64,000 nucleotides of DNA from Trichodelitschia bisporula (Eukaryota; Ascomycota; Dothideomycetes; Phaeotrichales; Phaeotrichaceae): contig ML996688.1 in the NCBI GenBank assembly GCA_010356995.1, positions 1,586,579-1,650,578 of the forward strand, given 5' to 3'. This document shows positions 1-64,000 of the stretch, piece by piece. The position numbers and the translations under genes are program-made. The notes beneath the pieces were generated by a model. It was not told the origin of the DNA, did not search any database, and saw only the letters and a program-made list of their open reading frames with translations. Each line of letters opens with the position of its first letter. The first letter of the stretch is position 1.

Positions 1-2449
1 CAACCGCCATCTTGCGCCCGAAAACCCTCGCCCAGCGCCCCGCCCAAGTGCGCACCAAATTTCCCTCCTCCTCCCCCCCCTCACCCTCAATAATAGCCCC
101 CTCCGTCGCCCCATTCGCAAGCCCAGAAACCGCCTCCACAATGCTGCCAAACAGCGCCCGCTCGCCCACGCGCTCCTTCTCCAGCGTATCGTCGAGGAGC
201 TGGACCTCATTCGCCCCCAACGCGCCGCGCGCCCCCGCGACCCGCGCCTTGACAATCTGCCGCACGCGGTTCGTGACCTTGAACATCGTGACCGAGACCA
301 TCTCATAGCGCCACCACTCGGCGAGCACGCGCCCGTCGCGCAGTGCGTCAGGGCCGAGCGCCCACTGGACCACTGACTCAGGCGTGACGATTGTGTAGTT
401 CAGCAGCTTGTCGACGATGTTGACGGCCGTGCCTGGGTGGTAGGCCCAGTAGCTCACGACGCTTTGGATGATCTGGCGGCGCGCGGCATCGGATTGGGCG
501 CCGATGGCGAGGAGGCGTTCCTTGCAGCGCTCGATGTTGGAGAGCACGTGGGAGAGCGACTTGGAGCCGATGAAGCAGATCGCCGTCATATAGGCATCGG
601 TCGAGGAGACCAGCGGGTCCAGAACGCCGTGGGCCAGAGCCTGAGAGTGGATCGCATCAATAGGAACCTGGAGCTCAGTATCGGCAGCGCGCGAGCGGAG
701 AAGCGCCAGGATCTGACGACCCTCGGCGGCATAGGGTGTGGTCTCAACATTGTACTTGAAGTCCGGGATATCCTTTTCCTTGCCGTCCGGAATCAACGAG
801 TGATACTCAGCCGGAAGCGACTCGCGGATGCGCTTGGTAAAGCTGAGACGGATTTCCTTGTCGATAGAGCTCAAGATGAATGCCTTCTTAGGATGGACAT
901 TTGGGCGTCCAACCTCCTCAGACCACTCAGACCACTTCCACCGGAAGTCGTAGTTGCTGATGTGGTGCGCAAACCAGTCCAAAAACCGGTACGCAAGCTC
1001 CATGTCGAGGTACTCCAGATTCTTGAACACATAGCGGATGGCACGACCCAGACTCGGCGCGATGGCGCCGGGGGAGAAGCGACAGGCCTCGATGACGACG
1101 GAATGGTAGTAGACAAGCTTGTGCTCAGGGGCGGGAAGAAGCAGAAGCTGAGAGAATACCGCGTCGATGGCGCAGTCTTCGGGCTTCCACGGAGATCGAC
1201 CCTCCTCAACGTCCTTGATCTTGTCAAACGGCACGCTGCGCCCAACGAACGTTCCCGGTGCCCAATAGAGATCGAGATCGATGAGGAATTTGGTCACAGC
1301 GATGCGGTTAAAATCCATGACGTTGATCTGGTCGACTATGACATCACGGATGAGGGAACACGCGATGTTCTCTGTCGTAGGAACAGACTAGCACAGATTA
1401 GTTGCATCCTACGGAGTCCGCAAAGTGGACCTACCTCGACCGACAGATCCGCATACAGCGAGCAGAAAGCCTCTGGGAAAACGGGCTTCGGACCCGGATT
1501 AACTGGCGAAGGAACCGTAACCGTCGGGAGGGTTTGCTTGTTGACGACGGCATCATCCGACTTATTGTAAATCCTAGGGATGCAGGCGAACGACCAGCCA
1601 AGCGTTGACTCCCTCACGAGCTGCTTCTGTAGGAGACCGATGATGCTCTGGTACTCGAAGATATTCTCGTCACCATTGCCTGGGAACGGGTTGGCGAGGT
1701 TTTCGAGAGGATGCGAAGCCGACGCGATGATATCCGTATTCTCCAGAAGATCCAGCGCCTTCTGTTCGAGGCCGGAAGAGGATGTAAGCGCATACGGGAT
1801 AGTGACGAGAATAATCTTGACAAGTTCGAGCCCAACGGCGTCTTCCTGAGAGGCAGCCTGCAAGTCCGCCGCAGTATCGAACAGCTGATCAAAGACGCTG
1901 AACACGCCGTCACCTTCCAAGATACCCTGAAGGCAGGCGAAGAAGCGAAGGAAGAACTTGAACTCGCGCCACTCGCCAGCGTCCAGGTACTCCTGCATCA
2001 GACGCCCTGCACGGGCGATGATCTCTTTGGCCGCCTCAGAATTAAGGTCATTGGTGTAGCGAACGGCGGCGGCAATGAAGGGGATCTTAACGGGCTGCTC
2101 CACAAGCAGTGCCATCATGTCATCCAAAAACCCGCCGCGGACCTGATCATCGTCGAAATTATTCGCAATGTCGCGTCCAATGCCACGCGCCTCATCCTCA
2201 GCACTACGTGCCGGCTTCTCTGCGATGACCAGAAGCTGACGCCTCAACTGTGAAGCGATGGGCTCCTCGTAGCGGCGACGTTGCGGCGTGCGTTCGACCT
2301 CGTCATCATCTACACTCTCGGTCAGCACACGCTGCACACAAACTGGTGTAGCATAACTCACCACGGTACCGCCTCTTGCGGCTGTTGTTGTTGTAGTTCC
2401 CATTGTTGCCATTGTGCCGCTTCCGGTCGCCATTGGCACCGTTCTCCAT
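1..2449 (-). CDS. Nuclear cap-binding protein large subunit (NCBP1/CBP80), 3' end cut by window
   Basis: Large subunit of the nuclear cap-binding complex, which with the small RNA-binding subunit holds the m7G cap of Pol II transcripts and couples it to splicing, export and decay. Exons read as 2449-2362, 2309-1435 and 1387-1 (continuing off the edge), with introns of 52 and 47 bases. The start at 2449 is chosen because splicing to 2309 joins an Arg-rich RKRRYR end to DDDEVERTPQRRRYEEP, the usual fungal N-terminus. The MIF4G helical repeats follow (residues about 40-300, including the EFKFFLRFFACLQG stretch), then the MIF4G-like second and third domains (WAPGTF, YRFLDWFAHHISNYDFRWKW). About 783 residues are visible, close to the family length of about 800, so little is missing. 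The first intron contains a frame-open read-through that gives a misleading longer N-terminus from 2487. Assignment is firm; exon ends are inferred. Confidence 0.93.
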
Positions 2450-3158
2450 CGTAGCTCCGTACGATCGCGCTCAGGCTTGCTTGACAAACGGTAGGGTAAT
2501 CAGGAGAGTTGCCGAGGAAAGGCTACGTTGAGGAGTGGATATGGATATGACAGTGCTTGTATCGGAGAGAATATGGTTGACGGTAGCAAGAAGCGGGGAT
2601 GGTTGAAGCTGTCCAAGGGGATTCTTCAGGGATGGAACGCGTTGGTGGAGCTGCGCGAGAAGTTGAGAAGCTGCGACGTCTGGTTCGAAGAGCGCTGTCT
2701 TGGCAACGCCTTCATGCACGGCTTCCAATGCACGTGATATCCAAATCCTGAGGTAGATAGAGCATCACAGGAGCTTTTGATACATATATACGGTTTATCA
2801 GATAGTTCAAACACTTGATTGTGTCCCAATGTCCTGAGATTGTCCCCTGTTTTGCCGAAAGTACGGATACCGGTTGAAGCCCATACAGTCCACGCAGTGC
2901 TGAATGATACGGTATCCGCAGCCTCACGTATCGCCTAAGCCAGAAAGGAAAACTGCAATTCCTCTTCGGTGGAGTTCGTGATACCGCACGGGCTGGACCT
3001 AGCTATCCACGTCTCCATACGCTCGACCGAAGTGTGCTTCATGCCGCATTGAAGCCTCCGCCAACGTGATATTCCCACCTATGTTACACGCTGTAATACC
3101 CGACAAACGACTCCTCCCCATCACACTCAGCTCAACGCCTAAACTCCCTCCTCATAAT
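2450..3158. other. Intergenic, NCBP1 upstream region and downstream region of the TPR gene
   Basis: This stretch holds the promoter and leader of the cap-binding gene on its left side and the 3' region of the Sec72-type gene on its right. Only short unsupported reading frames are present. No repeat or RNA gene was seen. Confidence 0.6.
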
Positions 3159-3758
3159 CTACTGCCTCACCAACCTCTTCTCTACCTCCCCCAACAACTC
3201 AACCAAATCCCCCTCACTCCCCTCAAACTCCACCGCCTCCGCCAACCACTCCCTCGCCTCCTCCAACCGTCCCATCTCAATAAGACATTTTCCCCTCCTC
3301 CACCACGCCTTGCTATTCTGCACCTTCTTCAGCTCCACACTGCACTGCGCATCCACCGCCCCCTCCGGCCAATTCTGCCCCGCCATATGCGCCTGCGCCC
3401 GATTCGCATACAGCGCGCTCAGCTCCTCGCGCACCAGCCCCGCGGGCTCCCACGCTGGCCGTCCGAGCGCCATGTCGATCCCTAGACTGTACATGCGGAT
3501 GGCGTCTGCGTAGGCGGCCTTGCGGTAGTGTGTGTTGCCCGTTTCGCGCAGCTTGCTGATATTCGCGCTGCGCTTTGGGTTTACGGGGATGGGGGGTGGG
3601 GGGACGCCATGGGGCCCGTCGACGGTAAGGAGGGTGCGGTGGAGTTGGTTAAGGGTTTGGAGTTCTCGCGCCAGGTCGGGGGAGAGGTGGGCGCTGGAGA
3701 TGGCCTTTGTTTGGGGATCGAGAGTGAGGGGGAGCTGTTCGAAGGTTTCGAGGTCCAT
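3159..3758 (-). CDS. sec72: Sec72-type TPR protein of the ER post-translational translocon
   Basis: Single-exon gene for 199 residues. Sec72 is the cytosolic TPR subunit of the Sec62/63 complex and helps deliver post-translationally imported precursors and Hsp70 to the ER channel. The N-terminus (MDLETFEQLPL, then PDLARELQTLNQLHRTLL) and the linker VPPPPIPVNPKRSA are typical of filamentous-fungus Sec72. Three TPR units follow from about residue 75: KLRETGNTHYRKAAYADAIR, then ELSALYANRAQAHM, then KAWWRRGKCLIEMGRLEEA. The open frame extends upstream to 3887, but those residues are low complexity, and MDLETF is the start used by the family. It lies between the cap-binding gene and the subtilase, all on the minus strand, with independent promoters. 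A generic TPR co-chaperone is the main alternative. Confidence 0.83.
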   Translation of the reverse strand: MDLETFEQLPLTLDPQTKAISSAHLSPDLARELQTLNQLHRTLLTVDGPHGVPPPPIPVNPKRSANISKLRETGNTHYRKAAYADAIRMYSLGIDMALGRPAWEPAGLVREELSALYANRAQAHMAGQNWPEGAVDAQCSVELKKVQNSKAWWRRGKCLIEMGRLEEAREWLAEAVEFEGSEGDLVELLGEVEKRLVRQ

Positions 3759-4094
3759 TTTGGAGGATGTAGTGGGGGAGTGCGGCGGTGCGTGTGGTGA
3801 GTGGAGGTTGGCGGTTTTGGTGATATATTTGGAGGGTTGGAGCTGTGAAATGGTCCACGTACGTCGAAACAGGTTCTTGGCTGGCACGTGACAAGGCCGT
3901 CCAAATTGTCACAAGGCTCAACAAGAGACTTCAAGAGAATATAGATCAAGGTCTTGTAAATATAGCGGTCTAATCAAGATTCAAAAGCAAGTGGCAGTAT
4001 GTACAGAGCCTCAGACAACGGTCCATAAATCCAAGGGCAGAACGCCAACCAAACGAAGAAACCTGGCAAACGTTGCCGCTCACAACGCCATCCT

Positions 4095-5411
4095 CTACAA
4101 AGCGCCATTGAATGCAAGCAAGTTCGGAGTCCCGGTGTTGGGGAAGATGTTCTTCACCTTGCCCACCGTGGACATAGACTTGATCCGCAGCGCCAGAGCG
4201 GCGGGATCCTGCTGGCCGTAGACGCCCTGCAGGTAGGCGGCCAGACCGGCCATGTGCGGGGAGGCCATCGAGGTGCCAGAGATGATGTTCTACAGCCGTT
4301 AACATTGCTCCCACTCAGACCCTGATAGACTTACGGTAGCAGTCGGCCCGCCAATCCAGGTCGACTCAATATCCAGACCCGGCGCAAACCCATCAACCAG
4401 CCAGCCGTAGTTGGAAAACGACGTGATCTGGTCCTGGTAATCCGTCGCCCCAACCGTGAAGGCAGTGGGCTCCGAAGACGGTGAGCTAGCATCCGTGTTG
4501 ACAGCCTCATTGCCAGCCGCAACAGCGAAAAAGATGCCTGCCTCGACCGCCTCCTTCACCACATCGTTGAGCGCCTGATTCCGCGGGCCTCCCAGACTCA
4601 TATTCGCCACATACCCATTCGGACACTCCTCAGTACGGTTCTTCGAGTCCTCAACCGCATACTGAATCCCAGCAATGATATCCGACCAAGCACCATACCC
4701 ATACTCATCCAGCACCTTGATGCCAAACAGCTTCGTCTTCTTGGCAACGCCATACGTCTTTGACCCAATCGTGCCAGACACATGCGTCCCGTGCCCGTTG
4801 TCATCCGTCGTCGCCGTCGTAGCAAAGTTCTTGAGGAATGTCGCCCGCCCCTCGAACTCAGGGTGCTCGGCATAAACACCCGTGTCGACGATGTAAGCGC
4901 ACGTCCCCGCGCCCGCGCTCGCCGCGAACCGGTACTCCGTCGTCCCGGCGTCGCGGTGGCTGATGCGGGCCAGACCCCACGTCGCGTTCGCCTGGCTCGT
5001 GATGCGGCCCCACTGCGCCTGGTCCGCGGCTGAAACATCCATAGTATGAGCCTCCCTCTTATCGGTCACAATATAGGCGACCTAGACCGTTAACTTGAGC
5101 TCTGAGTCAAAGCTGCGGGTGCTTACCGTGGAGTCCGCCTGCAGCGCGGCGAGCTGCACGGACGTCAGGCTCGCGGCGAAGCCCTTGAAGTTGCCGACGC
5201 CGTAGATGTGCGTCTTCTCAGCAGCGGCAACGGCGCTCGTCGACATGATGCCTGGGCCCGTGGCTGGGGCGGCGGCCGGTGCCGGGGCGTCGGGCTTGAG
5301 CACGACGATGTACTTGCCTGGCGCGGCTTCGGCGGCGGCGTCGGCGCGGGTGTTGAGGGTGGGGGCGCCGAGGGCGAAGGGCAGGGCTGCGAGGGCGGTG
5401 ATGTAGCGCAT
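4095..5411 (-). CDS. Secreted subtilisin-like serine protease (S8, proteinase K/oryzin type)
   Basis: Endopeptidase for extracellular protein digestion. Exons are 5411-5127, 5081-4335 and 4289-4095, with two introns of 45 bases each, giving 408 residues. The order is: signal peptide (MRYITALAALPFALGAP), I9 propeptide inhibitor (KYIVVLKPDAPA to about residue 103), then the S8 domain. The catalytic triad is visible as Asp161 (YIVDTGV), His192 (DDNGHGTHVSG) and Ser351 (SGTSMASPHMAG); the oxyanion Asn lies in FAVAAGNEA. All motifs are intact, and the length matches alkaline proteases of Aspergillus and relatives. A TATAAA element sits about 90 bases before the ATG, which suits a regulated secreted enzyme. 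The second intron separates the Ser motif from the rest, a common position in this family. Confidence 0.95.
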
Positions 5412-5500
5412 GTTGGCGGGCTGGTGGGTTAGTTGGCAGGCTGAGTGAGGCTGTGGCTGGCTGGTTGGTGATGTTGTTGTTCGAGTATCTTAGCTGTTCT

Positions 5501-5506
5501 TTTATA
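5501..5506 (-). promoter_or_regulatory. TATA box of the subtilase gene
   Basis: The minus strand reads TATAAAAG here, 90 bases upstream of the subtilase ATG. Distance and sequence fit a fungal TATA element; activity is inferred. Confidence 0.55.
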
Positions 5507-6044
5507 TCCCACGATGAGAGGTGTGCCGCAGTGTTGTTAAAGATGGCGACATGGACATGAGGATCTGAGGGCGTGCTACACCAAGTCGAATGCTACCTAC
5601 TCACCAGTGTCTCCATCCTAAACGGTATGCTGAAGTCCGACTCTCGTGTGGCATAGCTACGAGCTTCCTTTCGCATCTTGCCTTCCAGCTATTTTGGATC
5701 GAGGAGATCCAAACCAAGCAGACAGGAGCTAGGCGCGGAGGAGTATCTCAGCCATAGTTACCGAACCGGTAGGTGCAGAAGCTCTTTGACCCCACTGGAA
5801 ATGTCGACATCGGAGCAGATCCCGCGCCGCAATATCTGCCCTGCCAAAATTGGCATGAACGAAAGCAGAGGAGTTGCCCGCCGGCCATGGTCGCCGATCT
5901 ACCCAGGCAATAGAGCACATGGTGTGCACACTGCTATGTATGTCTGCTGAACCATAGACAAGGAATTCACAATCCAGGCTACGGTACTGGTACATCCTTT
6001 AGCACGCGTGGTTCTTGACCGAATTTGGAAAGTAGGTCTCTGTA

Positions 6045-6062
6045 GATTAATCTAGATTAATC
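6045..6062. repeat. 18-base perfect palindrome
   Basis: The sequence GATTAATCTAGATTAATC equals its own reverse complement. It contains two TAATC half-sites in opposite orientation, of the kind read by homeodomain-like proteins. A regulatory role is only a guess. Confidence 0.6.
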
Positions 6063-7237
6063 GGCCAGGGTGAGGAGCAGGGCGCCCGTTGCTAAGCTTC
6101 GAACCGGAAGGTCAATCTGGTACAGATGGACTAACGGGGACGTAACAAGGTTAAGCGTGCATATTTTCGCTTCCAAGATCCGGGTGAAGGCGTGGGAGAT
6201 GCAAGTCCACTGTCCAGCATGCGCGGCAGATGTAGCCGAGAACACGCGTGCCTTCATCGGCCAGACCGTCATCCCACGGTGCCTACAGCTGCCTGATATC
6301 ATCGAAGGATGTTGAGCTATTTGCGGAGACTACGCCGTAGACTGTGCCGCAATGGCGGAGGCCAGGTTATTGTGCGTATGACAAACGGGAGCTGGGTAGA
6401 AGTCTTGAGGGACAACGGATGAAGGAAACCCAGTTCAATGTATCAGTCTGTCCCTCACAAAGCTTAGTGATACTCATCTCCGCAGTGAATGCATCTCTAG
6501 ATGTAGTTGGAATAGTAAAATGACATTCACTCAGCGTTTGAGACGGCATGCTTCGCGGACTAGTTCTAGGAATGTGAGCAGCAGCACCCGGCATCAGTGT
6601 ACAAATGCAGCTGGAAGCTTATACAACCGACATTTTATCGTCTAGGATGAAAGGCAGGATTGATCGAAGTGCGGCACAGCCAGTCCAAGGTCGCGAGGAG
6701 AGTTGATGATAAGCAGTTTCATGGTGTTGAGGTTCGCGGGCCACCCAAAGATGTCGCGGTCGCCCATGTCACCAAGACGGCCCGGCAGAGAGGCAGCGAC
6801 TTTTTGTATGACACTTGGTCCGCCAGGCACCAGCCACCAGCCACATAATAGCCGCAGCATATGTGGCAGTGCGGTGACAACGCGCCAGCCTCATCTTTTT
6901 GCACCAGTCACCGCCAGCCACCACACTCACAGGGGAAGCGTGTCATTCACCAACCCTCCCAGCTCAGTTCTCCATAAAAGAACAGGAACTCTACCTCCAC
7001 GCCCACCGCTCTTCAACTCCCCCGGCAAAGGCCATGAATCTTTCGTAGGCGATTTTGAACCTCAATTCGACCATCAAGCCCAGCACTGACGACAGCTTAG
7101 CACGTAAGACCGGCACCCAGCCCGAGGCGACAGATATCAATCCCTTCCCACTCGCGTAGCTCCTCAGGAACCCATTCGTTTCTCCAGATCAGGAATCCCC
7201 CTCCCTCCAGCCCTACCCGGATCCTCTATCAACCATC

Positions 7238-8875
7238 ATGGCCCCCACCTTCTCCGGCAAATCCCCCGAATCCTACGCCACCGGCCTCCGCCGCAAAGAC
7301 TCCAAAAACGCCCTAAACACCTGCCACGGAACCACCTCTACGGGACGTGCCTGCCGCCGCGCCCTCGCCGGCGCCGGCAACCGACCGCAAGGCGCCTTCC
7401 TCGTCCCGGCTAACGACGACCCGGCCGTCTTCTACTGCTGGCAGCACAAGGACCAGGCCGAGCCCGTCGGCGCGGGCTCCGAAGTCTATCCGCTGGATGG
7501 TTGGGAGAGCATCGAGTCCACGTTTCGGCATTTAGGCCTTGATGATGGCCCCCTTGAGGAGGCGATGCGGAACGTCAGGCTCGGGAGCGTGATCGAGGAC
7601 GACTCGGAATCGGAAAGCGACGACGAGCCGATCCCCTCACGCCCGCACACCCCGAATCCCCACCCAGCAACCCCTTCCCCCGCCGCACGCACCCCCCGGA
7701 CCGAACCGAGCCAACAGCGGACCGAACCCCGGACCGAAAAACCCCGCCGCAAACCCGTCCCCTCCCCGCCCAACCCTCCCCGAGGCCGGCGCAAATCCAC
7801 CCCCTCCCCCCCAAAATCCCCCCTCCTCTCCCTCCTCACCGGCTGCTTCGGCTCCGCCCCGCCACCCCCGCGGAGCAAATCCCGGAACCCGCACCACCGC
7901 CGCCGGTCAAGCGCCCACCGCCCCTCCGAGCCGGAAAAGCACTTAAGTCCGCGCCCCGCGCCCGCGCCCGAGACCGAGAAACCCCTAACCCCGCCCTCGC
8001 GCTCGCGCCCGTCGCCGCGCGCTTCCCCGCGCGCCAGTCAGACCTCCGGCCTGCCCTCGGGCCGGAAGGCGAGTCGCCCGTCTAGCTCGAGGCATGACTC
8101 CGCGCACCCAAGCCCGGAGAGCACGCCCCCGCACTCAGCGCCCCGGCCTGCGGCGTTCAAGGCGCATACCAGCCCCAGCGCGAGTCCGCCGCATTTAAGG
8201 CCCGGGGGGGAGTGGGGAAGTCTCGCGCCAACCCACCCGTCCAACTCGCCGTCAACACCATCACGCCCACCCGCAGCACGCATTGTCACCGCCCCAGCCT
8301 CTACTCTCGAACCGCCGCCGCTGCCACCGAACGCGTCTCTCGGGGAGGTAGAGGTGTATGCGAAGCTGCGGAAGGTGATGGACGACCCGCCAACTGCGGC
8401 TGATGGACCGGGGTATATTTACGTATTCTACCACGCCGAAGACGGTATCAATGCGGAGATGCTTTCGCCGTATAACGCGCGGGTGGCGCCTAGGCGGGAG
8501 AGCAGCGGAGGCGGGGTGAAAAAAATGGCGTTGAAGGTGGGGCGGGCGACGAATGTGCATGCGCGGATGGGGCAGTGGAATCGGCAGTGTGGGGCGAAGG
8601 TTGCGTTGTGGAGGAGTTATCCCGCGGTTGAGGGGGGGGTGGGGATGAGGGTGGGTTGTGTTAAGAAGGTGGAGCGGTTGGTGCATTTGCACCTTGAGAT
8701 GTTGGGGAGGAGGGTGAGTAGGGTTTGTGGGTGTGGGACGGTGCATCAAGAGTGGTTTGAGGTTGAGGCGTCGAGGGAGGGGCTGGGGGAGGTGGAGGAG
8801 GTTATTCGTAGGTGGGTTGATTGGGCGGAGACGATGTATGGAGGGCGAGGGGGTAGAGGGGGGGTTGGTATGTAG
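7238..8875 (+). CDS. GIY-YIG / T5orf172-domain protein (Mug113 type)
   Basis: Single-exon gene for 545 residues. The N-terminal 110 residues carry a Cys/His pattern (TCHGTTSTGRACRR, then FYCWQHKDQ) that looks metal-binding. Residues about 130-360 are Pro/Ser/Arg-rich and probably disordered. The C-terminal 160 residues form the T5orf172 subclass of the GIY-YIG fold: GYIYVFYH, then LKVGRATNVHARMGQWNRQCG, then VERLVHLHLEMLGRR, and the conserved CGCGTVHQEWFEVE. The family includes fission yeast Mug113, up-regulated in meiosis, whose biochemical role is not established; the fold suggests a nucleic-acid nuclease. GC content rises and third positions are strongly C in the proline-rich middle, while the last third is G-rich. 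Family call is secure, function is not. Confidence 0.85.
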   Translation: MAPTFSGKSPESYATGLRRKDSKNALNTCHGTTSTGRACRRALAGAGNRPQGAFLVPANDDPAVFYCWQHKDQAEPVGAGSEVYPLDGWESIESTFRHLGLDDGPLEEAMRNVRLGSVIEDDSESESDDEPIPSRPHTPNPHPATPSPAARTPRTEPSQQRTEPRTEKPRRKPVPSPPNPPRGRRKSTPSPPKSPLLSLLTGCFGSAPPPPRSKSRNPHHRRRSSAHRPSEPEKHLSPRPAPAPETEKPLTPPSRSRPSPRASPRASQTSGLPSGRKASRPSSSRHDSAHPSPESTPPHSAPRPAAFKAHTSPSASPPHLRPGGEWGSLAPTHPSNSPSTPSRPPAARIVTAPASTLEPPPLPPNASLGEVEVYAKLRKVMDDPPTAADGPGYIYVFYHAEDGINAEMLSPYNARVAPRRESSGGGVKKMALKVGRATNVHARMGQWNRQCGAKVALWRSYPAVEGGVGMRVGCVKKVERLVHLHLEMLGRRVSRVCGCGTVHQEWFEVEASREGLGEVEEVIRRWVDWAETMYGGRGGRGGVGM

Positions 8876-10648
8876 GAACTGTGTGGTTCTATGCTAATAC
8901 ATCCATATCCTTCGGACCAAGTTCAGCCTTGTGCCTTTGCCGTCTTCATAACTCGTACGCACCCACTTGCTAACACCCGAATGCAAAGAGAGGTTACGTC
9001 AAGCCTCTTGGTGACTGTGGTCGGACGAGCGGGGTTAATCCGGAGAATGTGGAGATTCATATCGTGGTACAAGCGAGCAGACTGCAACTTATGGTAGGAT
9101 TCTGGCAGCCGAGCGCCGGGGACATGATCCTGAGGGTAACCGGTTCTTTTGGTGGGGATGCCGAAGGATGCTGAGCCTAGTGTACTACAGTAAGCCATTT
9201 CTCGCTAACGTATCCCGTCAGATGTTCGAACGAAGCATAGATTCCCGGCCCAAAACAGTTCCTACATCTATTAGCCACCATAGACGTGAACCACGCCTAT
9301 CAAACCGCCTAGACGATCCTTCCTCGCATAACCACCCATCCGTGTCCGAGTCGTGCAACCATCACCACCAAACTGTCATCATCCCATAGCAGGCATTGAA
9401 TCCTTCCTCGGCAAACCGACGCCAAATCCCATCCCTCACAACCACGCAATCAAGCCACTCGTCGTACACGACTTGCATAGACGAGCTATCATGCTCTGCC
9501 ATCCCGTCCTTTAAATCCTCACGCCGACTCCTCACGTCCCCACGGCCGAAAAAGCTCGCCGTTGCACCAACGCACCACTGATTACTCGAAGGGGAACAGG
9601 ACCTGCACGGCTGGTTGCACAGAGCGGCTGGTCGAGCGCTGTATGCGGATTGTCCTATCTCGGCCTGGAGAAGTCCAGTCATAACAACTGCCATCAGACT
9701 GTAAGGACGTCGGCCACCTCAGCTGAAAGCAACGTCGAGCCCGCAAAGTAGGTCCACTACACACCACACCACACCACACCTCAACCGTCCCCCACTCCAC
9801 TTACACCTCACACCTACCACATCTCACAACATTCCAAAACGCGCAAAAGCATCTTGTCAGCCGTGCGGGCGCCTGGAAAAGTAGAGTAAGCCCAACGGCA
9901 TCTCATCCAGACCATCCAGCCCTCCCGCACCGACTCTATGCACGCCTCACACTGTCAGGTCCAGGAACCCGCCCCGCCCACGTCAACGTGGTGGCGCCCC
10001 GATTGCTCGCATGCTGCCTCGCCAAGACCCGCGCGGTGTGTGGGGGCCAAGTCGAGGGGCGTAAGGCTGCGGCATGCAGGGGCGATGCGAAACAACCGGT
10101 CAAGATAACAGCGCAGTGCTGCAGGGTGTGGGAGGCTCCGGGGATAGGCTTCTGATTACTATGTTCTGAGGAGAGGCACGAATGCGGTGTGTACTATAAT
10201 GTAGTTTTTGATGATTCTCGATGTTGGCGATGCGCGGGTTCCCGGCGCCCATAGCTCAGCCTTGCGCGCAGCGCGGATCGCTGCCGAAGCTGAGGTCCTT
10301 CACCTCCCCCTCGTCGTCGGTAATGTACAAGAAATAAGGAAACTAGTGTACAGATGATGATGATGATGATGCGGAATCGTGTCTAGCGAGTGTAGTGCCG
10401 TGTATGTAGCGACCGTACGATGATGTATGCTGCCTCCCCACGAACAAAGAAAAAAAAACGATGGTATCTCCCTAGCCGCGCGCTGTGAAGGAAAACGCTC
10501 CAAAGAAGATCAGAAAATCGCTGGATATCCCACCCATGCCGCCTGGTCCCATCATTGCTCATGAACCGGCGTCGCAAACCCCAAAAAACACCCGCTGAAC
10601 GCAAAGAAAAACACACAATCGGTCCCCTCGTTCCCCTACCCCTCACCA
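8876..10648. other. Intergenic between converging genes, no gene supported
   Basis: Convergent 3' regions of the GIY-YIG gene and the AhpC/TSA-like gene. It holds a short run of CACAC units near 9757-9780 and a (GAT)6 microsatellite near 10353-10370. No family-like reading frame, tRNA or repeat family was recognised in its 1.8 kb. Confidence 0.5.
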
Positions 10649-11910
10649 TCATTCCCCGTACGGGTAAACCTCCTCTTTCACCCTCCCCACCTCCCGATAC
10701 CCCTCATCAATCAACCGCACCGCCTCATCCACCCCAAGCAACCTTCTTATAACATCCATCTCACTGTGCCCCCTATACCCGCGCATCCGATGACACCACC
10801 TCATCTTCCCCTCCCTGATCAAAAACTCCCCGCCGACCCAGAACGGATTCCCGGCGTTCCAGCGCAGGCGCTCTTCCGTCGCGCGCAGCTGCTTGATCTG
10901 TCCCTTTACCCAATCTCCCCCGGTCATACCCGCCATGTAGCGCGCGGTCCGGGGCCCGGGATTCAGAGTCCAGTTCATGCCGAGGAGTTTGTAGAGCCGC
11001 TTGGATGGGTCTGCGAAGATGGGGAATGGCGTGCCGGTGTGCGCGCGGTAGGCGCGGATGAGTTCCGGGGAGCCGAGGCCGATGATAGTTATTGACGTCG
11101 GCGTCGGGAGCGTGAAATACGTCTGCAAAGAAATAGTATTCGAGAGAGCCTTGAGGTAGTTCTGGCAAGCCTGGGTCGGGGTTAGTATATCACGTTGATA
11201 GTGTTGTGGAGGGGGGAGCCTACGCCGCAGTAAAAATGCCTCACAAAAATAATCAACTGTTGCTCCCCAATCGCATCATCCCCCTCATACAAGCTCCTAA
11301 ACTTCCTCTCATTCCCCTCGCTATCAAACAGCGGTATCTCGCCCGCCTCCGCGAGCGCGCGCGCACTCGGCAATGTATCACTATCCGCAATATCATCGCT
11401 CGTGTCGCTCCCGAACCCATCGAAATACGCATCGAGATCGAATTCAGAAGAATAGTGCGGCTCAAGCCCATACGAGCACTCGTCGTGCGCTTCACAGTCC
11501 CCGTGCGCGTCGGGATAGAAACGCGTGTCGAGTTCGTCGGACTCGTCGTCAGATGCGATGGCGAACTCGTGCTCCTCCTCGCGCCACGCGGAGGCGGTGC
11601 TCGTGCTCGGGCGGCGGTACCCGGAGATAGTAGTCGAGCTCGGCCTCCGCTTGTAGGCCGAGGAGTAATTCGTCGGGGCTGTGGAGTGGCTGTAATGGCT
11701 CGTCGTATCCGAGACCTGGGATTTGGCAGACGCTTTGGATGTGCTGTAGCTGGGCGTGTAGCTAGGCGTGTAGGACGAGCTGTGGAAGTAGGTCGAGACG
11801 CGGGCGTCGGTTGATATTGCGGTTCCGGGGGCGATGTTGCGCTCAAGCGGCCATGATATTTGAGGCCTGGGAGGGGGTGGTGTGGCGGCGCGGCGGCGGA
11901 AGATGGCCAT
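10649..11910 (-). CDS. AhpC/TSA-like thioredoxin-fold protein (AAED1/PRXL2 type) with long N-terminal extension
   Basis: Exons 11910-11224 and 11170-10649 flank a 53-base intron with a clear ACTAAC branch site, giving 402 residues. Splicing restores RHFYCGACQNYLK, the CxxC active-site segment at Cys228 and Cys231 of the AhpC-TSA_2 family, peroxiredoxin-like proteins presumed to reduce peroxides or disulfides. The rest of the domain follows: TSITIIGLGSPELIRAYRAHTG, PFPIFADPSKRLYKLLGM and the C-terminal GGDWVKGQIKQ region. The first 190 residues are Ser/Thr/Tyr-rich, with SYTPSYTPSY repeats and an acidic stretch, and look disordered; that extension is common in fungal members but long. The start MAIFRRR is used because further upstream residues read like leader sequence. 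Substrate unknown. Confidence 0.82.
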
Positions 11911-14900
11911 GGTGGGGAGGTGAACCGAGGAGGGGTTACCGGCTTCCTGAGGAGAGAGTGGTTGATAAAGGGCGGATAGTCGTGTTTGATGCTCTGCCGC
12001 CTGCTGCCATGTGCACGATGCGGCCGGGCGGTTTGATGCGGCCACGCGAGCTGGCTGAGACGAGCCGGGTCGATGTCGCGCTGGCCAGCGGCGGCAGGCT
12101 GCGGCGGGGAAGGTCACGATGGGGAGGAGGAGAGGTGGAGTAGGCGGAGTCGTCGACGTCGAGGAGGAGGGCGTGGCGGTGGTGTTGTACTCCGGCCGTC
12201 AGACAAGGCTGGTACATAAACGGCGCAACCAGGTTCAATTCCGCTGACAGCACAGCAGCACAGCAGTAGAGTAGTACGGGGAGCTTCGGGGAGGGGTGGT
12301 AGATACGTAAATCGGCTGCGGCATGTCCTCTTCTCCCAATGATCCATAGGGCCACTGGTACGGGTTGCAGCTATCCACTGCCTTCGGACATATTTGCCGG
12401 GACGGTGGCTAGCCTCTTACACCTCCTACTCGTACATGTGCTGTCCGGCCATGGCCCTCTTGTCAGCCTGCCAGTTGCCGTTGCGCATGCCCAGAGCGAC
12501 GCCGTCCAAGCCCCGGCAATCAGCCCCGCGCGCGAATGGCAACGTCAGACGGGGGATGCTGCGCGGGAGTGGCGATGGGCGTGCGCCTCGCGTTGGGTGG
12601 GGAGGGGGGGATGGCAGGCGGGGAGGATGCCACGCTGGGGGTGGAGGGGGCGTTTTGGCGTCTCTCTGTGCGGGGGTGTATCGCTACATCTGTCGCTACG
12701 TCTCTCTTAGGGGAGAGAGAAATGGAGCGAGGAACATGGCTGTAATAGGCATGTGGTCCGCCAATGGATGTTCCTACTGGGCAGGAAAAATCCAGTGATT
12801 CCAGTTGGTGGCACAAATAATGTACCGAAGTTGGCGAACTGATTAGCACCGTTAGAACTCCCCTCAAAACTCAACTCACAAACTCTCCGACAACAACTGT
12901 TTATCCATCTTCACTGGTCCGTTTCAGAGACAGTACTTTCGCTCTCTCCTCCGTTCCCGTCTTCATCAGCTCAAGCTTTCTCATCCTCAGCCTCTCACTC
13001 CTCCTCCCGGCGCCTTCTGAAACTTCTGCTGCCATCACTGCTCTCCACTAACAGCCAGCCTCAGCCCTACCTGCTGTAACAGCCGAGAGCAAAGCAAACA
13101 TCATCGTCTCGCAGCCTCAATCGTCGCATAGACGGGACGCACGCACCTCGCCTCCCCCGTCTCGCACGAAAAGCCCGAAGAACCGAGCCCGATCGTAAAA
13201 CCCAGTAAGAAAAATCAGCCTGCAGCCGCCGCGTGCCCTTTCCAGGCCAGGCACCACGCCCCTCACCATCCAGGCACCGCACCACTCACTCCCATGATCC
13301 AACCGGCCATGCCGCTTCTGCATCTGCGTGTCTCTGCGGCGCAAAAGAGAGGTGCGCAGAGACCGCGGCGGCGCGGGGCGCGATTGGCTTAGGCGCGGCG
13401 CGGCTTGCGTGATCGCGCGGGCGCGGGAGCCAGTGGGAAGGGCGGGCCGGGGTGGTGGTTGTGACGATCCGGAAATAGTTGCGCTGGTTGGAGGGGAACA
13501 GCGAATAGCACTCGCAACTACTCCGCAGACACCAAACTACTAGCAGACCGCCCTCGTCGGCGAAGGAAAGATTTGCCTGGGATAGATGACGGAGTTGGTC
13601 CTCAGAGGATTGATCCCAACATCCCGTTATTTGTGTTGTGTGCAAACGCCTTTTTGCTTCTGTGATGTTGTGTGGGTTGGGCGCACGGAATTAAGGGCAC
13701 GCACCAACGTGATATGTCCCCTTTCCAGCACGTCCCCCGAAATGACCTTCGCGAAGCCTTTGCGAATCGCCGCTAGTCTGGCCCCAGAGCCGCGGAGACC
13801 GATCCGCCTTTTATCCGAAGCCTCAGGTAGCCCCGTGGGGATGGGAGGAAGGAGGCTGAGATGGGGGCGCGAACGAACCGGGTCGAGAACCTCTGAAGCG
13901 AAAGCCTCATCTGACAGTCTCACGAACCACGGCGGCGCGGGGCGGCCGTGCTATTTCAAGCCCGTTCGTTATCGGCTTGCCGACCTCGTTCGCTTCGGCC
14001 GGTTTGGATCTATCACCCAGGAGAAGCGTCCGCACATGCCTGTGGACGCGACGATATGAAGGGCTGCGCGCCCGGTCGTCGGGTCGAGGTATCTACTTGA
14101 TCGCCACCAGGATTGCCGATATACAAATCCTTTGGACCATTTATGGCGCGGGAAAAGGGACTGGATGATGGCGTGCGGGCGAATTGGTTCAATATCGACG
14201 CTCGTGTACGGTTATCGCCTGCTGGATACCGCTCGCTGCTGCCGTCGCTTTGTTGTTGTAGCAGCAACATCGTCGTCAGGGAGACAGAGCGTCGGCCGCG
14301 GCGTCCACCCGTCCCACCCCATCGCGGCGGGCCCATTGATTCAGAAGCGCCGGCCGGTTGGTTACGCGGACGAACCACACCAGCGTAGCACAGTAAAAAA
14401 AGCCTTCGTCAACCATTGCACAGAGTGCGGACAGTTCTGGCGAGGCCGATTTTGCAGTACCGCCTACCAGCTCACCGACCCAGACCCCCGTCCACAGTGC
14501 AGGAACGCAGCTTCGCGGCGAAAGCCGTAAACCGGCAGCATGAAGCGAGCATCCAGATAGCAAGCAGCCTCCCCGCCTGCATGGTGCATGAAACTCCTGC
14601 GCCAGCTGTCGCGCCCTCCACGTCAAACCAACTCTCCGATCCCGCCACCAACGCATGCGGCGCTTAGCATCTGCGGCTGCTATTTGTGGGCGCGGCTGCT
14701 GCGGTTGGCGCTGGCCGCGCGGGTCGCATTCGGCTTTGGGGGGGTTCGAATGAGGAGTGTTCGGAGGGTTTGGCAAAGACGTTGGACGTTGGACAGTGGT
14801 GAAGATGAGAAGGATGGGGGACTGGGGAAGTTTCGACGGAGGGCCGTCCGGTGGTGGTGTGGCGCATGTGTGGCGCATTGTGGGTCAAGGGTCGTTTTGC

Positions 14901-16135
14901 GGGGTGACGAACATTGAGTTCGACAACGTTTGCTTTTTGGGAAGTTTTGAACGGAGGTTTCTTGATGATTGTATCGATGATGATGCCACGATTTCGCTTT
15001 GCTACTCTGCATTGATTGAGGTTTGATGTCGCCCTACGGGGTTGCGTCGAGAATTGAATGGCATGGTCGAGGCTGGCGGTTGAAGCGCATGCGGAGAATG
15101 TCCCGAAGCTTCACTTCATCAGACGTCATGAAGTTGAGCGATCTGAACAGCTGCTCTTCTGGCCATGACAGATGAGCAGTCTCATTTCCAGGCGAGCGTG
15201 GAACCGCAAATTATAAACTTCCATGTTCCATTTCTTAATCGGGACCACGATGCTTTCAAATAGTTGGGATTCGGGAACGCTTCCGGATTTTCATTTCTAT
15301 CACTTCAAAGCGCTATGAATTAGACCCATAAGCCTTCGTTTCTATCCATGTTGTTATCAAGGTTGACAAGAATCTACGTTGGGATAGAATGCGAGGCCGA
15401 CAAATGAAGCTGCGTTATCAGCCTCGATGGCAGCCTTGCGTCTTAACCATCACCAACTTACAACACGAGCACTCCACGAAACATGAACAAAATTGGGATT
15501 CCACACGCTACGAGAGGCCTATAGCCTTTAAAGTAACAAAAGGCTCTCCTCCCGGAAGGCTACGAAAAGCCTCACAAAGCGGGATTTTTTCGATTCAAAC
15601 ACTCGACTTCACAGGCATGCTGTACCTAGCGGTGTCCCACTAGATCCATGTATCCGGGGTTCCTACACAGAATGATGGATATAAATTGCGGAGACGAGCA
15701 ATATATAGGCACATTGGCAGTTCGGGGCAAACAACGCTGCTAGACGCAGCTCAGTACTTGATTGAAAGGTCGTCTAATACCATCTCAAACATCCCCATAA
15801 TCACCCTCATACTCATCGGTTACCAGGCTCGCCCTCCCCACCGTCAGCCCACTACCTCCTATCACCGTCTGATCCTGCACAGCTGACTGCTCTTCTGACT
15901 CCAAACCGCTTCAGTAGAGGCCTCAGGTTGTTCCGGCGTTCCAATGCAAAGCGAACTGGGAGGTCTACTCGAACGGCAGACACGAACGTGTTCCGAGGCA
16001 AGATCATACAGAACATTACTTTCCAATGCTATATGGTTCAGACTTAACACCGTTGAAGATGCATCCCAATCTACGCTAGCCCACCATCAAACCAGCCGAC
16101 GCCCGCTGTCACCAAGCCCATGCAGCGTCCACAAT
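11911..16135. other. 4.2-kb gene-poor interval
   Basis: Upstream of the AhpC/TSA-like gene and downstream of the short-chain dehydrogenase. Reading frames of up to 200 codons occur on both strands, but they overlap each other, lack family motifs and show low-complexity Arg/Pro/Ser composition expected from GC-rich noncoding DNA. A pyrimidine-rich stretch at about 12860-13080 resembles a fungal leader, but no coding start follows it. No transposon ends, tRNA or rRNA were seen. Confidence 0.5.
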
Positions 16136-16873
16136 CTACCACGGCACCTCCTCCCCATTACGAAACCACTTCCCAGTCATATCCAGCCCGCCCTGCGTCG
16201 CCATAGCAACCAATTCCTTGGCCCCATCTTCCGGCGGTGCCGTCCCGCTATAGTTATTGAGGTTGGTCGCGCAGTACCCAGGACAAACAATCGTAACCGT
16301 AATCCCATCCTCCTTCAGCAATACCGTGTAGTACCCGGCCAGGCCGTTCAGCGCCGACTTGGTGATGCTGTACCCCAGATACGCGGTCTGCGGCGGACGG
16401 CTCAAAGTCACCGCAACGCTGCCGAGCGTGGAACTGACGAACACGATACGCCGACCGGGCGCTGGGGCCTTGGATGCCTTGAGCAGCGGGACGAGGGCTT
16501 GGGTGACCAGGTGCGTGCCGACGACGTTTGTATTGTAGGAGTGGTTGAATTCCTTGCGCATCTCATCCTGGAAGAAGGTGTAGCCCGCGGCATTGTTGAT
16601 CAGAATATCAAGATAGCCATACTTGGTCTTGATGTACTCTGCGGCTGCTGTGATGGTATCGTCCTTTTCCAGATCGATGACAATCGGCTCCAGCTGCGAG
16701 GGGTCGAGGGGGGGGTTGGCTTCGAGAAGCTTTGCGACGGCCGCCTTGCCCTTTTCCAGGTCCCGGCATCCGACGAGAACTTTGTGGTTGTGCTGGGTTG
16801 TGAGGATTTCGGCGGCGTAGTATCCAAGGCCTTGGTTTGCGCCGGTCACGAGGGTGAGGAGCTGCTGAGACAT
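16136..16873 (-). CDS. Short-chain dehydrogenase/reductase (classical SDR)
   Basis: Single-exon gene for 245 residues. NAD(P)-dependent oxidoreductase with Rossmann fold. Visible motifs in order: TGANQGLG cofactor loop (about residues 9-16), DLEKDD acidic turn, NNAAG (about 90), the Ser of VFVSSTLGS and the catalytic YSITK with TyrxxxLys (about 170-175), then VCPGYCATNLN (about 205). The carbonyl-reductase-like layout and the N-terminal LVTGANQGLGYYAAE suggest a small cytosolic reductase; the substrate cannot be inferred. The open frame reaches 16945 upstream, but MSQQLL directly before the Rossmann strand is the natural start. It lies head-to-tail with plp1 with 286 bases between them. Confidence 0.88.
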   Translation of the reverse strand: MSQQLLTLVTGANQGLGYYAAEILTTQHNHKVLVGCRDLEKGKAAVAKLLEANPPLDPSQLEPIVIDLEKDDTITAAAEYIKTKYGYLDILINNAAGYTFFQDEMRKEFNHSYNTNVVGTHLVTQALVPLLKASKAPAPGRRIVFVSSTLGSVAVTLSRPPQTAYLGYSITKSALNGLAGYYTVLLKEDGITVTIVCPGYCATNLNNYSGTAPPEDGAKELVAMATQGGLDMTGKWFRNGEEVPW

Positions 16874-17159
16874 CTTGGGCTGGAAGTGTATCGGATTGAG
16901 CTTCGAGACACGGTAAGTGAAGGACTTAATAATGAACAACTTCACATCAATGTCCCAGCTTTATATGCTTCGCTTTGTACTGCAGCCTAGGCGCCTAAAT
17001 CCGATAGCCCCATTCAGCAGCGGTGCGGAGGTGTTCGCCGGTTGCTTGGTAATCCGGGGTACGTACATCCGTAGAGCGTTCGGACATAGCGAGAAGATCG
17101 GTTCCCTATCACCGGTGGCCCTCCGGACATGAGAATCTAGCTGTACATTCTTGTATTCC

Positions 17160-17840
17160 CTAGTCCCAATCGTCATCGTCTTCCTCCTCCTGTTTGGCTG
17201 GTTTCCTGCCTGTTCCGATGAAACCCCTAGCATCGGCCTCGTTAAGTTTCGCTCTTACTAGAACGCCGGACTGGAGAAGACGAGCTTCCAAATCCTTGGT
17301 CGTGAAGTTGTCGCCATTCCCCAGGCCCTCGAAGCCAATGATGCGGTCCGCGCCAATTGCATCAACGAAGGCTATGACACAGGGGAGGACTTGGACTTTA
17401 AGTTTGGTTACGAGGAAGGGCGCATTATCGACGTTCACTTTGAGGAAGCGAGTGTCGAAGTGTTTGGGTGCAAGCGCCTACAGTAATGATGAGCAGACGA
17501 TTGCTAGAGCCAGTAGCTGACAGACCTCCAGATGCCGGTCTATGACGCCGCAGCGGCCAAAGTCGTTCTTGTAAAAGTGGACAACCACGTACTTCGTGCT
17601 TGTCGTGATGTCCATGACGCTCTTCTCGTCCATGGCTTCAGTGTATGTGCCATTCCCCTCCTCGCGCATCTTCTTTGCCCGTGTGAATTCCGAGTGTAGC
17701 TGCTGGAGCCGCTGTTCGCGGTAGCCGGAGAGGGCTTCGTCGTCATCTTCTTCGAGTTCCGCGATGAGCGCGTCTTCGTCATCCGAGTCGAGCGTCCGCC
17801 GGTCCAGCAAGCCGGCAACTTTGGAGTCTATGCGTGACAT
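17160..17840 (-). CDS. plp1: Phosducin-like thioredoxin-fold protein Plp1 (TXNDC9 type)
   Basis: Exons 17840-17526 and 17477-17160 with a 48-base intron give 210 residues. Plp1/TXNDC9 binds the CCT chaperonin and modulates tubulin and actin folding. The N-terminal helix region (SDDEDALIAELEEDDDEALSGYREQRLQQLHSEF) is typical, followed by the thioredoxin fold (KYVVVHFYKNDFGRCGVIDRHLE, then ALAPKHFDTRFLKV after splicing, then NAPFLVTKLKVQVLPCVIAF). The Cys-x-x-Cys of true thioredoxins is reduced to a single Cys in GRCGVID, as in the family. The C-terminus is acidic (QEEEDDDDWD). The intron starts with GTCTGT, a non-consensus donor, but both frame and conservation require it. Confidence 0.9.
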
Positions 17841-18733
17841 TGTGAAGGGTGGTGGTTCACTTGGAAGGCGTCAATTGCCCTTCTTCATCGTCTCCCTCGC
17901 AATGTTGCCTCCCCTACGCACATGTGGGGCACGGTTGATGTCCGGAGCCGGGGCTACCCGTTCCGGGCCAACCTTGCCTCAACTTCCCCAAAACTTCGGA
18001 GCCGTTGAGAAGCACTTGTCACGAAGCTCCATATTGTAGCTTCTCTACGATCATATGTGGCATTATATATGGCATTGGATGAGAAATATTCGCCATGCTG
18101 GCAATCGGTAAGAAGTTTCAAACGCGTGTAATGCCAATTGCCGAAAACCAGATCCGTCAACCTCCTTGGAAGCCGTGTTTGTTTATCGATGTATCCCCAA
18201 GTCGAAATTATTCCTTGGGAGACCTGAACAATAGCAGAGCCGTTGCCAAAACAGGTGCGAGCCCTACCTTCAATACCTTAAGCATTGCCATCGGGGGACT
18301 ACACCTCGCAGATCAAGATGCAGGCACACAGGCCGGAAGGAGCACACGAGGACTCAAGTCTTCGCCCGGATACGCTAAAACTCATGTTCGAGGATGAACA
18401 TCGACTTAAGGTGCCGATCCAAGGCTCTGATCTGAATCATGAAGTAATATATGTCGGTTGCCAGATCTAGCGACTCTTGATTCCGATCCGATCTCTACTC
18501 GTTTCAGATTGGTTGCTGGCCCACGCGGCGATCAATCAAGCAGTCTTCCAGAAGCCCATTTGTGTCAATGCATGATTTGGCATGAATGGTTCGTTTACGC
18601 TGTCACTCATCCATCGCTCCTACAATCTCCGGTGCTCTGGGAGTACGTCACAGCATATATCCCAGCAAGACCTGGTGTCCGGCTCTCTTCTTGGCTTCTC
18701 GGCCTGCAGTTCTCTTCATAGTCTCTCATTAAG
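17841..18733. other. Divergent intergenic region between plp1 and the esterase gene
   Basis: Promoters of two divergent genes. An ATATAT element is present before the esterase ATG. No additional gene was recognised. Confidence 0.55.
18655..18660 (+). promoter_or_regulatory. TATA-like element of the CE5 esterase gene
   Basis: ATATAT lies about 75 bases upstream of the esterase ATG, a normal fungal TATA distance. The function is inferred from position only. Confidence 0.4.
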
Positions 18734-19508
18734 ATGCTCTTAATCCAGATCCTCGCTATTCTTCCTTTCTTTGCGGCAGCCCAGGACTCAGCACCCGAAG
18801 GCCTAATCGCTGCATCCACAGCACAATGTCCTCCGGTCCACCTGATAGTCGCGCGCGCCAGCGGCGAACGGCCTGGCGAGGGGATCATCTCATCTCTGTC
18901 TAATGCCATCAAGCAAGCCGTTCCAGGCTCCACCTCCGAGGCTCTGAACTATCCAGCTAAGATGCCCTACTCTGGGTCCATTCCAGTCGGCGTGACAAAT
19001 CTCAAAGCTGCGATCGCACGGTACACGCAACAATGTCCGTCTGGCAAGCTCGTGCTATTAGGGTACAGCCAGGGAGGCGCCGTGATAACGGATACGCTGT
19101 GCGGGGGAGGAGGAAAGGAAGTCGGGCCTGCGACGCCGGGGCTTACGGCGGAGGAAGGGAGACTGATCAAGGCTGTTGTTTCGATGGGGGATCCGAGATT
19201 TGTGCCTGGGATGTCCTACGACAAAGGAACAAACAAGAATAAGGGAGGTGTAAGTAGCCCTCGCCGTCCTGCCTGTCGGGCGTGCCTGCTTACTGATCGA
19301 TGGACAGGTTGCCGAACGAAACCGGGCTGCGGCACCATGTCCTGTTTGGGCTTCAAGGATGGTGTCTTACTGCGATGCCAACGACTCCAGATGCGCGAGC
19401 GGGAGTAGCTTGGAAGTGCACAAGACGTACACCGAGAGATACAACAACCAAGCAAAGGCGTTTGTGCTGGAAAAGCTGCAGGATGCCCGACCTCTAGGTG
19501 GGAGTTAG
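18734..19508 (+). CDS. Secreted cutinase / acetylxylan esterase (CE5)
   Basis: Serine esterase of the cutinase family that cleaves cutin polyester or acetyl groups of xylan outside the cell. Exons 18734-19249 and 19308-19508 with a 58-base intron give 238 residues. Signal peptide: MLLIQILAILPFFAAAQ. The mature domain starts at QCPPVHLIVARASGE. The nucleophile Ser112 sits in GYSQGG, Asp198 in the YCDANDSRC loop and His210 in LEVHKTY, so the triad is complete; paired cysteines flank the strands as in the family. The phrase RASGERPGEG and the NYPA segment lean towards acetylxylan-esterase-like members rather than classic cutinases. Reading through the intron gives a wrong C-terminus without Asp and His, which supports the splice. 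Confidence 0.9.
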
Positions 19509-20212
19509 CTTCTAAATTCGAACCACGTTTGAGCTTCACTGGTCTTGTCTGTCTCATGCAGTGAAACAAGTTCCAGCTGTAGACCATGTTGTAGTCATGG
19601 ATTCGGTCCCCGAATGCCTAAGTCGAAAGACCGAACAAATCCTTTGTAGTATGGGATTCGGGATGCAGGATCCAAGGGGAGGATGCAGTTCTGTCTTATC
19701 ATCGTAGCGAGCCATTCAGCCTAGCAGCAAGAGCAGCAGCAGCTGTGGAGGCGTGACAGGTGTTATCAAATGAGGCTGTGCCGCCTGCCGTCGGCATTCA
19801 GTTTGTCGGACAGCGTTTGTTGTCAGTGTTCACGAAGTGAAATATCGTTTCAGTGGTGGCATCACGTAGGAATGCAGAAGCAGCTTAGGACAAAGGTGCA
19901 AAGCACAGTCAAGACCGAAGCGACTGGAAGCAGCGACGCAGGATCCGACAGATAAACGGAGTTCGGGGGCGGTGAGCCAGACCAGTGTGGCTTCTGCCTC
20001 CGCCCATCGGCAGAATCACGCCAAGCAGGCCGCTTGCGACCTGCCGTCACTGGGGCACCCCATTTCATTGCTGTGCCTTTCACCAAACCCCACGTTCTTA
20101 AAGACCTTGTTGACAGCTACACCTTTACCACTACAACTCGAACACCTGGAACTTGTCTTGTCTGTAAACTCACATCACATTTGTTCCATCTCCTTCTCTC
20201 AGCAGTATCAAC
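19509..20212. other. Intergenic between esterase and skp1
   Basis: Downstream region of the esterase and promoter of skp1. No gene, repeat or RNA recognised. Confidence 0.5.
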
Positions 20213-20804
20213 ATGTCTGCTACTCAGAAGCTCACCCTCACCTCGTCCGATGGCATTGATATCGAAGTCGGTTCGTCAAGCCTCTGTCTGCCCTGACCGA
20301 CACGAAACTAATATTCACAGAGCGGAAGGTCGTTGAGCGCTCGGTTCTAATCCGTAACCTGCTCGAGGATTTGGCTGAGACCGCCACGCTCGAGCCGATC
20401 CCCATCCCTAACGTCAATGAACCTGTCCTGAAGAAGGTCTTGGAGTGGTGCGAGCATCACAAGGACGATCCCGTCAGCATGGGCGATGACGACTCCGACT
20501 CTCGCAAGAAGCAGACGGACATCGATGAATGGGATCAGAAATACATGTCGGTCGATCAAGAGATGCTCTTCGAGATAATCCTGGTACGTACCGCACCCCC
20601 ATCACATTTACACCGCTAATATATCAGGCTGCGAACTACCTTGACATCAAGGCCCTCCTCGATGTTGGCTGCAAGACGGTTGCCAACATGATCAAGGGCA
20701 AGTCGCCAGAGGAAATCCGCAAGACTTTCAACATCCAGAACGACTTTACCCCCGAAGAGGAGGAGCAGATTCGTCGCGAGAACGAGTGGGCTGAAGACCG
20801 CTAG
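20213..20804 (+). CDS. skp1: SCF ubiquitin ligase adaptor Skp1
   Basis: Skp1 links cullin-1 to F-box proteins in SCF ubiquitin ligases and also serves at kinetochores. Exons 20213-20270, 20321-20583 and 20628-20804, introns of 50 and 44 bases, 165 residues, the family length. The BTB/POZ-like N-terminus is seen ([21 protein letters not shown], then [21 protein letters not shown]), then the acidic variable loop ([22 protein letters not shown]) and the F-box-binding helices ([52 protein letters not shown]). Every conserved block is intact. The first donor is GTTCGT, a weak form that recurs in two other genes of this window. Confidence 0.97.
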
Positions 20805-21410
20805 GTTCGCTGCTCTGAGTAGGAGGATGAGTGGGGCTGATGACTGCTAGTGCATTTTTCTGTCTGATTTTGTTTCCGGCGTTATGGCCAGGTTTAAACT
20901 GGATGGGAGACGCCTTTGTGCAACAGAGGGCTGTTATCGTTACCGGAGGACTTAATTCTCCGACGATAGCTCCCACGAAGTATGAAAGGCACATATGAAG
21001 CTCGAATGACAGAACGATTCCCGGAACCCCCTTTGAAAAACACATGCGCCGAGTGATTTGCATCTACTTTCATCAACCTTCTCATTAGATCTATCTCCCA
21101 CGCCGTCGCAAGCATCCAGACACCCTTTCGTCCCAAAAGAACCCGAGGATGTCCGCAAGAGATCGCTCTGAAACCCGAATCCAGAGCCAAACAGGAAACG
21201 CCAACACCGCGGGCTGTGAGCCAGGCCACAGGACCTGCGTCGACCTGGCATGCCTTGAATCGAAGCGGGAATGGGGGGTCTAGGAGGTAGATGGAGAGCT
21301 AAAGGTATACAAGGTAATACAGGCCCGGCACGCGAAAACAATGAATCCTTTTTTGCGGTTCGCATCTGCGTCCGGAATGTGGGTCGGGCACAACATGCCA
21401 GCTTGCAGGT
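20805..21410. other. Convergent intergenic region
   Basis: 3' regions of skp1 and the GDP-mannose transporter. Nothing else recognised. Confidence 0.5.
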
Positions 21411-22697
21411 TTAATCCTTCAGCGCATCCTTCACGCTCTGGTTGCTTGCGCTGCCCACCGGGTTCGCAACCGGAAGCTCCTCCGAGGCAGGCTTCTTGAG
21501 CTTTGCGATCGCGAACACAACACCACTGATACAGCCCACTATGATGGCACTGATACTGCCGAAGGTGACGGGGGCGTCGAAGAAGATCAAGCCGCTAATG
21601 GCGATGGGCAGCTTGTTGAGGGCACCGACCATGCTATAGATGGTGCTAGTCGTGACACGGACGCACCAAGCCGAGGAATAAGAGATGAAGACGGTCGACA
21701 GGCCGGAGAAGATCATGGCCATAATGATGTTGTTCCGCTGGTCGATGGGGAAGTTGCGCGACAGGTTGGCCGAGGACCAGTCTTCGATGAGGAGCGAGGA
21801 GGCCAGAAGAATCGGGATGGTGAGCAGGTTGTTGTAGAACATGGCTAGAGATGTCAGCCGGCGGTGTACGAGGACAAAGTTAGAGACTCACTATCGAAAT
21901 CCTTGAAGTTGGTCAATTTGATGCGCTTCCGCATACCGAGCGCATATGATGCCGTGCACAGGCAGTTGACCAGCATCCAGAAGTATCCGGCATTCAGAGT
22001 CGAGACTGCCTGGCTAGCCTTCTCCGAGGAGCTATGGCTGCTCAGGGCGTACTGAATGTCCGACCACGCAGCAATGACGGAGCTGACAACCATGAGGCCG
22101 AATGAGGAGAGGGTCAGCTTGGATACGGAGCCGCCGAACCAAAGAACCTCGCCATATGCGATCAAGATGATGGTCAGATTCTTGAAGATCGTGTATACGG
22201 GAATCGAGAGGAATTGCAGCGCCTTGGACCCGGTGTAGATCATGCCGATAAGGAGGAGGGAGATCGGAAACCCTGTCTCGTCAGTATCCCTCCGAGAGTT
22301 ACGGTGTCTTCTGAAAGCTTACACTTCTTCGCCTCATCAGAGTTGTAGTCCCGATATGAGATGAAGCCCATAGACTTCGCCGTCTGGATAGCTATCACGC
22401 AGACAACAGACTGACATGGTTAGCCGCACGGCCAACACAACGCGAACGTCCACCAACCTGTACGCAGAGCAGGAAGAAGTTGAGGTTGTAGTCGAGACCC
22501 GAGAGAACGTATTTGTTCGTGACGGTCATTAATATCGACGAGAAGCAGTAGAATATGATGGCAAGGAGGCCATTGTTGGCGAGACTCGTGTGCGGCGGAG
22601 CCATGGACGCGCTTCGGGACGGGCTTGCCTCGAACTTCTCCCTCTCCCGGTCGTCGATGACAACGGCGTAGTCACCTCTCTTCTTGTCGTCAGACAT
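21411..22697 (-). CDS. gmt1: GDP-mannose transporter of the Golgi (Vrg4/GmtA type)
   Basis: Antiporter that brings GDP-mannose into the Golgi lumen for glycoprotein and glycolipid mannosylation. Exons 22697-22458, 22410-22323, 22272-21892 and 21844-21411 (introns 47, 50 and 47 bases) give 380 residues. The cytosolic N-terminus is followed by about ten membrane helices, beginning [19 protein letters not shown]. Family signatures: [35 protein letters not shown], and the GDP-mannose recognition motif GALNKLP in the last third. The protein ends in a short soluble tail. It is transcribed away from the WDR70 homologue across 554 bases. Loss of the yeast homologue is lethal, so an intact gene is expected. 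Confidence 0.95.
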
Positions 22698-23251
22698 CGT
22701 GTGTGCGTGAGATCGTCAGATGGCAGGCGTGAGAGAACGTAAGTTGAAGAGGTCGCGATAAAGGGGGCGCAATCTCCCAGTGTTGTACGCCGCTGGTGAA
22801 CACTTGGCGCAAAGAGTGGTGACCAGTGAGGTAGGTGAGATTGCCAGAACGGGTGAAAGCAGCAGGAGAACAAGACGGGATTGGAAAGAGAATGCAAAGT
22901 GCGTGATGTTGAAGGAAGAGGTAGAGGCAAATCTCGCAAGGTATGTAAGAAAGTGGAAGTAGACCCTGAAGAGGAGGCGTTCGTGGATGCGATTAGAAGT
23001 GGATTCGTTTTCCCTTGGAGAGGGACGCCAAAGTCCGTTCCGCCGCCAAACGGCGCTCGTCAGCCACCTTCAGCCCCTATTCTTGGCCGTGGCGCTGCGC
23101 CATCATGCGCGATAGCCACACCCTTGCCGCTCAGATGTAGCGCGCCGGGCATAAACACTGACGACAGCCATAGTTTTGAACGCGCGTCCATTTCAGCCCA
23201 CCACGTTATTTCACCCGGCTCGCCGGAAAGGACATTCTCCCACCGTCAGCC
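22698..23251. promoter_or_regulatory. Shared divergent promoter of the GDP-mannose transporter and WDR70 homologue
   Basis: The 554 bases between the two ATGs must contain both promoters. No clear TATA box is seen on either side, as expected for housekeeping genes. No other reading frame has family support. Confidence 0.55.
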
Positions 23252-25000
23252 ATGGATCGCGACGAAGATGCAGCTTTGCGCAATTTCCTAGGTACCTCCT
23301 CATTCGGAAAGGCATCCAGGGAGGCCAACATTCAGGCGCAGATCGATCTCAGCAAGCGCAAGACCGCACCGGAACCCAAAAAGGTCACACAGGGCAGCAA
23401 ACATGAAGTAGAGGAGGAAGAGGACGAAGAAGAGGAAGAAGAAGAAGACGATGATGATGATGATGATGATGATGACGACGATGAGGATGAATTCCCCGTC
23501 TCGCACGAGCTTGTGCTCAAGACTCACGAAAAGGCCGTTACAACAGTCACGATAGATCCCTCGGGTGCACGACTGGTTACAGGCTCTCTGGACTGTACAT
23601 TTAAGCTCCACGACTTTGCCTCAATGACGCCGACAACATTACGAGCCTTCAAATCCGTCGATCCCGCAGCTACCAAAACCTCCGCTACTGTCGAAGCCCA
23701 CCCCGTCTACCAAGCCATATTCAATCCCATCTCCCCAAGTCAGATCATCGTCATTATGGCCTTGCCGCAAGCCAAGATATTTACTCGTGATGGCGAGCAG
23801 CAGATAGAATTCATAAAAGGCGACATGTACTTGCGGGACTTGAACAACACCAAGGGCCACGTTTCTGAGATTACATCCGGGGCATGGCACCCAACGAACA
23901 GGGGGCTCTGTGTAACAGCAGGCACGGACAGCACGCTGAGAATATGGGATGTTGCGCAAAAGCGCGGCCAGAAGGACGTTATCGTATTCAAGTCCCGGGC
24001 AGCAGGTTCCGCTGGTAGGACGCGTATGACCTCGGTCGCTTGGGGAGCATCTCCTGAAGGGAACTCGAGTGTGCTCGTGGCCGCGGCCTTGGATGGCAGT
24101 CTTGTCATGTACAATGGCGATGGTCCATACCACCGCCCTATGGGAGAGGTACGGGACGCCCACGCGAAGGAGACATGGACCAGCAGCATTGCACTGAGTG
24201 GCGATAGCAGGCTCCTAGCCTCCCGTGGCGGCGACGACACGGTTAAGCTGTGGGATTTGCGCAAGTTCAAACACCCTGTCTCGACTGCGAACTATGCGTC
24301 GATCTCATCACAGTTTCCAACCGCTAACATACAATTCTCACCCACGTCTGCAAACATCATCATGGGAACTGAGACGGGCCATCTCAACATACTCAATCCA
24401 GCCACTCTCAAACCAGAACTCTCCACGCCAATCACGCCCGGCTCGCCAATAATCACGGTCCTCTGGCACGAAAAGATGAACCAAATCGTCACCGGTTCCG
24501 CCAACGGTGAAGTCCACGTTCTCTACAACCCCGACCTATCGACCGGCGGCGCGAAAACAGTCATGTCCAAGGCGCCGAAGCGGCGACACATCGACGACGA
24601 CCCGAATCTGACGATGGATCTCTCCCAAGGCATTTCGGGCGACAGCATCGTAACGCCCGGTGGCATCCTCCCGAGCGCAAGCCAAGCAGCCATGACCTTC
24701 GCTCAGCGCCATCCAACGGTCGGTCTCACGGCATCGGGCAAGTCGCGCGACCCGCGGCGCCCGCACATGCCAGCCACGACACCATTTGCGAAGAGCCAGC
24801 CTGATGCGAAGCACATCCGCGAGAGCATTCCGCTCAGCTCGATGCGCGATGAAGATCCGCGGGAGGCGCTGCTCAAGTATGCGGATAAGGCGGAGAAGGA
24901 TCCGATGTTTACGCGGGCGTGGAAGGAGACGCAGCCTAAGACGATCTATGCGGAGATTAGCGATGATGAGGAACCAGAAAAGAAGAAGGCGAGGCGTTGA
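23252..25000 (+). CDS. WD40-repeat protein, WDR70 homologue
   Basis: Single-exon gene for 582 residues. WDR70 proteins are nuclear WD40 factors tied to CRL4-type ubiquitin ligase and chromatin at DNA breaks in animals and fission yeast. After a short N-terminus (FLGTSSFGKASREANIQAQI) comes an acidic run of Glu then Asp (residues about 52-78, encoded by a GAA/GAT/GAC microsatellite), then the FPVSHELVL lead-in and WD repeats: VTIDPSGARLVTGSLDCTFKLHDF, the FIKGDMYLRDLNNTKGH block diagnostic of the family, WHPTNRGLCVTAGTDSTLRIWDV, LLASRGGDDTVKLWDL, and more to about residue 430. The C-terminal 150 residues are basic and unstructured. The family call rests on the NTKGH block and repeat order. Confidence 0.9.
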   Translation: MDRDEDAALRNFLGTSSFGKASREANIQAQIDLSKRKTAPEPKKVTQGSKHEVEEEEDEEEEEEEDDDDDDDDDDDDEDEFPVSHELVLKTHEKAVTTVTIDPSGARLVTGSLDCTFKLHDFASMTPTTLRAFKSVDPAATKTSATVEAHPVYQAIFNPISPSQIIVIMALPQAKIFTRDGEQQIEFIKGDMYLRDLNNTKGHVSEITSGAWHPTNRGLCVTAGTDSTLRIWDVAQKRGQKDVIVFKSRAAGSAGRTRMTSVAWGASPEGNSSVLVAAALDGSLVMYNGDGPYHRPMGEVRDAHAKETWTSSIALSGDSRLLASRGGDDTVKLWDLRKFKHPVSTANYASISSQFPTANIQFSPTSANIIMGTETGHLNILNPATLKPELSTPITPGSPIITVLWHEKMNQIVTGSANGEVHVLYNPDLSTGGAKTVMSKAPKRRHIDDDPNLTMDLSQGISGDSIVTPGGILPSASQAAMTFAQRHPTVGLTASGKSRDPRRPHMPATTPFAKSQPDAKHIRESIPLSSMRDEDPREALLKYADKAEKDPMFTRAWKETQPKTIYAEISDDEEPEKKKARR

Positions 25001-25583
25001 ATCGAGACAAAAGTGGTGCGCATTGGACTCTCTTCTGGCTTTGATGTTTTCAAGATACCCGTCGTTGAGAAAGGTCGATTAATGAGGCTAGAGCCCTTGG
25101 CCTGTTGTACAAGCCCTTTGTGTTCGGACACCGTGTGGTGGCATGAAATTACGGCCTTGCAATCTAGAGCCATAGGGCGTTGGCTGGTGCAGTACCAGTG
25201 CGGCTTCCACGGCTATTCTCGCAATTCGGGGGCGATCGACAGAGCGGGGATGTGGGTTTGAGATGTCGGATGTGGCCAATATCTCGTGAGGGTCGATATG
25301 GCTGTATGAAGAAGACAGACTCCCCTGTCACGCCATACACTCTATGCAATAACCATCTCATCCCATAAGCCCCTGCTGATAGCTGCAGTAGTACTCAAAT
25401 CTGACATATTTCTCCGCAAAAGGCGAGGTACATGCACAACTTTGCATGGACGTCGATCACCACGGGACAGATCTCCGAGACCCGTGTTTAGCTGAATACT
25501 ACCATACATAACGCGGTGCTGTCGCATATTATGATGCTTGACCTTTCCCCGCCTTCTTACTTTGATTCCTCCGTTCGAGTGCT
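25001..25583. other. Intergenic between WDR70 homologue and MFS gene
   Basis: 3' region of the WDR70 gene and promoter of the MFS gene. No gene or repeat recognised. Confidence 0.5.
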
Positions 25584-27375
25584 ATGGCCGACTCCAAGGT
25601 CGCCGCGCTGCCAGAGCACTTGGAGAGCTCGGTGAAAGCCAACGACATCAACGATGAGCAAAAGCGACTCATGACCCGGCGCATTCTCCTAAAGCTAGAC
25701 ACGCAGTACGTCCCAATTACCCAACTCAACCAGCCAGACGCCTAACCCCCCAGCGTCCTCCCCGTCCTCGCCCTCATGTTCCTATGCTCCTTCCTCGACC
25801 GCACCAACGTCGGCAACGCCAAAATCCTCGGCCTAGAAAAGGACATCCACATCACCAATCGGCAGTACGACCAAGGTCTCGCCGTCTTCTACGCGACGTA
25901 CATCGCAAGGTACGCTTACCCTTCATGAGCGCAAGGCTGGCGCCCAGCTTACCCGCCTAGCGAATTGCCCAGTAATCTTGTGCTGAAAAGGGTCTCGCCG
26001 AGAATATGGCTGCCCTTTTTGACTTTCGCCTGGGGCGTCATAGCGATGTGTCTGGGGTTCATTCGGGATTTCGCTAGCTTTATGGCTGTGCGGGCGCTGT
26101 TGGGGTTTGCGGAGGGTGGGCTGCTCCCGGGCATGGTGCGTATCATCACTTCCGCCTTTCCTGTCTCATGCAAGGCAGGTGCTTTATCTCTCCGGGATGT
26201 ACACGCGGGGCGAGATGGCCCTGCGCATCGGCCTGTTTTACACGGCGGCCTCGCTTTCCGGGGCTTTTGGGGGACTGCTGGCGCGCGGGTTGTCGGCTAT
26301 TGGGCCTAGGGGGGGACTCGAGGGGTGGCGGTGGATATTCATTATTGAAGGTCTGATCACCGTTGTCTGCGCTCTGGTAGCGTACATCTTCCTCCCAGGG
26401 AGTCTGGAAACGGCTGCCTTTCTGAGCGTTGATGAGCGCGTATACGCGGCGCGGAGATTGGCTGGGGACGTTCCTGCAGGCCATGAGGACCGATTCAGCG
26501 CAAACACGGAGCGCGATGAACGATTCCAGTGGTCAGAGGTGCGGCGGGGCATCTTCAACGTACAGGTCTGGCTGACAGCAACTGCGTACTTCGCCATTCT
26601 CTCAGGACTGTACTCCTTCGGTCTTTTCGTGGGTCTCCACATGATACACGAAGCCACAGCTGACCCTCTAGCTTCCCACCATCATCAATGCTCTTCACAT
26701 TACCTCCGGGCCTAACGAGACGCAGCTCTGGAGCGTGATCCCGTACGCCGTAGCCACTCCCGTAACCGGTTCGTCCCCCCCACCCATAACAACCCCGCGC
26801 TAAGCCTCAGTCTTCATCGCACTCCTCTCCGACCGCCTGCGCCTCCGCGGCGTGATCATGCTCTTCACCCTCCCCGTCGCCATCATCGGCTACGCCGTGA
26901 TTGCCAACGTCTCGAACCCACGGGTCAAGTTCGGGATGACCTGTCTCATGGCCACGGGGCTGTACAGCAGCGTGCCGTGCATCCTGGGGTGGAACTCGAA
27001 TAACTCGGCTGGGCATTATAAGCGGGCGACGACGTCGGCGCTTCAACTTGCTGTGGCGAATTGCGGGGGGTTTGTTGCTAGTGAGTGCAGTTGGTGGCTT
27101 TAATGAGGATGAAACTGATGGCGCAGCGTTTATTTACCCGTCGAAGCAGGGCCCGAGATATCACCAGGGACATACTGATGTGCTGGGATTGCTGGTTTAT
27201 GCGTGGTTTGCGTAAGTCGGCTCCCTATGTTTGGTTCATGTCCACTGATGGAAGCAGCATCCTGCTTAATGTCTTTTACTGTAGGAAGATCAACAGGGAT
27301 AAGGCAAAGGGGAAGTATGATGCCTATGAAGGAAGCGGGGATGATCGAGATCCCAAGTTCAAAATGATACTATGA
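25584..27375 (+). CDS. MFS transporter, anion:cation symporter family (allantoate/nicotinate permease type)
   Basis: Plasma-membrane proton-coupled carrier of small organic anions such as vitamins or allantoate. Eight exons: 25584-25705, 25754-25909, 25961-26135, 26179-26628, 26672-26768, 26811-27080, 27127-27211 and 27258-27375, with seven introns of 42-51 bases, giving 490 residues. Twelve helices are expected. Family marks: LMFLCSFLDRTNVGNAKILGLE in helix 1, YIASELPSNLVLKRVSPRIWLP, ALLGFAEGGLLPGMVLYLSGMYTRGEMALRIG (the hallmark region of the Dal5/Tna1 group), GWRWIFIIEGLITVV, and the C-half LPTIINALHI. The C-terminus is DDRDPKFKMIL. All exon joins keep frame and restore these blocks. The substrate cannot be told from sequence. 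Intron 5 uses the weak donor GTTCGT. Confidence 0.9.
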
Positions 27376-28074
27376 GCATGTTTAGAAAAGGGCTGGCTGC
27401 TGCTCAGTGTGCTCAGTAATTAGGGAATACTTATTCTGAAGTGTCTAAGATAACTTCCCGGGTCGTTGGAGAGCATTCGCGGAAGCCGGATATGCAAGCG
27501 GTGCTTCGGAGAGGTTTCCGGTCAAAAGACATCGTGGGGCTGTGCGATGTACATCGCCTCGATGCTATTGATTCTTGCAAATCAAAGGGCCTCCAGAAGA
27601 GGAGCGAAATATCTCGAGATGTGCAGAAGGGTTATCACATGCTGGTTGTACAGCACTGTTGTTTGTTGTGTTTATCCGTTACTCCGATCCTCCAGAATCC
27701 TCCTGAATGACATCAGATTGGTTGATGTCGCTGCCCGCCCATTGTTGGCTGCAGGAAGAGGGCGGCCGAAGCTCGGGCCAATCAAATATGCGGACGGCAG
27801 TCCGGCTTTGAGATGCCATCATGCACGCTTGAGGTGTCAACCTGCGTCGCAACTCATACTTGACAACATTCACACCACGCGTCCGACTATCGTCCTCCAC
27901 CGCATCGTCGGTGTCTGCCTCCCCATACATGGCAGCCTACCGAACCTCTGACTAGGTGCGTTGCGCGTACCCCGGACTGCGCCTCGCATCCTGCGCTTTC
28001 TCCATACTTAAGGCCTGGCTAACGTTGATGACGCGGTAGACCACGACCCAACGGTTCCTCGTGGCACCGCGGCT
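27376..28074. other. Intergenic between MFS gene and NIPA-type gene
   Basis: Downstream region of the MFS gene and promoter of the next. One reading frame of 160 codons spans much of it, but it has no family motif and is judged fortuitous. Confidence 0.5.
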
Positions 28075-30266
28075 ATGAGAGTTCCCGTGAATTCCAATGC
28101 CGCCGCCGGCCCCTCTTTCTTTGCGCAAACATTGATCTTCGTCGGGAATCTTATTCCGGATAGAAACGACACTGCGCGCTGGGACTCCTTGATCGGGATC
28201 ACCACGGCCATCTGCGGCAATATCCTCATTTCCATCGCTCTGAACACCCAGCGCTATGCACATATAAAGCTCAACCAGCAGCTGGAGGAGGAACAGCGGA
28301 ACCTGAAGCGTGCGCGGAGGCGGGTCGCCAGCGATGGGCAGGGCACCCGGAATGTAGATCGACACAAGGAGAGACGGCGCGACGAGCCACACGCGCGGAA
28401 TGGGCATGCATTTGGCGAAGGCGATGGTGAAGAGGAGGCCGGAGAGTCGGAGCCTTTGCTCGCCTCTAGGGATTCCGAGGACTACGGTGAACCTGACAGT
28501 CCCGTACGCGATGTCGAAGCGCAGCCGGAAGTCCTGCGGCGCAAGTCGTACCTGAAGTCTCCATATTGGTGGGCCGGTATCATTCTGATGACGGTTGGAG
28601 AAGCTGGAAACTTTCTGGCATACGGTTTCGCACCCGCGTCCATCGTGTCGCCCCTTGGGGTGGTCGCATTGATCTCGAACTGCGTCATCGCGCCCTTTTT
28701 TCTGAAGGAGAAATTCCGCAAACGAGACTTTTTTGGGGTGCTGGTGTCGGTGGCTGGAGCTGTCACGGTTGTTCTCAGCGCAAAGGATAGCAACCCGAAG
28801 CTTGGACCTGACGAAATCTGGGACCTTATCGCCCGGTGGGAGTTTGAGACATATCTTGGCATCACAGTCGCCGTTATCATTGCTTTGATGTTCGCCAGCA
28901 CGAACTATGGCCGGAAGTCTATCTTTATTGATCTTGGCCTGGTCGGCCTCTTTGGTAAGTTGGCTATTCCTGCAGTGTAGCCTTGACTGACCATATAGGT
29001 GGATATACGGCGCTGTCAACGAAGGGTGTTGCCTCGATGCTATCCTACACTCTTTTCCGGGCCTTGACCTTCCCGATCACCTATCTTCTTATTCTGGTTC
29101 TCCTCTTCACTGCCGTCATGCAGATCAAGTACATCAACAGGGCTCTCAAACGGTTCGATGCCACGCAAGTGATCCCGACTCAGTTCGTCATGTTCACCTT
29201 GTCCGTCATCCTTGGGAGTGCCATTTTGTACCGGGATTTTGAAAGGGAATCTAGCGGAGACGCCGGAAAGTTTATTGGCGGCTGCGCCATGACATTTCTC
29301 GGTGTGTACTTCATCACGAGCGGGCGACACTCCGATCCGGAAGAGGAGGACGAGCCATATGACGTTGAAGGAGACGAAGCCATCGGACTGGTTCGTGGAA
29401 GCCTCGATCGAGACGCCGAGAATGCCCCTGATTCTGGACATAGGACCTCGCTCGGCAATGGGGAACAGTCAGCGGCTAGGGTGCACGACTCCTACCGCGA
29501 TGACGACGAGTCGACAATCTCACCCCCAGAATCCCCAACCTTTCATGCAGCGCAACCTCCACGGGTATCTCCCATGAGTGTGCCAGAAGAAGACCCATTC
29601 GACGACCCCCACACCCCCTCCGAGCCCGTCTCCGCAACACCCTCCTCCCTCGTCAACAACCCCTGGATCGAACCCGAAGACTACACCAGCCGCGCCCGCC
29701 AAACCCTCTCCTCCATGCTCCAACCACTCACCAAAACCCTCCCCTCCGCCGAACACGAGCCCCTCCCCAACACTCTAAGCAAAACGAACTCCACCCCCAC
29801 TCTCCCCACCGAACGTCCCTCCACGCCCCCCAACCGCGCCTCTCTCGATCTGACCAACACACCGCATAACATCCACGAGCATCCCAACTTTTCGCACCAG
29901 TCTATCGCGGCTATATTCACCGGTCCTCTGACATCCCCGCTGTCGTCGCCCCTTACCGCTGTTGTGGCCGACTCGCTCCGGCGTGGCGTCGATATTGCGA
30001 CGTTCAAGCCGCGCCGGAGTCGGGCAAGAGGTCATGCCGCGCCGCATACGGCAGGGAGTCGGTTAAGGCCCCGTGGGAACTCAGAGAGTACGGTGACTAC
30101 GCCACCGCGCGGGAGCGAGAATACTGCCCCTGCGGTAGAAGCAAGCCGTAGACGAAGTCTAAGTGTCACATTCAACGATTTGTTCCGAAGGAAGGGGAAG
30201 AAGCCTGATCAGCGGCCACCTGGCGCGGGAGAACCGGCTGAGGAAGGCGCTGGCGAGGCGGCATGA
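28075..30266 (+). CDS. NIPA-type magnesium transporter (DUF803 family)
   Basis: Membrane protein related to NIPA Mg2+ transporters in the drug/metabolite transporter superfamily. Exons 28075-28954 and 28999-30266 with a 44-base intron give 715 residues. Helix 1 region: DSLIGITTAICGNILISIALNTQRYAH. A charged cytosolic loop of about 110 residues follows, then YWWAGIILMTVGEAGNFLAYGFAPASIVSPLGVVALISN, the core NIPA signature, and further helices to KFIGGCAMTFLGVYFITSGR. The last 320 residues are a Ser/Thr/Pro-rich soluble tail ending in basic segments (RRRSLSVTFNDLFRRKGKK). The long loop and tail are usual in filamentous fungi. Splicing at LVGLFG|GYTALSTKGV restores the conserved helix; the intron contains several alternative AGs. 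Confidence 0.9.
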
Positions 30267-30697
30267 AGGGCAAATATGCATATTCCTTCTTTATTTTGAG
30301 CATTTTCGGCGTTTGCTCGTTTCTCACTTTGGCGGTTCCTCGTTGCACTAGAGAGCTTGGTGGCCGGCCTGAAGCATTCGTGTTGAAATTTTTTTTCTTT
30401 GCTTCGTATATTGCTCTTCGATTGTGTTTGCGATCTGTGATACCCTCTCTTTCTAGGCTTTAGATAGATCGTCTTGTGTGCTGCGAGACCGTGGACGGAG
30501 GTTAGTGTTGTGGATAGCTATTGTAATGGATGGCCTAGGGGGTGAGACCCATTCGGCTATCGTTGTGCAATCCACGTCAACGGTGCACACATCCCCATAT
30601 CTCGGCTATCTTCCAGCAAAGCGGAGCGAATGTCACCCGGTAATGACAACTCCGGGGACCAAATTGGCACATGACGCAAGCGAGCACGTAACCCAGC
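30267..30697. other. Intergenic before the 5S gene
   Basis: 3' region of the NIPA-type gene with T-rich stretches. Nothing else seen. Confidence 0.5.
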
Positions 30698-30815
30698 ACA
30701 TACGGCCACAGGTCGAAGAGAACACCAGTCCCCGTCTGCTCACTGAAGTTAAGCTTCGAACCGGTTGACTAGTAGTTGCGTGGGTGACCAGCAGCGAATC
30801 CCAACTGCTGTATGT
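30698..30815 (+). rRNA. 5S ribosomal RNA
   Basis: About 118 bases that match the fungal 5S layout. The ends ACATACGGC and GCTGTATGT pair as helix I. GGTCGAAG pairs with CTTCGAACC (one bulged A) as helix II. The segment TAGTAGTTGCGTGGGTGACC and GCGAATCCCAACTG carry the conserved helix IV/V core (canonical form TAGTAGTTGGGTGGGTGACCACCAGCGAATCCC). A TTTTT run follows directly and would stop Pol III. The internal control region lies in the middle of the gene. Several stem positions differ from the common ascomycete sequence, but their partners have changed with them, so the gene looks functional. Isolated 5S genes scattered among protein genes are normal for Pezizomycotina. Confidence 0.9.
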
Positions 30816-30819
30816 TTTT
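30815..30819 (+). terminator. Pol III terminator of the 5S gene
   Basis: A run of five T follows the helix I 3' strand of the 5S gene, the standard RNA polymerase III stop. Confidence 0.75.
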
Positions 30820-31247
30820 GCCTTGTCCTTTTTTGCTGGTTGTGGATGTGGATGGGAGGGGTGAAAAGGGAAGGCTGCTGGGGGAAGGCTCGACCGGGCG
30901 TTGCTCCGATCCTCAACCAAGCCGGCCGGCTTATGTACCACATGGCACTTGGCCTGTGGGAGAAGTTAGCTAGTTGAGAACTGGACGCCTGGTAGCCAAA
31001 TTTTCTTTTGGTTGGAGGCTCTGCAGAATATAACCGATGCTGGCTATTCCGACAACAGGTTGGGACCTCTCAGGTGGTGCGGACTGCTTAAATACGGAAC
31101 AGGAGTGTTGCTATTAACTAGAGACCATGAAGGGTTTCGTACGAGACTCGTTCTATGCTCGTGGGGGTATTGTGAAGGACTAAGGACAAAGTGATTGCTC
31201 CGACAACACCGAACAACGCCTAAAGCAATGATGTATGCTTATGATGC
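30820..31247. other. Intergenic after the 5S gene
   Basis: Short region before the 3' end of the minus-strand unknown gene. Nothing recognised. Confidence 0.45.
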
Positions 31248-31849
31248 TCAGCCTTGTGACGGCGGCTTCGGCTCCTCCCGCCCAAACATCCATGCGTCCT
31301 TCTCCATGGAGCGGAACATGCGATCGCGACTCGACCTCAGCGCCGCAATGTACTCTATCCGCGTAAGCCCAGCTCAAGATTCAGTACGAACGAGGGAATG
31401 CACACATACCCTCCATCCCTTCCGGCGGCAAATCGTCCACCTGAATCAACTCACGAAACATAGTAATCGACTGATCCTCTGCCTCTGCCCCACATCAGCC
31501 CTATTCAAATCTCTCAGCCATACTCGGGGTAGCAGCACATACTCTCCTCTTCATCCTCCGGCTCCCCTATCAGTGGCTCCACTTTCGGCATATCAACGCG
31601 CCAATTCCCCTTATCGTCCCGCTCCGCCGGCTCCTCCTCCGGAGACAGCTTCTTCTTGACAGGTGCCGTGCCTGTCGCGGGTGCCGCGGCCGTCCGCGAT
31701 TTGCGCGTGCTGGTGCTGGATACGGGCGGCGCCATGGGTCGCCGCAGGTTGGTACTGAAGAGTGTGCGCCGGATTGAGGTTGAGGTGGTGGTTGTGGTGT
31801 TTGAGGGGGCGGCGCGGGTGCGGGAGGGAGCGGCGGTGGAGGGCGGCAT
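31248..31849 (-). CDS. Small protein of unknown function, three exons
   Basis: Exons 31849-31543, 31484-31410 and 31354-31248 (introns 58 and 55 bases) give 162 residues. I do not recognise the family. The first 70 residues are Ser/Thr/Arg/Pro-rich and disordered, with basic patches (RRTLFSTNLRRP, STRKSRT). The remainder looks constrained: PAERDDKGNWRVDMPKVEPL, then an acidic EPEDEEE, and after splicing DQSITMFRELIQVDDLP, PEGMEEYIAALRSSRDRMFRSM and a KDAWMFGREEPKPPSQG tail. This part would form two helices. Three well-formed splice junctions that keep a continuous charged-helical reading support a real gene. It is divergent from rai1 with 426 bases between. The composition is that of a small nuclear or complex-subunit protein, but no function should be assumed. 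Confidence 0.7.
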
Positions 31850-32275
31850 GCTGGGTGCCTTGCTTGGGGGGTGTTTTATGCGGGCGCGGGGAGGCGAGAT
31901 GATGCGCGTGGCGATCGGAGGTGGTACAGAATGGGTAGGGAAAGCGCGGTTGGAGGGCAGGGCTGGAGGGAGATGGGATTAAAGGAGGTAAAGGGAATAT
32001 AGCAGGTGGGTATGCGAGTGGATGGGTTCAAACTATGCTGCACCATGGGGTGGAGAAACGGGTGAGAGTTACGTTGGTGTTTGTTGTTCGTGTGCGGTTG
32101 GAATTGGGTTTCCACGCGGCGACCGTTGTTGCGGGGCGGCGCGCGGTTAGAGGTTCGGACTGGGGTCCGATCTTGGGCTTGCGGACGACGACGCGCGGGG
32201 CGTGACTGCACTTCCTCTTGCGAACACGCCATAGGCAAGGCTTTGATGCTGAGGGGCTACGCGAAGGCCGTCAAA
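31850..32275. promoter_or_regulatory. Divergent promoter region of the small unknown gene and rai1
   Basis: 426 bases between two opposite start codons. No TATA box stands out. A reading frame reaching into it from the left is GC-driven and unsupported. Confidence 0.5.
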
Positions 32276-34064
32276 ATGTCACAGATATTCCATTTTCCAC
32301 TTCAGCCGCTGCAGCGGTTTACCAGTGGGGGCGCGGCGGCGATAAAAATGCCCAAGGTAGGCGCGACGATGCGATGGATGGCATGGAAGTGCTGATGGCC
32401 GCAAAGGAGATCACGCACTTTTCCTACGATGATAGGCATGAATACCGCCCGGATGATTCATCCATGACTTATTATTATCCCCCGGAACTGGGGGTCGATT
32501 TGTCTGCGGGATTTAAGGACTTCGTGAAGCTGGATGATACAAGGGATGATCATTTGGAGGGGCTGTTGAGGGCGCTTATGACGGTAGAGGAGAAGGAGGG
32601 GAAGTTGCGTGTGGTTGACTTCATTACGTGGAGAGGCATGATGACGAAGGTGAGGAGTGCTCGGGGTGATATGCAAGGTTGCGGAGATGGCTAATTGTTC
32701 TAGATAATGACTACGCCATATGACAATTTTGATGGGTAGGCCCGGCTTCATGGAGTTGGTATGACTTTGCTGAGCGGCGATAGGTTTGAGATGAATGCGA
32801 CGCGCTTCCAGGTATGCTATTCCGAATGGTAGTCGGGGTAATCACTGATGAAGCATAGGACACGATGTAAGTTGAACGTCCCAATCTGTACGATTTGCCT
32901 TCGGGGCGTTGTGGGTGGGCTCTGAACCGTCTACGGCAGCTGCCTGTGATCTTCGGGACTATGATATCCGGCATAGAGCAGCTCTATTCCGAAAGCGCCC
33001 CTCCGCTATCATGCCCCGAGGCAATCGTCCTACGCCAACCTGACGCAGCAAGGATGAATAGCAATGCTAACTAGATCAAGCTTCATCGAAGAAGACCACG
33101 CCGCCAAGTTGGCCCGCGTTCGCGAGCAAAATGCCAACAGACGCAGACCGCCGCCGGGAGCTCCAACTCCAGATGTGCAGTCGTATTGGGGTCAGTGTGA
33201 TCGGTCACCTGGCAATAGACTCGGCTGCTCACAGTGATCCCAGGGTACAAGTTCGAGACTCTGTCTGTCATTCCAGATATCATGGACAATGTTTCGAGGG
33301 ATTACATTGAAACCCGACCCAAAATGGTCGTCAACAACCACGCTCAGTACTGCTCTGTCGTCATGACTGGCTTCACTCCAACTAGCATGATATTAGGGGG
33401 CGAGGTCGATGCAAGTATGCCACTCCGATCCCATGTGCAGGATGGCTCGTCCACATTCTATTGCCTTTGGCTCTCCCGAAATGCTTTCGTACTCTGGCTA
33501 ATTCTTTCCATAGTTTGGGACCGCCGTCCCGATGACCCCGATCAACCGATCAACTGGGTCGAGCTCAAAACATCTCAAGAGATCTATAACGACGGCGACC
33601 GTCTTAGATTTGAACGAAAGCTATGCAAGTTCTGGGCCCAGTCTTTCCTGCTCGGTGTGCCTAAAATCATCGTCGGGTACCGGACGCGGGACGGTCTCCT
33701 GAAGCGTCTCGAGGAGCTGAACACACGAACGATTCCCGGGATGGTCAAGCGGAAAGGCAACAACAGCTGGGACGGGAATCTGTGCATCAACTTCGCTGCT
33801 GCCTTCTTGAAATGTGAGTCCTAGTTTACCGCTACGGCGTCAGCCGTGGTCCAACTTCCCGGTTTGCCATATACTAACATGGATTTAGTTCTCAAAGAGA
33901 CCATCACGTCCGAGGGTGTGTGGAAGATCCGCCGCCAGCAGAAATCGCCGGTGATTGAGGTCTTCCAAACAGAAGCACAAGGGACGGGCGAGATCCTGTC
34001 TAAGGAATTCCTGGAATGGAGGACGCAGCGGTATCCTCAGAAAATAGCCCAAATGCTGAATTGA
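32276..34064 (+). CDS. rai1: Decapping exoribonuclease RAI1 (DXO/Dom3Z family)
   Basis: Partner of the nuclear 5'-3' exonuclease Rat1; removes unmethylated or incomplete caps and pyrophosphate from faulty transcripts. Nine exons: 32276-32356, 32407-32649, 32704-32735, 32784-32811, 32860-32867, 33081-33190, 33244-33414, 33514-33813 and 33889-34064, giving 382 residues. The start gives MSQIFHFPLQPLQRF, and splicing yields KEITHFSYDDRHEYR and YYYPPELGVDL, as in fungal homologues. Catalytic metal-binding motifs: GGEVDAIWD (Glu-x-Asp) and INWVELKTS (Glu-x-Lys), with FWAQSFLLGVPKIIVG between them and the end. The fifth exon has only 8 bases and is needed to restore FQDTIFIEE, matching the family's FQGTIFIEE. 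The intron after it is 213 bases, four times the window norm. Confidence 0.93.
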
Positions 34065-37000
34065 GCGACTGCTCGTCCATCTCCTGCCACAGTACGTCGA
34101 TGTCCGAACCCGATATCGGGTCGTAGCACTAACACAAGCCCGTAGATCTCGGCCATACGCTCCATTCCGCATATAGCGAGCTAAAGCATATGCTATACTC
34201 GATTCCCTTGCCGTCGTACTAACTCCCATATCTCCCCCACTATCCAACAAGCCCCTCAACCGCCCCACCCATCCGATCTCACCCCACTCCTCCCCATCGC
34301 CATCGCCCATCGCGGCCCAACCGTTCTAGAATCCGCTCACTCCTCAAACCGTTCTTACTCGTACGGCACCCCCATCTCACCACCGCCATCCCGTTCACCC
34401 CACCACCGCATAGTATTATAATTAAAGGACCTATACAAACACCAGACCCACACCCGCCCTTCCGCCCCTCCCCGGATCTAACCTCTAGGGCCCCCCTCCC
34501 CCGCGATAGCACTGACCCCGCGCATGAAGGCTGACTCGCCATGGTCCCACCCCCCCCCCTTTCTGCGGGGTCTTCGCCCGCTCACCGGCAACCGCTCGCC
34601 ACTGGTGCGTTTGGATCCGCCGCGAGCTCACCAGCAGCTGGTCGTGCTCGCCACGTCGGTGCTCGCCACTGGTGCGCCTGGACCCGGCGGCAAGTGCCGG
34701 CGATACCGCGATACCGCGCGCACACCCCTCTAGCCGCACGTCCCTCCGTAGCCGCGTCACCCGCGTTGCGCACTCAGGCACACTCCGCCGTGCCCTCCGG
34801 ACTTTCCCACGGGCCCGCCGGTCCTGTTTCCTCCGGCCTGTGTCTTCCGGTCAGCGCCCTCCGCGTCCTCCCTACGCTCTATGCGCCGCCGATCAACGTC
34901 TCGCTTGATCGCTACTGCACCGCGGCGTCGGGTCCCCGCGCCCGGAGCCGTGCTTCTAGAAGGCCGTGCCCGAAGAGGGGGGTATATGTGAAACGCGGGT
35001 GTGGGCAGTGGGGTAGGCGGGCTTCGTCTGTCTGAGACGTGAGGGCGGTGCGTTTTGTCTGATACGCGGGACGATCATACTGGCTTTGAGAGGTGGGATG
35101 TGGGGGAACTGTGGTTCGGTGACGGAGGGGGAGGAGGGGGAGGGGGGATGGTGGGATGGGGTGACGGCGTAATGGATGGTGGTGGTAGTGGTGGGTAGAT
35201 TTTCATTGAGTGATCTCTGGCGATACTCCCGCTGCATACGTGCTTGCATGCTGCAATGATAGCACCGAAATGGACACGTCCCAGCTCCCCTCTCCTATCT
35301 AGACACGTTGTCCGATCCCTAGGGCGGTCGTCACGAGAGCACTCAGCGCACCTGCGGGAAATGAGCACACCCTCACGATCCTCCACCCCGCATCGATCCT
35401 ACCTGACTCTCCGCGTACATATGTCAGGTACACGATCCCCCATCGCCTCCATCACACCCAGACCCTTCGCTAGAACACCGTTAGGCACCCAGGCCTTCCA
35501 TCCTGCTAACCAGCCTACTACCCCCGCTCGCGGTAGTGCTTCAGGTCATGCACCCCCCGCATCCGCGTTTGAACTACCCAGCCCGGCAAGCTCGCTCGGC
35601 CAGACCCGAGAGCGCCGCGAAAGCGGGGGATCAAACTGTGGAACAACTTCACGGCTCTGCGCTGCGAGCTGCTGAGACGCAGCATCGGGAACAGCGGGAC
35701 GAATCGGCGCTTTTTGCGCGACCCACTGCTGCAAGTAAAGGGCACAGCAAGCGCGGGATCATGCTCCGGCAGCGGGAATAGGAGGGCGGGCCGCGACTCG
35801 GGGCCTGCGCTGGGAGTCCGAGGACGCCGGCGTGCGCTGTGCGGCGGGGAGATGCGGGGGAGGGGCGAGTGGAGAGAGGTGGGCTGGAGTACATGCGCTT
35901 CGGAGGATTTCTCCAGCGGCGATGCAATGCTTCGCTTTCCTGCGCGGTGCTCTGCTGCTACTGCCGCTGGTTGCTTGGGCCGCTACTCGCTGATGCTACT
36001 TGCTGAGGGAAGAGAGGGTGTTGGCGACTCAGGCGCCCGCAGGCGTGGCGAAGTCATGCGCAATGCAGGCCGGGGCGGGGGCCGGGTGCAATCTATACTG
36101 GCGAGGATGATGGAGGATGATGGAGTTGTATGCAGGTACTTTACAATCCCTGCGCTGCTTGCATTGGTGTGCTGCGGTATGCTTCTCGCTACCCTGGGCA
36201 TGACGGGAGGAAGTTGGTTGTGTATCGTGGATGAATGATCTAAGCCGCGCCACCTTGTTTTTCGTCAGCCATGCCATGCTGCGTGCCGCAGCGGCTGCGT
36301 AGTGTTGCGCGCTATCGATACGAGCCGGCGGGGATCGCGGGGTTGCTATTCGCAGCCCGCGAGAGATGCTTCGAGACCCCCATCCCCGCGCTGGCGCAAG
36401 ACTACGCAGTACGCCATCGTACTAAGGCGGCGGGCGCAAAGTTTCACAAGTCTCGATGGCTGGAGAGGCGTGCTTCCCCGGATGTCTCAGGGCTCGTTGA
36501 AGAAAAAGAGGCTTACTGCCGGCCGGTGTTTCCGAGGCAAGGCTGAAGAACGCCCGCTTTCCATCGCTGCTGAGGAAGGCATGCATGTGTTGCAACCAGT
36601 TTCGTTGCTCCCAAATCGGGAGTGCGCTGACAACAAGAATCCATCCCCAACATGAGACTGCCGAACAACCCAGTTGCCTCGTTTACTTGGCATGAAGATG
36701 GAGATTACTTTAGATTGTTTGACATGATGCCCTTGGCCGCAGCAGGTGTAACCGGGTTTACTAACGAACTTTGCGGGGGAGAGAGACTGGGGATGAGAAT
36801 TCGGGTCTCGATAGATGAGGTGTAGATGGAATAAATGGAGCGGCACGAGGTGGCGCCGCGGTAGTCGCGGGAAAAGCGACAAGGCGGAGGCTGGTCAAGC
36901 GTGTGCAAGCCGACCCGACGAATGATGCTGGGGAAGCTTTTCTTAATATCCAGCCTCCCCGAAGTGGCATCGCGGGGTCATGCGCTACGCAAATCTTTGC

Positions 37001-37177
37001 AAATCATCGCATCTCCCAATATTCGTGCATGCGAAGGGATTCTTGACTTGCGTAGACTTGCGCGGACCTGCGTTGACTCTGCCTTGGGCCTGCGCATCAA
37101 ACCCCCTCGTAGTGTTTCAATGCACCTGGTGATGCGTGCGCCGGGGTCTGCGAGCTACGAGTAAGGTGTGTGTCTCG

Positions 37178-37193
37178 AGGTACCTAGGTACCT
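37178..37193. repeat. Palindrome AGGTACCTAGGTACCT, copy 1
   Basis: A 16-base perfect palindrome. A second copy sharing GTACCTAGGTACCTT lies 90 bases downstream. Such KpnI/AvrII-like palindromes recur in fungal genomes; the origin here is not known. Confidence 0.6.
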
Positions 37194-37267
37194 TGCGTCG
37201 ATTTGAATTTCTCACCTGCGGGCTGGAAGCCTTTACACGACAGTCTTGCGGGTTAGTGTCGTCAAAA

Positions 37268-37282
37268 GTACCTAGGTACCTT
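37268..37282. repeat. Palindrome GTACCTAGGTAC, copy 2
   Basis: Twelve-base perfect palindrome within a 15-base segment identical to part of the copy at 37178. Confidence 0.6.
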
Positions 37283-40200
37283 GACCCCGCATGACAAAGA
37301 AACAGTGTTGAGAGGTCCAAAAGCGGGATGGTGAAGGCCTTGGCCATGCAGCCTCATGGCGAAGGACGACGGTCGAACTTATCGTGGTGTTCTGTCCACG
37401 GTCGCTGGATCGCTCTCCCCGGCAACCAGCCATGCAGATGCAGATACAGAAACACCCATCTCTTCGTCGCCCTAACCGCATGGGCTTCTGGTCTGGATAC
37501 GGTGATGCGGGTATGGGGTATCTTCAAACCGTACCTTGCAGCGGCTGCTCCCAGCATCACCGTCGTGCTGCGCGCTCAACCAGGCCGGTGGTTTCCCATG
37601 CCTACCTTGACCCAGAGAAGGAAGAGGAGAGAGATGGCTGACACAGGTACCATCTTCGACGGTTGGAGTCTCATGTCCCAACTCGTCCCAAATGGAGATG
37701 GCCTGTGTCCGACTCGACAGACGACTAGAGATGTGCTTGCTGGCCGGAATAGCCGGGGACGATGCAAGCAACTCGGCAGAGCAAATGTCCAGCCGCGAGA
37801 ACAAGTCGTCGACGTGGTGCGCTGAGAAGAGACTGGGAGACCCGGTGATTAATGAAGTGCATCTAAGCGCTTAGAAAGTGCGTCCTTCAGTAGAGTTTGT
37901 TGAAAGGTTGCTGTTCCCTGATGATACTGTAGGGCTCGGCGAAACTATTCGACCACATGCGGCCCATCTCCGAGCTCATGCCGAGATCAGAGTGGAGGGG
38001 AGGGAGGAGAGGAGTGGAGAGAAGACCGAGGAGAGCGGGACAGGGGGCGGAGAATCACGGGCCGCCAAACAGGCCCTGCACTCGCCTTTGGACTTTGTGA
38101 TTGGTGCTGCAGCCGGGAGAGCCAAGAGTTAAATCCCCGCAGCGCCACTTTCCACCCCGGCATTATTATGCCTGAGGCATTTTTCAACCTCAAGTCACCC
38201 GCCCCGCCTCCCCCACCACCATCATCCCCGCCCCGCTCTCAACCTCTCAAGCAAGTCGACCTTCCACCCGGCCCTCTCCCGCCGCTTTCCGCCCAACGAG
38301 GCTTGATAAAAGGAAGACGTACAGCCCAGCCTCGCGGCACCATTGGCCGACTCGATGATGCAGTTTCAGGTTGGTGATCAAACCATAACGGCCATCTGCA
38401 CGAAGACATGCAGCCACACTGCGAGCCTGGCCACACGGCAAGACAAGCCGTGAGATCCTGCCCTTCCCGCGCTGCCCATAATTCTCTGCTGGCCTTCTTT
38501 TCTTACTTTCCGGGGAGAGACACGGGATGATCATCCCATCCGGTTGCCGAGCAAGAAACGCTGCGTTACGAAGGATGCTATCGATAAATGCCCGCATTCC
38601 GTGCACTGGCCGCTGCCGTCACCTCTCTGTCGGGAACGGGGAGAAGCGAAAGGAATGTGCGCACAGCGCGGCTCTCCATGCCTCCAAAAATGCCTCTGGC
38701 GGAAAGCGGCGAGTAAGCAGGCTCGGTTCTCGAAGGGCGTTGGTATCAGATCTCGGGACCCGTGCTCTCTTGCGTGCGAGTCTTGCGCAAAACGATCTCG
38801 TGTGGCTTGTCCCTCTAGTCGATTCACAGTCTCTCAAGTCGCAAGTTCCCGCAGAAGGCTGGCAGCCCGTCTGCCCTGCCAGGCCATGACGAATAATGGA
38901 GGCTCGGACCGCTTTGAAGGGCACGGGCCAATACGGGCGGCGATTGGGGTGTGGTACGTAGCGGCGGTTGGCAGTAGCGGGGGAGGAAAGGCCAGGCCTT
39001 AACTCGACTACCCTAAGAAGTACCCGACCGTTGATGCATTCTCACCATGCATTGAAAACTAGATGGCCGGTTAGGTTCATGACATGACTCTACAGCAGTA
39101 CCCCGACCCGGTTCGTGCCCATGGAAGGTGAATGATCCTTTGGAGAAATGGACGGACCAGCAGGTTCACGCGCTTCACTGGGGGGCGGTGGCCAAAAGAG
39201 GGATGATGGATGAAATAAGGGCAGAACAACCTGGAAGCACGGTGGGGAATAGGAGATGGCGACTAATATTAAAAATGATCAGAGGACGCTCTTGTCTCTC
39301 TCGATGCGCAAAGACAACCATAATTCATAATTTGCCTGATTCCGCGTCAGTTTTTCAGTCGTTCAGTTGCCACCGGCGAGACGCTGTCACTTGCAAGACA
39401 ATCCAGTCACAAAATAACTAAAACAACACGGGAAGCCCCACCACAACAAGCCACAGCCTACGCGCCTATTCAATCCCACGCCATCCAGTAGACGCCTGCC
39501 CGGCCGAAAGCGCGAAAAAGGAAGCCGACCAACGACGACCAATCCATCACCGAAAGCGGCCTGCCATCGTAACACACCGACATCGACACGCTGAGCAAGC
39601 GATCACCGCCAAACGCACTGCAGAGATACACGCAGTGCAGCCTTTCGTTCACGCCCAACCCGCGATTTGACGACTTTCTCCGAACTTCTTGGTCAGCCTA
39701 ACGTCCAGTGTACGTACCTCTTTCTTTGCTTGGTCGTTGCCTGTATCTTGTCCCTTCTGCGAGCGTGTCTGCCACATGCGCAGATCAACCCAACGGCCGG
39801 CGGGACGGGCCTGAAGGGGCGGGAGCATGACGGTTGGAGTGGAGCAAGTAAGAAAGCTTGGTGGAGGGGAAGAGAGGGGCGTTGGGCGGCTGCAGACAGC
39901 GTTTGCAGTTGTCGACGCTTCGTCACCTCGTATCTGGGTGTTCCTCTTTCTCGTCAACCAGGCGGCTTCGCGACTTCGATGCTCGGATGCTGCCTCTGCC
40001 TGCCCTGCCTGCCCTGCCTGTCCCACCTGTCCTGCGTTTTCGGCCTGCTGTTCGGGTTGTCCCTGCCCGTCGTGGCTTCTCTTCTCTTGCTCCCCGTTTC
40101 TGCAGTTTCCATCCCAGGATCTCTTCTTGCACCTGGATTTGCATTTGGCTCTTGTCCGGGGGTCACAACCTGCCGACTCGTTGCGCAGCAGCGCAAGCAA

Positions 40201-41350
40201 GCGTGGTTAGTCGTCCTTTCGCTCGACGCTTATGCAAGATACTTCTGTTGCGACCACCTACCCCGACCATAATCCCAAACCCCTCTACCCGGTTCTCTGT
40301 CTCTACTCTTTCCACCCTCTCTGTCTCTCTGCGTCTCTTCCTCAGCAAAACCCCAACCCATTCGGCCAGTGTCGGGCCAGCCAGTGACGCGAAACCCTTG
40401 CTCGGGGCTCAAGTCGTCGGTGCGCCATTGGCTAGAAGAGGACTAGTGTGGGCGGCTGGGATTGGTCAGTCAGCCGTGATTGCCCCTGCTAGCCCTGGCA
40501 TCCGTGCACGGGCCAGCTGGGAAAGCAACCCAGCAATCATCTCTTCTATCATTGGCTGCATGGAAGAGACGCGCCGGGGGTCCCACCTGAGGTCTCACGC
40601 CTTCTCTTCGCACTTCGCACCTCCTCGCACGGTCCTCTCCCCTCTTTTCTCTCTCTTCTCCCATGCTTCTTCCACCCCCCCACCCCTCCCACATTCACAT
40701 CCCCCCCCTCCACCCCCGGCCAGCCAGTGCCAACGCCAGGCAAGCCAAAATCACCCTTTGGACCATTTTTAGCGGATGCCTCGCCCGTTCATTTCGTTTC
40801 ATCCCCCAGTCTCTTTTCCACACCCCGTCCCCCCTCAGAATCTCTGACACAAGTAAAGCTCGCTCCCTCCCCGTCAAATCCTCAGACTTCTGTTTCGTCT
40901 CAGGCCTGCGTACCTCTCACCGCGACCGCACCCCTCCCTCACCACCACCCCCTCCCATCCTCACTATTCCCCCATCTACACCATCAACCGCTGCATACTT
41001 TCTATCATACAATTAAACATCTCACCTCGACGGCGAGATCCAATTCTTCTTCGCGACTTCGAGGGCGGGACCCACGATATCCGATTTTTTTGCCCACACA
41101 TATCACTTCTCTAACCCGCCCCTTCCCCCGAACACCATCCCTCCCCGGCCGCCCCTTCCTTCACTTTGCCTCCTCCAAAAATCTTCCTTCATTTCGTGCT
41201 TCACCTCAACTTTCATTCTCGCGTCCTCGCTGGCTAGGACTGCACGCAGACTTTCTTGAGCTCGTCTCAATTGCAAACCCTTTTATCAACTCGTCTCGTC
41301 TGACGCTGGATCTCAGGTCGTTTTGACCCCAACTTCAACTGCAGCATATC

Positions 41351-43790
41351 ATGTATTCAAGCTCTCACGCCTCAATGCCTCCGCCACAGCAGCGACAGGT
41401 CGCGCCTGAAACCTTTTTATTAGACCAGGAAGCTCAGCGGAGTTTGCCCCAGGAGGCCGTCATCGCTTTGCGCCAGGTTGAAAATCGTGAGTTGCTTTGC
41501 CACCCAGTTGTTGGATGCCTCGCGCTTCCAACATCAACATCCAACAACAACAACTAACCCCACCACAGTCAAGTACTTTCTCATCTCTGCGCCCGTGGAC
41601 TGGAGTCCCGAGCAATGCATCCGTCGCTTTCTTCTGCCGACTGGCGAATACGTTTCCTGCGTGCTATGGTTCGTGATCTATGTCGCGCTTCTTTTTTGGC
41701 TTGCAATTAACCAAGCTTCAGGAATAATCTCTTTCATATCTCTGGTACCGACATCGTGCGATGCCTGTCCTTTCGCTTCCAGGCCTTTGGCCGCCCAGTC
41801 AAGAACTCGAAGAAATTCGAGGAGGGCATTTTCTCGGATCTGCGCAACCTGAAGTCAGGCACCGACGCGTCTCTTGAGGAGCCGAAGAGCCCGTTCTTGG
41901 ACTTCTTGTACAAGAACAACTGCATTCGCACCCAGAAGAAGCAAAAGGTCTTCTATTGGTACAGCGTGCCGCATGATCGCCTGTTCCTTGATGCCCTGGA
42001 GCGCGACCTGAAGAGGGAGAAGATGGGCCAGGAGGCGACTACTATGGCCGTCAGCGAGCCCGCACTCTCGTTCGAATTCGACTCATCGCAATCACTGTTC
42101 GAGCAGCTCACCAAGGCCCAGCAGACCAACTCGTCGTCTTTCACTTCTAACGTGCAGAGCTACACGCACGCATCCCCGGTCGAGCAGATGGCCCCGCCGC
42201 AAATGATGGCCCAGCCTATGGCACCAGTTGTCGTTGACGATTCGCTGAACCAGATCGGGAACTACCCGCAGATGCAACAAATTCCCACGTCGATTCCTGG
42301 CGTCTCCAACGCTGTGGTGGCGAAGAGCCGCGAACGCGATTTTGGCCAGCCGCAATTTGACCGCAATGGCATCCCTTTGGGACAGCTGCACCAGCGCGCG
42401 AACTCGATGCCCGCTTTCATGGAATGCTCGCCTGCGCCGTCACTGGCTCTGTCGCACTATGATGACTACAGCAACCCGCGCATGTCTTTTGAGCCGCTCA
42501 CTCCTCCTCAACATGCTTTCAGCCTGGGCCCTGAGCCGTCGTACATCCCCAATGAAGACACTGGCCTCTATTCGGCGATTCCCGACCTCAACGTGTCTGC
42601 GACCTTCAACCCGATGATGCAACTGCCGCCTTCCAGCTTTGGTCCGCAATTTTCCGTGACTCGCACCTTCCCTCCTCCCAATGTCTACTCCGTCATTGAA
42701 GGGTCTCCCACCTACAAGCAGCGCCGGAGACGATCTTCCATCACCACCAACGTGGGGGTTGTCACTGCCAGCGGAGCCGTTCAGGGTGTGCAGCGCACCA
42801 GCGATCTCCGGAGATCAATGTCCAGCTCTGTTGTCCCTGTTCAGGAGGTTGACGAGAACGAGCACGACTCACCGCAGAGCTCGAATAACTACGCGCCTGT
42901 GCAGAAGACTGAGCCCTTCCCCGATCTGTCCAGGCACGGAACGCCTCTGGCGACTGTTGAGGACAGCCCCATCCAGCAGCCGATGACGATCATGCCGCAG
43001 GACGAGCTTTCGCAATTTACCAACGGTGATTTTGCAGAGGCTCCTCTGCAGCATAGCGCTTTGGCTCGCACCGCTGGTGGCGTATTTCGGCGCGCGCGCA
43101 GCGCTACGATGATGGAGCTGGGTCCCTACCCGCAGAAGTCACATTCGTGCCCGATTCCTACTTGCGGAAGGTTGTTCAAGAGATTAGAGCACTTGAAGAG
43201 GTAAGCGCTTGTTTCCGATCCCCAAGATGCCTTGTGGAGATTAGATTGTTTCACAATTGCATCTCAGCCAAAAATAGAAGCTGACTCCCGGCGCTTAGGC
43301 ACGTGCGCACGCACACTCAGGAACGTCCATACGTCTGCCAACTCTGCAGCAAGGCCTTTTCGCGCTCTGACAACCTCGCACAGTATGTTTCACGTGTACG
43401 CGCCGTCACTTGGATTGTCGCTAATCATTTCTTAGACATAAGCGCACGCATGAGCAGCAGCAGAATGGCGAGCAAGTCAACTTTAGCGAAGAGGATTTTG
43501 AGAACGAGGATGACCATATCCCCGCTCTGGACGAAACGTCGCCGGGCTCCGAAGAACACTCGTACCTCGGCAATGGCATGCCGCCTTCGACTTCGGACCT
43601 GTCGGCGTCGTTGAACTCCCTCTCGGGTGGTAACATGTCCGAGCACCCGTACCTCCACGGAAACAACTCCACTCCCGACATGTCTACGGGAATGGGCAGC
43701 ATGAATACAGGCACGAGCAACATGAACGGCCCGAGCATGAACGGCACTAGCATGGGACCCCCTCCCATGGTCGCGGCACATAACTACTAG
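41351..43790 (+). CDS. ste12: Transcription factor Ste12 (SteA) with C2H2 zinc fingers
   Basis: Target of the pheromone/invasion MAP kinase cascade; controls mating and, in pathogens, host penetration. Exons 41351-41486, 41569-41668, 41722-43200, 43299-43382 and 43436-43790 give 717 residues. The STE homeodomain-like DNA-binding region spans about residues 25-150: [67 protein letters not shown], and [26 protein letters not shown] long Pro/Ser/Gln-rich middle follows. Two C2H2 fingers lie at about 570-625 ([19 protein letters not shown] and [21 protein letters not shown]). The tail is Met/Asn/Gly-rich. Exon 4 (84 bases) encodes most of the finger region and has matching phase at both ends. Intron 2 uses the weak donor GTTCGT. 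Confidence 0.96.
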
Positions 43791-45372
43791 GCCTCATCTC
43801 GTCTATCCTAATATCTCCCGGGTTTAGCCTTGGTCTTTTTGGCGCAAAAGGCATGGACGCACCCTGTGAGCCGGAGTCTTGATTCTTATCATGAACGACC
43901 GATAGATTTCTCTGTGTTTATATTGTCATCTACTTTTTGGTTTGATGTGCTTGCATCCGCTTTCGGGGCAAGAGGTCTTTTTGCGGAGTTTGGGAGAAAT
44001 CTGCTGGCGCGTAGACATGACTTGGACGATCCTTTGGTGTGTGCAGCTCACATGCTCCCTGCAACCTTTTCTTTTATCCACACTGCTTCGGTGTTTTGGC
44101 GGTGCTTGGTCGGTCGAAGGGGGTCTGGGGTCGGGGGTGCGGATAGGAACTGGGTGAAAAAGCGCTCGGATGTTTGTCTTGCTCTGCTCCGGTGCAGGTG
44201 GATGGGGCGGGCTGGACGGAAGGTGTTCGGTTACAAGATGGGATCGTGGTTCCACGGATGATATCCCGTGATGGGGCGATGGGTGTACCGTACTTTTGCT
44301 GCATGGCCCGCATGGCGGTGTTTGCCTTGTGCCCGGTGAAGGGCGATGTGGGCTGTATTTGTTTCTCTGCGCTGGCTTCTTGTCATGTAGACCGTGTGTG
44401 GCCTGTAACATAGATAACTATGTCTTGATGATGTTGGGAATACGTGATGGTGCTTGATGCTCGGGACGACAGCCTTTCCCCCCCCCCCCCGAGGGGGGGT
44501 TTTTAGGCAAGCCTGCCGTGCCTGCCTGCTTCGATGTAGTACTGGACTGGACGTCCTCTACCGGAAGGAAAGGTAGGTTCTTGACGTGTTCCGCGGTTGT
44601 TCTACTGACGACGTGATCTAGCATGCTGCACAGCACCTTCCTTCTGGAAAACCGCGTTCGGGAAAGCGCCATCCTGGCCCTCCGGAATCAGAGACTAGAA
44701 CTAGACGCCAAGTTCCCCGCACGACACTTCATCCGTGACCTCACCCCCACCATCCAACATCGCCCCGGCCTGTCGTCCGTCATCCCCAGAATCCCTTCAT
44801 GTTGCTCTACGCAACGCTCTCTGCGCAACTACCGGCTTGTTAAGAGACCTTTCCCTGTCTGATCGACACTACTGCGAATGACGAATGCCATTTGGTAACG
44901 CAGTCGAAGGATTTCCGGAAGGCCTTTCAGCACATGCGCTTCCGCCGCGCGCTGCTATACTCAGACGTCCCCTTCTTTGGGTGCAGCCCCACCATCGACA
45001 AGGACACTGCGATAGCGGAGAGAAGAATATGGGATACAGGAACGAGAGCTTATCTGACATGCGGACGTCGATTGATCGCCCAGAGATCTCACTTGCATTC
45101 AATCCTATCCCCAAGAAGGGGATCCTATACGAGGGCGAAAAGGTTCCAGAGCATAGAACTAGTCCGGCCTTTTGCGCTTTTCTTGGGGTTTGGATGAGAT
45201 GTGAGAGAGATCTCGGGTGATCAGTGGACGTCCTCATGACTGTTAACCTCTCGTTTTGGAACTCCCTGTTTTTCTTTACCGCTGTCTTGGTGTTCTTATC
45301 GGTGGTGGCGCTGCATTCTAAGAATGGGACGCCACGAGCTCTGGCTCTCGCTGCCGGCGTGTCTTCGCTTCA
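43791..45372. other. Intergenic between ste12 and the inverted repeat
   Basis: 3' region of ste12 followed by sequence without a supported gene. It includes a C13-GA-G7 homopolymer hairpin followed by five T at 44478-44504. A reading frame at about 44623-44862 has no recognised relatives. Confidence 0.45.
44478..44504. repeat. Homopolymer hairpin C13-GA-G7-T5
   Basis: Thirteen C, GA, seven G and five T in a row. Seven G-C pairs can close over a minimal loop, and the T run follows as in a factor-free terminator. In a fungal nuclear genome this is more likely slippage-prone simple sequence. Confidence 0.6.
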
Positions 45373-45585
45373 TCTGGCGAGCGCTCGAACGCGGCGCAGC
45401 CCACCTCTACCGCGACTGCCCAGAGATCCAGGCAATAGTCCAGGAGGGGATCGCCCATCTGGCCACTGAGAATTCAAAGTTTGGATTATCGGTGGGCAGA
45501 TACGCAATTCCGTCCTGGATTATCGCCTGGATCTCTGGGCAGTCGTGGTAGAGGTGAGCTATGCCGCATCTGAGCGCTCGCCAGA
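45373..45585. repeat. Inverted repeat, arms of about 107 bases, no spacer
   Basis: The left arm (45373-45479) and the reverse complement of the right arm (45480-45585) agree at all but about 18 positions (roughly 83% identity), mostly transitions. The arms meet with no spacer, so a transcript would fold into one long hairpin. An ATG-led frame of 75 codons at 45324-45551 crosses both arms. The peptide read from the left arm (AHLYRDCPEIQAIVQEGIA) is also read, with changes, from the right arm on the opposite strand (AHLYHDCPEIQAIIQDGIA). This suggests that a coding piece was duplicated head-to-head. The source gene is not in the window in clear form; a faint similarity to the CTPTA-x-x-EIE segment of the downstream family is possible but unproven. 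Confidence 0.8.
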
Positions 45586-45732
45586 ATCAGCGTTGCAAAC
45601 TGCTCTATCAAGACGGCTCATGACTTGAAACACACAGCGGTCTTATCTCTCGCGGCCTGCGTGTTCTCCGCTTTGTCTTCTGCTGTAGGCGAACTCACCT
45701 CACTTCTACTCTGGAAGCTCCGTTGATACAAA

Positions 45733-45738
45733 TATAAA
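45733..45738 (+). promoter_or_regulatory. TATA box of family copy A
   Basis: TATAAA about 75 bases upstream of the ATG at 45811. Its position argues for that start rather than any reading further upstream. Confidence 0.45.
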
Positions 45739-45810
45739 CGAGTGGTGCTTTGGGTTCTGGCATACAACAGCGTCACGCCTCTGCAAATATCGTTCCGGAA
45801 ACCAAAAAGA

Positions 45811-46500
45811 ATGGACGAGAGACACTTATATATGGCTGAACTGACCGAATCGTTTTCCAGGTTACAGTTAGGCCAAGACTTAAAGCCGATGCTTACGCGG
45901 GAACGAGCCAAGGAACTATACTACATGTTCATCTTCCAACAGTTCCCCGAAAGAAGGCGCTACGGCCGCGATAATGACGGGCCTCTTGTGGATATGTGGA
46001 CAGAATGGGCCTTGAGCATGCGGTCCCAACCCGAGGCCCAGGACCTCTGGCGCTATATCACCGGTGAGGCTCCCAAGCTGCTCGACTTGAATTATGCGAA
46101 CCACTGGCTCCTTGACCGGGCGCTCAAAACGTGGTTGCAGAGACAATTCTCCCTGGTGGACTTGGCCGAGATTTACGAGTATGAAGCTCAGGTTCAAAAT
46201 GAGGCTCTGTTTCAAACTGGGCTCAGGCCTGAAAAAGAGTCGGCGCCGCATTTGTGGAAGATGATGGAGCTCTGGGCGACGCGGAAGATAGCCAAAACGG
46301 CCCTGAGTGCACAAGGGGTTGGTATTCCTGTGGTCTTGGGCTGGAAGATTCATGGGTGGCCCTTGGGCTCGACTGCGGGTTCTTGCGCCGCCTTTCAAGC
46401 GGAAGCATACCTTGGTAATCTCTTGATGCAAATATGCGATTTCCCTCTCCAAGTAACTGTCCAGCTGATGGACGGCGGCAGCCTCATCGTCGGAAAGTAG
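45811..46500 (+). CDS. Tandem family copy A, unknown function
   Basis: Single-exon frame for 229 residues; family not recognised. The first member of a five-member same-strand array. Shared core: DMWTEWALSMRSQ, DLWRYITGEAP, WLLDRALKTWLQ, LAEIYEYEAQV, and SAPHLWKMMELWATRK. Relative to copy E the spacing of these blocks is the same, but residue identity is low, so the duplication is old or the family evolves fast. The CTPTA block is degenerate (FSLVDLAEI). After the core comes a 55-residue tail (GVGIPVVLGWKIHGW and beyond) found in no other copy; it may be genuine or may follow an unrecognised intron. All blocks are predicted helical and no signal peptide or membrane helix is seen. Start chosen at MDERHLYM because a TATA box stands 75 bases before it. 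Confidence 0.65.
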   Translation: MDERHLYMAELTESFSRLQLGQDLKPMLTRERAKELYYMFIFQQFPERRRYGRDNDGPLVDMWTEWALSMRSQPEAQDLWRYITGEAPKLLDLNYANHWLLDRALKTWLQRQFSLVDLAEIYEYEAQVQNEALFQTGLRPEKESAPHLWKMMELWATRKIAKTALSAQGVGIPVVLGWKIHGWPLGSTAGSCAAFQAEAYLGNLLMQICDFPLQVTVQLMDGGSLIVGK

Positions 46501-46758
46501 GTCAGCTGTTGCTCTCTGAATGACCCTTCATTCAAGGAAGTCCTGAATGCCATGCTCTTGATTGGAGAGCGGGTATCAGCACATAATTGAGTGGGTGGAT
46601 GAACTGCTGTGTAACGGCATCCGCCGATGAGCTGACTCGCTCGTCTTCTTTAAAAAGGCGAGGTATCTTGCTCGTTGACTTTCAGTTTCACTGAAGCACC
46701 TTCTCAAGTTTTGAATGGCTGGTATATATCTCTCCTGTTATGATGGCATGTTAGCTAA

Positions 46759-47022
46759 AGGCGCGCAGTCAACAACATCCGGTACTTGCACTGCGGCCAT
46801 CGTGTGGATCGGAAACCCAAGGCCTTCCTGGTAAAGCACTGCACCACTGCCGCTATGGTCGAAATTGAACGCTTTGTGAAGGGTATTGAGAATCCATTGT
46901 CTGAAGATAAGAACTTCTGGGTTGGTTCGACGCCGCGCTGGTGGGCGATGGCAGAGCGTTGGGCGGCAGATAACAAGTCCAAGGCTGTCGGCCTTGCCGA
47001 GGAAATGGGGTACATGGATTGA
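46759..47022 (+). pseudogene. Tandem family copy B, C-terminal half only
   Basis: An open frame with no in-frame ATG ahead of the conserved part. It reads VDRKPKAFLVKHCTTAAMVEI, ERFVKGIENP, WVGSTPRWWAMAERWAADNKSKA, matching the second half of copies D and E (LDRxLKxWLAxxCTPTAxxEIE and HWWKMxELWA). The front half (WPVW to WEYL) is absent. It is therefore a truncated copy, or the last exon of a gene whose beginning I cannot define. Distance to copy A is about 260 bases. The conserved Trp residues are kept, so decay is recent or the piece is still used. Confidence 0.5.
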
Positions 47023-47444
47023 GCTTCTGGAAGTAGTGTTCATGTCTTGCCTTAGCAGTCTTGAGAACGCAACCCTCCGATAGCCGAGGAAGACCCTGAA
47101 TTGATATCGCTTTGAATTTCCGCAAACCATGTGCCCATCGCAAACCCGCAGCGGATGAATGGAACCCTTCCTCTTCCCCGTGAAAGAATCCAGACCGGGC
47201 CATCTTGCTAGTCGGATCTTGTGTCCAGCAACCTTTTCCCCTAGCGCTCTGGTAGGTGCGTCTTCCAACATCCAATATTTATAGTTGCCATATGGGTTCA
47301 CTGGTCATCATTCTCCACGATCATCCAACCCTCTCCTCAGCCTCCACTCCTCAAACCCACCTTCAACCCTCTCCTCTGCCTCCACTCCTCAAACCCACAC
47401 ACCGCAACCACCTCCTCCCCATCCACACCACCCCCGCCCCCAAA
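47023..47444. other. Region between family copies B and C
   Basis: Holds the leader of copy C, which is pyrimidine-rich with two near-repeats of CTCCTCAAACCCAC (about 47346 and 47385), and a TATTTATA element at 47276-47283. No other gene seen. Confidence 0.5.
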
Positions 47445-47858
47445 ATGGTCTTCCTATCCGACCTCCAAATGGACATGATCCACGCCGCCCTCTACTCAGG
47501 ACAACAAATCGCCCTCCCCGGCGTGCTCTACTCCCCCACCGAAGGCAACCTGTCAACCTCCTCCCCGCGCTACCAAGACTGGCCCGCCTGGTCCGCCTTC
47601 GTGCGCAACCTAGTCTCCGCGCTCGACATGGGCAAATCTCTGCCCACTAGCGCAGAGCAGAGCGGGTCCGCATACCACGACGCCAACCGCACCCTCAAGG
47701 AGATCATGGCGCAGAACTGCTCGCCCACCGCGGTGGCTGAGATCGAAGCTTTCTCCGCGAGGGCGGCGGAGGAGGTCGAGGTTGTTGGCGGCGCGACGCA
47801 TTTTTGGAAGTGTGCTGAGCTGTGGGCTGCGAGTCGGGAGGGGGAGGTTACGGCTTAG
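47445..47858 (+). CDS. Tandem family copy C, unknown function
   Basis: Single-exon frame for 137 residues, the minimal complete member. It starts MVFLSDLQMDMIHAALYSGQ, followed by IALPGVLYSPTEG (copy E has IALPGILASPNEA), DWPAWSAFVRNLVSALDM, ANRTLKEIMAQNCSPTAVAEIEAF, and ATHFWKCAELWAASREGE at the end. The N-terminal block and the start position agree with copies D and E, which supports the ATG at 47445. Third codon positions are strongly C in the first half, unlike the neighbours. The upstream leader is CT-rich with repeats of CTCCTCAAACCCA, and a TATTTATA element sits about 165 bases ahead. Small, helical, no export signal. Function unknown. Confidence 0.65.
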   Translation: MVFLSDLQMDMIHAALYSGQQIALPGVLYSPTEGNLSTSSPRYQDWPAWSAFVRNLVSALDMGKSLPTSAEQSGSAYHDANRTLKEIMAQNCSPTAVAEIEAFSARAAEEVEVVGGATHFWKCAELWAASREGEVTA

Positions 47859-48598
47859 GGGTTACGCTGAGGGTTAAGGTTGAAGGGTCTGGATTGAATT
47901 TGTGGGGAACGGGGGGGGGGTAATGGAAGGGTCCACGTGGTGGGGAATTGTTCTTTTCGGTGTTCGCTTTCGGCAGGCGTGGTTACGAGTATCCGTGGGG
48001 ATCGAGTTTGATTGCCTCGGAGTTTTTCGTCTTGCGTGTTGTATTTAGTAGGATAATGTAATGACTCTGGCGGATATGTATGAATATCGTAGCATGAATG
48101 GTGAATTTGCTCCCCGCTTCCACTCGGGACTGTCCTGTGGCACGAGAAGCATCAGTGATGCCCGATTCGGCAATCTGGAGAACAGCAGGTGTATCGATTA
48201 GCTTGCCCAAGTGACTGGACAACGCATTTGAGTTCGAACTGTCTGTTATCCGTATCTGCCTTGCTGGATGTTCCAAGGTCAACTTGCGTTAAATTCAGCC
48301 AATTCGCATCGTGCTTGCACCTCCATCTCAGCGGTAGAAACCTTGCGACGGACCGAAAAGGCTGAAGCCCCCTTGTCACTTGTGGCTTGGCAGCCTGTTA
48401 TGCTTTACGACAATCACCTTCCATGTTGAGGGGAGCTCTGTTGGGCTCTACAGACCATTTTCTCCAACCCTCCAGGTGCGGGGTCGTCTTAGGCAGGCGC
48501 TGGGTATAAGTATCGTGCTGCTGCTGCCTCTGGATCATTAATCACTCACCCTCCAAAGTCACCGTCAAATTCCAGAAATCCGACTCGACGCCATTGAG
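47859..48598. other. Region between family copies C and D
   Basis: Contains a run of ten G at 47911-47920 and a TATAAG element at 48505-48510 that would serve copy D. No other gene recognised. Confidence 0.5.
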
Positions 48599-49012
48599 AT
48601 GTTTACATACACCCACCAAGAGATCGACGAAGTCTTCCCCTTGAAAGGATTCGAGCCGATCGTCGTTCTCTAATCACCAACTGAGAATGTGGATGAGCTT
48701 CCGCTACTCAAGCGTCCGGACGCACAGTACGTCGAGCGGCCGGTGTGGTCAGTTGTCACGCACTACACTCTCGATATGGTCGACCTGTGGGACTACATTG
48801 ACCACGTAAATTCCCCACTGTGTGTGGACGAGCGTCTTCCGTGCCTTCTTGATCGCGGCATCAAGCTTTGGCTGGCATCCAACTGCACTCCGACTGCCAT
48901 AGTTGAAATCGAAGACTACGCCCAGGATGTATCGTCACGGCGACCAGACGTCAAGAAAACTTGATCGGGTCCGCTTAACACTGGTGGAGGATGTCGAACT
49001 TGTGGGCGAAAT
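48599..49012 (+). pseudogene. Tandem family copy D, broken
   Basis: A full-length but disabled member. The N-terminal block, the VWSVVTHYTLDMVDLWDY block, the LLDRGIKLWLASNCTPTAIVEIEDYA block and the final HWWRM-x-x-LWA block are all present in the right order and spacing, but about three disabling changes interrupt the frame. It is closest to copy E in the central block (KLWLASxCTPTA is shared). The promoter-like TATAAG lies 90 bases upstream, as in copy E. The core is still easily aligned, so inactivation is probably recent compared with the age of the array. Confidence 0.7.
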
Positions 49013-49442
49013 GTATTACTTCTACGCCCAAAGATGTTGTCCCTAAGAAAAGTCTCAAGAGAAAGGCGTCGGGGATGGGGCCAGAAGAAGATATGCATCG
49101 TGCAGGACTGAAGCGAAGGTGACTCCAGATTTATGTAATGCGGGACGAAGAAGCGTTTTGGTTGCTTTCATTCGTGGCTTGCTTTTGTTCTTTGTCTTCT
49201 TCACGGATGATTTGTGGATTTCGAACCTTCCCATGAGTGCGCGCGGAGGATGTGAATGTGACGGCTGTATCTTTCTCTCTAGTCTAATGAAGAGATGTCG
49301 TTAGAAACTGAGATGGTTTGGTCGAGCCGACGTCGCATATGCTTATATAAGCTGTCGATCCATGTGCTCCTTCCATCATGCAGAACAGCAGTCCAACATC
49401 AACTCTCATCTCAAACTGCAACCATCTTGCGAATTCCTCAAA
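49013..49442. other. Region between family copies D and E
   Basis: Promoter and leader of copy E, with TATATAA at 49344-49350. Nothing else recognised. Confidence 0.5.
49344..49350 (+). promoter_or_regulatory. TATA box of family copy E
   Basis: TATATAA, 93 bases upstream of the ATG at 49443. Confidence 0.5.
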
Positions 49443-50090
49443 ATGGGCCTTTCAACAGCCCAACTTGAGAACAGATTCGTTCTTCTGGACAGAATCGCTC
49501 TACCCGGCATTCTCGCCTCCCCCAACGAGGCTACGGGCAGGCCTCAGCTCAAGGTCCACGAAGGCCTTCAACCTCTGGACTGGCCGGTTTGGTCGGCATA
49601 TGTCCGTTACGAACTCGACGTTTTCAACATGTGGGAGTATCTGTCGACTATAAAAAAGGACGAGGTGGCTTTGTTCCAGGGTTCAAATAAGGAACGACAG
49701 TTGGATCGCAGGCTGAAGTTATGGCTGGCTTCCAAGTGTACCCCTACCGCTATGCTTGAGATTGAAGGATTTGCGGAGCAGGTACCGGAAAATCGTAACT
49801 CCTTCACCAGCAAGGTCAAAGCCGGATGGATCGGTTCGGCGCCGCATTGGTGGAAGATGGCGGAGTTGTGGGCTGAGAGTCACAAGGCTGAGATTCAGGC
49901 TGAGAGCGTGAAAGAGGAGAAGAGCGGCCCGAAGGGCGTGGAAGGGGAGAAGGGAAGACTGAAGGAAGATAGTACAGGAGAACGGACCGAGGAAAGTGTA
50001 GGAGACGATACGAAGGGGAGTTCGAAGGTAAAATCACCAGAGACTTTGAGGGCTGAAGCGTGGAGAGCGCGGTACGGGCTCCCGTATTGA
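49443..50090 (+). CDS. Tandem family copy E, unknown function, charged tail
   Basis: Single-exon frame for 215 residues, the best preserved member. Blocks in order: MGLSTAQLENRFVLLDR, IALPGILASPNEA, DWPVWSAYVRYELDVFNMWE, QLDRRLKLWLASKCTPTAML, EIEGFAEQVPE, GWIGSAPHWWKMAELWAES. The last 65 residues are a Lys/Glu-rich hydrophilic tail (EKSGPKGVEGEKGRLKEDS and beyond) ending in ETLRAEAWRARYGLPY, absent from the other copies. The core is all-helical by pattern, with many invariant Trp. No signal peptide, membrane helix or catalytic motif is seen. I do not recognise the family. The layout W-x-x-W, L-W-x-Y-L, LDR and a later helix pair vaguely recalls the N-terminal helical domain of Ty1/copia Gag proteins; this is a guess, not an assignment. 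Confidence 0.72.
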   Translation: MGLSTAQLENRFVLLDRIALPGILASPNEATGRPQLKVHEGLQPLDWPVWSAYVRYELDVFNMWEYLSTIKKDEVALFQGSNKERQLDRRLKLWLASKCTPTAMLEIEGFAEQVPENRNSFTSKVKAGWIGSAPHWWKMAELWAESHKAEIQAESVKEEKSGPKGVEGEKGRLKEDSTGERTEESVGDDTKGSSKVKSPETLRAEAWRARYGLPY

Positions 50091-51057
50091 AGTCCACTTG
50101 GTATAAGGCGAAGAGGGATATCCAAATTGATCTTGGGCTTTGTATTTAGCTTGGAGTACGCTCGTTGGCTCGATACACTGAGATGAATGTCATAATCAGC
50201 GAGAAAGCATCACATGCTGCTACGCCCCGGATATGTGCCAGAACCGTGGGACACAGTTTCTACCGGTTGCACAGAGTAACGGGAACTTAGCTAAGACACG
50301 TGCAGTGGCAACAAGTACAGACTGAAAGCATTGTAAAAGACGAAGGACAGAAGAGAGGGGAGAGTGGCAGGGCCGCTCGTATCCAAATACACTTGTTGTC
50401 CTGTCCCTGGGTTTCCTTCCATTACTCCCCACAGCCACTTCCCGGTTTAGGATACTCCTTCCAAGAGTACGGCTGCTCCTTTCCTGAGGACACATCAGAG
50501 AGCTTCGAGGATGATATAGTTAATCGCCTACTCGAAGCTTTCGTCTCTAACTAAGTGATCTTCGAGCCCCTGACCTGTCCGATTCTATATGTTGGAGCCA
50601 AGCGTTCACAGTTCAGTTCATCAGCGGCATCAAGTCCAGAAACGAATACCAAGCGAGCAGAGCAGCTTGCATGCTATTCAAGGCCTAGGTACAGTCGCAT
50701 CTTCCACTCCTAGGCGCCAGTTTCGAAAACTCCCCACCTCAGCTCTAAGCAATGTGCCCGAAATTATTGTAAAACACATGCCGCGATCCACTGTGCAGGA
50801 GACATAATCAAGGACAAGGAGGAAATAATAAACTGAAAAAACTGAAAAAACCCGCAAAGACCGACCACACGCCGTGAAAAGATTTCTGCAACCCATTCCG
50901 AATTTCGCCCATACTCGCCACGCCCCCGTTATGATCTTTTAGTTTCCCATGTCATAGAGTACCCCATCCCATTTCGCGAAGTTCATGATTCACACCGGAA
51001 GATGTTTACTTGGCTATGCGGGCAAATGTCAGCGTCATTCTTGATATCAGCGAATAA
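50091..51057. other. Intergenic between the tandem array and the SNF2 gene
   Basis: Convergent 3' regions. No sixth copy of the family was found by reading all frames. Short frames have no motif. Confidence 0.5.
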
Positions 51058-54000
51058 CTAACCTTGAGCAAGTGGAGTTCCAGCGCTGGACACAGGAGCC
51101 GTAGACTGGCCATCGCGAGTAGAAGACCCCCCGTCATCGAAGCCTTGGAGTTCAGGGTAATTCTCCGTCTCCTCGCGGAGGCGCTTCAGCGTTATTTGCT
51201 CCGGAACGTTAGCACAAGATCATACATGAGATTTTTAGCATTTACCTCAATCAGGTTAGCATCCTTGTAGAGAATACTACCGTCCTCGTTGAAGGTACGA
51301 CAGTTATTGCACAGGAGGCCAATGTCAGTCCGGAACTGATAGAGGTTCTGGTACTCCTTCTTGTTGATCTTCTTCTGGATCTGCTTCATGCAAATCGGGT
51401 TCGTGATAATGACGTAATACTCAGGGTAATCATTCTTGTCAGGAAGATCCAAGAAAGGATCAATGATACCACGGTTCGCAAGATCGGGATCCGTAGACTC
51501 CTCCTCCAGATCCAGAAGCGCATCATAGACAGCGTTCAGAATCTTCTGAAGGATTGCACGGTTCGCCGGCGTGAGAGTATCCTTAGCATTGCCTGGACGA
51601 CCACGCTTCTTCGGGGGCGGAGCAACGTCAGCATCAAGCCCCGCCTCCTCAGCCTTGCGCTTCTCGGCCTTGGGCTTGCGGCCCCGCTTCTTAGGCATAG
51701 GCGACTCAGAGCTGTCGCGCGACGGACGCGGCGATTCCGCGATGATCTGGTCGGTGCGCGTTTTCTTGTCGCGGTTCTTCTCGCGGCGGCCCTGCTTGGC
51801 CTCCTTGCGGGCAATGGCCTCCTCGATGGTATCTTCGTCGTTGTCGACAGCATCGAGCCACTGCTCCTCAGTGAGGCCGTCGTCGTAACGAACGCGCGTC
51901 CGCTCGCGAGCACCACGACCGACGGGCTCTTCCACCTCTTCCACGACAGGGTTGTCCTCCATCAAGTAGAGCTCTGGCAATTCTTCGTCGCAGAGCAGGC
52001 GCGGGTACTTCTTGCCAGGTCCATACTTGGCGTTCGTGATGCGATCTTGATCCATCTGCTGGAAGAGCTTGAGTTCGTCCTCGGAACGCATCATGATCAC
52101 GTTGAGATCATCATCGTCCTGCTCTTCCTGTTCCAGGGTCTCCGCCGCTTCAGCAGACTCCAACATGACCCTCAACATGGCATCACGCTCTTCGTTTGTC
52201 GACTTGTTATCGAATTTACCGGCCTGAATAACCTTGCCATCCATGTCGAGCTTGAAGTTCGCGCGCTCGAGAATCTTCTCTTCAACTGAGTTGGTGGTGA
52301 TCAAGCGCAGAATGCGGACTTCGTTCTTCTGACCGATACGATGTGCACGATCCTGGGCCTGCAAATCTTGATGAGGATTCCAGTCGGAGTCGTAAATGAT
52401 GACAGTATCCGCAGTTTGAAGATTGAGACCCAAGCCACCAGCACGAGTGGAGAGCAAGAAGCAGAAGTACTCCGAGTTCGGAGCATTGAACAGCCTGAGC
52501 AGCTCAGAACGATCGTCTGCTTTCGTCGACCCATCCAGCCGAAGGTACTTGATGTTACGAAGGCGCAAGAAATCTTCCATGATGTTCATAATCTGCGTCA
52601 TCTGGAAGAACATGAGGACACGATGGTTGGTGGCCTGGAACTTGGGAAGGATCCGGTCAAGAAGTTCGAACTTGCCGGAGGTGCGCCACAAGAGGTCGTT
52701 GGTGCTCCGGGTGGGGTTCATCTGATCTTCGACCTCTTCGAACACGAAGGGATGGTTGCAAAGCTTGCGTAACTGCATAAGCATGTTGCTCAACCCACGC
52801 AGACCGGTCTTGCCTCCCTTGCCGTCGCTGACGGTGAGGCGGTTGTGGTTGACCAGCTGTTTGTACAGTCTAGCCTGCAGAGCAGAGAAGCTGCACTTGA
52901 TAACGCGCTCAGTCTTGTCAGGAAGATCCTTCTCGACATCCCTCTTGAGGCGACGGAGCAAGAATGGCCGAAGAACCTTATGAAGACGACGAATGACGAG
53001 CAACTGCTCTTCTTCAGTGAGCTCCATCTTGTCTTGTCCACCGGTATTGGCAAAGGGCGTGTTGAACCACTCGTCAAAAGACTTGACGGACTTGAAGATG
53101 TTCGGGAGAACGAAATTGAGAAGCGCCCACAGCTCAGGCAGGTTGTTCTGCAGCGGCGTACCAGTCAAGATAAGACGGTAGCGAGTGTTGTAGTACTGCG
53201 TGATGGTGCTGCTCAACTTGGAGCCGGCATTCTTCATGCGGTGACCTTCATCGACGATCATGTGGACCCACTTGATCTTGCTGAGAATCGGGCGATCCTT
53301 GATGACGAATTCATACGTTGTAAGTAGGACCTGGAACGAACCATAGCGAATCTGGTTCTGCTGCTGCTTGCGCTGGTTCGGCGGGCCCTTGTAAACAATC
53401 TTCTGCACGCTCGGCGCCCACTTATCAAACTCACTATTCCAGTTCGTCAAGGTGCTGAGAGGAACAATGACCAGGAAGGGGCCATGTTCCTGCTTCTCCG
53501 CAATGAGATAGGTGATTAAGCTGATGGTCTGAATAGTCTTTCCGAGACCCATTTCGTCGGCCAAGATACCATTCAGGTTGTTGTTGTACAGCGAAATCAT
53601 CCACTGAAGACCCTTGAGCTGGTATTCCTTGAGAGTACCGCCAACGAGATTGTCAGACTGCTTATAGATTTCCTCCTTTTTGCGATGCGCGACTTCGTAG
53701 TAGTCAACGCGACGAGCGCGACGCTCTTCGTCATCTTCATCCTCATCGTAGGAATCGCTCTCGTCGGAGGACTCGTCAACCGTATCCCTACCACCGTACC
53801 GCTTGACAGCGCTGCGCTGTTGCTCGCGAACGGAGGCCGCAAGTTGGTTCAAGAAGCCATCGGTTTGCTTGAGCAAGTGGGAGATACGCGTATCCTTTGC
53901 TTGACCGAGCAGCTTCAGGTAGGTCTCTTCATCGTTGGCCTTCAAAGCCTGAAGACGCTGCCTAGCCGTGCGCTCGACACGCTTCTGCTCTTCCTTCTCG

Positions 54001-55407
54001 AGATGGTTGTGCTGAGCCATGGCAAGGCGACCAAGCTTTTGAGCCCGCTGTTGTTTAGCATGGGCCTCTTGACGAATCTCCTCTCCGTGTTTGATGACAG
54101 AGTTGAGGAAGTCGGTATGTTTCTTCTTCTCCTGAGACTCCCGAGCATCGCGCTGCTGCTTCTCCAGTTTCTCAGTGACGCGTGCTTCACGGAACGACAT
54201 CTTTTTCACGCGACGGTATTGCGCCCGGTTCGATGTGATAGCCAAGTTGTCCGCGTTGAGCATTTCGCGGCTCAGGTGTTGGCGCAACTGGCGCTGCTTC
54301 TGAAGGAGGCAGAGCTGCTTGTATTCAATCAGGGCCTTACGCTTGATCGAGTCATCCGGGTCCTTGAAGAGTATGCTACGGGCGTTCCAGGTGGCGATAT
54401 TGGCATGTGTCTGTTCGAGCTCCTGCTTCCGCGCCATGATACGATTGTACGCAATCATCTCGCGTTCTTCCTGCATCCGCTTGACATCGATTCCTTGAGG
54501 AATTATGCTCGGAATCTGTGGGCGAAGGATGCGAAGAGCATGATCACTGTAGCCTATTTCGCGCCTCACGTGCGAGTAGGGGTCGGTGAAGGACTTGAGA
54601 TATTCATGTGCAGCAGTACGCTTCGATGGTTCGGAGGAGGGCTCCACGCTCGCCGATTCCTTCACAGGTGGAGCATTCTCGATGCCATGTTCCTCAGTAG
54701 CCAGGACTTGCTTCGTCATGCTCGCCTGTTTGGCCTGAGAGAAAGTGTGCAGTGTTTGCTGGATTGACGCAGGCAACGGCAAGTTCCTAGTGAGTTGGCG
54801 AAACGCACCCAACTGGATTTTAAACAATGCAAGCTGTTCCTTGGTGAATGAGGAAGCAGGAGCCTTTTGACCAGAGGGGGCCATCTTGCTACGAGGAGAA
54901 GGGCCCGCAGCAACGGATGGAGCAGCCGAGCCGTTTGTCGCGGCTGTAGGCAGGTTCTCGGATCCAGACGCGGATGGCATTACAGTGCCGTTGGTCAGAG
55001 TTTGCGGAGCAACACCGTTCGCTTGATGCTGTTCTGGCAGCTGGACCTGCAACTGAGCCTGTTGCATGTTATCCTGCTGCTGACCTTGCTGGTGTGCAAG
55101 AGCTTGCTGCTGCTGCTGTTGCATCATCTTCTGCTTCTGCCACTGATTTTGCTGGTGGACAGCTTGGAGGAGGTTGCGGGCCTTGATGAATTCCGGGTCA
55201 TCTTCACGGACATTCTGAGTCTTCATCTGTTGGTACTTCTAGATATGGATGTCAGTCACTGGATACGAGACAGCGGGTGGTGGAAGGGAAAGATATGTGG
55301 GGGAGATATACAATGTATGTTTGTTTGACCATGTCCCTGGTGAGATTTGGTGGAATCACGCCTGAAGCCTGCGCCTGGATGTGGCCAGGCTGCTGAAGAG
55401 TCGCCAT
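51058..55407 (-). CDS. SNF2-class chromatin remodelling ATPase with bromodomain (Sth1/Snf2/Brahma type)
   Basis: Catalytic subunit of a SWI/SNF or RSC complex; slides and ejects nucleosomes. Exons 55407-55312, 55238-51246 and 51198-51058 give 1409 residues. Order: N-terminal segment with a Gln-rich tract (QKMMQQQQQQALAHQQ), HSA helix (SIKRKALIEYKQLCLLQKQR onwards, about 330-400), basic coiled region, ATPase lobe 1 with Walker A (DEMGLGKTIQTISL) and DEGH box (VDEGHRMKN), lobe 2 (LLSTRAGGLGLNLQTADTV, then QDRAHRIGQ), SnAC region, two AT-hook-like motifs (KKRGRKPK and KKRGRPG), and a bromodomain (YPEYYVIITNP, LCNNCRTFNEDGS). One ancestral Sth1-like gene is usual in filamentous fungi. The last codons read AQG-stop; a further intron from 51062 to 51014 would instead end AQAK. 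Confidence 0.95.
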
Positions 55408-56648
55408 GGTGGTGTCAGGCAAAACTCAACGCGCGAAGGCGATGAGGGGAGATGCGCCCGGCGCGGAGAAGGCGACAATCGCAAGACCGCGACCGCGACT
55501 GCGCCGTGACGGCTCCAGATCGGACGTGTCCAATGCCCAAGGGGTTGTGCTGATGCCTCCGCCGGATCAGGCGTACAGCGAAACGGCGCGTTGATGGCCA
55601 AGCGATGGCAGAGGAGATAGAGGGGGTGCTGTATTTGATGGAGCGGGATGGAGGGAGGCTCGAGGCGGACTTGCGCGGTGCCAAACGGAGATGGACGGGC
55701 GGTGCGCAAGTTGAAAAGAGCGTGGAATAGTTGGGGCGAACCTCGCACGCGATTACGCGTGGTGGGGTTGAAAGAAAAACGATATTGAGAATGTTGCGCG
55801 TTGGGGTGGATGGCTTCACGTCGGAGATAAACTTTGGTGATGCCGTGCGGTCGTCGCCTGTGGGTTACTTGGGGGGGGGGGGGGGGTGCTCTCCGGGCGA
55901 CGGGGCAAGTTTGAGCAGTGCAGCAAAGAAGACTGGGCGAAGGAGACGAACGGGCGAGTGAAGGGGGAGAGCTGAGCGAGCGAAAGAGAACCCGTGCGCT
56001 CCGAGTCACGGGAATTCGCTTGGCAAGGAGACGGAGGCCGCCCCACCGCCACTCGGCAAAATGATTCGCCGATGTTTTGATGCCAAGAAAAGCCAAAAAC
56101 CCCTTCCCGCGTTCGCGCTTGTCTGCTTTTGGTGCCTGTCAAAAAGAGAGACGCGACGGTTGCCAAGACCGGGAAGACCGTTGTTGTGCTTCATCAACAC
56201 CCCGCTTCTCAACAGCCTTGCGTGCAGCTAGCCCCCCATGTGATTCCATGCACGTCATCAGCCTTGTATACGACCAGCCACGTCCATAACATCCTCTAAA
56301 AACACCCCTGATCTACCTAGATTCCCACAAGATGATAGTCCCTCAGAAGTAGAGTTGTACGCCCGAAAATCAATCATTGCAGCATAAAAATGAGGGGAAA
56401 AGGGACAACACAAGACGCTTCTCAAATCATCGCATTCCCGTCAAAGCAGGATATTAGCTGGCAAACAACCGAAGTACCAGCAACCCGCTTTTCCCCGACA
56501 TCCAAGCGCTGGAATGCGCGACAAAACCCATCCGACTCCACCCATACTCCGCCCATACTCCATCACACCTTCCACCACGATAGAGTACAGCAATGCAGCA
56601 CGTAATTCATGTCTCGAACTTGCATGCGCATCTCCCCACATCAATCCC
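55408..56648. other. Upstream region of the SNF2 gene and 3' region of the BAR gene
   Basis: Contains a run of sixteen G at 55871-55886 in the leader or promoter of the remodeller. Open frames here are shadows of GC-rich DNA. No other feature recognised. Confidence 0.5.
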
Positions 56649-58124
56649 CTATCTCGTCTGCGTGAAGTCCGTATTGTTGAGGGTGCTGCGCTTCATTGGG
56701 GGAGGCGGAGCTGGCTTCTTTGCGCGCGACGGGGGCGGTGGAGGAGCCTTCCTACGTCCGTCTGTTGATACATTGTCCGCCGTAGACCAGCTTGCCGTCC
56801 TAGATGAACCTCCGTAGGAAGTGGTGGGCGAGTCGACTCTGTCGTTGGCATTGGAGAATCGATCCCCACTTCCACCATCTTGACCGTAATCGTCCACAGG
56901 CCTCACAGGGCGCAGCGCGGTCCTGTTGGCCATGATGGTTGACGGTTCAGTAGGAATACGTCCCAGTCTCGTGGTGCCTATAGGGGAGTAATCGCGGGGG
57001 GTGGAAACCTCCGTAACCGAGCGGTTGAACTGGGGACGACCGTCAGGAGGGTCACGCCGACCAGATGGAGAACCAGAGCGCGGTGCCAGCTTGGGAATCG
57101 TAAGCTTCGCGACCGGGGCCGGCTCCTCTTCGACAGGGTTGAAGCGATCGGCATACGAGTGAGCCGTGTTGGAGCGCGATCTACCTACCGGTACTTTGCG
57201 CCCATCGCGGCTCTCGGCCCGTCTGAGACAGTTAGCAGAGCCCCACCCTGTAAAAAGCAAAGAGACAGCCTTACCCGTACGCGCCCGGCCAGTCACGCTT
57301 CAACTGCAGCAGAACCTCGCGACAGTTGTCGTAGTAGGCAAGCTCCGCATCCAGAAAAGCAGTCATGTCCCCGACAGAGTCGACTTCAGCCTCCTGAATG
57401 TCCATCATACGACGGAAGACATCTTCGCTCGACTCCTCGTATTTGGCCTTTTGAGCGCGCAGCTCCTCTTCAACCCGGAAGTCTTCCTTCTTCGCCTTCT
57501 GCATCTTGGCGAGCGACGCATCATATGCAAGCCGTCTAGCTTCAAGCTTTTTGCGGGCCGCCTAGCTCCCTGTCAGCACTAGCAACTTCGGTGGGAAGGT
57601 GCACCGTACTTGATACTCCTTCATCTGCGCCAAAGACCGCTCAAGTGATTCCAGCCAGCTCGTTGTCGCATGTGCAACGTATGATTCTTGCTTCCGAGCA
57701 ATGGCTTCATTTGCACGACCAAAGCCTAAGCGCGAGTCAGTCGCCGCCGGGTTAGAGCGATGGGATATGACGTACTTATCAGGCAGTTGCCAAACTCCGA
57801 ATCGGGCTGGAAGTCCTGACCATGGCTAATCATGGTCGATCCAAGAAACCCTACCGGGAGGATCTTCTCGGCGCCTTCTTCAGCGCGCTTCGAGATGGCT
57901 TTGACATAGACGGTCATCGCCTTCTGCAGCTTTTCCATGCCTGCTTGACGTCAGCGAGAAGCGTCTCCTAGCATTGATGCTTGTGGAGAAGCCATACCCT
58001 CATGGCGCAGATTCATCTCCGCCTCGAGCGCTTTGAAGTCCTCTGAGGTGTTTGTCTTGGCTTCCCCGCCCATCTTCTCGCCAGCCCATTGCTTGAAGCG
58101 ATCGAGTTTCTTGTTGACGTTCAT
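56649..58124 (-). CDS. BAR-domain membrane-curving protein (endophilin/amphiphysin-like)
   Basis: Exons 58124-57998, 57940-57776, 57725-57610, 57561-57275 and 57222-56649 (introns 57, 50, 48 and 52 bases) give 422 residues. BAR dimers sense or bend membranes during endocytosis or trafficking. The N-terminus MNVNKKLDRFKQWAGEKMGG has the amphipathic-helix layout of N-BAR proteins. Three long helices follow: EDFKALEAEMNLRHEGMEKL, then SWLESLERSLAQMKEYQAARKK, then EDFRVEEELRAQKAKYEESS through AFLDAELAYYDNCREVLLQL. The last 190 residues are Pro/Ser/Arg-rich, with polyproline (KAPPPPPSRAKKPAPPPP) that could bind SH3 domains; no SH3 domain of its own is present. A seven-copy 7-base tandem repeat lies just upstream of the ATG. 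Confidence 0.9.
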
Positions 58125-58172
58125 GGTGAATGGTTGCGCAGAGCGAGAGTTGTGGTAACCGCGCGGTTTACC

Positions 58173-58221
58173 GAGGTGTGAGGTGTGAGGTGTGAGGTGC
58201 GAGGTGTGAGGTGTGAGGTGG
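58173..58221. repeat. Seven tandem copies of GAGGTGT
   Basis: Seven units of 7 bases, two with one change. They sit 50-100 bases upstream of the BAR-protein ATG, so in its promoter or 5' leader (reading ACACCTC on the coding strand). Confidence 0.85.
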
Positions 58222-58359
58222 GTGGTGGTGGGGTAGGGAGGCGTTATCTCTCAACCGAGCTCTCGATGCGTTGGGCGCAAGGTAGGAATGTGTCAGTAGC
58301 GTTGTGTGGGGTAATAATAAGATCTTGAGGAATACGATGCGGGGCGCAGAGAGGTGAGT

Positions 58360-58395
58360 GAATGCTGAGAATACTGAGAATGCTGAGAATGCTGA
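58360..58395. repeat. Four tandem copies of GAATGCTGA
   Basis: Four 9-base units, one with a single change. They lie about 240 bases upstream of the BAR-protein ATG. Confidence 0.85.
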
Positions 58396-59106
58396 CGGTG
58401 ACGGAGTGCGGCGGATGGACGATACTCCGCTTAGTGGTCGCGGTACAAGAAGGGGAGGCGGATTATGTTTCAACTCTCTCTCAGACTCGTAGCTGTGGTC
58501 ATATAGGGTGGTCGGGCAACGCGCCATTGGCTTGTGGCCTTCTGAATCTGGGGGCAACCTGCCGCGAAACCCCGCTGGCTCTGCTTGCCAAGCGGCCAGG
58601 TCAACTAATCAATCCTGGTCAAGCATCTCGCCCTGCTCTCACATCTTACACCAATCCCGCATCTGCACAGCGCTTGACCAGCGAATGGAATATATTGCAA
58701 GGCAATTTGGTCACACACAACGATGTCTGCGAACCCTATTTCCCCCATGACGGCGGTGGCAGACGCTGTAACACCGTAGCTAGCACACAGCCGTGTATCC
58801 TCTTTGGTGACGGCTTAAAATTAGGTTCGACTTTGCCTGGTTGTATGGGTCGCCCCTCACTTCCCAGCTCGTGCTCTTTGGGGATCTCCTAAGGTAGACC
58901 AAGCAATATGTTCCATCATTTCACTTGCCGCTTTTGGGGAATAGTTATGGTTCAATCATGGTCCGAATGCTTTTCTAAAACTGGAAAACACACTCGTAAC
59001 CTTCCAGACGCCAGTAGCCTGCCTCTACGAAATGGGTCATTTCTCCGACCACCCGTAGACAGACAAAGCTTGATAGCCGAGATGCACCCCATAAACACAA
59101 CCCCGC

Positions 59107-60200
59107 TTAGTCCTTCGTCTTCTGCGTACCACGGAGCAGACCAGTCCGACGGGCAGCGATGAGACCCGCCTTTTGACCTTGTGCCGCGTACCGGGAGATC
59201 GTGGAGGCCTTGCCGATATGCTGGTGGTTACCACCACCGTGAGGATGGTCGACGGGGTTCATGGCAACACCGCGAGTCTTGGGCCACGAGTTGCGCTTGA
59301 CGGCGAACTTATGCTTGGCACGCGAAGCCTCTGTAGAGTTGTTAGCGGTTGCATCAGCCGCACTGAAAGACATGAACATACTCAGGAGGGGCTTGTCAGT
59401 ACGACCACCGCCGGCAACGATGCCGACCATGCCGCGGACAGAGCTCCTGACGACCTTCTTGGCACCGCTAGGAAGCTTGATGCGGGTCTTGCCCTCATCC
59501 GGGTTGTGGCCGATGACGGTGACGTAGTTGCCGCTGGTGCGACCGAGCTGGAATTGTCAGCGTGGTCCGTGAGACCCAAGGTGTTCCCTTACAGCGCCGC
59601 GGTCCCCGATCTTCTCCTCCACGTTGCTCACAACGGTACCCTCGGGGCACTCGCCGACGGGCAGGATATTACCGACGTTGAGAGCCGCCTTCTTGCCAGC
59701 GTAGATAAACTGGCCAGTGTACATGCCCTCGTTGCTTTTGTTGGTCAGCCCTGTACTTGTACTATTTCAGGCGTTTCGGGTATCCTTACGCAATGAAGGT
59801 CTCGGTGCGGAGCTTGTAGCGGTAGGGATCGCGGAAGACGACCTTCGCCAGAGGGGCACCACGGCCGGGATCGTGGATGATGTCCTTCACGACTCCACGG
59901 ACGTAGCCATGGCGCTCAGCGTAATCGACCGACCGGAACTTGGCGGGGGCCTTGTTCAGACTAAAAACAATGAGTCCAAAGTCCGGGATTGCACAGTGCG
60001 AGTTTGCTCACCGAGTGTGGGCAGTGAAAATGGAGCCGCGGCCCTTCCTCTGATTCCTGTAGGGAATATTAGCATGCTGCGTAAAGCGACAGTTGAGCGA
60101 GTGCGTTGTACCTAATAACCCGACCCTATGTCAATGTTAGCACCAATTCATAAGTCGCATGCGAAGTCAATTGTTCGCATCCGTGTAAGTAACTCACCAT
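59107..60200 (-). CDS. rpl2: 60S ribosomal protein uL2 (RPL2)
   Basis: Core large-subunit protein at the peptidyl-transferase region. Seven coding exons: 60200-60198 (ATG only), 60125-60112 (14 bases), 60056-60012, 59960-59790, 59734-59593, 59547-59382 and 59330-59107; introns of 72, 55, 51, 55, 45 and 51 bases. The product has 254 residues, the same as yeast Rpl2. Blocks: [97 protein letters not shown], and [15 protein letters not shown] with the conserved His. Splitting of the start codon from the rest by an intron is a habit of ribosomal-protein genes. Assignment is certain; each junction preserves the frame. Confidence 0.97.
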
Positions 60201-61898
60201 CTTGACCGTGTGCTGTGGTCAAAGTCGTCGCCGAGTTGAACTTGTAGTTGGAGATTTCAACGGAGGACCGATGGCTGCGTGGATGGGGATGGTGGCCGGT
60301 GCGCCGATTAACCGAGCTCACGTGCCAATCAGGCCGCACTAGGCCCGCAAAGCTTGGCATTTCCTTCCGCCAACTTGAGTCTGGCGGATCGTGAACCTCT
60401 CTTGATTCCCCGTTGTCTATCGTCTCGTCGCACTGCTCTACATGCTTTCTCGTCAAGCTTAGGAGCCCTTCGCTTTTTCAGACGGTTCTCTCCGAAGCCA
60501 TGTACCGTTTTCTAAGATCGCGTCATGCAGTATAATTGGATATTCACCACATCTCTCTTTCTTCTTGAAGCTTTCCGGATGCCCTTTCCAACATATCTCG
60601 CATCCCGGAAGCTTATGCGGGCTGGGGTCCACGACTGGGAGGGTGCATTTGTTTACCGTATCCGTTGTTGAAGATACCAGCTAGGAGTCCCAGCTTGCCC
60701 GTCCTAGAACCTGAATCTGAACAATCAACCCACTTCACTGCTCCCGTCTGAAAGAAGGGAAGGCGAGATTGTTTATCGACTTCATTTGTCCAAGGGTTCC
60801 TCATGCTAGATCATTCCTCTACATTCAGATAAGCAGGGGCTGCTCTTTCCCATTCAGTAACAGAGGTCTTCCTCCGTCTCAGTCATCCACTTTCCTTGTA
60901 TCTCTGCTGTTTGCATCTGGCTAACACGCCTTCCAGTCTATCAACACTGGTAACAAAGCGTCTGATGCCAAACGCTGCATATACGCTCGGTACAACCTGC
61001 CACCGGTCCTTCGCAACGAACAGTTGGTAGAGCTGGATTATGTCACTCCGGTACTCCGCGTTTTGCGTCACGTCCGCCAGTACCTCACATTGTGCACTTG
61101 CATGCTGCTCAGGTGCTTCAGAACGCAGCAGCATGAACGGTGCCAAGCATCCCGCGCTGGCCTACGTCTGAGTTGTCAACTCCCGAGTACTCTCCTCGCC
61201 GCATTCTTGGAGACATGCCGAAGGCCACTCACTTTATCCCACAGTACGGCTGTAACGCAGCTGGAGTCAGTAGAGAGTTGCCCACTGTCCTTGCCTTACG
61301 GCGCGTCTGGATAGGATTGCAAGTGCTTGACCTTAGATTCTCCCTCCGATTTCGGACGAAACTTGGCATTTGTCCTTAATCATCCCACTTTGGAACTCTG
61401 GGGCAGAGCGAGCGGTACCGTTACAAATTTGGCACCAAAAATGTGGAAAGTCACTCTGGACGGTATCGCATGCGGACAGTGGCCTAGTAATCTGGATTCA
61501 GAAGTGGAGATGGAGATGGGAGGGGTAGCGTTGCTGCAAAAGCAATTGGGCACATTGGACGCGACGATGAGGATGGCAGTTGAGAGATGATCCTTCACCG
61601 GCGCGCGGGTCCGAGAAGCTTCGGAACTCGTGTCTCTGAGGCAGCCCAACTTTTCTCCTGTTGTCGCTATCCAATAAAAGGACTGTTCTTATGACGAGAT
61701 AACATTGCCGTATGCCGAGTGATCCCTTCCAGATGTGCCCAAAATTACGCCGGTGACCCAATTCTGATTTGTGCGCCGCGCGCCGACTGAGCTGTTCTCC
61801 GCAAGCCGCACCTACCTTCCAAGTCGCACTTGCACCTCCCCCATCTTCCACCACACGCGCAACTCCACCCTTCCCCAACATCCAAGTTTACACCAACC
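60201..61898. other. Divergent intergenic region of RPL2 and the WHIM-like gene
   Basis: About 1.7 kb with promoters on both sides. Frames of 80-90 codons occur on both strands without family motifs. No repeat or RNA gene recognised. Confidence 0.5.
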
Positions 61899-63990
61899 AT
61901 GAGTGCAAACTCCTCTCCCCTCTCTTCGCCGCCCTCCACGGACGACGAGATGCCATCCTTCACGAGCACCCTCAAACGTGGCGACCTCACTCTCTCCAGT
62001 TGCGATAGCTCCCCTTCGACCAAGTTGCCTCCTCCGTCAAAGCGCAAGCGTCCGGCCTCCCCTCCGCATGAAGAGGTTCTCGCAGACAAAGATGATATTG
62101 CGGTATGTTGTTGGCGCGTAAATCGCGTCGAGAAGTGCGCGAAATGCGCGTACACGGCGGGCTGCTCGGGTACCTTTGAGATCAGGTTGCTAACGCCTCC
62201 GTCGCATTCATAGTTCATCGTCATGTTCCGGTCGCGCTTCAGCGAAGTGTTTTCCACCAAGTTGATTCAGTTCGGGCCGCAGGATATCGAGCGCGGCGTC
62301 GCTGGTCAGCTGCCATCGCCTCAAGTTGAGGCACTGCTCTGCGCCCTTCTGGGCTTGGTCCTCAATCGCAAGAAGCCTGTTGAGTGAGTCCGGCATACCC
62401 TTCGCGTAAACATAGACGGAGTATAGGTTGGGGGCTCGAAGCTCCTGCTCTGTCTTCCTGGAACATGTTCTGACCACAACTGCAACATAGGCGCGGACAC
62501 TATGGGCGTGCCCTCGAAGAAGCCATATCGGTCAACAAGTCTCAGTGGCCTCGGGCGTGGGGTAGTGCCAACCCTATCAACAGCAACAGGTCCTTCAATA
62601 CGATGTCAGCTATGGAGCGCGTACGTATCTCTGCATTCTTCGACAGTACCTGACTAACAACACTAGCTCACTCTCCTGAAGGCGCTGATCATGTGGTCGT
62701 TGCACAGTTCCGATGCTGTCTCCGGCTTGATTAGAAAGTCCTACAAGCAGTCGCGCCACGATGATGACCTGAATCAACCTCTCTCTGTGCAGCCGTGGGG
62801 GCGTGACGGTGACAAGCGGAGATACTGGCTGATTGAAGGGCGTGATGACACTCCTTTCCGCCTCTATCGCGAAAGTAACCCGGTGCTGAAGAACGTCACC
62901 TGGCGGAGCGTTGCAGGCACGATTGACGAGCTGCGCGCCGTCGTTGAAAAGCTAAACGCAGATGGTACCCAGGCTGCGCGCCGACTTGCTGATCGCATCA
63001 CCAACGCCATTCCCCGGTTCGAGGCTACTGAGGAGGTATGTACTTTTGCTTACCATACAATGCAGTGGGGTTCTAACTGCGATACAGAAGCGTAAGCGAC
63101 GCGAGTACCGCCAGGCTAGAAAGGCCCAGTTCACGCGACCGGAGCCTGGATTCTCTCTCTATGAGGGCCGTACCCGTGGCAAGCGGATGAAGTACACTTT
63201 CTCAGATGAGGATGAGGAGGATGACTTAGAGGAGGATGACGTCGTCGAAAACAAGGGAACGCGCCGGTCCGCCCGGAATTCTGGCAAGAATTCCGGGACT
63301 GGCACTTCAGCTGAGCCCACTGGTCCAACCTACACCTCCAGTGGCCGGCGCACCGGATTACGCGGCGGAAGCAAAGACGTCAGCGGCCCGTCGAGCACTG
63401 CTGGAATTTCTCCAGCTGCGGAAGACCCCAACCATACGGATGCTTCAAATGCTCCAGCACCCCGCAACGGCCGATCGACGCGGACTTCCGGCCGGGTCGG
63501 CAAGACTGAGTGGGCGAAAGGGCGGAAGCACATTGAATCGTACAACTCGGTCGACGAGATGGACGACGAAGAAGATGCAACTTCATCCGGTGGCGACTGG
63601 GATGGTGGGGATGAGGATGAACCGGAGGAGGTCGTTTCCGACGAAGACGAAGACAGCTCCATGGGAGACTCGGATTTTGACACTGAGCCTAAGAGTCTCA
63701 TTGTCAAGCTCCCCGTTGGCAATGGTGGACTCAAGGCTAATACGGATGTGAGCAAGCAGAATGACACGATCGCCGTCGCTGCACCCAAGCTGTCCATCAC
63801 CAACGGGACCTCGGTTCAAGCGCCTGCTGATCCAGCCGTCAAGACCCGCAACGGCGACTTTATTGTCCTCAAGTCGCCTGTGGAGCCAGCGTCCGTCAAG
63901 CCGGAACACGCTCTTGTCTTGAGCCCTGCGTCACAGCACAAACCCGTCGTGGCTGCCTTCGCTCCGTTGGCTGCTCAGGGTTCGCAGTGA
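61899..63990 (+). CDS. DDT/WHIM-like chromatin protein
   Basis: Exons 61899-62102, 62214-62383, 62491-62620, 62667-63035 and 63088-63990 (introns 111, 107, 46 and 52 bases) give 591 residues. The N-terminal 65 residues are disordered with KLPPPSKRKRPASPP. A helical DDT-like region follows (FIVMFRSRFSEVFSTKLIQF, EALLCALLGLVLNRKKPVE), then ERLTLLKALIMWSLHSSDAV and the WHIM-type signature QPLSVQPWGRDGDKRRYWLI with FRLYRESNPVLKNVTWRSVA. Such pairs occur in ISWI-partner subunits and relatives of RSF1 and CECR2, where they bind the remodeller and linker DNA. The C-terminal half is acidic and disordered with Arg/Gly-rich patches; it lacks a PHD finger or bromodomain. Role in chromatin is inferred from the signature. 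The stop codon lies ten bases before the window end. Confidence 0.82.
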
Positions 63991-64000
63991 TGTGTTCATG

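What the first reader, a model, noticed from the sequence alone, without database searches (positions are those of the whole stretch)
45811..50090. Tandem array of five members of an unrecognised small protein family
Between ste12 and the SNF2 gene, five same-strand units share ordered blocks: LPGxLxSPxE, W-x-x-W followed by LD-x-x-x-MW-x-YL, LDR-x-LK-x-WLA, CTPTA-x-x-EIE-x-FA, and HWWKM-x-ELWA. Copies A, C and E are open, B keeps only the second half, D is broken. Tails differ completely between copies (55 residues in A, a charged 65-residue tail in E, none in C). Several copies have a TATA-like element 75-165 bases ahead of the ATG, so each unit seems to have been duplicated with its promoter. 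Divergence with strict retention of Trp residues looks like a birth-and-death family. This is the strongest candidate for an undescribed system in the window.
Basis: partly seen in the sequence, partly recalled or inferred. Interest (0 to 1): 0.78.

Follow-up and report, generated by a model that had tools for sequence, protein, structure and literature searches.

The report
Tandem family of Gag-like fungal genes
Next to two ordinary genes, a filamentous fungus carries five old tandem copies of a small helical protein, three with open reading frames, whose first half resembles the shell protein of Copia-type jumping genes, so this may be a transposon shell gene that the fungus took over and multiplied.

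Summary
Five same-strand units between ste12 and an SNF2-type gene encode one homologous domain. All 10 pairwise scores beat 1000 shuffles each, and a profile scan of the window finds no sixth copy. A, C and E are open; B has only the second half; D has two stops and a frame change. Codon positions 1 and 2 are more conserved than position 3 in 10 of 10 pairs, so the copies diverged as proteins. Two details fail: upstream flanks show no similarity, so promoter co-duplication is not shown, and only three Trp positions are kept wherever covered.

No copy reaches a Pfam cut-off. A Copia-Gag relation, noted beforehand, gained partial support: copy A and family consensus peptides (also with A, D or E left out) match PF13961 (DUF4219, found with Copia-Gag domains in AT4G00980) in one register, E 0.18 to 4.9e-5; 0 of 26 control peptides do. 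But scores stay below the cut-off, C, D and E alone give nothing, the second half matches no Gag family, and structure models are too weak.

Best reading: a birth-and-death family of small intracellular helical proteins probably derived from a Copia Gag (0.5). Main rival: an unrelated orphan family. No fungal genomes were searchable.

The parts
45811..46500 (+). Unit A, open frame of 229 aa; core about residues 60-160, unique 73-aa tail; the only copy whose own WxxW segment matches PF13961
45994..46077 (+). WxxW...LWxYI segment of unit A matching PF13961 (DUF4219), profile positions 6-26 of 27, E 0.0093, 16.1 bits (cut-off 27)
   Evidence: 0 of 10 shuffles of this segment match any Pfam family
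46786..47022 (+). Unit B, second half of the domain only; stop-to-stop frame 46759-47019; truncated relic
47445..47858 (+). Unit C, open frame of 137 aa, ends 9 residues after the ELWA motif
48599..49119 (+). Unit D, broken: TAA at 48671-48673, open piece 48674-48961 ended by TGA 48962-48964, last block in another frame with TAA at 48976-48978
49443..50090 (+). Unit E, open frame of 215 aa with a 71-aa tail rich in charged residues
   Evidence: (last 63 residues: 13 K/R, 14 D/E)
46240..46277 (+). Last conserved block (HWWKMxELWA) in A; further copies start at 46927, 47790, 48970 and 49836, the only direct repeat found in all five units (63-87% identical to the A copy)
   Evidence: family D1

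Best explanation
A tandem birth-and-death family of host genes for a small intracellular, all-helical domain that most likely descends from the N-terminal capsid part of a Ty1/Copia-type Gag, kept without nucleocapsid, protease or polymerase. Shown: homology of five copies, protein-level constraint during divergence, two decayed members. Supported but not proven: a Gag-like first half (WxxW, then LWxYL); intracellular location (hydropathy only). Inferred: the domain works by self-association through its Trp/Leu-rich helices. The likeliest role is interference with, or reuse of, capsid-type assembly, for instance co-assembling with the Gag of resident Copia elements and spoiling their particles, as the element-encoded p22 does in Ty1; divergent tails would then set partners. 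Confidence is for the Gag-derived family; the interference step alone I put at about 0.15.
For: A Copia-Gag relation (naming Retrotran_gag_2/UBN2, not DUF4219) was written down before the first DUF4219 hit. PF13961 then matched copy A: 98-aa core E 0.18 (second to DUF4855 at 0.05), 43 aa 0.05, 28 aa 0.0093. The profile consensus of the family matched it at 0.034 (104 aa, the only family listed), 0.0078 (65 aa) and 0.0011 (30 aa). Leave-one-out consensuses matched: without A 0.016 (30 aa) and 0.11 (101 aa), without E 4.9e-5, without D 0.0015. All 10 matching queries lie on profile positions 4-26. Controls: 0 of 10 shuffles of A's segment, 0 of 6 Trp-fixed shuffles of the consensus, 0 of 10 other window segments with similar Trp spacing. 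DUF4219 occurs with UBN2_2 (Copia Gag) and a CCHC knuckle in AT4G00980 (passage of PMC4759884). Ty1/Copia Gag domain A has an invariant Trp and the conserved Gag domains overlap predicted helices in Ty1 (passages of PMC4599808); here the second W of WxxW is kept in 4 of 4 copies that cover it, and both AlphaFold2 models contain helices only. Codon-position bias in 10 of 10 pairs and dN/dS of E-C indicate purifying selection.
Against: Every DUF4219 score is below the curated cut-off of 27 bits (best native 16.1, best consensus 23.4). Of 16 native queries covering the segment only 3 matched, all trimmed pieces of A; full-length A, and C, D and E in any form, did not. A consensus scores better than real sequences by its nature, and no consensus of an unrelated alignment was run as control. 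The families named beforehand (Retrotran_gag_2/UBN2) were never hit. Unrelated families reached E 0.015-0.66 in the same kind of scan, and 0.0014 for one control segment, which may be a real AhpC/TSA gene. The consensus second half hit only DUF7939 at 0.043. Between EIExF and HWWKM the family is longer than I recall for Copia Gag. Models have pLDDT 48.8 and 59.8, and fold searches found nothing at E <= 0.001. No CCHC knuckle in A, C or E. YN00 for C-B shows no constraint. [quoted passage not shown] No direct comparison with a fungal Copia Gag was possible.
Confidence: 0.5

Rival explanations
1. A lineage-specific orphan family of small helical proteins, unrelated to Gag; the WxxW...LWxYL half resembles DUF4219 by convergence of two Trp-bearing amphipathic helices. 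It would act as an intracellular protein-binding module diversified by tandem duplication.
For: C, D and E alone match no Gag family; second halves match none; all DUF4219 scores are under the cut-off; no fold match; unrelated families also reached E 0.015-0.66.
Against: Leave-one-out consensuses all fall on the same single family in the same register, against 0 of 26 control peptides; a Copia-Gag relation had been noted beforehand.
Confidence: 0.33
2. Dead debris: five remnants of Gag genes left by successive Copia insertions at one spot, not host genes.
For: Gag-like first half; D is broken and B truncated; Copia elements are known from filamentous ascomycetes (PMC5445492, title and passages).
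Against: All five units lie on one strand and hold only this one domain; no Copia RT motif in the window with up to 2 mismatches; 10 flanking ORFs scanned, of the 42 listed, lack transposon domains at E <= 0.1; no direct repeat longer than 66 nt at 44000-51200, and that one is coding; A and E are open over 229 and 215 codons and codon positions show constraint; RIP indices are near those of the whole window.
Confidence: 0.12
3. Secreted or membrane proteins (for example effectors) expanded in tandem.
For: Small, fast-diverging, tandem genes often are (general knowledge).
Against: No strongly hydrophobic N terminus (largest 10-residue mean hydropathy in the first 34 residues 0.43, 1.24 and 1.58 for A, C, E), no membrane-like stretch (19-residue maxima 1.16, 0.84, 0.91), only 1-2 Cys. 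No dedicated signal-peptide predictor was run.
Confidence: 0.03

Closest known systems
DUF4219 (Pfam PF13961), in my recollection the N-terminal segment of Copia Gag proteins
   Same: WxxW then about 14 residues then LWxYL/I; one register in copy A and in all consensus queries that cover it
   Different: Scores 12-23 bits against a cut-off of 27; three of the four copies covering the segment do not match alone
Ty1/Copia Gag with UBN2 domain (PF14223/PF14227)
   Same: Order of helical blocks (from memory) and a conserved Trp in the first block (PMC4599808 passages)
   Different: No UBN2 match, no zinc knuckle in A, C, E, no protease, RT, integrase or LTR found nearby
Domesticated Gag genes (ARC, dArc1, PNMA, SIRH/RTL)
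   Same: Would be a capsid-part gene kept by the host without pol; post-domestication duplication is also known there (PMC11011659 passages)
   Different: Those are Metaviridae-derived; [quoted passage not shown] Searches listed no tandem Copia-type family in a fungus
Ty1 p22 restriction factor
   Same: A Gag piece without pol that poisons particle assembly (abstract start and passages of PMC4599808)
   Different: [quoted passage not shown] here the resemblance is to an N-terminal segment and the genes are not in a recognisable element

Membership tests
DUF4219 (PF13961) | Score above the curated cut-off (27 bits) | tested here: not met
   Best native 16.1 bits, best consensus 23.4 bits
DUF4219 (PF13961) | Consistent register and specificity against shuffled and other peptides | tested here: met
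   All 10 matching queries (3 from A, 7 consensus) lie on profile positions 4-26; 0 of 26 controls. But 13 of 16 native queries covering the segment did not match
Ty1/Copia Gag | Invariant Trp of domain A | tested here: inconclusive
   Second W of WxxW in 4 of 4 copies covering it, but equivalence to Ty1 W184 rests on the DUF4219 register, not on a direct alignment
Ty1/Copia Gag | UBN2 / Retrotran_gag_2 domain | tested here: not met
   No match at E <= 10 for full copies, cores or second halves; HMMER filters drop most matches above about 0.1
Ty1/Copia Gag | Capsid-type helical fold | tested here: inconclusive
   Helical models but pLDDT 48.8 and 59.8; no fold hit at E <= 0.001
Ty1/Copia Gag | CCHC zinc knuckle | tested here: not met
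   No CCHC-like pattern in A, C, E
Copia element (intact or dead) | LTRs and pol next to gag | tested here: not met
   RT motif 0 matches in the window, no TE domains in 10 flanking ORFs, no long direct repeats at 44000-51200
Birth-and-death gene family | Tandem paralogues with decayed members | tested here: met
Birth-and-death gene family | Copy turnover between species | not testable with these tools
   No fungal genomes in the collections; window genome not held

The most novel reading that the evidence does not exclude
A fungal host has domesticated the capsid N-terminal part of a Copia Gag and expanded it in tandem as an intracellular restriction system: the copies co-assemble with and poison Gag particles of resident Copia elements, and their birth and death tracks an arms race with those elements.
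Probability: 0.15. Interest if true: 0.75.

Novelty: new variant of a known kind. Interest (0 to 1): 0.42.

Why it matters
The domesticated Gag genes that I know of come mainly from Ty3-type elements or retroviruses in animals; a survey of the human genome found none of Pseudoviridae (Copia) type (PMC11011659, passage). A Copia-type Gag turned into a tandem, still diversifying host family in a fungus would be a separate origin of the same trick and would give a haploid, knock-out-friendly system to test whether captured Gag restrains transposons. If the Gag link fails, it remains a local orphan family of modest interest.

Tried and rejected
Relatives elsewhere: no own genome is held. These collections hold no fungal genomes, so the negatives say little. 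PDB by sequence: nothing convincing; the low E-values come from repetitive proteins named Cake that sum 3-bit matches and were rejected. NCBIfam and PHROGs: best E 0.068 and 0.053, taken as noise. PDB and BFVD fold searches: nothing at E <= 0.001. Attempts to fetch Copia elements for a direct Gag comparison, by recalled RT and integrase motifs, gave 0 and one contig, L001, whose listed ORFs did not look like a Copia element by eye. RIP as the cause of D's decay: indices near the window's. Introns that could rescue D: judged by eye only, none convincing. A sixth copy at 18443-18718: E 2.3 in the profile scan, no DUF4219 match, rejected. tRNA genes as a Copia insertion target: none found, with a bacterial-code setting.
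Full report
Setting. The window is 56% G+C and looks like a gene-rich stretch of a filamentous ascomycete (assignment from memory). The array lies between a gene with the STE domain (PF02200; ORF 41756-43204, coding appears by eye to continue past introns to a stop near 43790) and an SNF2-type gene with helicase, bromodomain, HSA, SnAC and QLQ domains on the other strand (51192-55226). No whole genome is held for the window, and no collection at hand contains fungal genomes, so the family could be studied only within the window.

Observation. Five + strand units share one domain. Local alignment scores of 10 of 10 pairs exceed all 1000 shuffles, and an all-filters-off profile scan of 1579 frames finds these five, D's last piece at E 0.051, and then nothing better than E 0.47. 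A, C and E have ATG-to-stop frames of 229, 137 and 215 codons. B has only the second half. D has a TAA at 48671, its open piece ends at a TGA at 48962, and its last block reads on in another frame behind a further TAA at 48976. A and E would not stay open by chance (3.8e-5 and 3.2e-5); B and C could at the 2-3% level, so for these two the homology, not the openness, is the evidence.

Constraint. In 10 of 10 pairwise codon alignments identity at positions 1 and 2 exceeds that at position 3 (for example E-C 0.60, 0.59, 0.46; E-D 0.54, 0.60, 0.32), and codon-usage scores are positive in the reading frame and below zero in the other five frames for the A core, B, C, D's open piece and the E core; the E tail and D's last piece score below zero even in frame. 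For E-C dN/dS is 0.57/1.30 by NG86 and 0.56/1.94 by YN00. By NG86 two pairs (E-D, E-A) could not be computed for saturation, two more (C-A, D-A) have dS above 2.5, and all eight computed pairs have dN below dS. YN00 ran for two pairs only, and the second, C-B over 54 codons, gave 0.91/0.89, that is no constraint. Together this reads as moderate purifying selection, best shown for C and E. RIP indices are near the window's.

The N-terminal LPGxLxSPxE is complete only in C and E. Trp retention is strict at three positions only. Tails measure 73 (A), 71 (E) and 9 (C) residues. Upstream flanks of A, C, D and E do not align (0 of 6 pairs stand out from 200 shuffles; of 10 downstream pairs, C-E and B-E slightly do, 3 and 5 of 200 shuffles reaching the score). 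TATA-like strings are present at -78 to -165, but nothing shows that promoters were copied with the genes.

What the domain is. No copy matches a Pfam family above its cut-off. The block order - WxxW, about 14 residues, LWxYL, a charged helix, a helix with EIExF, then HWWKMxELW - made me note Copia-type Gag (Retrotran_gag_2/UBN2) as lead hypothesis. A later Pfam scan of trimmed cores put copy A on PF13961 DUF4219 (E 0.18, behind DUF4855 at 0.05), sharpened to 0.0093 with 28 residues. The profile consensus of the family matches the same family at 0.0011 (30 aa), 0.0078 (65 aa) and 0.034 (104 aa). Leaving out A, E or D in turn gives 0.016, 4.9e-5 and 0.0015 for the 30-residue stretch, and 0.11 for the 101-residue query without A. 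Controls: 0 of 10 shuffles of A's segment, 0 of 6 Trp-fixed shuffles of the consensus and 0 of 10 window segments with similar Trp spacing, taken from 74 such segments, match DUF4219. One of those last ten matched a different family, AhpC/TSA, at E 0.0014; it may be a real gene, but it also shows what such a score is worth alone. DUF4219 occurs together with UBN2_2 (Gag of Copia type) and a CCHC knuckle in the Arabidopsis protein AT4G00980 (passage of PMC4759884), and a study of Ty1 Gag describes an invariant Trp in Gag domain A of Ty1/Copia and predicted helices overlapping the conserved domains (passages of PMC4599808).

Limits of that identification. Of 16 native queries that cover the segment, 3 matched, all trimmed pieces of A; full-length A and every form of C, D and E did not. 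All scores are under the cut-off, the families noted beforehand were never hit, the second half matches no Gag family (its consensus hits only DUF7939 at 0.043), and scans of this kind threw up unrelated families at E 0.015 to 0.66. Consensus queries score better than real sequences by their nature, and no consensus of an unrelated alignment was run. Two AlphaFold2 models built from the five copies contain helices only but are weak (mean pLDDT 48.8 and 59.8), and Foldseek finds nothing significant in PDB (both models) or BFVD (first model). I could not obtain a fungal Copia Gag for direct comparison. I therefore do not file the family as a member of any Gag family; I say that it probably derives from one.

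Not a recognisable element. No Copia RT motif within two mismatches in the window, no transposon domains in 10 flanking ORFs scanned of the 42 listed, no LTR-like repeats at 44000-51200, no zinc knuckle in A, C or E, and five copies of one domain on one strand.

Mechanism. A, C and E lack signal-like or membrane-like segments (hydropathy only), so they should act inside the cell. Given a Gag-like helical core and variable tails, the most economical mechanism is self-association or association with related Gag through the core, with tails giving partners. The precedent for an anti-transposon role is the Ty1 p22 protein, a piece of Gag that interferes with Ty1 particle assembly and maturation; its authors liken it to the Gag-derived restriction factors Fv1 and enJS56A1 (PMC4599808, abstract and passages). 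That step is inference and I give it about 0.15. That a Copia capsid can be put to host use is reported for Drosophila Copia (PMC11835246, start of the abstract and passages).

In print. Searches (0 papers; 1; 2; 2; 11; 1; 2), and the 10 of 876 listed by 26, showed no paper that by title or start of abstract describes a domesticated Copia-type Gag family in a filamentous fungus or a gene array beside ste12. Of these I looked at passages of PMC3441728, PMC13269885 and PMC11011659, which do not describe one either; the last reports no Pseudoviridae-type capsid sequence in the human genome. The library is open-access only, so this is weak evidence of novelty.

Noticed in passing
window 45366-45592: Large inverted repeat between ste12 and unit A: two 113-nt arms, 81% complementary, 1 nt between them.
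   Followed up: no
window 30698-30816: 5S rRNA gene on the + strand, Rfam RF00001, 88.4 bits.
   Followed up: no
window 47326-47398: Tandem repeat of 38 nt (1.9 copies, 97% matches) in the presumed 5' leader of unit C.
   Followed up: no
window 18443-18721: Frame with a WxxW...LWEYV stretch upstream of a cutinase-domain ORF (PF01083, 18734-19408); profile E 2.3 and no DUF4219 match, probably chance.
   Followed up: partly
window 7238-8875: ORF for a protein with a T5orf172/MUG113 domain (GIY-YIG-like, recalled) and a long proline/serine-rich region.
   Followed up: no
window 10652-11275: Minus-strand frame with a sub-threshold AhpC/TSA_2 match (E 0.0014 for a 30-residue piece).
   Followed up: no
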